Positions 1-64,000 of a stretch of DNA of 64,000 nucleotides are shown in pieces. Location: positions 638,511 through 702,510 of the forward strand of contig CALSSL010000001.1 in NCBI GenBank assembly GCA_943789005.1, in the 5' to 3' direction. The DNA is from an uncultured SAR86 cluster bacterium (GTDB taxonomy: Bacteria; Pseudomonadota; Gammaproteobacteria; Magnimaribacterales; D2472). The position numbers and the translations under genes are program-made. Positions within the stretch are counted from its first letter, which is position 1, and each line of letters opens with the position of its first letter. The notes beneath the pieces were generated by a model. That model was not told where the DNA came from and ran no database searches. It worked only from the letters and a program-made list of their open reading frames with translations.

Positions 1-405
1 AATCATTTGCTTGCGTATCTTTTCTCTTAACTCTTCATAGGAGTCACCATTAGTTTCAACATAGTCAATAAATTCTTGAAGCTCCATCTGATTATTGTTT
101 GCAATTCTTATTACAGCATCATTTAATTCAGTATCACTTATTCTTACACCGGCAATGTTAGCCATTTGTAATTGCAGCTCTTCAATAATTAATGATTCTA
201 TGACTTGTTCTTTCAAATCATCTAGATTTGGTTTAGGGATATTTTGTTCTTCGTATCGCAAAATAATATCGGCAAGGCCTGAATTTATTTGTGATTCCAT
301 GATTACACCATCATCAACAATGACTGCGACCCTATCTAAGATTTCTATTGCAGAGTGAATGTTAGCGGTTAAAGATAAGGCTATGGCTAGAGTTAGTTTT
401 TTCAT
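1..405 (-). CDS. surA: SurA periplasmic chaperone/peptidyl-prolyl isomerase, N-terminal part (cut by window edge)
   Basis: SurA escorts unfolded outer-membrane proteins across the periplasm to the BAM machine. Only the first 135 codons are inside the window; translation is open to base 1. The product starts MKKLTLAIALSL, a Sec signal peptide ending near residue 19. It continues with ILDRVAVIVDDGVIMESQI, the typical opening of the SurA N-terminal domain (a variable-ending-in-VIMxSxL-type motif), followed by charged helices. The PPIase (parvulin) domains would lie outside the window. The gene begins 14 bases after the lptD stop on the same strand, the same lptD-surA order as in E. coli, so the two are probably co-transcribed. 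Confidence 0.9.
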   Translation of the reverse strand, partial: MKKLTLAIALSLTANIHSAIEILDRVAVIVDDGVIMESQINSGLADIILRYEEQNIPKPNLDDLKEQVIESLIIEELQLQMANIAGVRISDTELNDAVIRIANNNQMELQEFIDYVETNGDSYEELREKIRKQMI

Positions 406-419
406 ATTTTTTAGTTTAA

Positions 420-2759
420 TCAATAATTAAAGAGAGAGTTGTTAAATAATCTATTTACTTTATCAAAAGAAGAGTTAAGGCCTTTTAATTCAAATTCAAA
501 ATTAATCCTACCCTTGCTTTCAATTTCAATTATATTATCCCACGCATCTCCTAGATGAGGGTATAAAATTTCTTGATTTAATATATATCTTGAGAGGTTT
601 CTGTCAGTTCCTGTAATTCTAAGTGCAACGCAACAGTTTTCATATTCAATACCTATAAGGCTTTCTATATTTTTATTATTTTCATTATCTCTTTTAAGTT
701 TTGTAATGAGCTTGAAGTTAGAGTTTAAACTTATGTCTGCAAAGACTTCTGAATAGTTCATTTGATCGTTAAAATCACCGGCCATCCTCCTATATCTTTT
801 AGCAAAACCAATCGAGCCGGAATTGAATTTATGATTTAGGGTTATACCTCCAAGCGGCACTTTATTATTTTTTTTAAAATATTCTCCATGACCAACGATT
901 GAGGTTTTCTTACTAGGCATCCATGCTCCCTGAATAAATAAAGGACCTTCATCGTCATTCATAGCTTCAATAGAGTTATTCATTTGAGGCATCCAAACTT
1001 TTCTATCTTTAAGATAGTATTTTTTTGAAAGACTTAGAGATATTTTTTCATGACCCAAGGACATTTTTTTGTATTTCATACTTAATGTATAAAAACTCTG
1101 ATCCCCAATACGATCCATGCCTGAGAATCTATCATTGTTAAACAGCTCATTGTTAGAAGAAATAACATCAGAATCAAAAATAGGGTTATTTTTTTGGTCT
1201 TGGTATGCCGAATAACCCATAGTCAACCTAGGTTCTATAAAGTATTTATTATCCCCATCATTTTTTAAGAATATTGTGCTTATGTCTAATAAGGCATTGG
1301 GAACATTTATATTCTTTGTCTTTTGTGCATTATTAGATAAGTCATAATTAATGCTCTTTAGTCCTATATTTGAGGAAATATTAAAACCATTAATATAAGC
1401 ATATTTAGAAAGAGAAAATTCAGAAAATATTCTTCTTCCCTCAACAGGATTCTCAATTAACCTTAAGAATTTATTATTTGTAGTTTGATATCCATAATAT
1501 CCATGAATTCTATTAGCTTTAAAAGAGGATATACTTAATTTTTCAGATATAACAATTCCATTAATCTTTTTAAGAAACCTATAACTAATTGATGGTGATT
1601 TTTCATAGCCATTGGATAAAATCGGATTTAGTGACTGATAGCCTTGATGCTCAATAGTTAAAAATGAATTATTAAATTGGGTATTAAAAGAAAAATTTTG
1701 ATTTAAGTTTTGAATCCTTTGATAGCCAATTGATGTGATGTCTCCAGGTATATCTCTCAAAACAAGGCCATCAGATGACTTAGACCAATCTATGTTTATA
1801 AAAGATGAGTCGTAAGTAAATTTATCAGTATATTTATATATCCATCTAGATGTCTCATCATCAAAAAACTCATCTTCAAACTCATCATCATTTGAAAAAT
1901 ATATTAGGTCTAGATTACGAATATTATTATCATTGCCATGTAATGACCTGAAGTTCATTTCAATGCCCGGACCTCTTTTTGCAATATAGCGAGGAGCGAT
2001 AGTAATATCAGATTTCTTAGAAATCACCCTATAGTAGGGAATCATCATATCCACTCCGTCTGATGAATAGGATATGGAGGGCTCAAGGAAACCGCTCATT
2101 CGCTCATCGGATGTTGCAAAAGGCAGGAAGGGAAGAGCAAAGATGGTTTTATTAGCTGCTTTAATTTTAATATTCTTAGCTAAGCCTCGTCTTTCCTGAG
2201 AATTCAAAACAATTTCTTTTGCTTGAAGGGTCCAGCCTTGGTTGGGATTTGCACAAGATGTCATAGATGCATTTTTTAGATAAATTTGCTGATCAAGTTC
2301 ACCACTTAATTCTAAAAAATTAAATATTAAATTTCTTTCCTTGGAAAATACCATCCCTTTTGACAACGAAATAGATTTATCATCTTTATTTAGATAACCC
2401 CCATTGGCATTAAAATAGAAATCCTCTAAAAAAATCTCACCCTTATTAGAGAACTTAATTTTTCCATTTTCTCTATCTAATTCAGCACTTTGAGCTCTTA
2501 GAAGTCCCTCAGGGAAATCTAATTCTACGTTCCCATCTAAAATTAATTTCTTATCGTCTGTAAATTTAAATTTGTCTGAATTAACTTTTAAATCTTCCGC
2601 TTCCTTTACAAGTCCCATCACCGGAACATAGGATATGCATGATTGTGTGTTGGGTTGTGCTGTCGGAACTAAAATACCATCCACCAGAAACTCTTCATTC
2701 GCATGAACAAAAAGTGAAGCACCCAGAAAAATTGGTGCAACATAATTGAATTTCTTCAT
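420..2759 (-). CDS. lptD: LptD, LPS-assembly outer-membrane protein
   Basis: LptD is the outer-membrane beta-barrel that, with LptE, inserts lipopolysaccharide into the outer leaflet. The 779-residue product has a signal peptide (about residues 1-20), an N-terminal OstA-like beta-jellyroll (about 55-190, with LDGNVELDFPEG) and a long beta-rich barrel. Four cysteines fit the disulfide pattern known for LptD: C41, C169 and the adjacent pair C709-C710, which in E. coli form two interdomain bonds. The last residue is aromatic (Tyr), as expected for an outer-membrane barrel. Length is normal for the family. It lies upstream of surA and 52 bases downstream of an HCCA-isomerase-like gene on the same strand. 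Confidence 0.95.
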   Translation of the reverse strand: MKKFNYVAPIFLGASLFVHANEEFLVDGILVPTAQPNTQSCISYVPVMGLVKEAEDLKVNSDKFKFTDDKKLILDGNVELDFPEGLLRAQSAELDRENGKIKFSNKGEIFLEDFYFNANGGYLNKDDKSISLSKGMVFSKERNLIFNFLELSGELDQQIYLKNASMTSCANPNQGWTLQAKEIVLNSQERRGLAKNIKIKAANKTIFALPFLPFATSDERMSGFLEPSISYSSDGVDMMIPYYRVISKKSDITIAPRYIAKRGPGIEMNFRSLHGNDNNIRNLDLIYFSNDDEFEDEFFDDETSRWIYKYTDKFTYDSSFINIDWSKSSDGLVLRDIPGDITSIGYQRIQNLNQNFSFNTQFNNSFLTIEHQGYQSLNPILSNGYEKSPSISYRFLKKINGIVISEKLSISSFKANRIHGYYGYQTTNNKFLRLIENPVEGRRIFSEFSLSKYAYINGFNISSNIGLKSINYDLSNNAQKTKNINVPNALLDISTIFLKNDGDNKYFIEPRLTMGYSAYQDQKNNPIFDSDVISSNNELFNNDRFSGMDRIGDQSFYTLSMKYKKMSLGHEKISLSLSKKYYLKDRKVWMPQMNNSIEAMNDDEGPLFIQGAWMPSKKTSIVGHGEYFKKNNKVPLGGITLNHKFNSGSIGFAKRYRRMAGDFNDQMNYSEVFADISLNSNFKLITKLKRDNENNKNIESLIGIEYENCCVALRITGTDRNLSRYILNQEILYPHLGDAWDNIIEIESKGRINFEFELKGLNSSFDKVNRLFNNSLFNY

Positions 2760-2811
2760 TCTTATATTTTATACCTCTTAGCTATGAAAGAGTATTTCCA
2801 GAAAAGTTCTA

Positions 2812-3414
2812 TTATCTTTTTGAATTAATATACTCTTCAAGCTGGTAAAGATGGTCCTTACCAAAGAAAATTTGTTCATCAAAAAAGAATGTAGGGACTC
2901 CAAAAGCTCCGCGATTTACAGCATCAGTGGTATTTGTAATTAATTTGTCTTTACAAGCTTGGGAGGTAATAATTTTTATCAGTGACTCTGCATCTATATT
3001 GTTTTCAGATAAAGTTAATTTTAAGATATCTAGGTCTGCAAGATTTATATCTTTTTCCCACATAGCCTCGAGGATAACTTCTAAATATCTTTCAAATATG
3101 CCTAGCTCTTGAGCCGCAAGAGCTCCTCTTTGTAGCTGGACGGTATTCATAGGAAAACTAGAATTAAATTTAAATTCTTTAAGCTGGTGCTGTTTAATGA
3201 ATCTTTCAATCTCAAGGGACTGGTATTTATTTTTGTTTGGTATATCTGCAAAAGCAACAAATGGAGGCTGATTTCCTGACAGTTTCATAATACCACCAAG
3301 CAAGCAGGGCACGTATTCAAACTCGACACCCGTTCTTTTTTTAAACTCTGGAATAAGCTTATGGCAAAAATAAGCGTTAGGACTAGCCACATCGAAAATA
3401 AAGTCTACTTTCAT
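2812..3414 (-). CDS. 2-hydroxychromene-2-carboxylate isomerase-like (DsbA/kappa-GST fold) protein
   Basis: The 200-residue protein belongs to the thioredoxin-fold family that includes HCCA isomerase and kappa-class glutathione transferases. It starts with DFIFDVASPNAYF, where a Ser-Pro replaces the CxxC of DsbA, and ends with GAFGVPTFFFDEQIFFGKDHL, the family's GVPT-plus-GxDxL signature. There is no signal peptide, so it should be cytosolic. In degradation pathways the family isomerises hydroxychromene carboxylates using glutathione; here no such pathway is visible, so the substrate is unknown. It is divergent from a short-chain dehydrogenase with only 45 bases between starts, and lies just upstream of lptD. 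Confidence 0.8.
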   Translation of the reverse strand: MKVDFIFDVASPNAYFCHKLIPEFKKRTGVEFEYVPCLLGGIMKLSGNQPPFVAFADIPNKNKYQSLEIERFIKQHQLKEFKFNSSFPMNTVQLQRGALAAQELGIFERYLEVILEAMWEKDINLADLDILKLTLSENNIDAESLIKIITSQACKDKLITNTTDAVNRGAFGVPTFFFDEQIFFGKDHLYQLEEYINSKR

Positions 3415-3459
3415 TTGTACTCACAATTTTGTAAAGTTAACAAACAATTAAACACTCAT

Positions 3460-4200
3460 ATGAAAGATTTTTCAAAATATTCAGCAATAATTATTGGCGC
3501 AGGAGATGCAACAGGATCAGCTCTATGTAAAAAATTTGCTCATAATGGCTATAAAGTATGTGCTGTAAGGCGTCCCGGAAATCTCGACAAGTTTAAAAAC
3601 CTTAAAGCAGATGTCGAACAATCAGGTGGATGGTTGAAGGGGTTTGGTGTAGATGCAAGAGATGAAGAATCCATACAAAAATTATTTAAAGAGGTTGAGA
3701 CCGAAATTGCTCCAATAGATGTGGTTATTTTTAATCCTGGAGCAAACGTCTATTTTTCTATAGAAGAAACTACCTCAAGAGTTTTTAGAAAAGTATGGGA
3801 AATGGCAGCTTTTGGTGGCTTCTTAACTGGAAGAGAGGCCGCAAAATATATGAAAAAAAGAAATGAAGGCAGCATATTTTTTACTGGTGCTACAGCTTCA
3901 ATGAGAGGAGGTTCAGGATTTTCAGCTTTTTCGAGTGCCAAATTTGCACTTAGGGCTGTTTCACAAAGTATGGCTCGAGAATTAGGCCCCCAGGGTATAC
4001 ATGTAGCCCATTTCGTAATAGATGGCGCAATCGATACGGCATTTATAAAAGAAAATTTCCCTGATACGTATGCGCTAAAACAAAAAGACGGTATTCTACA
4101 GCCTGATGCTATTGCAGATGCATACTGGTTTGTTCACACACAGCATAAAAGTGCTTGGACATATGAATTAGATTTAAGACCGTATATGGAAAAGTTTTAA
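3460..4200 (+). CDS. short-chain dehydrogenase/reductase family protein with Phe at the catalytic Tyr position
   Basis: A 246-residue Rossmann-fold SDR protein. The start is the ATG at 3460; upstream in-frame codons would overlap the divergent neighbour and add a non-SDR leader. The cofactor loop is GAGDATGSA near residue 10. The region normally carrying Ser-x12-Tyr-x3-Lys reads TGATASMRGGSGFSAFSSAK, so Lys is kept but Phe replaces Tyr and Ala falls at the usual Ser position. From memory, this variant recurs in a bacterial SDR subfamily with the downstream motif ARELGPQGIHVAH, so it is probably not a mutation. Chemistry may be altered or lost; function unknown. It is 23 bases upstream of a second, canonical SDR gene. 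Confidence 0.85.
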   Translation: MKDFSKYSAIIIGAGDATGSALCKKFAHNGYKVCAVRRPGNLDKFKNLKADVEQSGGWLKGFGVDARDEESIQKLFKEVETEIAPIDVVIFNPGANVYFSIEETTSRVFRKVWEMAAFGGFLTGREAAKYMKKRNEGSIFFTGATASMRGGSGFSAFSSAKFALRAVSQSMARELGPQGIHVAHFVIDGAIDTAFIKENFPDTYALKQKDGILQPDAIADAYWFVHTQHKSAWTYELDLRPYMEKF

Positions 4201-4223
4201 AGATTATATATAAAGGAAAAATT

Positions 4224-5081
4224 ATGAGTTTAAAAGATAAGGTAATATTTATTTCAGGTGGAAGCAGGGGTATTGGTCTAGCTATGGCTAAGAAAGCAGC
4301 ACAAGACGGCGCAAAAATAGTTATTGCTGCCAAAACAGCTGATCCGCATCCAAAGCTCCCGGGCACTATTTATACAGCAGCTGAAGAAATAGTTAAAGCT
4401 GGCGGTGATGCTCTGCCAATCGTTTGCGATATTAGAAGTGAAGACAATGTTAGAGATGCTATTAATAAATCTGTAGATCATTTTGGCGGAATAGATATTT
4501 GCATCAACAATGCCTCAGCTATTCAGTTAACCAATGTAAAGGATACTGAAATGAAAAGGTATGACCTTATGCATCAAATAAATGGAAGAGGAACCTATAT
4601 GGTAAGCAAATACTGTTTACCCCATCTTGAAAAAGCATCTAACCCTCATATTCTTAATTTATCACCACCATTAGATATGAGTCCTAAATGGTTTGCTGGA
4701 ACAGTTGCCTATACCATGGCTAAATATACTATGAGCATGTGTGTTTTAGGTATGGCCCAGGAGTTTGCTGATAGAGGAATTGCAGTTAATGCATTATGGC
4801 CAAGAACTGCAATAGCAACAGCGGCTGTTCAAAATCATTTAGGCGGCGATGAAATTATGCGACTATCAAGAAATGTCCATATCATGGCAGATGCTGCTTA
4901 TGAAATTTTAACAAAAGACTCAAAAACATTTACGGGTAATTTTTGCATCGATGACCTAGTATTACATGCGGCAGGAGTAAAGGACTTTACAAAATATGCC
5001 AATGTTCCTTTTGCAGAGTTAATGCCAGATTTTTTTGTACCAGATGATACTCCTGTACCTGAAGAGGTCCAGAATAGTTGA
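4224..5081 (+). CDS. short-chain dehydrogenase, HSDL2-like
   Basis: A 285-residue NAD(P)-dependent SDR resembling the hydroxysteroid dehydrogenase-like 2 (HSDL2) group. It has the glycine-rich cofactor motif GGSRGIG near residue 12, NNAS after strand 4, and an intact YTMAK (Tyr-x3-Lys) catalytic pair. A long C-terminal tail ends in PDDTPVPEE. No membrane segment or signal peptide is seen. HSDL2 relatives are linked to lipid or terpenoid alcohol oxidation, but the substrate cannot be told from sequence. It follows another SDR gene and touches the AmgK gene, so all are probably one transcript. Confidence 0.85.
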   Translation: MSLKDKVIFISGGSRGIGLAMAKKAAQDGAKIVIAAKTADPHPKLPGTIYTAAEEIVKAGGDALPIVCDIRSEDNVRDAINKSVDHFGGIDICINNASAIQLTNVKDTEMKRYDLMHQINGRGTYMVSKYCLPHLEKASNPHILNLSPPLDMSPKWFAGTVAYTMAKYTMSMCVLGMAQEFADRGIAVNALWPRTAIATAAVQNHLGGDEIMRLSRNVHIMADAAYEILTKDSKTFTGNFCIDDLVLHAAGVKDFTKYANVPFAELMPDFFVPDDTPVPEEVQNS

Positions 5082-5082
5082 T

Positions 5083-6042
5083 TTGAAAGAACAAGAAATA
5101 ATAGAGTTATCTAGGAATTCTGGATACCCAGCTGTTAAAGCTGAGATATTAAAATTAGAGGCAAGTGGTAGAGAGTATTACAGAATATATTTAGATAATA
5201 ATAAAACTCTAGTTGTTTGCTATCTTGATCCTAAAGTAGGGAATCATAGTAAATTTATTCATGTTGCAACTTACTTTAATAAACTAGGCATTAATTCTCC
5301 AAAGGTTATTTTTTCTGATGCCAGCAAAGGTATCACTATCCAACAAGATTTAGGAGATCAATCATTAATTGATATAGAGCTTAATACTAATCGAAAGCTT
5401 CTAATGGAGTCCATGAAAGTTCTTTCAGAAATTCAAACAGCACATGTTCCTCAAATAAAAATGCTAGACGAATCTTCTTTAAAGGATCAGATGAATAGCA
5501 TGCAGACAATTTTCTTAGCAAAGTTTTTAAATATTGAAGAATTGAAAGGATTAGACAGCTTAGAGCTAAAAACGTTAGAAATGTTAAAAGATCAGCCTTG
5601 GATGAATTGCCACTTTGACTATGAGAGAAGAAACCTCATTCTAGATTCCAATGAAAATATAGCTGTTATAGATTTTCAAGATTTATGCATTGGACCAATT
5701 GGTATTGATTTGGCTGGGATACTTATTGATCATTATCACTCATACCCCAAACAACTCATCAAAGACTCTCTAAGCCATTACGTTTCAATAATGGAACTAA
5801 ATGTTTCTAAGGATGAGGCCTTTGAGTGGGTGAGGTGGGGCGCTATTCAGAGAAATATGAGAATCTTAGGAACATTGAGTAAGCTTTTTACTAAAGATAA
5901 GAGAGCGTTTAGATTAAAGGATCTGCCAACTATTTTAGATAATTTAATAGAACTTATTCCTCAAAATGAATTTTTAAATTTAAGAGAAGTCTTGCTGTCT
6001 GAAGTTAAACCGAGATTATTAAGAGAGCTAAATACAATATGA
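5083..6042 (+). CDS. amgK: AmgK, anomeric N-acetylmuramate/N-acetylglucosamine kinase
   Basis: A sugar kinase of the aminoglycoside phosphotransferase fold. AmgK phosphorylates recycled MurNAc at the anomeric carbon, feeding MurU to remake UDP-MurNAc while bypassing de novo synthesis. The kinase signature is visible as HFDYERRNLI (HxDxxxxN) and VIDFQD (the metal-binding Asp). It overlaps murU by an ATGA, the usual amgK-murU pairing, and in Pseudomonas these genes sit beside lptD as here. Start choice is uncertain: a TTG at 5083 gives the expected N-terminus just after the SDR stop; ATGs at 5044 and 5035 would overlap the SDR by about 40 bases and add a basic leader. Confidence 0.88.
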   Translation: MKEQEIIELSRNSGYPAVKAEILKLEASGREYYRIYLDNNKTLVVCYLDPKVGNHSKFIHVATYFNKLGINSPKVIFSDASKGITIQQDLGDQSLIDIELNTNRKLLMESMKVLSEIQTAHVPQIKMLDESSLKDQMNSMQTIFLAKFLNIEELKGLDSLELKTLEMLKDQPWMNCHFDYERRNLILDSNENIAVIDFQDLCIGPIGIDLAGILIDHYHSYPKQLIKDSLSHYVSIMELNVSKDEAFEWVRWGAIQRNMRILGTLSKLFTKDKRAFRLKDLPTILDNLIELIPQNEFLNLREVLLSEVKPRLLRELNTI

Positions 6043-6710
6043 AAGCTATGATTTTGGCTGCAGGTTTTGGCAAAAGGTTGAAGCCACTGACAAACGATAC
6101 CCCAAAGCCTATGCTCAAAGTAGGAAATCAATCCTTGATTGAAAGAAACATTCATTCATTAATAAATTCTGGCTTTGATGAGATAGTAATTAATGTCTCC
6201 TACTTAGGAAATATACTTATCAAGCATGTTTTAGAGCTCTTTCCCAATAATAATATTATCTTTTCTAAAGAGTCTGAACCGCTTGGAACCGGCGGAGGTA
6301 TTCAAAATGCTCTTGAGTTACTAGGGGATGAGCCTTTTATGTTGATAAATGCAGATGTTTATCATGATATTGATCTTGCAGCCATAAATAAAATTGTTAA
6401 GGTTGCACATCTTGTTGGCGTAAAGAACCCTGAGCACAATTCTCAAGGAGACTTTTCATTAGATGGTGATATTGTTTCAGTTAGATCAGAGGCAAATGAT
6501 TATACTTGGAGTGGCATATCTGTTATCAACCCAAGCATCTTCAATAAATTAACACCTCAAGAAATGCCTTTTGATATCTGGAACAAGGTTTTAAAACAAT
6601 TTATTAACAATAAAGAGGTTTCAGCTGAAATATCTGACGGAATCTGGATAGATACTGGCACTATTGACCGCTTAGAACTTGCTAATAAAACCCATAAAGA
6701 CGAAAATTAA
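6039..6710 (+). CDS. murU: MurU, N-acetylmuramate alpha-1-phosphate uridylyltransferase
   Basis: A nucleotidyltransferase that converts MurNAc-1-phosphate plus UTP to UDP-MurNAc in peptidoglycan recycling. The 223-residue protein opens with MKAMILAAGFGKRLKPLT, then NDTPKPM, the nucleotide-binding signature (GxGxRLxPLT and KPM). It has GTGGG for base recognition near residue 84 and NADV (metal-binding Asp) near 105. Length fits MurU rather than longer GlmU-type enzymes. Its ATG overlaps the amgK stop. The genes supplying MurNAc are not in this window. Confidence 0.9.
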   Translation: MKAMILAAGFGKRLKPLTNDTPKPMLKVGNQSLIERNIHSLINSGFDEIVINVSYLGNILIKHVLELFPNNNIIFSKESEPLGTGGGIQNALELLGDEPFMLINADVYHDIDLAAINKIVKVAHLVGVKNPEHNSQGDFSLDGDIVSVRSEANDYTWSGISVINPSIFNKLTPQEMPFDIWNKVLKQFINNKEVSAEISDGIWIDTGTIDRLELANKTHKDEN

Positions 6711-6713
6711 CTT

Positions 6714-7382
6714 ATGAATGACTCAAAATATATTATTGCTCCATCAATATTAGCTTCTAATTTTGCAACATTAGGTGAAGAAGTTGTAAATGTTCTGAAT
6801 GCCGGTGCTGATTGGATTCATTTTGATGTTATGGATAACCACTATGTCCCTAATTTAACTATAGGTCCAATGGTATGTAGGTCTTTAAGAGATTATGGCG
6901 TTAAAGAATTTATTGATGTTCATCTCATGATAGATCCTGTAGATGAGCTTGCACAAAGTTTTATTAAGGCTGGTGCTGATCTTGTTAGCTTTCATCCTGA
7001 GGCATCAAAACATGTCCATAGATCTATTCATGCAATAAAAGATCAGGGTTGTAAGGCCGGACTGGTATTTAATCCTGCATCATCGCTCAATATTCTAGAG
7101 AATGTTATTGAGGATCTAGACCTGATATTGATAATGAGTGTTAATCCTGGTTTTGGAGGACAATCTTTTATTCATAGTTCTTTAGAAAAAATATCTCAAG
7201 TTAGAAAAATGATTGATGCAGCAGGAAAAGATATTCGACTAGAGGTTGATGGCGGCATTAATAATGAGACCATTGGTCTTGCTTCAAAAGCTGGTGCAGA
7301 TACTTTTGTTGCCGGATCAGCGATCTTCAATACTGACAATTATGAGCAAACTATTAAAACACTCCGCTCTAAAATTATTTAG
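6714..7382 (+). CDS. rpe: ribulose-phosphate 3-epimerase
   Basis: Interconverts ribulose-5-phosphate and xylulose-5-phosphate in the pentose phosphate pathway; cytosolic TIM barrel. The 222-residue product carries the metal-binding HFDVMDNHYVPN, HLMI, MSVNPGFGGQSF (phosphate loop) and EVDGGIN motifs in the standard order and spacing. It starts 3 bases after murU and overlaps the next gene. In many gammaproteobacteria rpe lies immediately upstream of trpE (sometimes with gph), and that linkage is kept here with a DUF192 gene between. Confidence 0.96.
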   Translation: MNDSKYIIAPSILASNFATLGEEVVNVLNAGADWIHFDVMDNHYVPNLTIGPMVCRSLRDYGVKEFIDVHLMIDPVDELAQSFIKAGADLVSFHPEASKHVHRSIHAIKDQGCKAGLVFNPASSLNILENVIEDLDLILIMSVNPGFGGQSFIHSSLEKISQVRKMIDAAGKDIRLEVDGGINNETIGLASKAGADTFVAGSAIFNTDNYEQTIKTLRSKII

Positions 7383-7785
7383 TTTTTCGTTTTTATTTTT
7401 GTTTACTATTTCTCTTGAGAGCAAGGAAGCTATTGTTTTACAGGAATACCTTTCAACTATTGAAATAGCAAAAAATTACCAAGACAGAAAGAAGGGACTT
7501 ATGTACAGAGATAGTCTTGCAGACAACAATGGCATGGTTTTTATTTGGGATAGAAAAAAAATTCAATGCATGTGGATGAAGAATACTTTGATTCCTCTAA
7601 GTGTTGCATATCTTGATGATACGGGTGAAATAATAAATATATATGATATGGTGCCCTTATCAAAAACGTCAGTATGCTCTAAAAAGCCTGTTTTATATGC
7701 TTTAGAAGTTAATCAGGGTTGGTTTGATAAAAATGATATTCATGTTGGTGATTTAGTAGATATAAAAAAATTATTAATAAAATGA
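7342..7785 (+). CDS. DUF192 family protein with signal peptide
   Basis: A 147-residue exported protein of the DUF192 family. I take the ATG at 7342 (inside the end of rpe) because it gives a proper signal peptide, with a basic start and a LFSFSFLFLFTIS hydrophobic core; the longer frame adds residues with no family likeness. The DUF192 core is clear: RKKGLMYRDSL, NGMVFIW, CMWMKNTLIPL and a later acidic segment. The biochemical role of DUF192 is not established. It overlaps both rpe and trpE, so it is translated from the rpe-trp transcript. Confidence 0.8.
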   Translation: MSKLLKHSALKLFSFSFLFLFTISLESKEAIVLQEYLSTIEIAKNYQDRKKGLMYRDSLADNNGMVFIWDRKKIQCMWMKNTLIPLSVAYLDDTGEIINIYDMVPLSKTSVCSKKPVLYALEVNQGWFDKNDIHVGDLVDIKKLLIK

Positions 7786-9248
7786 TAACGAAAGAAGAGT
7801 TTCAAGATTATGCTAAAGCCGGCTTTAACATCATCCCAGTTGTTAAAAAAATATCTTTAGAAAATCAAACACCCTTAACTTTATATTCTCAGATTTCAGA
7901 TAAATCTAATACATTTCTTTTAGAGTCAGTTGAGGGGGGTGATCAATGGGCACAATTTTCAATTATTGGTTATGACTGTCTAGATACAATTAAGGTTACT
8001 GGTAATTCTGTTGAAATAAGTAAAGAAGGAACTTCCTCTTCATTTGAGTCAGAAGATCCTTTGGATGAAATTCAAAAAATTACTGAAAGCTACAAGGCAC
8101 CAGAAATAAATGGACTACCAAGATTTTATGGTGGTTATGTTGGTTTTTTTGCATACGAAAGTGCTCAGTATGCTGAAAAAAAAATAGCCAAACTTCAAAG
8201 TAAAGATTCAAAATTCAAAGATCATATGCCTGAAATATTTCTTGTTAAGGCTGATAAGCTAATTATTTACGACAATATTAATAAATCAACTCAGGTTATT
8301 TTTAATGCAAACCCATCAAAATTTTCTTACGAAGACGCATTGGATGAGATCAAAACAATTGTAACCTTGCTTCAAAACGAAACAGATAATCTAGAAACTT
8401 TCTTCAAAGAACCAAGCGGTTTGATAGATTTTGATTCAAACTTTACAAAAAAAGACTATCTAAACGCAGTAAGTAGAATTAAAAACTATATAGAAGAGGG
8501 CGATGTTATGCAGGTCGTACTTGCTCAAGATTTTTCTTCACCATTTCACAAAAATCCTTTTGAGTTATATAAGGCTGTCAGAAAATTAAATCCATCACCT
8601 TATATGTATTATCTTGATCTTGAAGAATGTCAGGTAGTTGGGTCTTCTCCAGAAATTTTAGTTAGGCTGGAGGATAATAAAGTCACACTTCGTCCAATTG
8701 CCGGAACAAGAAAAAGAGGTGCAAGCCCTGAAGATGATGAAACAAATCAAAACGATTTACTTAATGATCCTAAAGAAATTGCTGAGCACTTAATGTTAAT
8801 AGATCTTGGAAGAAATGATGTCGGGAAAGTCTCAGAAATAGGCACTGTAAAAGTCACAGATAAGATGATAATTGAGAAATATTCACATGTGATGCATATA
8901 GTATCCAATGTGACTGGTAACCTATCTGAGGACCTTAATTATATAGATGCTTTAAAAGCAACACTTCCTGCTGGAACTTTATCAGGGGCTCCAAAGATAA
9001 GAGCTATGGAGATTATTAATGAATTAGAGCCTAGTTCTAGAGGTATTTATGGAGGTGCCATAGGTTATATTTCATGGAATGGCAATATAGATACTGCAAT
9101 TGCAATAAGAACTGCTGTAATAAAGGATGATGTAATCCATGTTGGTGCAGGAGCAGGTATCGTTGCTGATTCTTTGCCTGAAAATGAGTGGTTAGAGTGC
9201 AAACAAAAATCAAAAGTTTTCATAGATGCTATGGAGATGATTTCATGA
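7782..9248 (+). CDS. trpE: anthranilate synthase component I
   Basis: Catalyses chorismate plus ammonia to anthranilate, the first step of tryptophan synthesis, with TrpG supplying ammonia. The 488-residue protein has the N-terminal LLES-type segment associated with tryptophan feedback binding and the chorismate-binding domain with [20 protein letters not shown] and [12 protein letters not shown]. Its ATG overlaps the DUF192 stop and its stop overlaps trpG (ATGA). I see no leader peptide or attenuator ahead of it, since the upstream space is coding. Confidence 0.96.
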
Positions 9249-9808
9249 TTTTAGTCTTAGATAACTACGACAGTTTTACCTATAACTTAGTCCATTATAT
9301 TGGTGAGTGTGGGGAAGAGGTTCTTGTTGTAAGAAACGATGAAGTTAGTCTCGAAGAAATCAATCATTTAAATCCAAAAAAAATTGTTGTCTCTCCTGGA
9401 CCTTGTACACCGGCTGAAGCAGGAATTTCAATTGAACTTATTAAATCTTCATCCGTTCCTGTTCTCGGTGTCTGTTTAGGTCACCAAGCAATTGGCGCAG
9501 CTTTTGGAGGGAAGATTGTAAAAGCACCGGAAATATTTCATGGCAAACTTTCAAAAGTTATCCACAATCAAGAAAAATTATTTGAGAATATTTCAAGCCC
9601 TTATTCAGTTGTGCGTTATCACAGCTTAATTATTGAAAAAAACTCTTTGCCTGATGTTCTTCAAATCACTGGTGTTTTGGAGGAGAATCCAGATATTATT
9701 ATGGCAATACAACACAAGGAAAGGCCCATATACGGAGTCCAGTTTCATCCAGAATCTATTGATACAGATTACGGTATGAAGCTAATAGAAAACTTTTTAG
9801 CATTATGA
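9245..9808 (+). CDS. trpG: anthranilate synthase component II (glutamine amidotransferase)
   Basis: Class I glutamine amidotransferase that delivers ammonia to TrpE. The ATG at 9245 overlaps the trpE stop and gives [15 protein letters not shown], the standard N-terminus. The nucleophile lies in LGVCLGHQAIG and the His-Glu partners in VQFHPES near the C-terminus. At 187 residues it is a single-domain TrpG, not fused to TrpD. The stop overlaps trpD. Such subunits can also serve aminodeoxychorismate synthase (PabA). Confidence 0.95.
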   Translation: MILVLDNYDSFTYNLVHYIGECGEEVLVVRNDEVSLEEINHLNPKKIVVSPGPCTPAEAGISIELIKSSSVPVLGVCLGHQAIGAAFGGKIVKAPEIFHGKLSKVIHNQEKLFENISSPYSVVRYHSLIIEKNSLPDVLQITGVLEENPDIIMAIQHKERPIYGVQFHPESIDTDYGMKLIENFLAL

Positions 9809-10815
9809 TCAAAGATATTCTTGAAAAACTAGCCCTTAAAAATGATCTAACAAAAGAAGAAATGCAGTCAGCAGTTGAAAGCATCATGACAGGAAAGGTT
9901 GATGATAATGATATAGAGACTTTTCTTATTGCACTCAATGAAAAGGGAGTCAAAGAGCCTGAAATAACTGCAGCAGCTATGGTTATGAAAGATAAATCTT
10001 TAAAGTTTGATATTGGCGATGGAACCCATATAGACACTTGCGGCACTGGTGGCACTGGGTTACATACTTTTAATTGCTCAACCGCTTCCTCCTTTGTTGC
10101 GGCTGCTGGCGGCGCTTCAATAACCAAACATGGTAACAAGGCTATATCTAGTAAATCTGGTAGTGCTGATTTTTTAACTCAAGCAGGAGCTGATATTAGT
10201 CACGACAGAGAAAAGCTAATTAAGGTATTTGACCAAGTGGGGTTTATATTTTTATTTGCACCCCTTCATCATCAATCTATGAAATATGTGATGCCTGCAA
10301 GACAAAGGATAGGAGAAAAAACGATATTTAATTTATTAGGACCCCATACCAATCCGTGTGGAGCTAAAAGACAAATAATAGGCGTCTATGATAAGAGTTT
10401 GCTTAACACTTTTTCAACTGTAGCTAAAAATTTAGATATGGAGCACGTTATGGTTGTTCACGGCGATGATGGTTTGGATGAGATCAGCATCTCTGGACCA
10501 ACAAATATTTCAGAGTATAAAAATTATAAAATTAAAGAGTACACCATTTCGCCTCAAGATTTTGGTATATCAATCTCACCCTTTGATGAAATATCTGCGC
10601 AATCTTCAGAAGAAAGTCTAAGAATGGTTCGAGAAGCATTTTCAGGAGAGAGATCAGCGGTTCAAGACATGATTGCATTAAATGCTGGAGCTGGTTTATA
10701 TATAGCGAGAAAAGTAGATTCTATTTCTGATGGCATTGAATTAGCATATACGTTAATGAATAACGGAAAAGCAGCAGATAAATTAGCTGCATACGTAAGG
10801 GTTTCTAACAGCTAA
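9805..10815 (+). CDS. trpD: anthranilate phosphoribosyltransferase
   Basis: Transfers phosphoribose from PRPP to anthranilate, step two of tryptophan synthesis. The 336-residue product has the DTCGTGGTG pyrophosphate loop, then KHGNKAISSKSGSAD (anthranilate/PRPP contacts) and LGPHTNP, all in normal order. It overlaps trpG at ATGA and abuts trpC at TAATG, so the four trp genes are translationally coupled. Confidence 0.96.
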   Translation: MIKDILEKLALKNDLTKEEMQSAVESIMTGKVDDNDIETFLIALNEKGVKEPEITAAAMVMKDKSLKFDIGDGTHIDTCGTGGTGLHTFNCSTASSFVAAAGGASITKHGNKAISSKSGSADFLTQAGADISHDREKLIKVFDQVGFIFLFAPLHHQSMKYVMPARQRIGEKTIFNLLGPHTNPCGAKRQIIGVYDKSLLNTFSTVAKNLDMEHVMVVHGDDGLDEISISGPTNISEYKNYKIKEYTISPQDFGISISPFDEISAQSSEESLRMVREAFSGERSAVQDMIALNAGAGLYIARKVDSISDGIELAYTLMNNGKAADKLAAYVRVSNS

Positions 10816-11564
10816 TGACAATACTCAATGACATTGTAGAAAATACAAGAGCCAAGCTTCATGCCAAAAAAGCTGAGCTGCCATTAGAGGACATAATTTC
10901 TAAATTAAATGGATTGAATTTACCAAAAGGAGCATTCAAAGAAAGCCTTCTCAACAAAGATCAAGCCATTATTGCTGAGATTAAAAAGGCTTCACCAAGT
11001 GCAGGGATTATTTCAGAAGATTTCGATCCTATAAGAAAAGCAAAAGAGTATGAAGACTTTGGAGCATCGGCATTATCTATTCTTACCGAAGAGGACTTCT
11101 TTCAAGGCAGCTCCCAATATTTACAAGATGTTAAAGAAATCACCTCTCTGCCAATACTAAGAAAAGATTTTATGATTGATGAATATCAAATTTATGAAGC
11201 AAAACTTATTGGCGCTGATTGTATTCTTTTAATTGCCAGTGTTTTAAGTGATGAGGAAATTAAATCCTTTGTAGACTTGGCTGAAACATTACAATTAGAT
11301 TACCTCATAGAAGTCCATGACCTCGAAGAGCTCAAAAGAGTTGGGCATTTTTCTAATGCAATGATAGGAGTCAATAACAGAGATCTAAAAACTTTTAACG
11401 TAGATCTAAATAATTCTATCAACTTAAAGAAGGAATTTAAAAACAATAATATTTTTGTTGCAGAGTCAGGCATTAAAAATCAGGATGATATCAATGCATT
11501 AAAAGCTCATGATATTCATGTTTTCTTAATAGGTGAAAGTCTAATGAAAGGAGACTTTGCTTGA
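10815..11564 (+). CDS. trpC: indole-3-glycerol phosphate synthase
   Basis: Closes the indole ring in tryptophan synthesis; TIM barrel of 249 residues. Motifs include AEIKKASPSAG, LTEEDFFQGS, LRKDFMIDEYQI, GVNNRDL and VAESGI, covering the catalytic Lys and Glu residues of the family. It is a stand-alone TrpC without TrpF. trpF and trpBA are not in the window, so the pathway is split. Its stop overlaps the TTG start of a helicase gene. Confidence 0.96.
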   Translation: MTILNDIVENTRAKLHAKKAELPLEDIISKLNGLNLPKGAFKESLLNKDQAIIAEIKKASPSAGIISEDFDPIRKAKEYEDFGASALSILTEEDFFQGSSQYLQDVKEITSLPILRKDFMIDEYQIYEAKLIGADCILLIASVLSDEEIKSFVDLAETLQLDYLIEVHDLEELKRVGHFSNAMIGVNNRDLKTFNVDLNNSINLKKEFKNNNIFVAESGIKNQDDINALKAHDIHVFLIGESLMKGDFA

Positions 11565-12727
11565 AGCTAAGGGAATGGCAAGAAAAAGCATTTCCACTAT
11601 GGTGGGCTAAAAAAAGAGGTATTGTAAAAGTAGTTACTGGCGGAGGAAAAACTGTCTTTGCTATCCACTGTTTAACCAAATACCTTGAAGAAGAAAAAGA
11701 TAACTCTATTTTTATTGTTGTTCCCTCTATAGCACTTTTAGATCAGTGGTATGAAGCACTTCAAAAAACCTTTGGAGATAAAGATATATCTCTTAACGGC
11801 GGCGGCGAACATCTTGAAGAAATTTCAAAGGTCACTATTTCAACAATAGATTCAGTAAAAAATATAATTCATAAATTTAATGCTTCTAATACTCTTTTGA
11901 TCGTAGATGAGTGCCATAAAATAGGAACTGAAAAAAGAGGTGAGACATTAACTAATAACTGGAATGCAACATTAGGCCTTTCGGCCACTCCAGAAAGAGA
12001 CTATGACGATAATTTTTATATCATCATAAAAAAAATTCTAGGCGACATAATTTTTGATTATAACTATATAGATGCTAGAGAGGATGAGGTTATTGTAAAC
12101 TTCAAACTTCTTTATGCGTATGCAGCAATGACAGAGGATGAAGAAGAGAAGTATAAAAAATTTACTAAAAGCATCCAAAGAAGAGCAGCAACTATCGGTG
12201 GAAATAATATGAATGATTATCCACTCAAGATGCTAATTTTTAATAGAGCTAGAATGGTTAAGAACTCAAAAAATAGAATACCTTTTGGAGTTGAGTTATT
12301 GCAAAAACATAAACGAGACAGTTGGATTGTTTTCACTGAGAATAAAAAACAAGCTAAAGAATTTAATAAGATTATTAATAAAAAAGGTTATAAGTCAGCT
12401 ATATATAATACTGATTTAGATAATGCAGAGCGTGAAGAGAACTTAAATAATTTCAAAAGCGGTAATCTAAATGTCTTAGTAAGTTGCACTGCATTAGACG
12501 AAGGTTTTGATATGCCTGAAGCTGATGGAGCAATGATATTAAGTGCTTCTTCATCTAAAAGGCAGAGAATTCAAAGAATGGGAAGAGTGCTTAGAATAAC
12601 TGCAAACAAAGAGAATGCTTTAATTGTTACCGTATATTCTTCTAAGACAGAGTTTGATAAATTAAGAGAAGAATCCAATCGTTATAAGCTTGAGGGTGTC
12701 CCTGTCAAATGGCAGCAAATGAAATAA
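11561..12727 (+). CDS. superfamily 2 DEAD/DEAH-type helicase
   Basis: A compact 388-residue superfamily 2 helicase or translocase with no extra domains. Motif I is VTGGGKTVFAIH near residue 25, motif II is DECH, motif III is SATPE, and motif VI is QRIQRMGRVLR near residue 350, with a type-IIA-like (SSL2/COG1061) layout. The start is a TTG overlapping the trpC stop; there is no ATG near the expected N-terminus. A final trp-operon gene of this type is unusual. Possible roles are DNA or RNA remodelling; no nuclease partner is adjacent, so I do not call it a defence gene. It ends 3 bases before the convergent coq7. Confidence 0.85.
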   Translation: MKLREWQEKAFPLWWAKKRGIVKVVTGGGKTVFAIHCLTKYLEEEKDNSIFIVVPSIALLDQWYEALQKTFGDKDISLNGGGEHLEEISKVTISTIDSVKNIIHKFNASNTLLIVDECHKIGTEKRGETLTNNWNATLGLSATPERDYDDNFYIIIKKILGDIIFDYNYIDAREDEVIVNFKLLYAYAAMTEDEEEKYKKFTKSIQRRAATIGGNNMNDYPLKMLIFNRARMVKNSKNRIPFGVELLQKHKRDSWIVFTENKKQAKEFNKIINKKGYKSAIYNTDLDNAEREENLNNFKSGNLNVLVSCTALDEGFDMPEADGAMILSASSSKRQRIQRMGRVLRITANKENALIVTVYSSKTEFDKLREESNRYKLEGVPVKWQQMK

Positions 12728-12730
12728 ATT

Positions 12731-13366
12731 TTATATATGAGCACTAGTTGAGGTCATAACTTTGGCTGTATATTTCATAATTTTTTTTGTTGGGACTTGT
12801 AATTCCTCACCACCATTTTTAACAGCTTGCTGAGCGTGAGCATCCTCATCATCTCTCATGGTTTTAAGAATTTCTATTGTTTCTTTATCCTTTGGAGAAA
12901 TTTTATCTAGATGACTATCAATATGAGCTACAACTTGTTTTTCAGTTTCTTCAACAAATCCAAGACTCACTTTTTCTCCATACCTTCCAAATATGGCTCC
13001 AATAGCAAATGAGCCTGCATACCATATAGGGTTTAATATAGACCCTCTGCCTTCAAGTTCATCTAAGCGTTTTTTGCACCAAACTAAGTGGTCGGTCTCT
13101 TCTTCTCCTGCCTCTATTAGATGTTCTTTAATTTCAGGGTCTTTACATACGAGAGCTTGCCCTCTGTATAAAGCTTGCGCAGCAACTTCTCCTGCAAGAT
13201 TAACCCTCATCATTTGAATAGATAATTTTTTCTCTGCCTTTGTTAGATTTTGAGTATTTTTTTCAACAGGTTCTGCCGGATAGGGTCTATCTGTACCAGG
13301 TTTTTTATTTGAAAGTGTTTTTAATGCAATATCAAATTCATTAACAATATTATTTAAAAAGCTCAT
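12731..13366 (-). CDS. coq7: Coq7-type demethoxyubiquinone hydroxylase
   Basis: Membrane-associated diiron monooxygenase that hydroxylates demethoxyubiquinone in ubiquinone synthesis. The 211-residue protein has the carboxylate-bridged diiron pattern: NLAGEVAAQALYRGQ, EAGEEETDHLVWC, and later ETEKQVVAHID with RDDEDAHAQQA. It replaces the flavin-dependent UbiF seen in enterobacteria. Its start overlaps the purD stop by four bases, so it is the last gene of a fis-purH-purD-coq7 unit. Confidence 0.93.
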   Translation of the reverse strand: MSFLNNIVNEFDIALKTLSNKKPGTDRPYPAEPVEKNTQNLTKAEKKLSIQMMRVNLAGEVAAQALYRGQALVCKDPEIKEHLIEAGEEETDHLVWCKKRLDELEGRGSILNPIWYAGSFAIGAIFGRYGEKVSLGFVEETEKQVVAHIDSHLDKISPKDKETIEILKTMRDDEDAHAQQAVKNGGEELQVPTKKIMKYTAKVMTSTSAHI

Positions 13367-14631
13367 TTAATTCCTTTAAAACCTATATCTCTTCTACAAA
13401 ATGCTCCATCAAAGGATACTTTGTCAACGAGATTATAAGCCTTGGATTGAGCCTGCTTCAAGTTATCACCTAGAGCTGTAGCACAGAATACCCTTCCTCC
13501 TGAGGTTAGAACATTTTCATTAATTAATTTAGTTCCAGCATGAAATAGCTTTGTTTCATTATCTTCCAGATTAGGAAGCATAACTTCTTTATCAGACTCA
13601 TAACTTTCAGGATATCCTTTAGATGCTATAACTACACCACATGAATGTTTATTCGTCCATTTAATTTCGTACGAATCTAGATCATTATTAATAGCAGCTA
13701 AACATAAATCTACCAGGCTTGATTGAAGTCTAAGAAGGATTGGCTGAGTTTCAGGATCACCAAACCTGCAATTAAACTCTAAAACTTTTAACTCACCATC
13801 TTTGATCATTAAGCCAGCATATAAGAAACCAAGGTAGGGAGAGCCTTCAGAAATTAATCCCTGCATAGTTGGATACATAACTTCATCTATAATTTTTTGG
13901 TGAATACGCTCATCAACAATTGGAGCAGGAGAATATGCGCCCATGCCACCAGTATTTAAACCAACATCTCCTTCGCCAACCGCTTTATGGTCCTGGCTTG
14001 TAGCCAAAGGAATAATTTTATCTTTACTCACAACTGCAATAAAACTAGCTTCTTCCCCCTCTAAGAACTCTTCGATAACAACACTGCTGCCCGCTTCACC
14101 AAATGCTTGATCTTTGAAGATACTATCAAGTGCAGCTTTGGCCTGATTCTTATTCTCACAAATAAGTACGCCTTTGCCTGCAGCAAGTCCATCAGCTTTC
14201 ACAACAGTAGGATATGCAATGGACTCAATATACCTTAGTGATTCATCATAGGAATCAAATGCAGCATAATTAGCAGTTGGTACCCCATATTTAATAAAAA
14301 AATCTTTAGAAAAAGTTTTTGAGCCTTCAAGTTGAGCAGCAGCTTGAGAGGGGCCAAAGGTTTGAATGCCTTTGCTTTGCAGATAATCGGCCATTCCCAT
14401 CACAAGAGGTTGTTCTGGGCCAATAATAACCAGCCCTATATTTTCTTGTTTACAAAAATTCTCAATGATTTCAAAGTTATTAATATCTAAAGAAATATTT
14501 TCAAGTTTATCTTCTAGTGCTGTGCCTGCATTACCCGGACATACATAAACCTTTGAAACCGAATTATCTTGAGCTGATTTCCATGCTAAAGCATGTTCTC
14601 TGCCACCTGAACCAATAACTAATATCTGCAT
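13363..14631 (-). CDS. purD: phosphoribosylamine-glycine ligase (GARS)
   Basis: ATP-grasp ligase that makes glycinamide ribonucleotide in purine synthesis. The 422-residue product begins MQILVIGSGGREHALAWK and has VKADGLAAGKGV, EEFLEGEEAS and LEFNCRFGDPETQ (metal and ATP binding) in the usual places. It overlaps the purH stop by one base and coq7 by four. In many gammaproteobacteria purH-purD are adjacent and downstream of fis, as here. Confidence 0.97.
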   Translation of the reverse strand: MQILVIGSGGREHALAWKSAQDNSVSKVYVCPGNAGTALEDKLENISLDINNFEIIENFCKQENIGLVIIGPEQPLVMGMADYLQSKGIQTFGPSQAAAQLEGSKTFSKDFFIKYGVPTANYAAFDSYDESLRYIESIAYPTVVKADGLAAGKGVLICENKNQAKAALDSIFKDQAFGEAGSSVVIEEFLEGEEASFIAVVSKDKIIPLATSQDHKAVGEGDVGLNTGGMGAYSPAPIVDERIHQKIIDEVMYPTMQGLISEGSPYLGFLYAGLMIKDGELKVLEFNCRFGDPETQPILLRLQSSLVDLCLAAINNDLDSYEIKWTNKHSCGVVIASKGYPESYESDKEVMLPNLEDNETKLFHAGTKLINENVLTSGGRVFCATALGDNLKQAQSKAYNLVDKVSFDGAFCRRDIGFKGIK

Positions 14632-16172
14632 TAGTGCCTAAAATGTCTTGTGCTGGTAAATACCATAGCAATATCATTTTCGTCTGCAGCTGCAATAACC
14701 TCATCATCTCTTATTGAGCCACCTGGTTGAATGATAGATGCGATACCACTAGACGCTGCTTTATCAATTCCATCCCTAAAAGGAAAAAATGCATCGGAAG
14801 CCATTACAGCGCCTTTGACCTCAAGCCCTTCTTGTTTTGCTTTAAGGTTTGCTATATCTGCACTTATAACTCTACTCATTTGACCAGCACCAATACCAAT
14901 AGTCTGTCTATTTTTTACATAGACAATGGCATTACTTTTGACAAACTTTGCCACTCTCCAGGCAAACATTAAATCATTCAGTTCATCAGGCGTTGGTTGT
15001 CTTTTTGTAACACATTTTAAATCTTCTCTTGGAACAGCATAAGTATCATCTGATTGAATTAAGATTCCTCCAGATACTTTCTTAATCATTCCGGGATAAG
15101 GATTATCTTGCTCAAGATCAACCCTAAGAACTCTAACGTTTTTCTTTTTAGCAAATTCAGCCAAAGCACCTTCTTCATAATCAGTAGCCAAAATAACTTC
15201 AACAAATTGTCTAGTATTTATTTCTTGAGCAGTCTTTGTATCCAGGGTTCTGTTAAGAGCAATTATTCCTCCGAATGCAGACGTTGGATCTGTTTGAAAT
15301 GCTAGGTCGTATGCTCTAGAGATATCTTCTGACTCAGCAACACCACAAGGGTTAGCATGTTTAACAATGACACATGCTGGATCATCAAATGCTCTTACAC
15401 ACTCCCAAGCAGCATCCGCATCAACTATGTTGTTATAAGAAAGTTCTTTACCCTGTAATATATCGGCGTTTGCAATATTCTTGTGTTTAAGATGAGAGAA
15501 GGTGAAAAGATTTGCCGTTTGGTGAGGGTTTTCTCCATATCTAAGCGAAGAGCTTTTTTCAAAATCATAGCTAGGTATATTATTTTTAGTTTCTTCTTTA
15601 AGATAATTTGAAATAGAAAGGTTGTAATCTGCCATTGTCTCAAAAACTTTTTGCGATAACTCTTTTCTAAAATCATAAGAAATACCATCACTGTTTTTCC
15701 ATTCTTCTATTAATCTTGAATAATCAGACGGATTGGAAACAACAGCAACATCTTTAAAGTTTTTTGCAGCAGATCTAATCATGGTTGGCCCACCAATATC
15801 TATTTTTTCAATTGCTTCCTCAAAAGAACAGCCTTGAGCAATAGTTTCTTTAAATGGATAGAGGTTCACCACGACTAAATCAATCGTTTCATAGCCTCTT
15901 TCCTCAAGAACCTCTAGATCTTTGTCTCGCCTTGCAAGAATTCCAGCATGAATTTTTGGATGAAGTGTTTTCACTCTTCCGTTCATCATTTCTTCAAAAC
16001 CTGTAAAGTCTGAAACTTCTATAACTTCAGATGCAATTTCTTTAATTGCCTTGAAGGTGCCACCAGTTGAAAGCATCTTTACATTCTCAGAAACAAGAAA
16101 CTTTACAAGTTCTTCAAGCCCAGTCTTGTCTGAAAGGCTTATGAGTGCAGTTTTTGGTTTTATTGAATGCAT
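14631..16172 (-). CDS. purH: bifunctional AICAR formyltransferase/IMP cyclohydrolase
   Basis: Carries out the last two steps of IMP synthesis. The 513-residue protein has the N-terminal cyclohydrolase (MGS-like) domain with ALISLSDKTGLEEL and STGGTFKAI, and the C-terminal formyltransferase with VKHANPCGVA (catalytic Lys-His), FGGIIALN and DAFFPFRDGID. Length is normal. Its ATG overlaps the fis stop by one base, giving translational coupling. Confidence 0.97.
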   Translation of the reverse strand: MHSIKPKTALISLSDKTGLEELVKFLVSENVKMLSTGGTFKAIKEIASEVIEVSDFTGFEEMMNGRVKTLHPKIHAGILARRDKDLEVLEERGYETIDLVVVNLYPFKETIAQGCSFEEAIEKIDIGGPTMIRSAAKNFKDVAVVSNPSDYSRLIEEWKNSDGISYDFRKELSQKVFETMADYNLSISNYLKEETKNNIPSYDFEKSSSLRYGENPHQTANLFTFSHLKHKNIANADILQGKELSYNNIVDADAAWECVRAFDDPACVIVKHANPCGVAESEDISRAYDLAFQTDPTSAFGGIIALNRTLDTKTAQEINTRQFVEVILATDYEEGALAEFAKKKNVRVLRVDLEQDNPYPGMIKKVSGGILIQSDDTYAVPREDLKCVTKRQPTPDELNDLMFAWRVAKFVKSNAIVYVKNRQTIGIGAGQMSRVISADIANLKAKQEGLEVKGAVMASDAFFPFRDGIDKAASSGIASIIQPGGSIRDDEVIAAADENDIAMVFTSTRHFRH

Positions 16173-16438
16173 TATTTAATTTTGTATTTTTTTAATTTAG
16201 TTCTAAGGGTTGTTCTATTAATTCCTAAGATTCTTGAGGCTTTAGATTGATTATTATTTGCAAATCTCATTACAGCATGTAATAACGGGGGCTCAACCTC
16301 ATTTAAAACCAATTGATAGACATCAATAGGCATATTATTCTGATCTAACTGAGCAAAATATCTTTTCATAGCTTTTCTTACTTCTTCTTTAAGAGGTTTT
16401 TTAGAGTAGCTATCAAATGATTTATTTTTATTTCCCAA
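16172..16438 (-). CDS. fis: Fis, nucleoid-associated DNA-binding protein
   Basis: Small nucleoid protein that bends DNA and activates stable RNA and other promoters. The 88-residue product is close to the family's usual 98, and the C-terminal helix-turn-helix (NNQSKASRILGINRTTLRTK) is well conserved. The N-terminal beta-hairpin region is short and Lys-rich. In E. coli fis follows dusB; here it heads the purH-purD unit, as in Pseudomonas, with no dusB in view. Confidence 0.9.
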   Translation of the reverse strand: MGNKNKSFDSYSKKPLKEEVRKAMKRYFAQLDQNNMPIDVYQLVLNEVEPPLLHAVMRFANNNQSKASRILGINRTTLRTKLKKYKIK

Positions 16439-16504
16439 AATGAATGAATAATTAATAAAGAGAAATATCAGTTTACAGTTGTTTAAAAATTGCTCAATAG
16501 GTTT

Positions 16505-17068
16505 TTAAAGATTTATGACGGTTTTTTTCTCATCACCCAAAGAAATCTTTATTGCTTTATTATTTTTAAGAGTAATTTGAGTAACAGAAGTGTAGTCAGG
16601 GTAAAAATACATAATCTCTGAATGCTTTATTAAACCGCTTACGATTGTATTTATGACCATAAAGTGAGAAAAGATAATTGTATTATTTGTAAAGCTCAAC
16701 GTTTTACTAATGATGCCATCTCTCCATGCTAAAACTTCTTGAGGTAAGTCACTAATATTCATCGTCAAAACTTTTTTTAGCCACTCTCTTTTTTCTGAAG
16801 CTTTTATATTTGAGGAGGGTATTTCAGAAAAATGATTATCTATTATTAATTTTTTATTATATTTTTTAAGTATTGGAGCGGCTGTCATTTTAGCTCTGGA
16901 CTTAGGGCTTGAAATAAACATGAAGTTTTCTAATGACTGAAGGGAAGGATTTGATATCAGTTTTTGAGATTGAGATATGCCATTTTCACTAAGACCAGGA
17001 TCGGGGTGTTCTCCCCAGCTTTCTGCAGCCTCACCATGTCTTATGAATATTAGGTTTATCTCTGACAT
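16505..17068 (-). CDS. histidine phosphatase family (phosphoglycerate mutase-like) protein
   Basis: A 187-residue histidine phosphatase. The phosphohistidine motif is IFIRHGEAAESW at residues 7-18, followed by LSENG and a C-terminal NNTIIFSHFMVINT with the second catalytic His. Its small size resembles SixA/CobC-like members, but the substrate is unknown. It is divergent from rsmE with about 30 bases between starts and 66 bases upstream of fis on the same strand. Confidence 0.82.
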   Translation of the reverse strand: MSEINLIFIRHGEAAESWGEHPDPGLSENGISQSQKLISNPSLQSLENFMFISSPKSRAKMTAAPILKKYNKKLIIDNHFSEIPSSNIKASEKREWLKKVLTMNISDLPQEVLAWRDGIISKTLSFTNNTIIFSHFMVINTIVSGLIKHSEIMYFYPDYTSVTQITLKNNKAIKISLGDEKKTVINL

Positions 17069-17098
17069 TTATTAGTGTCCTATAGCTATAATGTTATT

Positions 17099-17827
17099 GT
17101 GAGAACTCATAGAATATATTGTAAATCAGTATCAGAAAATAATAGCGTCTTTAAAATAGACCAAACTCAGTCTATGCACTTAATAAAAGTACTTAGACTT
17201 AAAGAAAAGGATCAAGTTGAGGTATTCGATGGATACGGCTCTTCAGCTATTTGTGAGATTGTGGAACTTGATAGAACATCAGTAAGCTTAGCAAGAGTTT
17301 CTGATTTGAAAGTATCACAACAATCAACAAAGAAAATTGTCTTTATGGTTCCATTCATTAAAAAGGATAATTTTCATTTTATGGTTCAGAAATTATGTGA
17401 AATAGGCCTATCTGAGTTCATTTTTTATAAACCCGATTTGATAGATCAAAGTATTGCCAAAAAAGATATCTCAAAAATCTATTCAAAATTAGAAGACGTT
17501 ATTATTAGTGCGTGCAAACAATGTGGCTCTAATTTTTTACCCATTACACGCATTGTAGCAAGTCTAAAAGATGGTATTGCTCTAGTTAATAATATGGATG
17601 TTTGTGTATTTGATGTTAATGCTAAAAGTTCTTTTGATATGACCAACCTTAATTCATCAAGTATTTGTATGATTACAGGCCCAGAATCTGGTTTCTCTGA
17701 ATCCGAAATCAATCTATTAAATTTAAATAAATTTGAGTTTAAATTAGTGAGTAAAAATATTCTTAGGGCAGAAACAGCTCCTATTGTGATAGCATCTCTT
17801 ATTCAAAACCATTTTGATAAAATTTGA
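17099..17827 (+). CDS. rsmE: RsmE, 16S rRNA (uracil-1498-N3)-methyltransferase
   Basis: SPOUT-class enzyme that methylates U1498 of 16S rRNA. I prefer the GTG at 17099, giving MRTHRIYC, which matches the family N-terminus; a GTG at 17075 would add eight residues. The 242-residue product has HLIKVLRLKEKDQVEVFDGYG in the PUA-like domain (about 20-60) and the knot signature MITGPESGFSESEI followed by NILRAETAPIV. It overlaps or touches gshB, an order seen in other gammaproteobacteria (rsmE-gshB). Confidence 0.92.
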   Translation: MRTHRIYCKSVSENNSVFKIDQTQSMHLIKVLRLKEKDQVEVFDGYGSSAICEIVELDRTSVSLARVSDLKVSQQSTKKIVFMVPFIKKDNFHFMVQKLCEIGLSEFIFYKPDLIDQSIAKKDISKIYSKLEDVIISACKQCGSNFLPITRIVASLKDGIALVNNMDVCVFDVNAKSSFDMTNLNSSSICMITGPESGFSESEINLLNLNKFEFKLVSKNILRAETAPIVIASLIQNHFDKI

Positions 17828-17829
17828 AT

Positions 17830-18756
17830 ATGAGCAAGAAAATACTTTTTATCACAGATCCCATGAGAGAGCTAAAGCCTAAAAAAGATACATCTATTTT
17901 TATGATGGAAGAGGCTATCTCAATAGGATATAAAGTATTTCAAGCAGAGATGAAACATTTGTATGTTGAGGAAGGCATGGTTTTTGCAGATGCTAGAAAC
18001 ATTATTGAGATAGGTAAAAGTCAGGTTCAAGGAATCAGAAAAGAGCCTATTAAGGTTGCAGACTTTTCATTCACGATTATGAGAAAAGATCCCCCAGTGG
18101 ATTCTGATTACATTAACTCACTTCACTTACTAGGTCTCGCTGAATCCCAAGGTGCAAAGGTTTTTAACAAACCCAACTCAATTAAAGAGTTTAATGAAAA
18201 AATTTTTGCAATCCATTTTAAAGAATATATCCCAAGAACACTCATCACATCTAATATTGAGAAGATAATTAATTTTCAAGCCAACCATGAGACTATTATT
18301 GTAAAACCCCTTGACGGGATGGGTGGTGAATCTATCTTTAAGATGGAAGATATGGAAGAAGATAATTTAGATATTCTTCTAGATATGACCGAGGATGAAA
18401 CAACCCATATTGTTGTGCAGGAATTTTTACCAGAAATTTATAAAGGGGATTTTAGAATCTTAATAATTCATGGAAAGCCTTTTGAAAAAACATTGGCTAG
18501 AATTCCACAAGGAGAGAGCTTTAAAGGTAATTTAGCTGCTGGTGGCAAGGGCGTTGTGAAAGATATTAATGAAAATCAGAAGAAAATTGCAGAAGAAGTA
18601 GGGAAATTTCTCATCACAAAGGGTATAAATTTTGCGGGCATAGATATGATTGGTAACTACCTTACTGAAATAAACATTACTAGCCCAACTTGTGCGAGAG
18701 AAATTTTTGATCAGTCCGGAAAAAATCCTGTTACTGAATATTTATCAGGACTATGA
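17830..18756 (+). CDS. gshB: glutathione synthetase
   Basis: ATP-grasp ligase joining gamma-glutamylcysteine and glycine. The ATG at 17830 gives MSKKILFITDPMRELKPKKD, the family N-terminus; a TTG two codons earlier is less likely. Conserved segments include MRKDPPVDSDYI, NKPNSI, VKPLDGMGGESIF (ATP loop) and EINITSPTCAREI. Length (308) is standard. It overlaps the TonB-family gene by ATGA. Confidence 0.96.
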   Translation: MSKKILFITDPMRELKPKKDTSIFMMEEAISIGYKVFQAEMKHLYVEEGMVFADARNIIEIGKSQVQGIRKEPIKVADFSFTIMRKDPPVDSDYINSLHLLGLAESQGAKVFNKPNSIKEFNEKIFAIHFKEYIPRTLITSNIEKIINFQANHETIIVKPLDGMGGESIFKMEDMEEDNLDILLDMTEDETTHIVVQEFLPEIYKGDFRILIIHGKPFEKTLARIPQGESFKGNLAAGGKGVVKDINENQKKIAEEVGKFLITKGINFAGIDMIGNYLTEINITSPTCAREIFDQSGKNPVTEYLSGL

Positions 18757-19380
18757 GTTCAGTTTTATTAAGCCCCAAAACAAGCAAAAGGTCTTTAACG
18801 CTTAATAAATCTTTTATCTTATCTTTAACTTTTCATACTTTATTAATTTTTGGCGTAACTGTTACAACTTTTTACAAACTACCTTTATTAGAAAACTCTC
18901 CCATTATTAATGTTAAATTTGCTAATTCATCTCAAGATTCTTTTGGTAATGTTGGCCAGTCTTCGACTAAAGTATCAAGTAATAGTGAGTCCCAAGAAAG
19001 CTTAATCAGCAAACAAACAAATCAGAAGTTCATATAAAGCTCAAAAGATAAAAAAATTAGAAGCTAATTCATTAGTAACTAGCGAAGAGGCTATGTATTT
19101 GAATTTATGGCAAAGAGAAATAGAATCTACCGGTGATGAACTAATTTTATCCAAGGATATTGATTATTCTGATTCTAAAGTTCAAATTATGGCAACCATC
19201 GATTCTTTTGGCAATCTCATTAAATCTGAAGTCATAATATCCTCAGGAAATCTTAATGTGGATAGAATGGCGATAGAAATACTTGAAGAAGCAGCACCTT
19301 TTGCACCCTTTGACCCAAAGATGCTTAATGAATATAGTATTTTAGAAATAATTAGAGATTGGAATTTTTCACCCAAGTAA
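18753..19380 (+). pseudogene. tonB: TonB-family protein with one frameshift
   Basis: TonB links the proton motive force at the inner membrane to outer-membrane receptors. The first frame (18753-19037) encodes a short cytoplasmic part, a membrane anchor (ILSLTFHTLLIFGVTVTTFY) and a Ser/Gln-rich linker. The second frame runs on to 19380 and contains the TonB C-terminal domain: VQIMATIDSFGNLIKSEVI, SSGNLNVDRMAIEILEEA and a final W-x-F. The frames cross between about 19006 and 19035, near a repetitive aaacaaacaa; one extra base would explain it. The neighbours gshB and ruvX match the gshB-tonB-ruvX order in Pseudomonas. It may be a consensus error rather than a dead gene. Confidence 0.82.
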
Positions 19381-19769
19381 TGCAAATACTATCTTTTGAC
19401 TTTGGCACAAAAAAAATTGGGGTAGCCGTTGGACAGACAAAAACCAGGACCTCTTCCCCATTAGAAGTTATTTTTAATAAAAACAATGTGACAAATTGGA
19501 GCAAAATTCACTCAATAGTTGAGGAATGGAAGCCTGAATTAATTCTTGTTGGAAAACCACTCAATATGGATGGAACAGATAGTGATATCATGAAGACAGT
19601 AAACATTTTTTTTAAAAAATTAAATAAAACAACTAATATTCCATGTGAATATGTAGATGAAAGGTTAACAAGCTTTGAAGCAAGGCAGAATCTTTTAGAA
19701 ATAAAAACAGATCTAGTTGATGCGCATGCTGCAAAAATACTTATAGATCATTGGCTGAGTGATAATTAA
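19380..19769 (+). CDS. ruvX: RuvX/YqgF, RNase H-fold nuclease in rRNA processing
   Basis: A 129-residue RNase H-fold protein (YqgF), described as a pre-16S rRNA nuclease or putative Holliday junction resolvase. The start is the ATG at 19380, overlapping the tonB TAA; it gives MQILSFDFGTKKIGVAVG with the first catalytic Asp. Further motifs are LVGKPLNMDG, YVDERLTSFEA (catalytic Glu/Asp) and the C-terminal DAHAAKILIDHWL. Lies between tonB and dnaG. Confidence 0.93.
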   Translation: MQILSFDFGTKKIGVAVGQTKTRTSSPLEVIFNKNNVTNWSKIHSIVEEWKPELILVGKPLNMDGTDSDIMKTVNIFFKKLNKTTNIPCEYVDERLTSFEARQNLLEIKTDLVDAHAAKILIDHWLSDN

Positions 19770-19774
19770 TAAAT

Positions 19775-21550
19775 ATGTCTATTCCATCAAGTTTTATCGA
19801 TAGATTAATAACCTCGGTTAGCATCGTTGATATTATTAATAGACGTGTTCAACTAGAAAGAACTGGCGGAAGATATAAAGCTAAATGCCCATTTCATGGA
19901 GATGGGAATGAAAAAACACCATCTTTTGTAGTTTACGAGGAGACAGGATCATATCATTGCTTTGCTTGCAAGGCCTCAGGTAACGCAATTCATTTCTTAA
20001 GAGAATATGATGGAATTGACTTTATGGAGTCTGTAGAATTATTAGCCTCTCATGTTGGCATGGAAGTACCCAAGCAAGAAAAATCAGTTGATTTATCGGA
20101 TGCCATAAACATAAATACAAAAGCCACAGAAATTTTTAAAGAGCAATTAAAATCAAATCCTGGAAAAGAAACTATTGAGTACCTGAAAAAAAGAGGAATT
20201 AGCGGTGAAACTGCAAAGTTTTTTGAATTGGGATACTCGATGGAAAGAAGCCCAACGCTTTATAGTATTTTATCCAGAGACTATAACGAGAAAGATTTAA
20301 CTGACTCTGGTCTCTTTGGTTCTAATGATAACGGTGATATGTATGATCGTTTTCGAGATAGGCTAATGTTCCCCATTAGAAATATTAAGGGAGAGCATAT
20401 AGCTTTTGGTGGAAGACTAATTTCTGATAAAGACAATCAAGCAAAATATTTAAATTCACCAGAAACTAAAACCTATAAAAAGAAATATGAATTATACGGT
20501 CTTTACGAAGCAAGATTAATCGAAAAAAGGCCAGAATCATTGTTTTTGGTTGAGGGTTATATGGATGTAATAGGTCTTCATGAGCATGGAATTAAAAATG
20601 CTGTTGCTTCTTCCGGGACTGCTTTTACCCAAGAACAGCTTCGAAAAATCCTTAGCTATACAAACAATATTTATATTGTGTTTGATGGAGATGAGGCAGG
20701 TCAGAAAGCATCATGGAGAGCAGTTGAGAATGCATTATCTCTTTTAAGAGAGGATATAAGAATAAGCTTTATATTTCTTAAGCCAGGAGATGATCCTGAT
20801 AGTTTTATTAAAGAAAAAGGCAAAGATGCATTTTTAAAGTTAGCAAATGAAGCAACTTCGTTTTCAGATTATTTTATTAGCACTATCAAGAAACAAGCTG
20901 ACCTTTCTACTATAGAAGGAAGATCTGTAGTTGCACAATTTGCAATACCGCTGGTTGATAAAATAACTAACCCGACTCTTAAAGAAGCATACATTAGCGA
21001 AATTGGTCACATATGTGATTTAGATTTTGGAAAACTTTTAAATGATGGTGTTAATTCCATGCCAGAAAAGTCTAGCTTAGAAGAACCTATTAAAAAAATT
21101 CCTACATCTGTCATAAGAAAATCAGTGATGGGAATTTTTACTGTTTTAATTCAATATCCTAAGTTAGCAAGCAACAGAACGTTTGATCTTATAAAAAGAG
21201 ATTCAAGATTTTTATTTCTGCTTGATGTTAGAGATTTCTATAAAGCCAATCCTGAGGCCGTTCCGTCGATCCTTTTTGAGCAGATAGAAAATGAAAAAAT
21301 TAAAAATTTATTTGGAGAGGCATTGGTTTCTGAAATCAAGCTTTCAGAGGAGGATGCATGTATTATGCTCAAAGATTGCATAGGCTTAATTTCAAAATCT
21401 GAAAAAGATAGACAGGAAATACTAAAAGAAAAGTATAATATGCAAGAAATAACGTCTGCTGAAAAAAGAGAACTACAACAGATCATCCTTAAAAAAGATG
21501 CAATGTCCGACGAAGACCAGGCTTTATTAAAAAAATTAAGCTCTAAATAG
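19775..21550 (+). CDS. dnaG: DNA primase
   Basis: Synthesises RNA primers at the replication fork. The 591-residue product has the CHC2 zinc finger (C38, H41, C62, C65), a RNAP-basic domain, and a TOPRIM fold with LVEGYMDVIGL near residue 262 and FDGDEAGQKA near 305. The C-terminal third, which binds DnaB, is divergent, as usual. It precedes rpoD by 58 bases, the macromolecular synthesis order; rpsU is not adjacent here. Confidence 0.96.
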   Translation: MSIPSSFIDRLITSVSIVDIINRRVQLERTGGRYKAKCPFHGDGNEKTPSFVVYEETGSYHCFACKASGNAIHFLREYDGIDFMESVELLASHVGMEVPKQEKSVDLSDAININTKATEIFKEQLKSNPGKETIEYLKKRGISGETAKFFELGYSMERSPTLYSILSRDYNEKDLTDSGLFGSNDNGDMYDRFRDRLMFPIRNIKGEHIAFGGRLISDKDNQAKYLNSPETKTYKKKYELYGLYEARLIEKRPESLFLVEGYMDVIGLHEHGIKNAVASSGTAFTQEQLRKILSYTNNIYIVFDGDEAGQKASWRAVENALSLLREDIRISFIFLKPGDDPDSFIKEKGKDAFLKLANEATSFSDYFISTIKKQADLSTIEGRSVVAQFAIPLVDKITNPTLKEAYISEIGHICDLDFGKLLNDGVNSMPEKSSLEEPIKKIPTSVIRKSVMGIFTVLIQYPKLASNRTFDLIKRDSRFLFLLDVRDFYKANPEAVPSILFEQIENEKIKNLFGEALVSEIKLSEEDACIMLKDCIGLISKSEKDRQEILKEKYNMQEITSAEKRELQQIILKKDAMSDEDQALLKKLSSK

Positions 21551-21608
21551 ATTGAAAAAGTATAATTCATCACCAAATAGAGCTAATACATTTGGAGTAT
21601 AAGAATTC

Positions 21609-23423
21609 GTGGATAAATTAAGTAAAAAAGGTTCTAAGATAGCTGAGCTTATTGAAAAAGGAAGAGAGCAGGGCTATCTAACCTATGCCGATGTTAATGA
21701 TCATCTGCCAGAGGATATATCTGATCCAGATCAGGTTGATGAAATTATCGGAATGATTAATGATCTAGGTCTTCAGGTTCATGAAACGGCTCCAGATGCA
21801 GATGATTTATTACTTGCTGAATCCGAAGATTCTGATGATATTGCTTTAGAGCAAGCTGCCGAAGCTCTTGCTGCTGTAGAAAATGAAACAGGAAGAACGA
21901 CAGACCCAGTTAGAATGTATATGAGAGAAATGGGGACTGTTGATCTATTAACTCGAGAGGGTGAGATCGAGATTGCTAAAAGAATCGAAGAAGGCATGAG
22001 AGAATTACTTAAATCCAGCGTATATTATCCAAAGACTGTTGAGTTTGTAATCGATTATCACCAAATGGTAAAAGATGGTGAGAAGAAAATTAATGATTTT
22101 CTTACAGGTTTCTTAGAGGAGATGGAAGAGGTTCCATCAGCAGGTCCTGGAAGCCAAAGAGCAAAAGAAGAAGCAGAAGCTGCAGAAGAGTCTGACGAAG
22201 AGGTGTCATCTGGTCCTGATATGCAAGAAGTCCAAAGAAGGATGACCAACATTAAAAAACAATACAATAAAACTTTAAAAGTTATTGAATCAAAAGGCAG
22301 GCACTCTAAAGAAGCTCACGTTGAGTTTGAAAAGCTTGGCGACATATTCCAATTCTTAAAATTTAGTCCTCGTATGTTTGATGATATTGCAACTATTGCA
22401 AGGTCTGGATTAAGCAAAATTAGAGAAAAAGAAAAGCTTATTCAAGAGCAGCTTGTTAGAAATGCACGTATGCCAAGAAAAGATTTTCTAGCTAGTTACA
22501 CAGAAAACTTAACAAAAGTAAGGTGGGTCGATTCTCTTATGAAAGAGAAAAAATATAAAAAAGACTTACTGAAAAAAGTTAAACAAGATGTAGTAATTGC
22601 TCAAAAAGATATCATAGAGCTAGAACAGAGAGTTGGTTTAAGCGTTAAAGAAATTAAAGAAATCAACAGAAGTATGTCTATGGGTGAAACGAAAATGAGA
22701 CGTGCTAAAAAAGATATGGTTGAAGCTAACTTAAGATTAGTTATATCAATTGCAAAAAAATATACAAATAGAGGCCTTCAATTTTTAGATCTTATTCAAG
22801 AAGGAAATATTGGCTTAATGAAAGCGGTTGATAAATTTGAATATAGAAGAGGTTACAAGTTCTCAACATATGCAACATGGTGGATAAGACAGGCTATAAC
22901 AAGATCTATTGCTGATCAGGCTAGAACTATTAGAATCCCTGTTCATATGATTGAAACAATAAATAAGCTTAATAGAGTTTCAAGACAAATGATGCAAGAT
23001 ATGGGTAGAGAGCCTACACCAGAGGAGTTAAGTAAAGAGCTTGATATGCCAGAGGATAAAGTAAGAAAAGTTTTAAAGATTGCTAAAGAACCAATTTCAA
23101 CTGAAACACCCATTGGAGACGATGAAGATTCAAGCTTAGGTGATTTTATTGAAGATACTGCAGTTGAATCTCCGTTGCAAAATGCAACTGTGGATAGTCT
23201 TCATTTTGCAACCGATGATGTATTGGCATCATTAACTGCCAGAGAAGCAAAGGTTTTAAGAATGAGATTTGGTATTGGTATGAACACTGACCATACTTTA
23301 GAAGAAGTAGGTAAACAGTTTGATGTTACTAGAGAGAGAATAAGACAAATTGAAGCTAAAGCTTTAAGAAAGTTAAGACATCCAAGTAGATCAAGTCATT
23401 TAAAAAGCTTTTTAGACGATTAA
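21609..23423 (+). CDS. rpoD: RNA polymerase primary sigma factor (sigma-70)
   Basis: Housekeeping sigma factor. The 604-residue product starts at GTG 21609. It has region 1.1 ([20 protein letters not shown]), 1.2 ([11 protein letters not shown]), a long acidic non-conserved insert (about 170-215), region 2 ([34 protein letters not shown]), region 3, and region 4 ([31 protein letters not shown]). Slightly shorter than E. coli (613). It converges with the yrbL-like gene with only two bases between stops. Confidence 0.98.
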
Positions 23424-23425
23424 GT

Positions 23426-24064
23426 TTATTTCCAGTCACCTTTTCGACCGGTTAAATCCCAGTTAATCCTTGATTGCATTAATTGGATTCTTCTTTCGAC
23501 ATAACGTCTAGCAAAAAAATCGCTAACCTGAGTAAGTGGTAGATAGGATTTTGAGCCTAGACCGTCTATTATCTTTAGAACTATTTTTTCATTTTCATAA
23601 CCTATAACTATGTTGTGAGGAATAATATTTTTTGTAAGAACGAGTGATGATCTTAACCATAATTCAAATTCATCTAAGGCAATTTTTATTTCATCGGTTT
23701 TGCCATACGTAAACAAATAGGTTTCTAGGGTTGTAGCAATATTATTTTGGTTATCTCTAATTAGTTCGGTTTCAGATGCTGGGCCTATGGATGTTTCAAC
23801 CATGCCATACCACTTTGCTAGATGTTTCCATCTATTAGGATTATCTTTGATTAGAGCTCTTTGATTATATGCCTTTTGCTCTCTTAAATTATCGTCAAAT
23901 GTTTCTTCGCTTCTAAATTTTTTGTACCAAGGAGCGCTTTGTTTTGCTTTTTTAGATTGTTGCTCAAGGGAAACCTTTAGACAGCGGTAACTATTATTAG
24001 GATGTACGAAACACCTTCTATTACCTCCTTGGGCAAAGGGTTGGAGCCCATCTAAATTTATCAT
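23426..24064 (-). CDS. yrbL: YrbL-family protein
   Basis: A 212-residue protein of the YrbL family, named for a PhoP/PmrA-regulated gene of enterobacteria and distantly kinase-like. Visible features are FAQGGNRRCFVHPN near the N-terminus (a glycine-rich loop and first strand), EQKAYNQRAL, VLTKNIIPHNIVIGY (a His-Asn catalytic-loop-like segment) and LKIIDGLGSKS (in place of a DFG-type Asp). Whether it phosphorylates anything is unknown. It sits between rpoD and a tRNA on the opposite strand. Confidence 0.78.
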   Translation of the reverse strand: MINLDGLQPFAQGGNRRCFVHPNNSYRCLKVSLEQQSKKAKQSAPWYKKFRSEETFDDNLREQKAYNQRALIKDNPNRWKHLAKWYGMVETSIGPASETELIRDNQNNIATTLETYLFTYGKTDEIKIALDEFELWLRSSLVLTKNIIPHNIVIGYENEKIVLKIIDGLGSKSYLPLTQVSDFFARRYVERRIQLMQSRINWDLTGRKGDWK

Positions 24065-24168
24065 TGCTTAATGATAACTTATTTAAGATATTCTCAAGAT
24101 ATAAAAGCTTCCCTAAATCATATATTCTTATATAATTGTTCGCTCTTAATTCAATAGATTTTATTAAG

Positions 24169-24245
24169 GGGCCTGTAGCTCAGTTGGTTAGAGCAGTGGA
24201 CTCATAATCCATTGGTCGTAGGTTCGAGTCCTACCGGGCCCACCA
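24169..24245 (+). tRNA. ileX: tRNA with CAT anticodon, probably tRNA-Ile2 (lysidine-modified)
   Basis: A full cloverleaf can be drawn: acceptor GGGCCTG pairs with CGGGCCC, D arm GCTCAGTTGGTTAGAGC, anticodon loop CTCATAA (anticodon CAT), T arm GTAGGTTCGAGTCCTAC and encoded CCA. A CAT anticodon can mean elongator Met or Ile2 read as AUA. The variable-region TTGGTCG resembles Ile2 tRNAs, and in E. coli ileX lies just after rpoD, so Ile2 is favoured. A TATAAT at 24131-24136 could be its -10 box. Confidence 0.9.
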
Positions 24246-24321
24246 TTAGTTAACTTATTAATAAACAAGTATTGAATTCTTTTATGTAATACTCTAATTT
24301 GTTCTATGGAGTAACTATCAT

Positions 24322-25625
24322 ATGTCTAATTTAATAAATGAATCTTTTACTTTGCCTTGTGGCCAAGTAATTAAAAATCGTATCTGCAAAGCAGCAATGA
24401 CTGAACGTATTGCTAAAGGTAATAATTTAGCTCATCAAGGTCATGTAAATCTTTATGATAGGTGGGCAGACGGCAATATAGGTATTCTGTTAACTGGAAA
24501 TGTTCAGGTTGACCGAAGAAACCTTGAGGGTCCTGCAAATGTAGTGATCGATCAGAATAACTACAAAGAGCAATATGATGCTCTTAAAGCATGGTCAGCA
24601 GCAGGAACAAAAAATAATACACAGTTATGGATGCAAATCTCTCATGCTGGTAGGCAAACACCTGGTGAAATAAATTCTTCACCCTTGGCTCCCTCAAACA
24701 TTGGATTAAAAATACCTGGTAAGAATTATGGCACTCCAATTCCAATGACAGAGGAAGATATTCTCGATGTAATAGATAGATATGTTTTTACCGCAAAAAT
24801 TGCAAGAGAAACAGGATTTACAGGCGTTCAATTTCATTCAGCTCATGGCTATCTTTTATCAGAGTTTTTATCACCAGATATTAATAATAGAACTGATGCC
24901 TGGGGCGGCAGTCTTGAGAATAGAGCTAGGATTCATATAGAAATTATTAATAAATGCAGAAAAGAAGTTGGCGAAGACTTTCCTATTTCAGTTAAATTAA
25001 ATTCTGCAGACTTCCAGAAGGGCGGGTTTACTTCTGATGAAAGTATTCAAGTAGCTAAAATGCTAGAAGATTCAGGTGTAGATATTATAGAAATTTCAGG
25101 TGGAACATACGAACAACCAAAACTTATAGGTGTGGATGATTTAACTATTAACCCAAAAAGAAGTGAAGAAAGAAAAGAAAGTACAATTGCAAGAGAAGCC
25201 TATTTTCTTGAATATGCACAAGATATTAGAAAGGCAGTTTCTTTACCTCTAATGGTTACCGGAGGTTTTAGAACTAAAGTGGGTATAGAGGATGCTTTAC
25301 AAAGTAATGTTTGCCAAATGGTAGGCATTGGAAGACCCTATGCGCAGATCCTTATTGCATCAAAAAAATGATAGCAGGTGAGATAGAAACATTACCAAGT
25401 TTTGAAAAGACTCTTTCATTAGGACCCTCAATTTTTTCTCCATCAAGTCCATTTACTATAATAAAAGTTATCAATGCATTTGGCGCAATGGCATGGTTTT
25501 ATCAACAAATTAAAAATATGGCTAATGGCCTAATGCCTAACCATGAGCAGAAACTTTTTAATGCTTTTAGAGCTGACATGAAAGCAGATAAGTTGGCAAT
25601 TAAAGATTATTTGGACAATAACTAA
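24322..25625 (+). pseudogene. old yellow enzyme family NADH:flavin oxidoreductase, frameshifted near the C-terminus
   Basis: FMN-dependent oxidoreductase of the OYE (2,4-dienoyl-CoA reductase/NADH oxidase) family. Frame one (24322-25371) gives 349 residues with WMQISHAGRQT, FTGVQFHSAHGYLLSEFLSP, DAWGGSLENRAR and VGIGRPYA (FMN and substrate motifs). A seven-A run at 25362-25368 leads into TGA. One more A would continue as KKMIAGEIETLPSF and read through to 25625, adding the C-terminal tail of about 85 residues with WFYQQIKNMANG typical of a long OYE subgroup. The barrel itself is complete, so the truncated protein might still work. Likely sequencing or slippage event. Confidence 0.85.
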
Positions 25626-25768
25626 TTTCTTATTTACACATAGGCTACTAATAAATTTATAGAACAATGTTTTATTAAAGTTTTTAGTTGTGGCATTCTT
25701 TTTATGTTTGGGGTCAAGACAGAATGTGGCTGATAAAAGAAGAAATCTACAGAAGAATATCAAGATAG

Positions 25769-26242
25769 TTATTTTTCAGTAACTTCTGCATATATTCCAC
25801 TTGTACCATCTTTATATAGAATTAAGACTTTATATGGCATAAAACGGTTACCGACTTCCATACCAGGAGAACCTAGCGGCATTCCTGGAACAGATAGACC
25901 TATAGCATCAGGATGATTCTCTGAAAGGAACTGAGTTATAAATTGACTTGGTATGTGACCTTCAAACACATACCCATCTGAAGACACAGCGGTATGACAT
26001 GATCTATATTCGGGGTTAATGTTGTGTTTATTTTTTATCTCCAAAAGACTTTGATGATCTTGTGTATGGGCATTAAATCCATTTTCTTTGACATGTTTTA
26101 CCCATTCTTTACAACAGCCACAAGTTGGAGTTTTATGAATAAGTAACATAGTTCCAAGGTTTGAAATTTCATTTTTTGTGTCAGAAGAAAAAACTGAAAT
26201 TGTTAATGTGCAAATGGTTATGAGTAGATATTTTTTTTTCAT
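25769..26242 (-). CDS. DUF411 domain protein, exported
   Basis: A 157-residue DUF411 protein, a family of exported proteins often found near copper resistance genes. The ATG at 26242 gives MKKKYLLITICTLTISVFSS, a signal peptide; a start nine codons earlier is less likely. Core motifs are HKTPTCGCCKEW (CxCC, likely metal or thiol site), CHTAV, GHIPSQFI and GLSVPGMPLGSPGME. No copper genes are adjacent. The 143 bases between it and the preceding convergent gene hold nothing I recognise. Confidence 0.85.
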   Translation of the reverse strand: MKKKYLLITICTLTISVFSSDTKNEISNLGTMLLIHKTPTCGCCKEWVKHVKENGFNAHTQDHQSLLEIKNKHNINPEYRSCHTAVSSDGYVFEGHIPSQFITQFLSENHPDAIGLSVPGMPLGSPGMEVGNRFMPYKVLILYKDGTSGIYAEVTEK

Positions 26243-26449
26243 ATATTTAGTCTTAATATGCTTGAGCATTATTTCTATAATTTAATCCTAAATGATCATT
26301 TTTATTTTGACAAATTACTATTTTGGATGGTTTATTTGAGCGCAATAAATTTTGATTTACAAAGTAAAAAAAAAGGCGTAAATTTATTAAAAAGCTTCTT
26401 ATAAATTCATATAAAAAGTAGATATAGTTATAAATACAGGGGAGTAAGT

Positions 26450-27754
26450 ATGACAAATCCAAATCATCCAAATGTTGATCAGAGCGATCGAGTAGTTCCA
26501 ATAAATCTTAGACAAAGTGGCAGAACTCCCACCGAGTTATTGATTTCAACCAGAGTAAGAAAATCACCCTTTTGGCATTTATCTCATGAAGCAGGTTGTT
26601 GGAGAGCAACTGTCTATAACCGTATCTATCACCCTAGAGGATATGTAAGGCCAGAAGATGGCGGAGCTATGGTTGAATACGATGCGCTGGTTAATAGAGT
26701 GACTATGTGGAATGTTGCAGTTGAAAGGCAGATAAGAGTCAAGGGCCCGGATGCAGAAGCATTTACAGATTATGTAATAACACGTGATGCAACAAAAATT
26801 GAACCAGGCAATGGTAAGTATGCAATTTTATGCAATGAAAAAGGTGGAGTCTTAAATGACCCAGTTTTATTAAGATTAACTGAAGATGAATTTTGGTTTT
26901 CTATTTCAGATAGTGATCTTTTGCTTTGGCTTCAGGGCGTAAATGTATCTAAGAAATATGATGTTGAAATCGATGAAATTGATGTTTGTCCTGTTCAAAT
27001 TCAAGGGCCTTTATCTGAAGACCTTATGGCAAAGTTAGCTGGTGAAGAGTTAAGAGAGGTCCCTTATTATGGAATCTTGGAGACTAAAGTTGGTGGAGCT
27101 GATTGTGTTATTAGTCAAACTGGATTCACAGGTGAAAAGGGTTATGAAATATATGTACGTGACGCACACGAGAATGCTGAAAAAATGTGGAATGCTGTGC
27201 TTGAAGCAGGTGAAGAATTTGGCCTTATGGTTATAGCTCCCGCTCATCATCGAAGAATTGCTGCTGGTATCCTATCTTGGGGTCAAGATTTAGATCATGA
27301 AACCTCACCTTTTCAGGTTAATTTAAGCTACCAAGTGCCAAGAAATAAAGCTGCAGATTATATCGGTAAAGAGGAGCTTGAAAAACAAAGAGCAATAATC
27401 GATGAAGGGAAAGCTCCATTTAAAATGAAAATGGTTGGGTTAACTCTTGGTGGCAAAGAGATTACTGATTATGCACCAGACTTTTGGATAGTTACTAATA
27501 CTGGTGGAGATGAAGTTGGTTACGTAACATCTCCTTGGTGGTCGCCTGAGCTGGAAACAAATATTGCTCTTGCCTGGGTCCCATGGGAGGCTTCAGAGGT
27601 TGGAACAGAGTATATGGTTAAACTGCCTGATGAATATGCTGAATCTCCAGGTGTGGCTGTAAACGCTAGGATTGTTGATGTTCCTTTTAGGGAATCAGTG
27701 AATCCTAACAAAAGAGAAGTTCAAGCAGCAAAAGGTTTAGACTTCGCTGACTAA
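26450..27754 (+). CDS. GcvT-family aminomethyltransferase, DmdA-like
   Basis: A 434-residue folate-binding protein of the glycine cleavage T family. Its layout follows DMSP demethylase (DmdA): RVRKSPFW, then TVYNRIYHPRGY, MWNVAVERQIRVKG, NDPVLLRLTEDEFWFSISDSD, VQIQGPLSEDLM, SQTGFTGEKGYEIYV and SPWWSPELETNIALAWV. DmdA moves a methyl from DMSP to tetrahydrofolate. Whether this is a true DmdA clade or a related demethylase for another methylated compound cannot be settled by eye; it is longer than the roughly 370-residue SAR11 enzyme, partly by an N-terminal extension. A good ribosome site (ggggag) precedes the ATG. It is transcribed alone and followed by a strong hairpin. Confidence 0.75.
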   Translation: MTNPNHPNVDQSDRVVPINLRQSGRTPTELLISTRVRKSPFWHLSHEAGCWRATVYNRIYHPRGYVRPEDGGAMVEYDALVNRVTMWNVAVERQIRVKGPDAEAFTDYVITRDATKIEPGNGKYAILCNEKGGVLNDPVLLRLTEDEFWFSISDSDLLLWLQGVNVSKKYDVEIDEIDVCPVQIQGPLSEDLMAKLAGEELREVPYYGILETKVGGADCVISQTGFTGEKGYEIYVRDAHENAEKMWNAVLEAGEEFGLMVIAPAHHRRIAAGILSWGQDLDHETSPFQVNLSYQVPRNKAADYIGKEELEKQRAIIDEGKAPFKMKMVGLTLGGKEITDYAPDFWIVTNTGGDEVGYVTSPWWSPELETNIALAWVPWEASEVGTEYMVKLPDEYAESPGVAVNARIVDVPFRESVNPNKREVQAAKGLDFAD

Positions 27755-27762
27755 TTATATTT

Positions 27763-27794
27763 AAAGAATTGAGTCTACTAAGACTCAATTCTTT
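27763..27794 (+). terminator. stem-loop after the DmdA-like gene
   Basis: A perfect 14-base inverted repeat (AAAGAATTGAGTCT / AGACTCAATTCTTT) with a 4-base loop lies 8 bases after the stop at 27754. The 3' arm ends in a short T-run. It is AT-rich but long, so it should work as a terminator or 3'-end stabiliser. Confidence 0.7.
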
Positions 27795-27850
27795 ATATTA
27801 AATTAAATAATATATTTCGCTTTAACATTCTGATATGGCAGAATAAATTT

Positions 27851-27925
27851 ATGAAAATATTAATTCCAATTCTTAGTTTATTTTTTTTATCTTCTTGCAA
27901 TATTCCATTAGTTCCTTTTATCTAA
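27851..27925 (+). CDS. 24-residue small lipoprotein
   Basis: A 24-codon ORF from ATG 27851. The product is MKILIPILSLFFLSSC followed by NIPLVPFI: a short lipoprotein signal peptide with an LSSC lipobox, leaving a nine-residue mature lipopeptide. Similarly tiny lipoproteins with IPLVP-type tails exist in other gammaproteobacteria as far as I recall, but function is unknown. It lies 14 bases before the LhgO-like gene. The hydrophobic core and lipobox are unlikely by chance, but coding is not proven. Confidence 0.5.
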   Translation: MKILIPILSLFFLSSCNIPLVPFI

Positions 27926-27939
27926 TTATCTAGAAGGCA

Positions 27940-29055
27940 ATGTTTTTTGATATAACCATCGTTGGCGCTGGTGTTGTTGGTTTATCTATTGCTAAGTACT
28001 GTTCTGAGTCAGGAATGTCTGTTGTAGTTCTAGAAAAAGATTCAAGAGCAGGTGAGGGAATTTCTTCGAGAAACTCTGGAGTTATTCATGCTGGCATCTA
28101 TTATCCAGATAAATCATTAAAAACTGAATTTTGTGTTTCAGGAAATAAGCTTTTATATGATTACGCAGAAGTTAAAGGCATTAATCATAAGAGAATAGGT
28201 AAATACATAATTGCATCCTCAAAAGATGAGTTAGAAAAATTAGAGCAAATATATAAAAAAGGTATTTTGAATTCTGTAACTTTAGAGTTCCTCACAAAAA
28301 ATAAAATGAAATCAATTTATCCTGATTTAAATATTGAAGCAGGAATTTATTCACCAAGCACGGGAATTATAGATGTACCAGAGCTTATTAGTGCTATTGA
28401 GGGAGACATTCAGCATAACAATGGCCTAATATCATTTAATACTAAATTTACCGAAGCGCAAAAAACTACCAGCGGTTTTAAAATTTTGTGCAATGATGGA
28501 AATGATTTCATAATAAATACCAAATATTTAGTCAATGCAGCTGGTCTTTATTCAGATTTAATTTCCAAACAAATTGATGTTTTAGACAACAAGCATTATT
28601 CATCAATAAAATATGCTAAAGGACACTATTTTAAATATAGCGGCTCTCATCCATTTAAAAATTTGATTTATCCACTAGCAAGTGAATTCTCTTCAGGACT
28701 TCATGTTGGTTTTGATTTATCTGGACAAGTCAGATTTGGGCCAAACATCACATGGATCGATGATATTGATTATTCTTTTGAAGAATCACTAAAAGATAAT
28801 TTTGTAGAATCAATAAAAAAATATTGGCCTGATATTGAATCAAAAAAACTTCAACCAGACTATGTCGGAATAAGACCCAAGATACAGAAAAAAGATGAAA
28901 AAATGAAAGATTTTTCTATTATAAGTTCTAAAGATCATGGCGTTGATGGATTAATCAATATTCAGGGTATAGAAAGTCCAGGTCTTACAAGCTGCCTAGC
29001 TTTAGGTGAGCATGTTAAACATATGATTAACTCAACAGATGATGCTTTAACTTAG
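27940..29055 (+). CDS. lhgO: LhgO-like FAD-dependent L-2-hydroxyglutarate oxidase/dehydrogenase
   Basis: A 371-residue flavoprotein of the DAO/LhgO family. It has the FAD dinucleotide fold ITIVGAGVVGLSIA at the start, then SSRNSGVIHAGIYYP, the family signature, and late motifs VGIRPKI and IQGIESPGLTSCLA. LhgO oxidises L-2-hydroxyglutarate to 2-oxoglutarate and passes electrons to quinone. Close relatives act on other 2-hydroxy acids, so the substrate is inferred. Its 3' end overlaps the convergent hydrolase by 29 bases. Confidence 0.85.
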   Translation: MFFDITIVGAGVVGLSIAKYCSESGMSVVVLEKDSRAGEGISSRNSGVIHAGIYYPDKSLKTEFCVSGNKLLYDYAEVKGINHKRIGKYIIASSKDELEKLEQIYKKGILNSVTLEFLTKNKMKSIYPDLNIEAGIYSPSTGIIDVPELISAIEGDIQHNNGLISFNTKFTEAQKTTSGFKILCNDGNDFIINTKYLVNAAGLYSDLISKQIDVLDNKHYSSIKYAKGHYFKYSGSHPFKNLIYPLASEFSSGLHVGFDLSGQVRFGPNITWIDDIDYSFEESLKDNFVESIKKYWPDIESKKLQPDYVGIRPKIQKKDEKMKDFSIISSKDHGVDGLINIQGIESPGLTSCLALGEHVKHMINSTDDALT

Positions 29056-29932
29056 CTTTGAATTGATCAAGTATTTCTTCTTCAATGAGGTGTCGCATAT
29101 TTTCAATAATAACTAAATCACTATTTGGTATAAGCTTATGCATAAAGCGTGAATTTTCAGCTCGCAAAACAGGATCTTGTTCACCATGAATGATTAAAGT
29201 TTTTGCCTGAATACTTTTAACTTTTTTAATCCTATTTTTCGATGAAAGTATTGCTATAAGTTGACGAGCATAACCAAAACCATCTTTTATATCTTTAATC
29301 CTATTGTAATTATTAATGGTATCTTCTTTAAATTTAGGTGTATCAATTTCCTTGCCTTCCATGCCTATTAATCCAACCCATTTTAATTCTCTCTGATATA
29401 CCTCATCCATAGAGGGGTTGGTGCTTTTGGATCTGCTTACCATCATATCGCGAACCTCTTTTGAGGCTCCATTAAAAGGGCCTGGAACGGAAGCGGTAGA
29501 TGCAATTAAAGTATATGTTTTTACTCTTTGTGGGTATTTTGCACATAGTATTTGACTAATCATTCCCCCCATTGAGGTACCTAAAATATGGGCCTTATCA
29601 ATATCTAGATGATTAAGAAGATTTATTCCATCACGAGCCATATCATTAAGACTATATTCGGGTTTTATTGGGAAACGAAAAAAATATCTTAAATATCCTA
29701 AAACTATTGAGGGTTTATCAGAGAATCTTGAAGATAATCCTGAGTCTCTATTATCAAATGTTATAGGCCTGAGACCATTCTTAATGAGAAATTTAATAAG
29801 ATGTTCAGGCCAGTGAACTAATTGAGCACCTAATCCATGAACCAAAAGAATAGGATTTGCTTCTTCAGGCCCATAGTCCCTATAAAAAATTTTGACTCCA
29901 TTATTCTCTGCATACCCTTCTGTATAACTCAT
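29027..29932 (-). CDS. alpha/beta hydrolase
   Basis: A 301-residue alpha/beta-hydrolase with HGLGAQ (oxyanion), FDNRDSGLS, LGTSMGGMISQ (nucleophile elbow, GxSxGG), an Asp in GEQDPV and a His in NMRHLIEEE. No signal peptide. The ATG at 29932 starts MSYTEGYAENNGVKIFYRDYG, a normal family N-terminus; an upstream in-frame ATG would add 12 Cys/Met-rich residues. Similar proteins are esterases or aromatic-ring hydrolases; substrate unknown. Confidence 0.87.
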   Translation of the reverse strand: MSYTEGYAENNGVKIFYRDYGPEEANPILLVHGLGAQLVHWPEHLIKFLIKNGLRPITFDNRDSGLSSRFSDKPSIVLGYLRYFFRFPIKPEYSLNDMARDGINLLNHLDIDKAHILGTSMGGMISQILCAKYPQRVKTYTLIASTASVPGPFNGASKEVRDMMVSRSKSTNPSMDEVYQRELKWVGLIGMEGKEIDTPKFKEDTINNYNRIKDIKDGFGYARQLIAILSSKNRIKKVKSIQAKTLIIHGEQDPVLRAENSRFMHKLIPNSDLVIIENMRHLIEEEILDQFKAKLKHHLLS

Positions 29933-30018
29933 TAGCTTAGTCTTACACATTTCATGCATGCAATACACTGCTTTTTCATATACATTAGAAACTTAAATAA
30001 TTAAAACTCATTTTTCTC

Positions 30019-31380
30019 ATGGAAAACATTATTAATCTTTTTAGAGCTAATAAAGTTAGAGTAGCATATGGCATTGGTGATTATGCTATCTGTCTTTATT
30101 GGAGTGGGGTTAGTTTATACCTGCTTTATTTTTATACCGATGTGGTCGGAATTTCACCATTAATGGCTGGTTGGATTTATGCCCTAGGTATAGCCTGGGA
30201 TGCAGTAACAGATCCTTTTATGGGTTATATGGCTGAAAGAACTAGAAGTAAGATGGGAAGTTATAGGCCATATATCTATTACGGATCAATACCATTAGCA
30301 TTATCTTTTGTTTTACTTTTATGGATGCCACCATTTGAAGGAACAATTTTATTTATATTTTTACTGGTAGTAAATTTATTTCATAGAACTTGTTTTACTA
30401 TCGTAAGTGTTCCTTACTCTTCATTAACTGCAAGAATAACAGATGACAGTGATGAGAGAACAAAGCTAACTACCGCAAGGATGCTTGCAGCATCTTTTGG
30501 AACGTTTTCAATTTCAGCATTAGCATTTCCAATTGTTTTATTATTTGGAGGTGGGGAAGAGTCCTTGGGTTTTATTTACCTCGGCCTGATAGCTGGTCTT
30601 ACAGCAATTATAATACTTGGAATTACAGTATATTTTGTTCAAGAAAGACCATTTGAATTTACTAAAGAAGAATTACCAAGTTTTTCCAAAGTTTTAAAAT
30701 CAGTATCAAACAACTATCCATTCTGGATAGTTTTTTCCGCAATTTTAATTTTGATATCCACATACTTAATGTTTAATAATAATCTAATTTATTTTTCTAA
30801 ATATGCTTTGGGATTCCATGAATACCAAGGATTAATTCTGGGGGTTATGAGTGGAAGCACATTATTAGCAATACCCTTATGGGCATATCTAGCAATTGAA
30901 TTAGGAAAGAAAAATACTTGGATGTTATCTATGACATTTTTATTTATTGGATTCTCTATCTTTTATTTCTATCCAATTTCTGAACTTAGGGAATTGCTAT
31001 ATATTTTAAGCTTTATTGGTTTTGGAAATGGTGCAACTGGGGTTCTGTTTTGGTCAATGTTGCCGGATACCATTGAATATGGAGAATGGAAGACGGGCAT
31101 TAGAACAGAATCGTCTCTTTATGGCTTTATGACGTTTGCTCAAAAAGGCGCTATAGCATTTGCTGCAGTTATATTAGGAATAATATTAACCAATATAGGC
31201 TTTGAACCAAATCAGGATCAAACATCTGAAACCTTAGCTTCTTTAAAAGCCTTGATGTCATTAATTCCTCTTATAGGTGTGTTGATTAGTTTAGCTCTTG
31301 TATATTTTTATCCAATTGACAGAAACTTCCATCAAAAATTAATAGATGATATAGAAAGTAGAAAGACTAAAAATGCCTAA
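30019..31380 (+). CDS. GPH-family (glycoside-pentoside-hexuronide) cation symporter
   Basis: A 453-residue inner-membrane protein of the major facilitator superfamily with about 12 hydrophobic segments. The GPH signature GIAWDAVTDPFMGYMAERT followed by SKMGSYRPYI is at residues 55-85, and a matching central motif LPDTIEYGEWKTGIR is near 350. GPH carriers import glycosides with Na+ or H+. It overlaps the fused dehydrogenase gene by 8 bases and faces a cytoplasmic GH3, so it likely imports the glycoside those enzymes process. Confidence 0.88.
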   Translation: MENIINLFRANKVRVAYGIGDYAICLYWSGVSLYLLYFYTDVVGISPLMAGWIYALGIAWDAVTDPFMGYMAERTRSKMGSYRPYIYYGSIPLALSFVLLLWMPPFEGTILFIFLLVVNLFHRTCFTIVSVPYSSLTARITDDSDERTKLTTARMLAASFGTFSISALAFPIVLLFGGGEESLGFIYLGLIAGLTAIIILGITVYFVQERPFEFTKEELPSFSKVLKSVSNNYPFWIVFSAILILISTYLMFNNNLIYFSKYALGFHEYQGLILGVMSGSTLLAIPLWAYLAIELGKKNTWMLSMTFLFIGFSIFYFYPISELRELLYILSFIGFGNGATGVLFWSMLPDTIEYGEWKTGIRTESSLYGFMTFAQKGAIAFAAVILGIILTNIGFEPNQDQTSETLASLKALMSLIPLIGVLISLALVYFYPIDRNFHQKLIDDIESRKTKNA

Positions 31381-33376
31381 AATTAAATGGGGAATTATTG
31401 GAACTGGCTCTATAGCAAATGCGTTTGCTCATTCAATTAAATACTGTGATCACTCTGAATTAGTTTCAGTCTTTGGAAGAAATAAAGATACCACGGATGA
31501 ATTCTCAAAGAAATTTAGTATAGACACACACCTTGATATTGAATCATTATTGTTATCAAGTGAAATCAACGCTGTTTATATTGCTACTCCTCATAACTCT
31601 CATTACGAATATATTTTTCAAGCTATAAAAAATAAGAAGCATATTCTTTGTGAAAAGCCTATAACAATGAATCATATTGAAAGTATGGTTTTATTTGGTC
31701 TTGCTAAAGATGCTGAAGTTTTTTTGATGGAAGCATATATGTACAGAACCCACCCTCAAACGAAAAATATTCTTAATAGCATCGAGATACTTAGAAGATC
31801 AGAAGAAAAAATATCTATTAATTGCTCATTTGGTTTTAAGGCTGAAATACCAGAGGACCATAGATTAAGAAATCCTATGATGGGGGGAGGAGCCATTTTA
31901 GATGTAGGCTGTTATCCGTTATCTATGACTAAGCTATTGGTAGGTCATATCCTAGACAAACCATATGCTGATCCTAGAAGTATTAAAGCATCAGGAGAGT
32001 TAGATATAACAGGTGTTGATTTAAATTCTTCAGCGCATATTATTTTTACTGATAATATTCAGGCCAATATTTCATGCGCCATAAATGAAGAGTATGAAAA
32101 TAACTTAGAGATTATCAGTGGTGACTTTAAATTAGAGGTTAGCCAGCCATGGCATTGTGGTCAATTTCAAGAAGGCCTATCTTCTATAAAAGTTTATAAC
32201 AAAAATAATCTTATTGAAGAAGTTGCATTTAAAGATGATGTGGGGCTTTTTACAAGAGAAATTGACCATGCATCAAAATGTATATTAGATGGTAACCTTG
32301 AATCAGAGCTAATCTCCCACAATGACTCACAAAGCATTATGTTATGGCTAGACAAATGGAGACAGGAGATAGGAGTAGTTTGTCCATACGAGTCAAAAGA
32401 TATCTCGCCTATGGTTAAATCAAATTTTTCATCAATACAGAAAAGGAGCTTAAAAAGCATTTCAGTAGATGGTATTGATAAAAAATTTTCAAAACTTGCT
32501 CTTGGCTGCGACAACCAAACTTCAGATATTCATGCTTATGCTATGTTTGATTATTTTTACGGAGCTGGTGGAAGAATTTTCGATACTGCCTATATTTATA
32601 ATAATGGGTTGGGCGATAAGTATTTAGGTGATTGGATTAATTCAAGAAATCTTCAGAGTGATGTTGTTATTATTGGAAAGGGTGCCCACACTCCAGACTG
32701 TAAACCTGAATTTATAAAGCCCCAAATAGAAGAATCATTAGATCGACTAAATCTTTCAAACATAGATATATATTGTCTTCATAGGGATAATGCTGACATT
32801 CCAGTGTCAGAATTTATTGATGCACTCAATGAGATTAAAACCGAGGGCTTGATAAATACCATCGGTGCATCTAATTGGGAATTAGATCGTTTCTCAAGTG
32901 CCAGGGATTATGCATTAAAGAATAATAAAGAACCTTTTTCTGTTTTAAGCAATAATTTTAGCCTTGCGCAGATGATTGAACCAGTTTGGCCTGGATGCGT
33001 TGCAGTTAGTAATGAGTTTTTAGACTACATCAACAAGAATGAAATTAAATTATTTCCTTGGTCAAGTACAGCAAGAGGTTTTTTCATTAGAAAAAAAGAA
33101 ATCGTAACCAAAGAACATTTCTCCAATCCCTCATTAGAGGAAGAAAAAAGAGTCTGGCATAGCAGAAAGAATCTTAAAAGAAGAGATATTTGTTTTGAAA
33201 TTGCAGAAAAGAAAAATGTAGAGCCTATAGAGATAGCTATTGCTTATGTGGTGCATAGCTCACCATTAATATTTCCATTAATAGGCCCAAGAACAGTAAA
33301 TGAATTAAATAGCTCCATCTTTGGATCACAAATAAATCTTTCAGAAGAAGACCTAAATAGACTATCTATAAATTGA
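31373..33376 (+). CDS. fused Gfo/Idh/MocA oxidoreductase and aldo-keto reductase
   Basis: One uninterrupted 667-residue frame holds two enzymes. Residues 1 to about 330 are a Gfo/Idh/MocA dehydrogenase: GIIGTGSIANAF (NAD(P) loop), CEKP at 93-96 and GGGAILDVGCYPL. Residues about 360 to 667 are an aldo-keto reductase with its tetrad kept: FDTAYIYNNG (Asp, Tyr), IIGKGAH (Lys) and CLHRDN (His). Both families act on sugars, so the product may carry out a two-step oxidation-reduction of a monosaccharide released by the neighbouring GH3. It overlaps the symporter gene start and its stop overlaps the GH3 stop by 11 bases. The specific substrate is unknown. Confidence 0.87.
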   Translation: MPKIKWGIIGTGSIANAFAHSIKYCDHSELVSVFGRNKDTTDEFSKKFSIDTHLDIESLLLSSEINAVYIATPHNSHYEYIFQAIKNKKHILCEKPITMNHIESMVLFGLAKDAEVFLMEAYMYRTHPQTKNILNSIEILRRSEEKISINCSFGFKAEIPEDHRLRNPMMGGGAILDVGCYPLSMTKLLVGHILDKPYADPRSIKASGELDITGVDLNSSAHIIFTDNIQANISCAINEEYENNLEIISGDFKLEVSQPWHCGQFQEGLSSIKVYNKNNLIEEVAFKDDVGLFTREIDHASKCILDGNLESELISHNDSQSIMLWLDKWRQEIGVVCPYESKDISPMVKSNFSSIQKRSLKSISVDGIDKKFSKLALGCDNQTSDIHAYAMFDYFYGAGGRIFDTAYIYNNGLGDKYLGDWINSRNLQSDVVIIGKGAHTPDCKPEFIKPQIEESLDRLNLSNIDIYCLHRDNADIPVSEFIDALNEIKTEGLINTIGASNWELDRFSSARDYALKNNKEPFSVLSNNFSLAQMIEPVWPGCVAVSNEFLDYINKNEIKLFPWSSTARGFFIRKKEIVTKEHFSNPSLEEEKRVWHSRKNLKRRDICFEIAEKKNVEPIEIAIAYVVHSSPLIFPLIGPRTVNELNSSIFGSQINLSEEDLNRLSIN

Positions 33377-35789
33377 TATGATCTTTAAGCCTAATATCAT
33401 TTGAAGACGACCCAATCAGAATTTCAAATTTACCTTTTTTGACCTGCCATTGACGCGTTTCAATATCCCATGTTGAAAAATTTCTTGAATCCAAACATAT
33501 TTCTATTTTTTTTGTTTCACCTGAATTTATAAAAGTTTTATCAAAACCTTGTAATTTTTTTATTGGCTCCTCATTACCACGATCTGCAAAAGAGATATAA
33601 CATTGAGATATTTCATATCCCGAATGATTCCCAGTATTTGTAATATCTAACGAAATTGTGAAATTATTTTCAGAGCTTTTACTGATATGAAGATTTGAAT
33701 ATTTAAAATCAGTATAAGACAAGCCATGACCAAAATGGAACAAGGGCTCTATTTTCTTTTTGTCATACCACTTATAGCCAACAAAAAGCTTTTCATCATA
33801 ATTCATTTGTAAATTTTCTCCTGGATAGGATGCATACGCAGGAGTATCTTCAATATATTTTGGAAAAGTTGTTGGTAATTTGCCAGAGGGGTTAACCAGG
33901 CCTGTTAAGATTCCAAAAAGAGCATTGCCATATTCCTGTCCCGCATACCAGGATTGAATAATTGACTTAGCTTTGTTTACCCATGGCATATTTACTGGAG
34001 AACCAGTATTTAGAACAACAACCGCATTAGGATTAATATCTAAAACTTGTTCAATAAGTCTATTTTGATCTCCTGGTAAATTAAATTCATTTCTATCATT
34101 GCCCTCTGTTTCCCAATCCGAATTAGTTCCTACTAAGAGAATAACTTCATCGACCTCTCTAGCAATATTTAGTGCTTCTTCAAGCAAATTAATTTTATCG
34201 GGTGGCTGACATCCAATATAAATAGCTGGAAAATTGCCTTCAAATCTATAATGTATTTCTATCTGATATGAATTGCCTTTTTCTAAGTATGAAGTACCTC
34301 GTTTGGATGATGTGCCATGAGCAAAAAAAGCATCACCGGGCAGGGGATTGCTCCAATTATCAATAATCTGTTTGTTATCGATTAGTAACTTGCTTTTTCC
34401 AATTGCAAAGATTTCAAAGTCATGCTCTCCAGATATATCAGGAGTATAAGTACATGAAAATTTAACTAGAATATCAGGGCTCTCTTGTTCTCCAATTATA
34501 TCTTTAGCAAAACCTTCAAATATCCAAAATTTGCTCCCTGTTAGGACTTTGCTAGAAATGAAATTATTACCCCCTTCTGAAATATCATAGTATTCGACTA
34601 AAAATCCATTTTCTTCTGTAAGTGTTTTATTTATTTCAGGAAGATAGCGATATGTATGACAACCTTTTGCAGTTTTAATAATAGTTTTCTCACTGAAATT
34701 ATTTTGAAACGAGCTTACAGGATGAGATTCGTAATAAGGAACAAGAGTAGCACTACCTCCCCCAATAATTTGTGCTTTTTCAGCATTAGGACCAATTACA
34801 CCAATTGATTTTATATCTCTCCTCATTGGTAATATGCCATCATTTTTTAAGAGCACCATACCTTCTTGAGCAGCATCTTTAAGAATTTTTCTTTGTAATT
34901 TTGAGTCATTCTCACTTTCTTGTTTACGAATTGGATTTTCGAACCTTTTACAGAAATCTATGACATTCAAAATTCTTTTAACTTTGTCATTAATGATTGT
35001 CACTGATACATTTTTGTTATTTACAGCACTTATTAAATTTGCTCCCCAAGATTTAGCTGGACCCGGCATTTCCAGATCAAGTCCTCCATTAGCATTTTCA
35101 ATAGTTTCTCTTGCAGCACCCCAATCACTAACCACATATCCATCAAAACCCCATTCGTCTTTTAAAACATCAATTAGAAGATTCTCATGAGAGCTGCAGT
35201 AAATATTATTAAGTTTGTTATAGGCACTCATAACAACCTTTGCATTAGCTTCCTTGATAGCCATCTCAAATGGCAAAAGATAAACCTCTCTTAAAGTTTT
35301 CTCATCGATATTTGAACTTACAGTGTATCTTTCAAACTCGGTATCATTCCCAACAAAATGTTTAAGGCATGCCGCAATATTCTTTGATTGGACTCCCTTT
35401 ACATACTCAATTGCAATTTTTCCAGTTAAGAATGGATCCTCAGAAAAACATTCAAAATGTCTTCCTCCAAGAGGATGCCTGTGAATATTTATTGTGGGAC
35501 CCAATAGAACATCCACTCCTTTAATCTCTGCTTCAGCAGCTAACTCTTCTCCTAATAAATTAATAAGATTCAAATTCCATGTAGATCCTATTGATATAGC
35601 GCATGGAAAACAGGCGGATGATTTTCCTGAAGTGCCATCTCCTCTAACGCCATTAGGACCATCAGACATTTTTATATTTGGTACTCCTAGCCTATCAATT
35701 TTGCTAGTTTGCCAAGCATCAAATCCACTTAATAAAAGTACTTTTTCTTCAAGAGTTAAATCTTCTATCAATTGATTTATGTTTGGCAT
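33366..35789 (-). CDS. glycoside hydrolase family 3 with inserted PA14 domain
   Basis: An 807-residue beta-glycosidase. GH3 motifs: MSDGPNGVRG (41-50), GRHFECFSEDP (109-119), KHFVGND (143-149) and GFDGYVVSDWGA with the nucleophile Asp222. A PA14 domain interrupts the second GH3 domain at about 395-530 (FEIFAIGKSKLLID). After it comes ETEGNDRNEF, the usual acid/base Glu, and a C-terminal fibronectin-III-like domain. There is no signal peptide, so it works in the cytoplasm on imported substrate, in line with the GPH carrier nearby. Specificity (glucoside, xyloside or other) is open. Confidence 0.92.
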   Translation of the reverse strand: MPNINQLIEDLTLEEKVLLLSGFDAWQTSKIDRLGVPNIKMSDGPNGVRGDGTSGKSSACFPCAISIGSTWNLNLINLLGEELAAEAEIKGVDVLLGPTINIHRHPLGGRHFECFSEDPFLTGKIAIEYVKGVQSKNIAACLKHFVGNDTEFERYTVSSNIDEKTLREVYLLPFEMAIKEANAKVVMSAYNKLNNIYCSSHENLLIDVLKDEWGFDGYVVSDWGAARETIENANGGLDLEMPGPAKSWGANLISAVNNKNVSVTIINDKVKRILNVIDFCKRFENPIRKQESENDSKLQRKILKDAAQEGMVLLKNDGILPMRRDIKSIGVIGPNAEKAQIIGGGSATLVPYYESHPVSSFQNNFSEKTIIKTAKGCHTYRYLPEINKTLTEENGFLVEYYDISEGGNNFISSKVLTGSKFWIFEGFAKDIIGEQESPDILVKFSCTYTPDISGEHDFEIFAIGKSKLLIDNKQIIDNWSNPLPGDAFFAHGTSSKRGTSYLEKGNSYQIEIHYRFEGNFPAIYIGCQPPDKINLLEEALNIAREVDEVILLVGTNSDWETEGNDRNEFNLPGDQNRLIEQVLDINPNAVVVLNTGSPVNMPWVNKAKSIIQSWYAGQEYGNALFGILTGLVNPSGKLPTTFPKYIEDTPAYASYPGENLQMNYDEKLFVGYKWYDKKKIEPLFHFGHGLSYTDFKYSNLHISKSSENNFTISLDITNTGNHSGYEISQCYISFADRGNEEPIKKLQGFDKTFINSGETKKIEICLDSRNFSTWDIETRQWQVKKGKFEILIGSSSNDIRLKDHINL

Positions 35790-35861
35790 GCTGGAATATT
35801 AAATGTTTAATAATAAATCCTCAATACACCTTTTCATTAAAATGCTGTTAGTATTGTCTTC

Positions 35862-36119
35862 ATGATAGAGAGAATAAAAAAATCAGTGATGCTTTTCAAT
35901 GCTCCAATACAAAGAGTTTATGAGGCTAATAGAGGCACCATTATTAGAACTATCATTTATACAATTGGTCACTTTATAATTGCCGCCTCATGCGTAATGT
36001 ATTTTACTGGCGCAGATTTCTCTGCAGCTATAACAGATGCTATCGTTGAGCCACTTTTAAACAGTGTTTGGTATTTTGTTTTAGATAAATATTGGGCTAG
36101 CAAATACCCAAACAAATAA
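35862..36119 (+). CDS. DUF2061 family small membrane protein
   Basis: An 85-residue protein with two hydrophobic segments (about 28-46 and 52-72) and the family features RTIIYTIGHFIIA and LLNSVWYFVLDKYWA. DUF2061 members are uncharacterised inner-membrane proteins, often beside cysteine or sulfur-assimilation genes. It precedes the riboswitch-controlled methyltransferase by about 160 bases. Confidence 0.8.
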   Translation: MIERIKKSVMLFNAPIQRVYEANRGTIIRTIIYTIGHFIIAASCVMYFTGADFSAAITDAIVEPLLNSVWYFVLDKYWASKYPNK

Positions 36120-36165
36120 AGAAAAAACTCTTTACAAACATGTAATTACTGGTTAAAAATATACA

Positions 36166-36216
36166 TATCGTGATTTGATCCTATTGCCGCGATGCAAAAA
36201 AAGAAGCTAAAACGGA
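36166..36216 (+). promoter_or_regulatory. SAM-binding riboswitch of the SAM-II/SAM-V pseudoknot type
   Basis: In the 5' leader of the methyltransferase gene, ATCGTG (36167-36172) pairs with CGCGAT (36188-36193), closing a 15-base loop ATTTGATCCTATTGC. A downstream A-rich strand carries GCTAAAACGG (36206-36215). The GATTT and TATTGC loop elements and the GCTAAAA tail match my memory of the SAM-II core, and SAM-V is reported to share that core and to occur in marine bacteria. A UCC in the loop can pair with GGA at 36214-36216 to form the pseudoknot. The gene downstream makes methionine, the SAM precursor, so feedback makes sense. The motif ends about 67 bases before the start codon. Confidence 0.72.
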
Positions 36217-36283
36217 AACAGCTCCCAGGGTTTAACTACGATTAAATTAATTAATAAGATATTCAAGTATTAAGGAGAGGATC

Positions 36284-37342
36284 ATGAAAAGAGCATTAAT
36301 AGAAAGACTGAATGAAGGCCCAGTAATTTGTGCTGAAGGTTTTTTATTTGAAGTAGAAAAAAGAGGCTATTTAGCAGCTGGAGAATTTGTTCCAATGGTT
36401 GCACTTGAACACCCAGAAGCTCTTGAAAATCTGCATAAAGATTTTCAGCATGCTGGTTCGGATGTGGTAGAAGCTTTTACATATAACGGACACAGAGAAA
36501 AGATGCGAGTTATTGGTAAAGAAGAATTATTAGAGCCACTAAATAGAGCTGCTCTCAAGATTGCAAAAAAAGTTGCTGACAATCCTGTTGATGGAGGAGA
36601 ACCAAATTTATTGGCAGGAAATATTTCAAATTCAAATATTTGGGATACAGATGATAAAGACGCACAAAAAGAAGTTCATGGAATGTTTAGTGAAATGGTT
36701 GAATGGGCTGTCGATGAGGGAGCTGACATGTTGGTAGGAGAAACATTTTATTATGCAGAAGAGGCTTATATGGCTTTAGATATAATTCAAAAAGCAGGGC
36801 TTCCTTCTGTTATAACAATTGCGCCCATGGCTGAAAATGTTATGCGAGATGGAGTTTCTATTGTAGATACTATGAAGGAGCTCGAACAAAGAGGCGCAGA
36901 TGTTGTTGGCATGAACTGTTTCAGGGGCCCAGACACCATGATGCCTTATCTTAGAGAGGCTAGAAAAATTTTAAAGTGTCATATGGCAGCACTACCACTC
37001 CCATTCAGAACAACGGATGATCACCCAACTTTTTTTAATTTACCTGATGAGCATGGATGCACTTGCCCAGCCCCTCATGGAAGAACTTTTCCTACCGCAT
37101 TAGACCCGCTTTATTGCAATAGATATGAAATAAGAGAGTTCGGCAAAGAGGCTGCTGCTTTAGGTATTAATTATTTAGGTGTTTGCTGTGGAGCAACCCC
37201 CATGCATATCAGAGAAGTTGCAGAAGCTGCCGGCTTAAGTGTTCCAGCTAGCAAATATAGAGAAAAAATGGCTAATCATTTTATGTATGGAACAAATGAA
37301 AGAACGGCTAAGCATATGCAAGAATACGGAGACAAAGCCTAA
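36284..37342 (+). CDS. betaine-homocysteine S-methyltransferase family protein
   Basis: A 352-residue zinc-dependent homocysteine methyltransferase of the BHMT type. The three zinc ligands are present: C212 (GMNC) and C301-C302 (GVCCG). AEGFLFEVEKRG near the N-terminus and GETFYYAEEA near residue 153 fit the barrel. BHMT makes methionine from homocysteine using betaine; in marine bacteria DMSP-type sulfonium compounds are also plausible donors. A strong ribosome site (aaggagagg) precedes the ATG, and a SAM-type riboswitch lies in the leader. With the DmdA-like gene it forms a methyl-group theme. Confidence 0.88.
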   Translation: MKRALIERLNEGPVICAEGFLFEVEKRGYLAAGEFVPMVALEHPEALENLHKDFQHAGSDVVEAFTYNGHREKMRVIGKEELLEPLNRAALKIAKKVADNPVDGGEPNLLAGNISNSNIWDTDDKDAQKEVHGMFSEMVEWAVDEGADMLVGETFYYAEEAYMALDIIQKAGLPSVITIAPMAENVMRDGVSIVDTMKELEQRGADVVGMNCFRGPDTMMPYLREARKILKCHMAALPLPFRTTDDHPTFFNLPDEHGCTCPAPHGRTFPTALDPLYCNRYEIREFGKEAAALGINYLGVCCGATPMHIREVAEAAGLSVPASKYREKMANHFMYGTNERTAKHMQEYGDKA

Positions 37343-37353
37343 ATTTAATATTA

Positions 37354-37380
37354 ATGACTCTTCATTTTTTGAAGAGTCAT
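37354..37380 (+). terminator. stem-loop after the homocysteine methyltransferase gene
   Basis: ATGACTCTTC (37354-37363) pairs perfectly with GAAGAGTCAT (37371-37380) around a 7-base loop attttttt-like run, 11 bases after the stop. There is no T-run after the stem, so termination strength is uncertain. Confidence 0.55.
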
Positions 37381-37415
37381 AGTATTTAAGCATCTTATAA
37401 ATTAGAATATTTTTT

Positions 37416-38000
37416 ATGAGATTTCTTGTTATATTTTTTTTAACCTTTCCTGTAATTGGTGAAACCAGTAAAATTTTGTGCGAATTGGAAGGGAATTATT
37501 CTGTAACCTATAAAGATATTAAAAAAACTTATCTATCAGAAGGCATTGAGCTTTTTAAAAACCTAGCAAGACAGACCCAACAGTCATTATTTTTACTCCA
37601 AAGAGCAAAAACTAATTTTGCTGAGGAAGATTGGCAAAAAGATAAAATTTATATTGTTCAGTACTGGGAGGTAGATTCAGATAAAGAGACGTTTAAATCT
37701 TTAACACATACTTTTGAACCATCGCCTGCATGGTTAAACCCTGAAGCTGAATGGTCGGCTTCTAAATCTGATACTGGCATTACAGTTATTCATTCAATGG
37801 AAACAGACGAAACACATCCAATTTTTACAGATTATAAAATTGGTGCCTATAGAATTTCAAATACTTTTAACTGGTATACAGGGAAAGGGCAAATCTCAGG
37901 AGATATTTGGCTTAACAAAAAAGATGGCACCAAGAATAAAAATCCTAAAGTTGAAATAACAGCTTCTGGGAGATGTGAAAGTCAAAAAAAGAAATTTTAA
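37416..38000 (+). CDS. hypothetical exported protein
   Basis: A 194-residue protein I do not recognise. It begins MRFLVIFFLTFPVIG, a short signal peptide probably cleaved after about residue 15. The mature part has two cysteines, one near the start (ILCELEG) and one at the end (GRCESQ), which could form a disulfide in the periplasm. The middle is rich in Trp, Thr and acidic residues with alternating hydrophobic strands (YIVQYWEV; ISNTFNWYTGKGQISGDIW), suggesting a beta-sandwich or lipocalin-like fold. It stands alone and ends one base before a convergent mini-ORF. Confidence 0.65.
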   Translation: MRFLVIFFLTFPVIGETSKILCELEGNYSVTYKDIKKTYLSEGIELFKNLARQTQQSLFLLQRAKTNFAEEDWQKDKIYIVQYWEVDSDKETFKSLTHTFEPSPAWLNPEAEWSASKSDTGITVIHSMETDETHPIFTDYKIGAYRISNTFNWYTGKGQISGDIWLNKKDGTKNKNPKVEITASGRCESQKKKF

Positions 38001-38099
38001 CTAGACTAAAGTCGCTATAAATAAAGTAAGTAGTGCAATAATAAGTGGAATGTATTTATCTATTTTTTCACCAATTGATTCTAATATTTTATCTATCAT
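38001..38099 (-). CDS. possible 32-residue membrane peptide
   Basis: An ATG-started ORF giving MIDKILESIGEKIDKYIPLI then IALLTLFIATLV: an amphipathic N-terminal helix followed by one membrane-spanning stretch. It exactly fills the space after the preceding convergent gene. Small hydrophobic peptides of this layout are common in bacteria, but there is no homology evidence. It and the next entry occupy the 38001-38375 gap, where I otherwise see nothing. Confidence 0.35.
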   Translation of the reverse strand: MIDKILESIGEKIDKYIPLIIALLTLFIATLV

Positions 38100-38166
38100 A
38101 TTTAAGTTATATAAATCCCCATTACTTTTAAAAGTATAATTCGAATACTATGTTCAAAGCTTTACT

Positions 38167-38292
38167 TTATTTTTTTCGAGCTTTTCGTAATTCTCTGTAA
38201 ATTTTATTAAGTCTTTTTTTCTTAATTTCTCTTACAGCTTTTCTCTTTGAGCTAGCATTTGCTGATTTTCTTGCTCTTTCACCTTTATCTAT
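38167..38292 (-). CDS. possible 41-residue basic peptide lacking a normal start codon
   Basis: An open frame reads IDKGERARKSANASSKRKAV then REIKKKRLNKIYRELRKARK plus a final Lys, with about 40% Lys/Arg. A good ribosome site (GGAG) lies 7 bases before an ATA at 38292, where an ATG would be expected; no ATG, GTG or TTG is in frame. The composition suggests a nucleic-acid-binding tail or ribosome-associated peptide. Either the ATA is a consensus error or degenerate start, or the frame is not translated. Confidence 0.25.
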   Translation of the reverse strand: MDKGERARKSANASSKRKAVREIKKKRLNKIYRELRKARKK

Positions 38293-38375
38293 AAATAATC
38301 TCCAAAAAGAATTTTTAATGATATTAATTTAATAGTAACAAATTTTTATAAAATCTCTACAATAATCTTATACAT

Positions 38376-39680
38376 ATGATTGTTGATCAAATCCAAATAC
38401 CTAAAACACTAATTATCTTCTTAGAAATAGATTCTCTAAAAACTGGAGATGAGCTAGAGAATATGTTTAAAGAATTCAATGAGTTAGTAAATTCTGCTGG
38501 CGCTGAAATAGTTGAAAAAAGTATTAGCAAGCAAACTAAACCGTCCATAAGTCATTTTATTAATAAAGGTAAATTAGAAGAAATTAAATTATTAGTTGAC
38601 TCTTCTTGCGCAGAACTTGTAATTGTTAATCATCAACTATCAGCTTCACAAGCAAGAAATCTTGAACTAAAACTTAAAGTAAGAGTTATAGATAAGACTG
38701 AATTAATATTAGATATTTTTGCATCACGGGCAACAACTCATATTGGTAAACTGCAAGTTGAGCTTGCTCAGTTAAATCATCTCTCAACAAGATTGATAAG
38801 AGGATGGACCCACTTAGAGAGACAAAAAGGAGGTATTGGTCTAAGAGGTCCTGGTGAAACCCAGCTAGAAACTGATAGACGTCTAATAGGCCATCGAATT
38901 AAGCGATTAAAAGCTCGTCTTGATAAAGCGCATAAACAAAAACAACTTAATAGTTATTCAAGGAAGAAGAGTAGAAATAAATTAGTTGCCTTAGTTGGAT
39001 ATACTAATGCAGGCAAAACTACATTATTTAATTCTTTAACTAATAGTAAACAACAAGCTGAAGACAAGCTTTTTGCAACTTTAGACTCTGTTACAAGAAA
39101 AAATATTGATCCAGAACTAGGGCCAATATTATTTTCAGATACCGTTGGCTTTATCTCACAACTTCCAACTCAATTAATAGAATCTTTTAAAGCAACTCTT
39201 GATGAGTTGAGATCAGCAGATCTTTTACTTCATATTGTAGACATATCAGATTCTGACTGCAGACAAAAGGAGATTGAAGTTAATAAGATCCTTGAAGATC
39301 TAAATTTACAATCTATTCCTCAAATAAGAGTAAATAATAAGTGTGATTTAAAAGAGGCTTTAAATCCAAAGCCTAATTTTGATATAGAAAAAAAAGAGGC
39401 ATGGATATCTGCAGAAAAGAACATAGGCATAGATGATTTAAGAGATTTAATTAATATAGAACTATTCAACGGAATGTACAAAGGATGGATTTCGCTTGAA
39501 GCTTCTTTAGGAAATATTAGATCAAAGTTATTTAGAATGGGGTGTGTTAATGAGGAAAAGGTCTCAGCAACTGGTCAGATTTTTGCGCACATTGATATTG
39601 GTCATGATGAGTTAGATCGTTTTATTGGAATTAATGGATTTGCTCTTTGTAATGACAAGGATATACTTTTAGAAAATTAA
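38376..39680 (+). CDS. hflX: HflX ribosome-associated GTPase
   Basis: A 434-residue Obg-HflX GTPase that binds the 50S subunit and splits or rescues stalled ribosomes. The N-terminal domain has HIGKLQVELAQL and the linker GGIGLRGPGETQLETDRR; the G domain has GYTNAGKTTLFN (P-loop), DTVGF (G3) and NNKCD (G4). In many gammaproteobacteria hflX follows hfq; no hfq is here. It is followed by doxX after 7 bases. Confidence 0.94.
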   Translation: MIVDQIQIPKTLIIFLEIDSLKTGDELENMFKEFNELVNSAGAEIVEKSISKQTKPSISHFINKGKLEEIKLLVDSSCAELVIVNHQLSASQARNLELKLKVRVIDKTELILDIFASRATTHIGKLQVELAQLNHLSTRLIRGWTHLERQKGGIGLRGPGETQLETDRRLIGHRIKRLKARLDKAHKQKQLNSYSRKKSRNKLVALVGYTNAGKTTLFNSLTNSKQQAEDKLFATLDSVTRKNIDPELGPILFSDTVGFISQLPTQLIESFKATLDELRSADLLLHIVDISDSDCRQKEIEVNKILEDLNLQSIPQIRVNNKCDLKEALNPKPNFDIEKKEAWISAEKNIGIDDLRDLINIELFNGMYKGWISLEASLGNIRSKLFRMGCVNEEKVSATGQIFAHIDIGHDELDRFIGINGFALCNDKDILLEN

Positions 39681-39687
39681 AAAAAAT

Positions 39688-40140
39688 ATGAAAAAAATTA
39701 ATACCAGATTAGATTCAATAACAAATCCTCTTTATAGCTTAGCACCATGGTTTTTTAGGATTGCTCTTGGAGTCGCATTTTTTATACATGGTTATAAAAA
39801 ACTACCAGCTCCATTCATGATGGAAGAACAGCACAGAATGGTTACATGGTTTGAAAGTATGTTTATGCCATTTCCAGAGCTGATTGTTTCATTGGTTATT
39901 TTGATTGAAATATTTGGTGGAATAGGCATTATTCTTGGAGGATTGATTGGATTATTTGCTAATCAAGCAGGGCATTTTATTACCAGGCTTTCAGGCCTTA
40001 CTCTATTTATATTAATGATTAATATTTTTTACTTTGGACATCCTGATTGGTTTGTTTGGCCGCCCATAAAACTTCTTACCAGTGAGCAATTATTTTTATT
40101 TGTTCTTAGTACTTACTTTATGATTCGCGGAAACAAGTAA
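39688..40140 (+). CDS. DoxX family membrane protein
   Basis: A 150-residue inner-membrane protein with four hydrophobic segments. The family start is clear: LAPWFFRIALGVAFFIHGYK, then EIFGGIGIILGGLIGLFA and a final membrane pair. DoxX-family proteins have varied or unknown roles, some in thiosulfate:quinone oxidation or oxidative stress; nothing here picks one. Seven bases after hflX, so likely co-transcribed. Confidence 0.82.
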   Translation: MKKINTRLDSITNPLYSLAPWFFRIALGVAFFIHGYKKLPAPFMMEEQHRMVTWFESMFMPFPELIVSLVILIEIFGGIGIILGGLIGLFANQAGHFITRLSGLTLFILMINIFYFGHPDWFVWPPIKLLTSEQLFLFVLSTYFMIRGNK

Positions 40141-40172
40141 TTTAAATAGCTAAAAACCTTATATTTAAAGCA

Positions 40173-40199
40173 TTATAAAAAAAGATAACTTTTTTATAA
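40173..40199 (+). terminator. possible AT-rich terminator after doxX
   Basis: TTATAAAAAAAG and CTTTTTTATAA form a stem with one bulged A around an ATAA loop, 33 bases after the doxX stop. It is all A/T apart from one G-C pair, so it is only a weak candidate. Confidence 0.4.
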
Positions 40200-40210
40200 A
40201 TTCTACTTGC

Positions 40211-40237
40211 AAATGAGAATCATTCTCATTATCATTT
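40211..40237 (+). promoter_or_regulatory. Fur box upstream of the TonB receptor
   Basis: The stretch AAATGAGAATCATTCTCATT, continuing ATCATTT, contains overlapping copies of the GATAAT-type Fur hexamers in inverted and direct order (the classic box is GATAATGATAATCATTATC). It lies about 125 bases before the start of a FecA-like receptor, where iron-dependent repression is expected. Confidence 0.75.
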
Positions 40238-40361
40238 ACATCTCTTGAATGTTGCAGGCTATTATTCTTCTAAAAATAGTATGCTTTTTTCTGGTGATTT
40301 AGTCTTGAATGATCAAAATCTATAGAAGAATTGGTAGCTTTTAAGAACTATTGCGAAAAAA

Positions 40362-42573
40362 ATGAACAGAGTTTATAAAAAAGTTAATCAAGATAAATCA
40401 CCCTTAATTCTTGTTAGTGCATTAGTCCTAACATCAATAATTATTAGTTTTAATGTAAAAGTTGAAGCTAGTATGGATGTAGAGGTAATAACTATTATTG
40501 GTACAAAAAAAGATATGAAAGATCTTGCAGGATCAGGAGCTGTTATTGATAACGAAGCTTTAGAGAAGGCAATGGACACAGATATTGCAAAAATACTTTC
40601 AGCTGTTCCTGGAATGTATATGAGAACCGAAGAGGGTTATGGTCTAAGACCTAATATATCTATTAGAGGTACTGCTATTGAAAGATCAGGCAAGATTACA
40701 ATCATGGAAGATGGAGTTCTTGTTGCACCATCTCCATATACATCTTCAGCAGCATATTACTTTCCATCAACTGGAAGAATTCATTCCGTTGAAATTCTTA
40801 AAGGACCTTCTGCAGTTTCGCAAGGACCTCAAACCATTGGAGGCGCTATAAATTTAATTAGCACTCCGATTCCCGAAACCAATTCAGGAAAATTCATACA
40901 AGAGTTAGGAGAAAATGGTTTGGCTAGAACACATACTTACTATGGAGGCACCAATGGTAAATTGGGTGCACTTGTTGAAGTTCATGAGCACTCAAGTGAT
41001 GGGTTTGATAGGATTGCAAACATAGATGAAGACACAGGTTTTAATAAATCTGACCTTATGATTAAGGCTAGATATCAATCCGGTAATCATTCTTTAACAT
41101 TTAAAATGTTAGATTTAGATGAAACATCTAATCAGTCATATGTCGGCCTATCCCAAGCAAGTTTTAATGCAAATCCTAGAATGAGATATGGCGCTACAGC
41201 CTATGACAAGATGATGAATGATGGAGAGCAAACGTCTTTAACATATGTGGGTGATTTTGATAATTTTGGTATTGTATTCACTTCATGGAGTAACGATTAT
41301 CATCGAGACTGGTTTAAAGTGAGCAACTTTAATAATGATTCAGAGCATGGCGAAAGAGATGATGTAAATGAATTAATTAGTGATGCTAATAATGGCAGTG
41401 CAAATGCTCAGGCAATTTTAGATGGCGAACTAGCTGTTGAAATCGAATATAAGCACAACAATAGATATTATACCAATGAAGGCTATCAATTTTCAGTATC
41501 TGCCGATATTAATAATCATTCTTTAACAATAGGCTATAGAGATATGGAAGACTCAGAAAGCAGAATCCAAGCTTACGAATATTCTGATCAAGCTGCAGAT
41601 GGATCACTTTCTGCACTATATGGATATAAAGGTCTTGGCGGAAGTAATAATAGGCTGAGAGAATCAAGCGCAATCTCATATTACCTAGAAGATACTATGC
41701 ACTTTGGAAAGCTAGATGTTACGGTAGGTTATAGGTCTGAAGATTATGATCAACGACATAGAAGGTGGGCTGAAGGTGCTGGGCCAAATCTTACTGCTGT
41801 AAGAAATACAATTGTTCGTGATACATTTGCTGAGAATGATCACGCAACCTCAAGTCTTGCTGCTAAATATAAAATAAGCAATAACCTTATTATAGTTGCT
41901 GGTTTTCATAAGGGTATGACTCCAATGTTTGGCTCTGATCCTGAAGAAGCAGATAATACTGAGATTGGTTTTAGATATTCTAAGAATACTTCTAATATTG
42001 AAGTTTTCTATTTTGCTAGTGATTATTCAAATCTAGCAGCCGAATGCACTCAAGTTAATGGTCTTGCATGTGATCCAGCTGAGTCAGCCATATTTTCTGG
42101 AGGCAAAGCTGATGTTACTGGTATAGAGATAAGTGGCTCATGGATCTTTGAGGGTAAGGGAGTCTCTTACCCAATAGCATTAAGCTACACATCTACTGAT
42201 GCTGTATTTAAGAATAGCTCAAATAGTGACTATTTTGGTTTAGTTGCTGTTGGAGATGATCTGCCCTATATACCTGATACATCATTATCTCTAGTTGCTG
42301 GATTTATAAATGATTCAGGCTTAAGTGGCAATCTAAGACTTATAGATATTGGCTCATCATGTTCAGTAGCAACATGCGGAATTTATAATAAAATAGATGC
42401 CCATACAATTCTTAGATGCAAATTTAAAAAAATCGTTAAATGATTCAATAGACATCTACGTGATTATAGAAAATATTCTTGATGATGCTAATATTATTTC
42501 TAGAGCTCCATCTGAGGGAGCAAGATCACAAAAGCCAAGAACTATGAAAGTTGGTTTTGCATATAAGTTTTAA
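40362..42573 (+). pseudogene. FecA-like TonB-dependent siderophore receptor, frameshifted near the C-terminus
   Basis: Outer-membrane receptor for a ferric chelate. The plug domain closely follows FecA: EEGYGLRPNISIRGT, ERSGKITIMEDGVL, APSPYTSSAAYYFP and GPQTIGGAINLISTPIP (about residues 85-170). A signal-like hydrophobic stretch is at 15-32; no extra FecA-type signalling domain is seen. Frame one stops at 42443 after NKIDAHTIL. One base less near 42410 gives DANLKKSLNDSID and reads on to 42573, ending VGFAYKF with the terminal Phe required for barrel insertion. That match shows the second frame is the true end. A Fur box lies upstream. Confidence 0.85.
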
Positions 42574-42691
42574 ATATTACTTAGAGGTATGTTAGATCCA
42601 CCAATATCAAGGGCTAGTTCTGTCCACCCCTTTATTTTAATAACTATACAAATTTAAAAAATTTCAAGTACAATACTCTTTCCAAAAAAAT

Positions 42692-42767
42692 GGGGCTATA
42701 GCTCAGCTGGGAGAGCACCTGCTTTGCAAGCAGGGGGTCCGCGGTTCGATCCCGCGTAGCTCCACCA
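42692..42767 (+). tRNA. alaT: tRNA-Ala (TGC anticodon)
   Basis: A complete cloverleaf: acceptor GGGGCTA with TAGCTCC (one G-T pair), D arm GCTCAGCTGGGAGAGC, anticodon stem CCTGC/GCAGG with loop TTTGCAA (anticodon TGC), T arm CGCGGTTCGATCCCGCG and encoded CCA. It is a single copy, not next to rRNA genes in this window. The convergent oxyR ends 6 bases after it. Confidence 0.95.
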
Positions 42768-42772
42768 TTTCT

Positions 42773-43678
42773 TTAAAAAATACTTTTTGAATATTTTTTT
42801 AGTTCATCTCTAAATATATCTTTCAAAAGCATTACATTTTCTATATCGCTGTAAGTCGGTCTCACTATTATGGCTAGCTCTCTATGAGGGCCTGGTTCAT
42901 TTAAGATAGCTTTGTTAATCTTTGAATTAGTATTAATCAAATGCTTAATTGACATATGAGGAACAAGTGTTGAGCCCATATTATTGGCAACTAATTGAAT
43001 CAATGTAACTAGACTGGATGCTTCCATTGAAAACTGTTGATTATCATTAATTTTACAAGCAGCTAAGAACATGATTTTTTAAACAATGCCCATCATCAAG
43101 CAACATTAATTCTGAAAAATTGATATCTTTTGCTTTTAATGCTTTCTTATAGTTATTATTTTTGTAGCTTATGTAATAAAAGTTTTCTTCCCAAAATTTA
43201 AAAGATAATAATCCTCCTAAGTTATATGGAAGAGCAAGAATAGCCATATCCAAGTCACCATCATTAACTTTTTGAATTAATGAACTGGATTTACCCTCTA
43301 AAATTTTTAAGTTTAGGTTTGGATGATATTTTTTTAATTTTGGAAGAACCAAGGGAAGCAAATATGGGCCAATGGTTGGAATAATTCCAATAGTTAACGG
43401 AGAGCTTAGTGGAGCTTTTTGTTTTTCACCAAGATTTTTTATATCTTCGATATGAAATTGAATTGTTTCAGACTTTTTTAAGAAGCTCTAAGCCAAGCTT
43501 TGTGACTATGACTTTTTTATTTGTTCTCTCAAAAATTTGAAAACCTATTTGATTTTCCAGTTCTGCAATCGCATTACTTAGAGTTGAAGGAGATACAAAA
43601 CAATCATCGGCTGCTTTTTTAAAGTGCAATCTTTTGGCAACTGCTAAGCGCATAATTTAATTGTTTTATGGAAATCAT
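42773..43678 (-). pseudogene. oxyR: OxyR peroxide-sensing LysR regulator, with three frameshifts
   Basis: LysR-type activator of peroxide defence. Joined frames give MISIKQLNYAL, AVAKRLHFKKAADDCFVSPS and LERTNKK-like winged helix, then IIPTIGPYLLP (matching OxyR's IPTVGPYLLP), and MLLDDGHC. The breaks are near 43650, 43475 and 43080; each is fixed by removing one base, two of them in six-A runs. With the last fix the sequence reads GHCLKIMFLAAC, placing two Cys nine residues apart, exactly like C199-C208 in E. coli OxyR. It is divergent from katG with 110 bases between, the usual arrangement. Retained redox cysteines argue for consensus errors rather than old decay. Confidence 0.82.
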
Positions 43679-43767
43679 TATATTCATTTTATTCGAACAT
43701 AAAGTATATTAATAGTATATTTATCAATATATAAAAATTAGTTAAAGTATTAGTAACTCAAATTTAA

Positions 43768-45939
<2,172 letters not shown>

Positions 45940-46009
45940 AGAGTCCTTAAGGTGCTTCAATGCAGCCTGAGCTTTTATATTATCTTAATAAGCTTATAAT
46001 CCTTGCAGT

Positions 46010-46738
46010 ATGGATAAAGATTTATGGAATAAAATTCAAGATGAAGATCAAGCTAAGAGTTGAAGCAGAACCAAGTCTCGGCTCTTTCTTATATTCACTT
46101 GTTTTATCCCAAAAAGACTTAATTGGAGCAGTTGCATCAATTCTTAGCTTCAAAATTACATAGCGATGCTTTGTCTGCCATGGATATTAAAAAATTTATT
46201 TTAGAGGTTTATAGAGATTGCAAAGATATAGAAATAAATCTTGAAGAAGATATAAAGTTTTTTAAAGATCATGATCCTGCTTGTAAATACTTTTCTACTC
46301 CATTACTTTTTTATAAGGGTTTTTTAGGCTTAGCTACTTATAGAGCAGCACACTGTTTATGGAATAATGAACGCCACACCATGGCACTATTCTTTCAAAA
46401 TAGGGCATCTGAAGTATTTGGTGTTGATATTCATCCTGCTGCAAAAATTGCTGGAGGGGTGATGATTGATCATGCTACAGGTGTGGTAATTGGTGAGACT
46501 TCTGAAATTGAATCTGAGGTGTCAATTTTTCAAGGAGTAACACTTAGGTGGCAAGGGTTTTGAATCAGGGAAAAGACATCCAAATATCAAAAAAGGAGCA
46601 TCAATATTTGCTGCCAGTACTGTTCTGGGTGATATTACAATAGGAGAAGGTGCAATCGTAGCAGCTGGTAGTCTTGTTCTAAAAGATGTGCCAAATAACA
46701 CTACCGTCGCTGGAGTGCCTGCCAAAATAAGACCTTAA
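46010..46738 (+). pseudogene. cysE: serine O-acetyltransferase CysE, with several frameshifts
   Basis: Makes O-acetylserine for cysteine synthesis. From the ATG at 46010, joined frames give MDKDLWNKIQDEDQAKS, VEAEPSLGSFLYSLVL, ASKLHSDAL, DPACKYFSTPLLFYKGF, DIHPAAKIAGGVMIDHATGV, GETSEIESEVSIFQGVTL then GGKGFESGKRHP and a left-handed beta-helix tail ending AGVPAKIRP. Breaks lie near 46060, 46140 and 46548. The hexapeptide repeats, the catalytic His-Asp region and the C-terminal tail are all recognisable. It is 70 bases downstream of katG. Confidence 0.85.
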
Positions 46739-46747
46739 AAATTTTTT

Positions 46748-47999
46748 TTATCTAGTCCTTGCTGTCAAGAAGCCTTGATAGCTTTGATAGATATAAATTA
46801 GGCATACTATAAGAATATTAACGTATAGCTGACTACTTAAGAGAGTTGTTGAAAGAATATTATTATTTAGTATTCCAAAAAATTCAATGGATAAAATACC
46901 CAATACCGAGAACATTAATATTACAAAATACATATATTTTTTACCCTCTAAAAGAAGGCCAGTCATTGAGCTTAATACTGTTATAGCAACTGCGAGTACA
47001 AAAATTTCGTTGTAAGTAAATTGAGATAAGAAAAATAAGACAGAAGTAGAGACTATACCGGTAAACATAAGTTGTAAAAAGCTAAAAACCTTTATATCTG
47101 TTGTTACCACAGGATCATACTTAATATAAAAATCTTTAGGATCTTTTTCTTCTATGCAGTCATCAGGCCTCCAGTAGGTTTTTGAAAACCATACCTTTAC
47201 CTTATCACTTAACTTTTTAGTTTTCATCGAATCTTTAAACATAGTTATAAAAATTTGAAAGTTTGCCCATATAGGATTCCAGCTCTTGAGGGCACTTACA
47301 GTTCCATATACAGGCTGAATCTCAGGATCTCTGGCAATATATGTTCCAAACATACGATCCCATATTATAAAAACTCCACCATAATTAGCATCTATATACT
47401 CTTTATTTTTAGCATGATGAATACCATGATTCATTGGAGTGATAAATATTTTTTCTAAGAAACCAAGATGACCTATATGTTCTGTATGAACCCAAAACTG
47501 ATAGACCAAATTAATTCCAGCTACAGTTACAAAAACTTCTCCAGGAACTCCAAGAAACACCATGGGCAGATAAAAAATCCATTTCCACAACCACCCAGTG
47601 CTAGTCTGTCTTAATGCTGTAGACAAGTTGAACTCTTCACCGTGATGATGAACACTGTGAGTAGCCCATAAAATTTTTATTTCATGATGCATTCTATGCA
47701 TCCAGTAATAGGAAAGATCATAGAGAAGAAAGGCCACAATCCAAGTAAGTGGGTTCTTAACTGATAATAAGACCAACATTAAAATATTTACTTATGTACA
47801 CAAAAATTAGACTTTGCAAACCAAGATTTAACATGGTTGGATATCTACTAATCATCCCTATGGATAGGCTTGTAAATGTATCATTAAGTCTATAGTTGCT
47901 TTTACCCTTGTAGATACCATAACAGTACTCGATAAGAATCAGTAGCATGAAAACTGGTATGGCAAAAGTAATAATCGATGACTTATCTGTAACTATCAT
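46748..47999 (-). pseudogene. fatty acid hydroxylase/sterol desaturase family membrane protein, one frameshift
   Basis: A polytopic diiron membrane oxygenase. The first frame (47999-47757) holds two N-terminal membrane segments; the second (47779-46748) holds the histidine clusters HRMHHEIKILWATHSVHHHG and NHGIHHAKN, plus HTEHIGH, which ligate the diiron centre in this family, and further C-terminal membrane segments. The overlap of frames around 47757-47779 suggests one indel. Total of about 410 residues fits sterol-desaturase-family proteins related to alkylglycerol monooxygenase. The substrate is unknown. Upstream on the same strand is the pantothenate-kinase-like gene. Confidence 0.82.
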
Positions 48000-48026
48000 T
48001 GGAAAAAGTTGTTAATAATTTACATT

Positions 48027-48842
48027 TTAGAGACTGGTATTCAAATATGCAATAGCACCTATTGCATTTCCAAATTCTCTATTCTTTTTATATTCTCCTG
48101 AAATATTAACAAGCTCTAATCTTTTATCTATTCCATTCTTGACTATGTCTAATAGAGAAGTTCTGCCAATAAAATAAATTTTAGATACACCCATTATTAA
48201 AGCATTCAAATACGAAATTGTTCCAATAACTTCTCCAACCATGTTTGATAGAGATGAGCTAATGTCATGATCTGAAAAATCATCACCATATCTTGCTTTT
48301 GCAAAATTAGAAGCTGTAATTTCTGGGTATATGATCCAATTTCGTTTACGACTTCACCAATTAATGAATCCAGATTATCTTTATTTCCTTCTAAGGCTAA
48401 ATTATTAATTTCTTCAGCATTTTTTTTACCAATAATCAGATTGCTAAGCCCTTGAAGAGTTCCACCTCCAACTGATATCCCACCCATATGACTAAATTTA
48501 TCATTAATGAATGATACGCAGGCGGTTCCAGTTCCGCAGCTTACAACAACGAATTTAGAATCAGAGATGTTATATAAATGTTTTGCGCCATAGCCTATGG
48601 CTTCAATTTCATTCACTTTAACTATAGGGATGCCTTTAAAAACATCTTTTAAGTCACTAGACTTACCTCCAGTAACTGCAATAACTTCTACGTCACTGAT
48701 TTTAATTTTTATACGTAAGAAGTAATTTCTCAATAAATTCTTCACTGATTTCTTCTGATGGGGATGTAAAAAAACTCATTTCCCCATTTTTATACGAGAC
48801 TATATCTGTATTTGTAATACCAAAATCAAAGGCTAATTTCAC
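48027..48842 (-). pseudogene. type II (Staphylococcus/eukaryote-like) pantothenate kinase, with several frameshifts
   Basis: Joined frames give an acetate/sugar-kinase-fold protein like type II PanK: VKLAFDFGITNTDIVSYKNG from a GTG at 48842, EVIAVTGGKSSDL, VVVSCGTGTACVSF, MGGISVGGGTLQGL, TASNFAKARYGDD, MVGEVIGTISYLNAL and a final GNAIGAIAYLN. The order and motifs match the S. aureus enzyme (GTGTS, GGGMIQGLGYLL, VGEVV, GAIGAL). It would phosphorylate pantothenate at the start of CoA synthesis. Breaks are near 48720 and 48320-48240. Type II enzymes are uncommon in proteobacteria as far as I know. Confidence 0.75.
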
Positions 48843-48860
48843 AATATAAACCTTTTTTGA

Positions 48861-51060
48861 CTATCTCCCAGAACTTGATTCTGGCCAAATCATTGGAATT
48901 TGTTGTTGAGGATTGAAAACCATAGGACCTAAGAGAGGATATGCATTAGATGCTTGATTTATTTCTTGTTCTGTTAAAAATTTACTAGGAGTTAATTTGA
49001 ATACATCTAGACCTCTTGTAATTTCAGTGCCATAAATATACCCATCGTAATAGTACGCGGACCAATAACCGCCAGTAATTAAGATATCTTTATCTATTGG
49101 ACCTCTATCAAAATATGCTATTTCTATAGGATTTAAAGAGTCTGTGAAGTCCATGACAGAAATGCCACCCTGATACCATGCCTGAACGAAAATATCTTTT
49201 TCAGGTATAGGTATTATAGAGCCATTATGCGCAACACAATTCTCTGTTTCAAGTTGAGGCGCAGGTATTTTATAGTGGCTTCTAAACTCAAGTTTATTAT
49301 CTACTATGTCATAAATAGCATTAGCACCCCAATCCAAAGGATCCCATGCTCTACATCTGGCTCTTCCTCCTCCACCCCATTCATCGGTAAAAATTACTTT
49401 AGTGCCTTCATTATTAAATGTAGCAGAATGCCAATATGCAAAACCAGTATCTGTAACCACATCCAGTCTTGTAGGGTTATATGGGTCACTTATATCAAAA
49501 AGTATACCGTTTCCAGAACATGCTCCAGCAGCAATACTCAAAGATGGGAATACTGTAATATCATGACATTGATCAGTTCTATTTGTTTCTTGGGTATCAT
49601 CTCCGTGATCCCCGCCTATCCATAAACCTCCAAGGGCACCCGTTTCTGGGTCTGCAAAAACAGCAGGGCTGCTTACTATTTTAGATTTTGATGGATCAGA
49701 TATTGGAATTTCAATTACATCAATTCTAAATAATGCTGTTCTTTGATCTCCTGCGACATTGCCGATACATTCTTCCAACTCTTCTTCATCTCTTACACTC
49801 GCTGTACCTGAATTATAGACTATTATTTTTCCATCTTTTGTCGGACCAGATACAACAGAATGAGTATGAGACCCTCTACAAGTTTGAACAGCGCCGACCT
49901 GTTTTGGGTTTGTTAGATCAGAAATATCAAAAATTCTTATACCTCTAAACCTGTCAGAGCTTGCATCACTTCCAACACCATTTGAGCCGCAATCAATTCT
50001 GCTTCTAATTTGCTCAACCGACATAATTAATAAATTATCTACAATTGACACATCGCCCTGCCCCCCAGGACAAACTATTGATGAAACTAAATCTGGTACT
50101 CCGTCCCCATTAATTTTATACATATTAAAGCCATGGTAATTACCAGCAACCAACAGATCATCCCTAAAGGCCATATCCGTATTAGCAAAACTAAGAATAG
50201 GAGACTTAAGTGCTCTTGATTTTTCTAATGTTGTCAGCTCTTTTTCTTCATCAAGGTCCTTTGTTGGATCTTCCACACCCTTTAGAGCCTGGGTTATCTG
50301 GATCAAAGAATCCTGTCGGTTTTCTTAAAGAAGCAATTAATTCAAGATTTAAGATTGCTTCATCTGCAGTAAAAAGACCTGGAGTTAAACCAGATCTTGG
50401 ATCATCAGATAAGTTCACAGCAATTGTATTCATTCTTTCAATTTCAACTCCCTGATCATTAACCAAATCAGAAACAAACTCACTTAAAAGCGGATCATTT
50501 GCTGATCCCGGATATTTTTTTAACTCTTCAACCATTTCTAGAGCACCATCATGATGAGCTATCATTAATTGAAGAAATAACCTGTCAAAATCTGTGCTTT
50601 CTGAATTTTCAAGACTTTTAAGTTGCTGGGGTGTTGCCATGCCAGCCATTTCCATATGAGCATTATGATCATGGGGCATTTTAGGCATTATTTCTTCACG
50701 AGATTTTAGCCAACTTTCCATGAAATTAATTTCATCCTCTTGAGAAACATCAATCCTATTAGCTAAATCAATAATTGTTTTATTATTAGTTCTCTTTTTG
50801 GCAAGTCTAGACATGAACAAAGCTTGTTGATGATGAATGACCATTCCTTTTAAAAAATTTACATCTGCATCTACATAACTAGCCCTAGCTATATTTGATG
50901 CAATGCTTGGATCAAGAACTTTTGAGTTTTCTCCAGGAGCTCCTGGTTGAATAATCGGAGCTTCATATAAAGTGTTTTCTGACACTAATAAAGAGTTAGA
51001 TAAAAGCAAGCAAGCAAGAAGTAAGTAATTATATTTAAACTCATTATTCATTTTTATCAT
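48861..51060 (-). pseudogene. exported DUF305-LVIVD beta-propeller protein, split by one frameshift
   Basis: The start ATG at 51060 follows AAGGAG by 7 bases and gives a signal peptide (YNYLLLACLLLSNSLLVS). The first frame (to 50251) is a DUF305 domain with HHQQALFMSRLA, HDHNAHMEMAGM and MIAHHDGALEM, His/Met-rich segments likely to bind metal. The second frame (from about 50306) is an LVIVD-type propeller: GGQGDVSIVDNLLIMSVEQ, RGIRIFDISDL, CRGSHTHSVV, QCHDITVFPSL, HSATFNNEGTKVIFTDEWGG. I recall these domains as one protein of about 750 residues elsewhere, so the break near 50290 is probably one extra base. It would be a periplasmic or surface protein of unknown function. Confidence 0.75.
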
Positions 51061-51256
51061 CTTCAATCTCCTTAGACTCGCCATCAATAATTTTAGGATG
51101 TTTCCCTGTTTTTTTATTTATATTAAATAACCATGACCAATTAATTTTATTAGTTCTTTCTCTTTGCTTTTTTGAGGCTCTTGTACCCAACAAGAGAAAG
51201 AACACTAAAAAAGATAATATACCAATCAGAAGAATAAATGGATTACCAGATAGCAT
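51044..51256 (-). CDS. small single-pass membrane protein
   Basis: A 70-residue protein: an N-terminal membrane helix (FILLIGILSFLVFFLLLG) followed by a basic then acidic cytoplasmic tail (SKKQRERTNK ... KEIEDDKNE). No family recognised. Its start overlaps the BI-1 stop by one base and its end overlaps the start of the DUF305-LVIVD gene, so it is translated within that minus-strand unit. Confidence 0.6.
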   Translation of the reverse strand: MLSGNPFILLIGILSFLVFFLLLGTRASKKQRERTNKINWSWLFNINKKTGKHPKIIDGESKEIEDDKNE

Positions 51257-52050
51257 TATCGAGAACGCATTTTGGCTAGTAATCTTAATATTTCAATATA
51301 AAGCCAAATTAATGTAGCCATTAAAGCCATTGATCCAAAGTATTCCATATACTTTGGAGCACCTTGTTCGGCTGACTGTTCAATGATATCAAAGTCTAGA
51401 ACTAAATTTAATGCAGCAATAGCAACAACAAATAAAGAAATTCCAATAGAAAAATTTCCACTTCCAGAAAATATCTCTGGCGTAGAGCCTGAGAAGAGAG
51501 AATAAATGATAATGAATAGGTAAAAGAGAAAGATACCCATCGTTGCCGCAAAAACCATTAGCAAAAAATTTTGATCTGGTTTTATGATTCCTGATTTATA
51601 TGCAAACAATAATGATCCAGCCACAAAGAAAGTTAAAGATACAGCTTCTAGCACAATCCCAGGAAACATAGTCTCAAAACTTAATGAAATAAAGCCAATT
51701 AAGAAACCTTGACCAGCAGAATATATCAACCATGTCTTAGGAGCATTATATGGTTTTGGTTTAACAATCCAGCCAATAAACGGGAAATAAAAACCAAATG
51801 TCATAATCCCTGATATTGCTCCGGCAATGAAGCTAACTAAACCAAATGTCATAACCAAAGGGTTCGTTGAAAAGTTCCATGCCATTGATGCGGTTGAAAC
51901 AAGAACAGCTAACATAATAGCTGTTTTATTAACCGCTCCATCCAAAGTCATTCTATCTGATAAGTCAGATGATCTTGCATTAAAGGCAGATGATCTTATT
52001 AAAGGATTGCCAGACTTACCAAAAGTATTAAGGGCCGAGTGTTTAGACAT
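51256..52050 (-). CDS. Bax inhibitor-1/YccA-like membrane protein (COG4760 type)
   Basis: A 264-residue inner-membrane protein with about seven hydrophobic segments. It resembles the long bacterial BI-1 group (COG4760): a soluble N-terminus with NPLIRSSAFNA, DRMTLDGAVNKTAIML at the first helix, PYNAPKTWLIYSAGQGFLIG, and AALNLVLDFDIIEQSAEQGA with the conserved Asp pair of BI-1 proteins, which act as calcium leak or stress proteins in other systems. Its role here is unknown. Confidence 0.85.
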   Translation of the reverse strand: MSKHSALNTFGKSGNPLIRSSAFNARSSDLSDRMTLDGAVNKTAIMLAVLVSTASMAWNFSTNPLVMTFGLVSFIAGAISGIMTFGFYFPFIGWIVKPKPYNAPKTWLIYSAGQGFLIGFISLSFETMFPGIVLEAVSLTFFVAGSLLFAYKSGIIKPDQNFLLMVFAATMGIFLFYLFIIIYSLFSGSTPEIFSGSGNFSIGISLFVVAIAALNLVLDFDIIEQSAEQGAPKYMEYFGSMALMATLIWLYIEILRLLAKMRSR

Positions 52051-52107
52051 AAAATTTTTCTCCTAAAAAGATATATGTTAAATATGTATAGTCTTTATAA
52101 CAAATTT

Positions 52108-52126
52108 AAACCTATTTTAAAGGTTT
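52108..52126 (-). terminator. weak stem-loop at the end of the cytochrome gene
   Basis: On the minus strand AAACCT pairs with AGGTTT around a 7-base loop, overlapping the end of the cytochrome gene and lying 58 bases before the BI-1 start. It is short and could be chance. Confidence 0.3.
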
Positions 52127-53157
52127 TTAATCCATTTGCTCACTAGTTGAATTGCTTCAGAATGCTCCAGAGCCCTTCCAGACTCAGGCATCATAATTCC
52201 CGGATCAAGCGATTGCATTCTATAGAGTAAAATAGATTCTTCTGGGTTACCAGGAACTATTGAGTATTTTAGGTTATTACTTGCTCTTCCGGTTGCTACT
52301 GGTTTTTTATAAACACCAAGGTTTATTTTTCTACTTTCATTAAAGTTTAAGTAAAGACCGCTGGTATCTGCCGATCCACCTTCTATGTGGCAATGACCAC
52401 AATTAATATCTAGATAAGATCTCGCTCTATCATCTAAATTAGCACTTTGATCGGCCCAATCAACCATTGATTTGATTGGATATTCACTATCAATCCAACC
52501 AAGTTTGTGCCATTTTTCTATCTGATTCATCGATCCATCATTATAGGCATAAGCTGTATTTAGATTTCTAGCTTTGGGTCCTATTGGGGTTATTGTTTTA
52601 TTAACTTGATGACATTCTTTGCACTGATTGATATTGGGAACTCTATATCTAACATCTTTCAACTCTCCATTACTGTTGATAAATTTTGTTGTAATAGTTT
52701 TGCCGGCAATACTTAAAAATGCTTCATTTTGATCTTTATTCCAGATATAGCTTATATTAGACCATTCACCATTTTTTTTGATAAGAAGTCTTGTTTCCAA
52801 CAACTGAGAGGGTAAATTAGAGCCAGTATGCTGATTAAGGTATGCAAATGTTTTAATTAAAGCTGTTCCATCTGGAAAATCAAATACTTTATCTGGAACA
52901 TTTAAAGCAAATTTATTTTCAGGAATATAAATAAATCTGAGCTTATCTGCGTAATCTGAAAATAATTGGCTTTTAAGGGTGTATGGAAGAACTCCTTTTG
53001 AGGGTAATTGAGAGTTCATGTTTGTAAAAAAGCCATATTCTGAAAGTCTTAACGGGGGCTTCTCAGAGAATAAAATTTCATTTCTGACCTCTTCATATGA
53101 TTCAATATTTAATGAGAAAATCAAACAAAATAAAAAAATATTTTTAAAAATTTTCAT
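52117..53157 (-). CDS. exported diheme c-type cytochrome, SO_2930 family
   Basis: A 346-residue periplasmic protein. A signal peptide (MKIFKNIFLFCLIFSLNIES) is followed by LSEYGFFTNMNSQLPSKGVLPY, typical of the TIGR03806 family. Two heme-binding motifs are visible, CKECH near residue 189 and CGHCH near 256, and a Met-rich late segment (PGIMMPESGR) may give an axial ligand. It is always or usually paired with a TIGR03805 beta-helix protein, as here, where the start overlaps that gene's stop by 14 bases. The electron partner and substrate are unknown. Confidence 0.85.
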   Translation of the reverse strand: MKIFKNIFLFCLIFSLNIESYEEVRNEILFSEKPPLRLSEYGFFTNMNSQLPSKGVLPYTLKSQLFSDYADKLRFIYIPENKFALNVPDKVFDFPDGTALIKTFAYLNQHTGSNLPSQLLETRLLIKKNGEWSNISYIWNKDQNEAFLSIAGKTITTKFINSNGELKDVRYRVPNINQCKECHQVNKTITPIGPKARNLNTAYAYNDGSMNQIEKWHKLGWIDSEYPIKSMVDWADQSANLDDRARSYLDINCGHCHIEGGSADTSGLYLNFNESRKINLGVYKKPVATGRASNNLKYSIVPGNPEESILLYRMQSLDPGIMMPESGRALEHSEAIQLVSKWIKNL

Positions 53158-54376
53158 TTAACACAACAGGTGGTAGGGGTTTTATTGTTCCCATATAGTC
53201 AATGCTATCTCTCTCGACCGGATCAAAAAAAGGAAGCATAAATTTGATAGGGTTAATTGTTAAAAAAGTTGCGTTACCATTTTGACTTAAAACCATTTTT
53301 TCCTCATCTGGCTGACCAAGAATTATTTGTTTTATAGGAACAATTCCATCCCAAAAAATGTCTGGCATATCACCCTCTGATAATTCATATAATATTTTTG
53401 CTAACTCTCCTGTTTCAAGATCAGGATTTAGACCTGATTTAGTAAAGCGATTATTATGTATCTGAATATTTCTTGGGTGAGGATAATAGTTTTTATCATC
53501 AGTATCATAGCCGTAAGTAACAACAGCAATGTTTATAGTGTCGTTCCCACCAATATCATTATCAAAAATCTCTACATGAGAGTTAGCCTGAATAATTATT
53601 CCCGAACCTCTTGGAACTTCACCGACAATATTGCCCTCAGGCGCAAAATTATCCGTATTATTATTAATAGATTTATTTCCAAAAACTCTCACATGATGAC
53701 CGCCTTGTTGAGGGATGTCTGGCAAGTCAAATACTAAAATACCTCCAGTGTTATTTTCAGCATGATTATTATAAACATCAGCATAATAAGAATTTTCAAT
53801 TTCGATTCCAGCCACATTAAATTCAGCTCTGGAATTTCTAACAATTATATTTTCAGATTGACCAACATATATACCAGCATCAGATGCACCAATGGCAACA
53901 CAAGAATCTATAAGAACATTTTTTGATTCAACAGGATACAAGCCATAAGCACCATTTAATTCATCAGGTCCATTTGTCCATTCTGTTCTTACCCTAATGA
54001 AACTAATATTCTCTACTCCCTTTACTTTAATAGCATCACCCTTTGCATCTTCAACAGCAAAGTCACGAAGAGTAATTCCGTTTGATGTTACTGAAAGTCC
54101 CTGGGCTCCAGAGAGTTGGTTTTTAAAAGATAAGATGGTTTTATCCATACCGACACCCTCCAGGATTAATCCATCAACATCAATCGATAAGCTATCTTCA
54201 AGTTGATAAAAACCCTCAGTAATTCTTATAATATCTCCCGGATTTGCAAGAATTAAAGCTTCTTGAATTTCAGTGTAAGGATCTTCTGATGGAGAAATAA
54301 TTATAGTTTCAGAAAAACTATAAAAGCTTATAAAGAGAAGAGCAAAAAATCTAGATTGCTTCTGGAATCTTGTCAA
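53144..54376 (-). CDS. exported parallel beta-helix protein (TIGR03805 type)
   Basis: A 410-residue exported protein. The start is a TTG at 54376; no other start codon precedes the signal peptide (FFALLFISFYSFS). The body is a right-handed parallel beta-helix with regular repeats such as NGITLRDFAVEDAKGDAIKV, NVLIDSCVAIGASDAGIYV and ADVYNNHAENNTGGILVFD, similar to NosD/pectate-lyase-fold proteins. It overlaps the downstream diheme cytochrome by 14 bases and the upstream diiron gene by 26, indicating one transcript. Polysaccharide or metal-site roles are possible but unproven. Confidence 0.83.
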   Translation of the reverse strand: MTRFQKQSRFFALLFISFYSFSETIIISPSEDPYTEIQEALILANPGDIIRITEGFYQLEDSLSIDVDGLILEGVGMDKTILSFKNQLSGAQGLSVTSNGITLRDFAVEDAKGDAIKVKGVENISFIRVRTEWTNGPDELNGAYGLYPVESKNVLIDSCVAIGASDAGIYVGQSENIIVRNSRAEFNVAGIEIENSYYADVYNNHAENNTGGILVFDLPDIPQQGGHHVRVFGNKSINNNTDNFAPEGNIVGEVPRGSGIIIQANSHVEIFDNDIGGNDTINIAVVTYGYDTDDKNYYPHPRNIQIHNNRFTKSGLNPDLETGELAKILYELSEGDMPDIFWDGIVPIKQIILGQPDEEKMVLSQNGNATFLTINPIKFMLPFFDPVERDSIDYMGTIKPLPPVVLNENF

Positions 54377-55457
54377 AGGTCTCTAAAGGTTTTTTTAATT
54401 CAGTCCAATCACACTCAAAATCATCGGGAGCATGCTCATATTCAAGCAATCCTAAAGCTTCAAATTTTGGTCTAACACTGTCAGTTAAAAGACCTATTCT
54501 TGAGAGATTTGGAATAACCCTAGAAAATAAGAAATTTCTAAACATATCAAAAGTTTTTGTGTTTAACTGAAATTCTCTTGCTTCTTCTTCAGACATTCCT
54601 AAAAATCTTTGTTCAGACTTTGTATTTATTAGCCTTTCTCTAGATATAACACATGCTTCATATGCAAATTCAGCTCTATCCTCAATTTCTTCAGGAGAAA
54701 GTGTTTTGATAAAATCTTCTAGATAGTTTATGCCAAAAGTAACATGCCTAGCTTCATCTCTAACAACGTAATGGAGTAGTTGTTTTAATAATGGATCCTT
54801 AGTAATCGACTTAAGCATCTGGAAGGCAGCAAGTGCAAGACCCTCTATAATAATTTGCATACCAATAAACTTTAGATCCCATCTTTCATCAGTTAAAATT
54901 TTATCTAATAAAGTTTTTAATGCTGGGTTAATTGGGTAATGAATACCAATTTTCTCCTGAAGATATCTATTAAAAACTTCTACATGCCTAGCCTCATCAA
55001 AAGTTTGTGATGCAGCATAAAGTTTTGCATTATAAGTAGGGGCACATGATGCTAACTGAGAAGCGACAAGAAGAGCGCCTTGTTCACCATGTAAGAATTG
55101 ACTCATTAATTCAGCAGTAGAGTGTCGATCAAATAGAATCTTTTCTTCTTCAGTTAAGTTTTGATATGCTTCTAGAGTTTCATGAGGAAGCTCTTCATCA
55201 GGTTCAATAATTTTTTCATCAGATGGGTGTGTATAGTCCCATTGTAAATCTATAGAGCCGTTCCAATTTAATTCTTTACCAAGCTCATATAATTTTTTGA
55301 TTCTATTGTCAGCTATTGTGTAGTCCCAGTTATAGGAACCTGTAAGGGGGGTGTTAAATATCTCAACCACATCTTCAATTTGAAGTGGTGTTAGGTTTAC
55401 CTCATCATCAAAATATAATAAATCTTTTGGTGGGCCTGCCTGTTTAGTTATTTTCAT
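54351..55457 (-). CDS. ferritin-like diiron protein of unknown function
   Basis: A 368-residue protein with a four-helix diiron core. Candidate ligands occur in the usual sequence: a first Glu in FLHGEQGALL, TFDEARHVEVF, IIIEGLALAAF and VRDEARHVTFG, i.e. two DEARH motifs of the RNR-R2/bacterial monooxygenase type. There is no signal peptide. This points to an oxygenase or oxidase rather than an iron store, but I cannot name a substrate. The ATG at 55457 has a GGAG site 6 bases upstream, and a perfect palindrome sits just beyond it. It heads a unit with the beta-helix and cytochrome genes. Confidence 0.75.
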   Translation of the reverse strand: MKITKQAGPPKDLLYFDDEVNLTPLQIEDVVEIFNTPLTGSYNWDYTIADNRIKKLYELGKELNWNGSIDLQWDYTHPSDEKIIEPDEELPHETLEAYQNLTEEEKILFDRHSTAELMSQFLHGEQGALLVASQLASCAPTYNAKLYAASQTFDEARHVEVFNRYLQEKIGIHYPINPALKTLLDKILTDERWDLKFIGMQIIIEGLALAAFQMLKSITKDPLLKQLLHYVVRDEARHVTFGINYLEDFIKTLSPEEIEDRAEFAYEACVISRERLINTKSEQRFLGMSEEEAREFQLNTKTFDMFRNFLFSRVIPNLSRIGLLTDSVRPKFEALGLLEYEHAPDDFECDWTELKKPLETFDKIPEAI

Positions 55458-55472
55458 TTTTTCTCCGGTTAT

Positions 55473-55493
55473 AATGTTTACACTGTAAACATT
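55473..55493 (-). promoter_or_regulatory. perfect palindrome, probable repressor operator
   Basis: AATGTTTAC and GTAAACATT form perfect 9-base arms around ACT, 15 bases upstream of the diiron gene start. The size and half-site spacing resemble TetR- or LacI-class operators. A protein bound here would cover the promoter or leader. No regulator gene is adjacent, so the binder is unknown. Confidence 0.6.
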
Positions 55494-55516
55494 AAAGAAG
55501 TATTGTAATATAGATG

Positions 55517-57286
55517 CTAGTTCTTGAAAAGTTTTGTTAACTCTTCAAGCAAAACTTCACCAAGCTCTTCTGCTCTATTGATAGTGATTGCATTGTTGTA
55601 GTACTTGCTAACATCATGACCAATCCCTATTGCCTGCAACTCTACAGGGCTTTCAGTTTCTATTTGAGCAATGATTTTTTTTAGATGGCTTTCCAGGTAA
55701 TTTTCTCTATTAGCAGATAAAGTGCTGTCATCAACTGGAGCTCCATCTGATATAACTATCAAAATTTTTCTCTCTTCATTTCTTTTAATCAAACGGTCAT
55801 GCGACCATGTCAAAGCTTCACCATCAATATTTTCCTTAAGAAGACCTTCTTTCAACATGGCACCAAAATATTTTCTTGCTCTTCTCCAGCTGTTATCAGC
55901 ACTTTTAAAAATAATATGTCTTATATCATTAAGCCTCCCTGGGTTCATAAAACTCCCCTCAGAAATCCATTTTTGCTTTGATTCTCCTCCTTTCCAGTGT
56001 TTTGTTGTGAAGCCAAGCACTTCCGTTTTTATTTGACATCTTTCTAGAGTGCTCCCAATAATATCTCCACATATCGCAGCTAAGCTAATAGACCTTCCCC
56101 GCATAGACCCTGAATTATCAATTAATAATGTAACAACCGTGTCTTTAAAATTAGTTTCCGTCTCTTGTTTGTAACTTAAAGGATGCCCTGGCTCTGCTAT
56201 TACCCGATGCAATCTTGCAGTGTCTAAAATTCCCTCTTCAAGATTAAAGTTCCAATTAGTGTTTTGTTTTGCAAGCAAGAGTCTTTGGAGTCTATTTGCT
56301 AATTTACCAATTGTAGTTAGATGTGGTTTTATTAAATTATCTAATTGTGCTCTTAGACGGATAGCTTCATCAGGGGTTGTTAAATCTTTTGCCTCAATAA
56401 TCTCATCGAAATCAGTTGTAAAGACTGAATAATCACTATTATTAAATCTTATATAATGATCTTCAGGATAGGATAGAGCATCGATCTCTTCATCGATAGA
56501 GGCGCCATCGCTTACAGCAGCGGCTTCTTCAACCAACTCTTCAAAGTCTATATTTATATCCTCAAGTGAAATATCTGAATTCATGGTTTCACTTTCTTCT
56601 GAAGTATCAATTTCTTCCTCGATATCATCATTGCTTCCAGGAGGCTCAATGAGCTCTTCATCTTGATAATCATCATTTTCTTTAACAGACTTTATAAGTT
56701 TAATAGCTTTTAAAAAATCTAAAGATACTTTTGAAAAATTATCTTGATTATCAATATTTGAAATCAATTTATCTTTTACAAAATCTAGATCTATATCCGC
56801 ATATTTTCTATTAAATTCAGCTACTAGTTCTTTTGATGATGGTTTTAATTCGAACCCTACCAGATTTTTTAACCATAAATTACTACACAAAGCTAAATAA
56901 TTTGAAGATTTCTTATCTTCTGTATTTAAACTTTTATTATCCAGATAATTAATAATATTTGTCTTTGAGCCCTTATAAAGATTTGATCCTAATATTTCTG
57001 TTCGTGACATCTCTAGTTCATTAAAAACAATTCTTGCATCTAAAGTTAGTGGAGGTTCATTTTTTTCCTCATGAAATAAATACCAAAAGGATTGAAAATC
57101 AGTTTCACCCCTCCATGAGGGCAAATCTTTGGTTGATCTTGGTGTTGAGGAAATGCTAGCTTGATTTGATAAAGGCGGTCTTTGAGCAATACCATTTTTA
57201 GATGAGAGCTCTTTTTTCCTTGTGATTGATTTTATAGATGAAAGAGCTGCTTCATGAAGCCTGTCTCTATTTTTAACCCACCCCAT
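55517..57286 (-). CDS. cobT: CobT-like von Willebrand A domain protein
   Basis: A 589-residue protein like the CobT subunit of cobaltochelatase. The N-terminal half includes an acidic linker (about 215-275, many Asp/Glu) and the CobT fold; the C-terminal VWA domain has the MIDAS motif [12 protein letters not shown] near residue 395 and a conserved [12 protein letters not shown] near 535. In cobalamin synthesis CobT works with CobS and CobN. Here only CobS follows upstream, with no CobN in view, so metal insertion into a corrin is not assured. Similar CobST pairs occur in bacteria that lack the pathway. Confidence 0.85.
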
Positions 57287-57294
57287 AAAATTTA

Positions 57295-58260
57295 TTAATT
57301 AGTTATTTCAATATCAAAGCATCTTTGAAAATATTCAGCAATAATTGGTTTCTCTAAATCATCGCATTTATTCAGAAAAGTTAATTTAAAAGAATCGACA
57401 ACGTCTTTAAATATTTTATAGTTCTGAGCCCATGAAATTACCGTTCTAGGTGACATAAGAATTGAAATATCGCCATTCTCAAATCCACTTCTTGTAAGAT
57501 TCGCTAATTTAATCATGTTCGTTAAAATCTCTTGGTTCTTATTTGTATTAAATTCACTAACTTTTGATAGAACAACTTTTAATTCTTGATTTGCATCTAA
57601 ATAATTTAATGTTGAAAGGATATGCCATCTATCCATTTGTCCTTGATTTATTTGTTGAGTTCCATGGTAGAGACCTGTAACATCTCCAAGTCCTACAGTG
57701 TTTGTTGTTGCAAATAGCCTGAATGATGGATGAGGTGTTATAACTTTATTTTGATCAAGCAGCGTAAGCTTGCCCTCAACTTCTAAAATTCTCTGGATAA
57801 CAAACATTACATCAGGCCTCCCGGCATCATACTCATCAAAGACTAGTGCCACTGGGTTCTGAATAGACCATGGAAGCATGCCTTCTTGAAATTCTGTAAT
57901 TTGTTTACCATCTTTTAATTTAATTGCATCCTTACCAAGAAGATCTATTCTGCTGATATGACTATCTAGATTTATTCTTACGCAGGGCCAATTTAATCTA
58001 GCAGCAATTTGTTCTATGTGTGTTGACTTTCCTGTTCCATGAAAGCCTTGAACCATAACTCTTCTATTATAATTAAAGCCAGCAAGAATTGAGAGTGTTG
58101 TCTCTTTATCAAAAATATAACCAACGTCTATATCAGGAACCCACTCAGTTTTTTCTGCAAACCCTTTAACTGACATTTTAGAATCAATATTAAATATTTT
58201 TGATACTTCAACTTTATGATTTGGTTTATTTGGTAATTCTATATTTTTATTAATTGTCAT
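57295..58260 (-). CDS. cobS: CobS-like AAA+ ATPase (MoxR-related)
   Basis: A 321-residue AAA+ ATPase. Walker A is [15 protein letters not shown] near residue 75, Walker B is LVFDEYDAG near 138, and sensor-type residues lie in [14 protein letters not shown]. The N-terminal [13 protein letters not shown] is typical of CobS. It pairs with a VWA protein as MoxR/VWA chaperone systems do, remodelling or loading metal into a target. Eight bases separate it from cobT, so the two are one unit. The target protein is not evident. Confidence 0.88.
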
Positions 58261-58400
58261 AGCCTAATCATTATAAACTCAGATGGCCATCATACTTTTT
58301 GAAATATGAAAGTTCTAGTTTTTTTATAAAACATGTAAGATGAGCAAATGTATTTTTAATCTGCTATTTAACAATTCTTTACTTGGAGCTTTAAATAAAA

Positions 58401-59286
58401 ATGAATGAAAAAAGAAATCTTTTAGAAAAATCTTTAAATTTATTCACTTTAAATAAAGTAGATAGAGATATTTATAGCTGGAATGGAAAAAATGTTGGTT
58501 GGGGTAGGGTTTTTGGCGGTCAGGTTATGGCTCAAACTTTGATAGCTGCATACAAAACTATCGATGTAGAGCACTATGCTCACTCCTTTCACTCTTATTT
58601 TTTAAGACCTGGTGATATGGAAAAACCAATAATCTTTACTGTTGATAGGATAAGGAATGGAAAAAGTTTTTCTACAAGAAATGTAAAAGCACTTCAAGAT
58701 GGGGAGGCTATATTTAGTTGCTCTATTTCATTTCAGAAAGACGAGAAGGGCTCTAGAGCATGAAATTACTATTCCTGATGTTCCAGCTCCAGATGAGCTT
58801 AAGGATGAGATAGAAAATAGAGAGGTCCTTTTAAAAAAACTTAATATTGATAGCAAAGACATGCCCATGTTTTTAAGACAAAGAGAAATAGAAATGAGGC
58901 CTGTTGAAATTCAAGATTATTTTGAGCCTAAAAGGATGCCTCCTTTTAAAAATACATGGATAAGACCTAAAGGAAAATTACCATCTGACCAAACAATACA
59001 ACAAGCATTCCTGCTTTATATATCTGATATGGGCTTATTAGCTGCTGCAAATAACTCAGTTGGGGTAAATTTCTTAACTAAGAATCTTCAAAATGCTAGC
59101 CTTGATCATGCAATCTGGTTTCATAAAAAACTTGATTTAAATGATTGGTTTTTATACTCAATTGACAGTCCAATAACACGTAATGCAAGAGGTTTCTCTA
59201 GGGGGTCAATATTTGCTAAGAATGGTGAACTGGTTGCATCTTGTGCTCAGGAAGGCTTAATCAGACTTTGGCCCGAAAAAAAATAA
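58401..59286 (+). pseudogene. tesB: acyl-CoA thioesterase II (TesB), one frameshift
   Basis: Double hot-dog thioesterase that hydrolyses acyl-CoA. The first frame (to 58763) has NVGWGRVFGGQVMAQTLIAA and HSFHSYFLRPGD; the second runs to 59286 with EHEITIPDVPAPDEL, MRPVEIQDY, YISDMGLLAAANN and SLDHAIWFHKKLDLNDW (the catalytic Asp region is in LDHA). Frames switch in a short GGG run near 58749; one G less gives KALEHEITIPDV and a normal 290-residue enzyme. Convergent with hemE 6 bases away. Confidence 0.87.
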
Positions 59287-59291
59287 AGTAA

Positions 59292-62032
<2,741 letters not shown>

Positions 62033-62085
62033 TTAAATATAATTGAAATATCAATGTGTTATAATTGCTAAAAAACATTCTATTT

Positions 62086-64000
62086 ATGCCTGGATTATTT
62101 AAAAAAAACGAATTCAAAGACAACTGTGGTTTTGGTCTAGTTGCAAATATTAATGGAGTTAAATCGCATAAAATTATTACTAGCTCAATAAACGCGCTTG
62201 TTAGCATGACACACAGGGGCGGTGTTGGCTCTGATGGCAAAACAGGTGATGGTTGCGGGTTATTATTTGATATTGATCATCAGTACTTCATAGATATTAT
62301 TAGCAAAGAACAAGGGATTGAGATTGAAGAAAATTTTGCAATAGCACAAGTTTTTTATAAAGAAGATCTTATTAAGACCCTTCCAAAAATAAAGAAAATT
62401 CTTAAGAATGAAAATCTTCAACTTATTACACATCGCCTTGTTCCTACTCAAGAAAAAATCTTAGGAAAGATAGCATCTGAATGCATGCCTCAAATATATC
62501 AATTATTTATAAAGCCTATGAATAAGGATTTTAGTCAAGATATTTTTGAAACAAGTTTAATACAGGCTAGAAAATTTATTGAAGAAATATATATGGATGA
62601 TGAAGTTCTATACGTATGTAGCATGTCTTCTAAGACAATAGTTTATAAAGGTCTTATGCTACCTAATGCAATCAAAGAGTTTTATATTGATTTAAATCAA
62701 GAAAATTTTAAAGCATCCACGTGTGTCTTTCATCAGAGGTTCTCTACTAATACAAGTCCAAGATGGCATTTAGCCCAACCTTTTAGACTCCTTGCACATA
62801 ATGGTGAAATAAATGCAATTAGAGGAAATAGAAATTGGGTTAAAGCTAGATCATCTAAGTTTTTAACTCCATTTATTCCAAAAATTCAAAAGTTCAAACA
62901 GCTTGTTAATGAAACAGGCTCTGACTCATCATCCCTTGATAACATGATTGAACTTCTTGTTAAAGGAGGAGTAGATATTTTTAGAGCTATCAGAATGGTT
63001 CTTCCACCTGCTTGGCAAAATATTCAAACACTTGATCCAGATGTAAGAGGATTTCATGAATACAATTCAATGCATATGGAACCGTGGGATGGTCCTGCTG
63101 GAATTGTTATGGCAGATGGAAAATGGGCTATATGCGTCCTAGACCGAAATGGTTTGAGGCCTGCTAGATTTCAATTAAGTAAAGATAACATTATAACTAT
63201 TGCTTCTGAAACTGGAGTAAATCCAATTGATGAAAAGGATATTGTTAAGAAAGGAAGAGTAAAGCCTGGAGGTATGTTAGCAATAGATACATCAAAAGGT
63301 ATTATTTTTGATGAGACCTCTATCGACAATAACCTTAAGCAAAAATTTCCTTACAGGAAATGGTTAAAAGAAAACGCAATATATATTGAATCAAGGCTAG
63401 ATTCATATGAAGGTCCAGGACTTAAAAAATTTGAACCATCTAAATTTTTACAATCATCAAAACTCTTTCTTTTATTTAAAGAAGAGAGAACATCGGTTAT
63501 AAAGCCGCTAGCTATAGATTCTCAAGAAGGTACAGGGTCTATGGGTGACGATACGGCTCTAGCAGTCATGAGTAAAATGCATAGACAAATATATGATTTT
63601 TTTAGGCAGCAATTTGCTCAAGTAACAAATCCTCCCATTGATTCTTTGAGAGAAGCAGCGGTAATGACCCTTGAGACCTGTTATGGTCCTGAGCTTAATA
63701 TATATGAAGAAACACCAGATCATGCTAAAAGACTTGTAACAACCTCACCTGTATTATCTTATAGAAAGTTAAATTCAATTTTAAATAATCCTTACTTTAA
63801 ATCTATTGAAATTAATTTATCTTTTAGTGAAAACTCTAACCTTGATACCGCAATCAAAAAACTTCAAGATGAAGTTGTTGCTAAAGTTAAAAAAGGAGCT
63901 TCAATAATACATTTAATTGAAGATTTACCGCAAGAAGGTAACTTACCAATTAATGCATTATTAGCAGTTGGATCTGTTCATCAGCGCCTTGTAAAACTTG
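62086..64000 (+). CDS. gltB: glutamate synthase large subunit, N-terminal part (cut by window edge)
   Basis: The large subunit makes glutamate from glutamine and 2-oxoglutarate. The frame is open from ATG 62086 to the window end (about 638 codons). A 13-residue propeptide MPGLFKKNEFKDN precedes Cys14 in CGFGLVANI, the expected N-terminal nucleophile after processing. Other motifs: MTHRGGVGSDGKTGDGCGLL, FHQRFSTNTSPRWHLAQPF, RLLAHNGEINAIRGN, GMLAIDTSKG and TSPVLSY. The 92 bases between it and gltD should hold both promoters; I see no clear motif there. Confidence 0.95.
   Translation, partial: MPGLFKKNEFKDNCGFGLVANINGVKSHKIITSSINALVSMTHRGGVGSDGKTGDGCGLLFDIDHQYFIDIISKEQGIEIEENFAIAQVFYKEDLIKTLPKIKKILKNENLQLITHRLVPTQEKILGKIASECMPQIYQLFIKPMNKDFSQDIFETSLIQARKFIEEIYMDDEVLYVCSMSSKTIVYKGLMLPNAIKEFYIDLNQENFKASTCVFHQRFSTNTSPRWHLAQPFRLLAHNGEINAIRGNRNWVKARSSKFLTPFIPKIQKFKQLVNETGSDSSSLDNMIELLVKGGVDIFRAIRMVLPPAWQNIQTLDPDVRGFHEYNSMHMEPWDGPAGIVMADGKWAICVLDRNGLRPARFQLSKDNIITIASETGVNPIDEKDIVKKGRVKPGGMLAIDTSKGIIFDETSIDNNLKQKFPYRKWLKENAIYIESRLDSYEGPGLKKFEPSKFLQSSKLFLLFKEERTSVIKPLAIDSQEGTGSMGDDTALAVMSKMHRQIYDFFRQQFAQVTNPPIDSLREAAVMTLETCYGPELNIYEETPDHAKRLVTTSPVLSYRKLNSILNNPYFKSIEINLSFSENSNLDTAIKKLQDEVVAKVKKGASIIHLIEDLPQEGNLPINALLAVGSVHQRLVKL

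Follow-up and report, generated by a model that had tools for sequence, protein, structure and literature searches.

In a SAR86 cluster bacterium, bhmT is very probably repressed by a SAM-II riboswitch at the 5' end of its mRNA. The SAR86 lineage is abundant in the ocean and mostly uncultured, and no paper on SAM riboswitches in this lineage turned up in our literature search. The window, meaning the whole stretch of 64,000 nt that was analysed, comes from an uncultured member of the cluster (Gammaproteobacteria; GCA_943789005.1, contig CALSSL010000001.1, positions 638,511 to 702,510 of the forward strand). The assignment of the element to SAM-II rests on its match to RF00521, at a score under the curated cut-off, on covariation in the P1 stem and on an invariant core. 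Judged from these comparisons, it is a real member of SAM-II whose platform is particular to the lineage and which precedes an unusually wide range of genes; the bhmT case taken alone has a close precedent in Pelagibacter.

From its membership in this family, we infer that the ligand is SAM and that the switch works in the OFF direction. When SAM is plentiful, its binding to the pseudoknot between the P1 loop and GCUAAAACGGA would lower the output of betaine-dependent methionine synthase; when SAM is scarce, bhmT would be on. The identification of the gene as a homocysteine methyltransferase of the betaine type in the original prediction was borne out, as the product is a PF02574 member in a domain search and its closest solved structures are betaine-homocysteine methyltransferases (1.9e-45).

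Table 1. Features of the bhmT leader and gene in the window
Feature	Position	Strand	Basis
Weak sigma-70-like promoter, TTTACA / 18 nt / AAAAAT, just 5' of the aptamer	36131..36160	+	
P1 stem, 5' strand AUCGUG	36167..36172	+	Sequence, RF00521 match, covariation
Aptamer loop AUUUGAUCCUAUUGC: third strand AUUU; P2a 5' strand UCC (36179-36181); P2 5' strand AUUGC	36173..36187	+	
P1 stem, 3' strand CGCGAU	36188..36193	+	Sequence, RF00521 match, covariation
Tail GCUAAAACGG	36206..36215	+	Sequence
Pseudoknot 3' strand GCUAAAACGGA: P2 (GC) and P2a (GGA)	36206..36216	+	RF00521 match, alignment
Possible hairpin GGA..UCC, in most relatives GGAA..UUCC, with the P2a strand as its 5' arm	36214..36225	+	Conserved, little covariation
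Conserved distal block GGGUU, in most relatives GGAUU; potential partner of loop GAUCC 36177-36181	36228..36232	+	
Shine-Dalgarno AAGGAG of bhmT	36272..36277	+	Sequence
bhmT, betaine-homocysteine S-methyltransferase, 352 aa	36284..37342	+	ORF, PF02574, structural relatives

The aptamer and its conservation

The SAM-II core motifs AUUUG, UAUUGC and GCUAAAACGG, together with a six-pair stem, all lie within positions 36167 to 36216 of the window. This stem, the loop and the tail had been described in the original prediction, and all three are present as described (Table 1); roles were assigned to the loop strands by homology to the SAM-II and SAM-V structures (PMC6061858). A sensitive scan of the leader (191 nt, all 4227 Rfam families) matched RF00521 (SAM-II, SAM_alpha) over 36157-36231 with 28.0 bits and an E value of 8.6e-5, and RF01726, the long-loop SAM-II model, at E 0.26. 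RF00521 has a gathering score of 36 bits, which the window element does not reach, so default Rfam annotation misses SAM-II here; a default scan of the window reported two tRNAs and nothing else. As a yardstick, a SAM-II leader of Pelagibacter bhmT, of a kind reported to be verified biochemically with a KD of 1.2 µM (PMC5069961), scores lower with RF00521 than the window element, at 24.3 bits. Genome-wide, the host has three matches with E values of about 2e-4 or lower, the window element among them, and 14 control genomes gave none at E <= 0.01. Taken as a whole, the leader folds no more stably than shuffled sequences do (z = -0.66). In its minimum free energy structure, the start-codon region is paired with P1 and the loop, and we treat this pairing as chance because more distant relatives do not share it.

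A protein similarity search yielded 24 SAR86 bhmT loci, and the motif is present in all of them. Across the order, each of the 28 bhmT loci that are full length and have at least 82% identity has an upstream match to R1, a covariance model that we built from the SAR86 elements and that gives the window element 86 bits. Four further bhmT loci of the order have no model match, of which two are divergent, with stops, and lack the motif, and two are partial C-terminal matches. The divergent bhmT of two SAR86 genomes (L238 and L239) has stop codons in the matched stretch and a leader without the SAM-II element.

Alignments were made of 38 distinct elements and, more widely, of 76. At the outer pair of P1, AU, GC and UA all occur and 18 sequences have double changes; a second P1 pair has a single change from GC to CG, and the P1 covariation score was reached by none of 500 shuffles. 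The core AUUU, AUU and GCUAAA and the GG of the P2a strand are invariant in the 38 sequences. The bases of the SAM pocket (UUU of the third strand, UU of UUGC, and GCUAAA), whose role in holding SAM in SAM-II and SAM-V comes from structures (PMC6061858), are likewise conserved in 38 of 38. In the P2/P2a pseudoknot, 97% of the cells can pair and the columns hardly vary; its strands show little or no variation, and covariation says nothing about this part. Of the covariation that the original prediction had named as a check for both stem and pseudoknot, that in the stem was found, and the nearly invariant pseudoknot neither covaries nor breaks.

Spread and gene sets in SAR86

R1 matched 38 of 107 genomes of the family and 67 of 203 genomes of the order. 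Outside the order, one genome in a class sample of 369 had a match, to an ordinary SAM-II-like sequence. By this distribution of sequence matches, the element is a SAM-II variant specific to SAR86 and almost confined to one order, and its members are missed by the default Rfam thresholds. SAR86 also has more ordinary SAM-II elements before metY- and metB-like genes; in four cases (L102, L111, L116 and L120), an ordinary SAM-II followed by a clear intrinsic terminator precedes a metB-like (cystathionine gamma-synthase) gene.

The genes downstream of the 76 distinct elements are bhmT (29), an AlkB-like monooxygenase (13), TonB-dependent receptors (13, with 11 found by pattern and 2 more by eye), mmuM (5) and metH (5), and the few remaining elements precede genes for a lipoprotein, carbonic anhydrase, thioredoxin-like, OmpW-like and small proteins. 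All 10 loci of this AlkB-like membrane monooxygenase in the order (L201 to L210) have the element directly upstream (for example, element L138:1501-1574 and gene L138:1598-2746), and the solved relatives of this enzyme are alkane 1-monooxygenases. Three genomes of one genus (L118:1395-1583, L119 and L142) have two complete SAM-II-like elements in tandem before the monooxygenase, with starts about 110 nt apart. In a subgroup before TonB-dependent receptors (L182, L183, L185, L186, L188 to L190, L196 and L199), the SAM core is kept, the distal GGAUU block is absent, and the first loop base is mostly C instead of A.

It is conceivable, if rather doubtful, that in the SAR86 variant a short P2a competes with the hairpin and the distal loop pairing (GAUCC:GGAUU), so that SAM controls translation from afar with no terminator involved, and that this single module makes up an order-wide SAM regulon including the receptors and the AlkB-like monooxygenase besides the methionine synthases. 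If this is true, the SAM level is coupled through one RNA element to betaine use, other methionine synthases, outer-membrane receptors and the monooxygenase, and the control by SAM would point directly to the substrate of the latter.

Output stage

The last G of the tail (36215) lies 68 nt 5' of the bhmT AUG (36284), against a predicted distance of about 67, and the aptamer and the ribosome site of bhmT do not overlap. The original prediction took this distance as a hint that the mechanism may differ, on the premise that these classes usually sit over the ribosome site. The premise holds for SAM-V but not for SAM-II, which acts mostly on transcription and for which such overlap is unnecessary (PMC6061858), so a distance of 68 nt is not odd. 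The unusual feature of the window element is the missing terminator. An intrinsic terminator (stem and U-tract) was found neither on the + strand of the window leader nor in any of the 24 SAR86 bhmT leaders, and none of the 24 was SAM-V-like. In contrast, the leaders of SAR11 bhmT, built of SAM-II, terminator and SAM-V, have a terminator in 45 of 56 cases and are SAM-V-like in 47 of 56, which indicates that the SAR86 platform differs from that of SAR11.

Directly after the aptamer, SAR86 elements have a conserved block, GGAA..UUCC(N1-3)GGAUU, and the GG of this block has alternative partners in the loop (P2a) or in UUCC. The hairpin GGAA:UUCC fits 90% of the cells and the distal pairing between loop GAUCC and GGAUU is possible in 96-99%. 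Neither covaries above shuffles, and both therefore remain proposals; isolated compensatory cases are an AGAUU partner for GAUCU (L170) and UGAA/UUCA (L187). In the proposed mechanism, the short P2a helix (UCC:GGA) would compete with the hairpin and the distal pairing, and this competition would govern access to the ribosome site downstream.

Ribosome-site accessibility was modelled with P1 and the pseudoknot imposed (bound state) and with the block intact, shuffled or masked. For the bhmT leaders, the mean was 0.35 with the block intact, 0.46 when it was shuffled and 0.68 when it was masked, and 21 of 29 leaders lay below the shuffled-block value. For the leader in the window itself, the ribosome site is almost equally accessible in the bound and the alternative state (0.52 and 0.56), and the same modelling gave no effect of the block in the monooxygenase leaders. 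A simple anti-Shine-Dalgarno model, supported partly in the bhmT leaders as a group and not at all in the window leader or the monooxygenase leaders, was set aside. With an effect that is present in the bhmT leaders as a group, nil for the monooxygenase and almost nil for the window, the modelling makes translational control through the conserved block our preferred conjecture, to be held tentatively, and it leaves an action on transcription, through Rho or pausing with the block as a polymerase stopping place, as a somewhat unlikely reading. The latter would agree with the prevalence of transcriptional control among SAM-II riboswitches (PMC6061858) and with a block that recurs before widely differing genes, lies at widely varying distances from their start codons and, in leaders of the monooxygenase, does not pair with the ribosome site; against it stands the lack of intrinsic terminators in SAR86 bhmT leaders when they are clear in the metB-like SAM-II of the same order. 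Translational control in SAR86 would resemble that by the Sinorhizobium metA SAM-II (PMC9373788) in acting on a start codon that does not adjoin the aptamer, but there the Shine-Dalgarno sequence is within the pseudoknot and a terminator follows, and neither was found in the SAR86 element.

Ligand, class and the host locus

The SAR86 element shares with SAM-II (RF00521) the P1 stem, the AUUU third strand, the core of UUGC and GCUAAA, strands able to form the P2a pseudoknot and methionine genes downstream. It differs in scoring under the curated cut-off, in a P2a of only 3 pairs, in its gammaproteobacterial host and in being followed by the conserved block with the terminator absent. The extra block specific to the lineage and the wide gene set, with TonB receptors, AlkB-like monooxygenase, carbonic anhydrase and lipoproteins, could point to a SAM-II relative that has changed its ligand, e.g., to another methyl-cycle metabolite. 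We regard this as improbable, as the SAM-contacting bases of SAM-II and SAM-V (roles from PMC6061858) are invariant here, bhmT is the commonest gene, and mmuM, metH and bhmT are all methionine-making.

The original prediction had named SAM-II and SAM-V together, and of the two Rfam models that it proposed to search, RF00521 matched, under its gathering score, and RF01826 (SAM-V) gave no leader match at E <= 10 in the same 191-nt sensitive scan; its SAM-II part stands and its SAM-V part does not. The element does resemble SAM-V in its pseudoknot, near-identical SAM pocket and short P2a (PMC6061858), and the gene is the same, bhmT, as in the Pelagibacter tandem of SAM-II and SAM-V (PMC2704228, PMC5069961), where a shared SAM-II core precedes a gene whose protein is about 75-77% identical. 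Nevertheless, a SAM-V, or the SAM-II half of such a tandem, is very unlikely in the window and is refuted at the sequence level, with no model match at E <= 10. The same search detects SAM-V in SAR11 bhmT leaders, the SAM-V scan pattern occurs in none of the 24 SAR86 leaders, and the ribosome site is outside the aptamer. A SAM-V pseudoknot lies about ten nt or less from the start codon and covers the Shine-Dalgarno sequence (PMC2704228), a location rule that the window element, ending 68 nt upstream, breaks; compared with the Pelagibacter tandem, SAR86 has neither the intrinsic terminator nor SAM-V. Chance resemblance in an A+T-rich leader, for which the sub-threshold Rfam score could be cited, is refuted by the E value of 8.6e-5, the conservation in all fetched SAR86 bhmT loci, the compensatory changes in P1, and the 86 bits at the window of an R1 model almost confined to one order.

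By protein similarity, the neighbors of the window bhmT are proteins of SAR86 cluster genomes at up to 98% identity, followed by those of SAR11 at about 75-77%. The host genome (1.27 Mb, 91% complete) encodes three PF02574 proteins: the bhmT product of the window, that of a second bhmT located on a small contig, and a protein of mmuM size. Neither a metE-type nor a metH-type domain was found in this 91% complete genome, which makes the window bhmT weightier than usual for its genome. The sigma-70-like promoter match upstream of the aptamer is, on its own, at chance level (shuffles give 1.0). The second bhmT (G000:C4:3683-4865, L003) is on a 17-kb contig that is collinear with the window locus, with 92.3% identity over 3 kb, and perhaps represents a co-assembled strain rather than a duplication. 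Directly 3' of the window bhmT, positions 37416-38000 encode a 194-aa protein that has no Pfam match and whose position is kept in several relatives.
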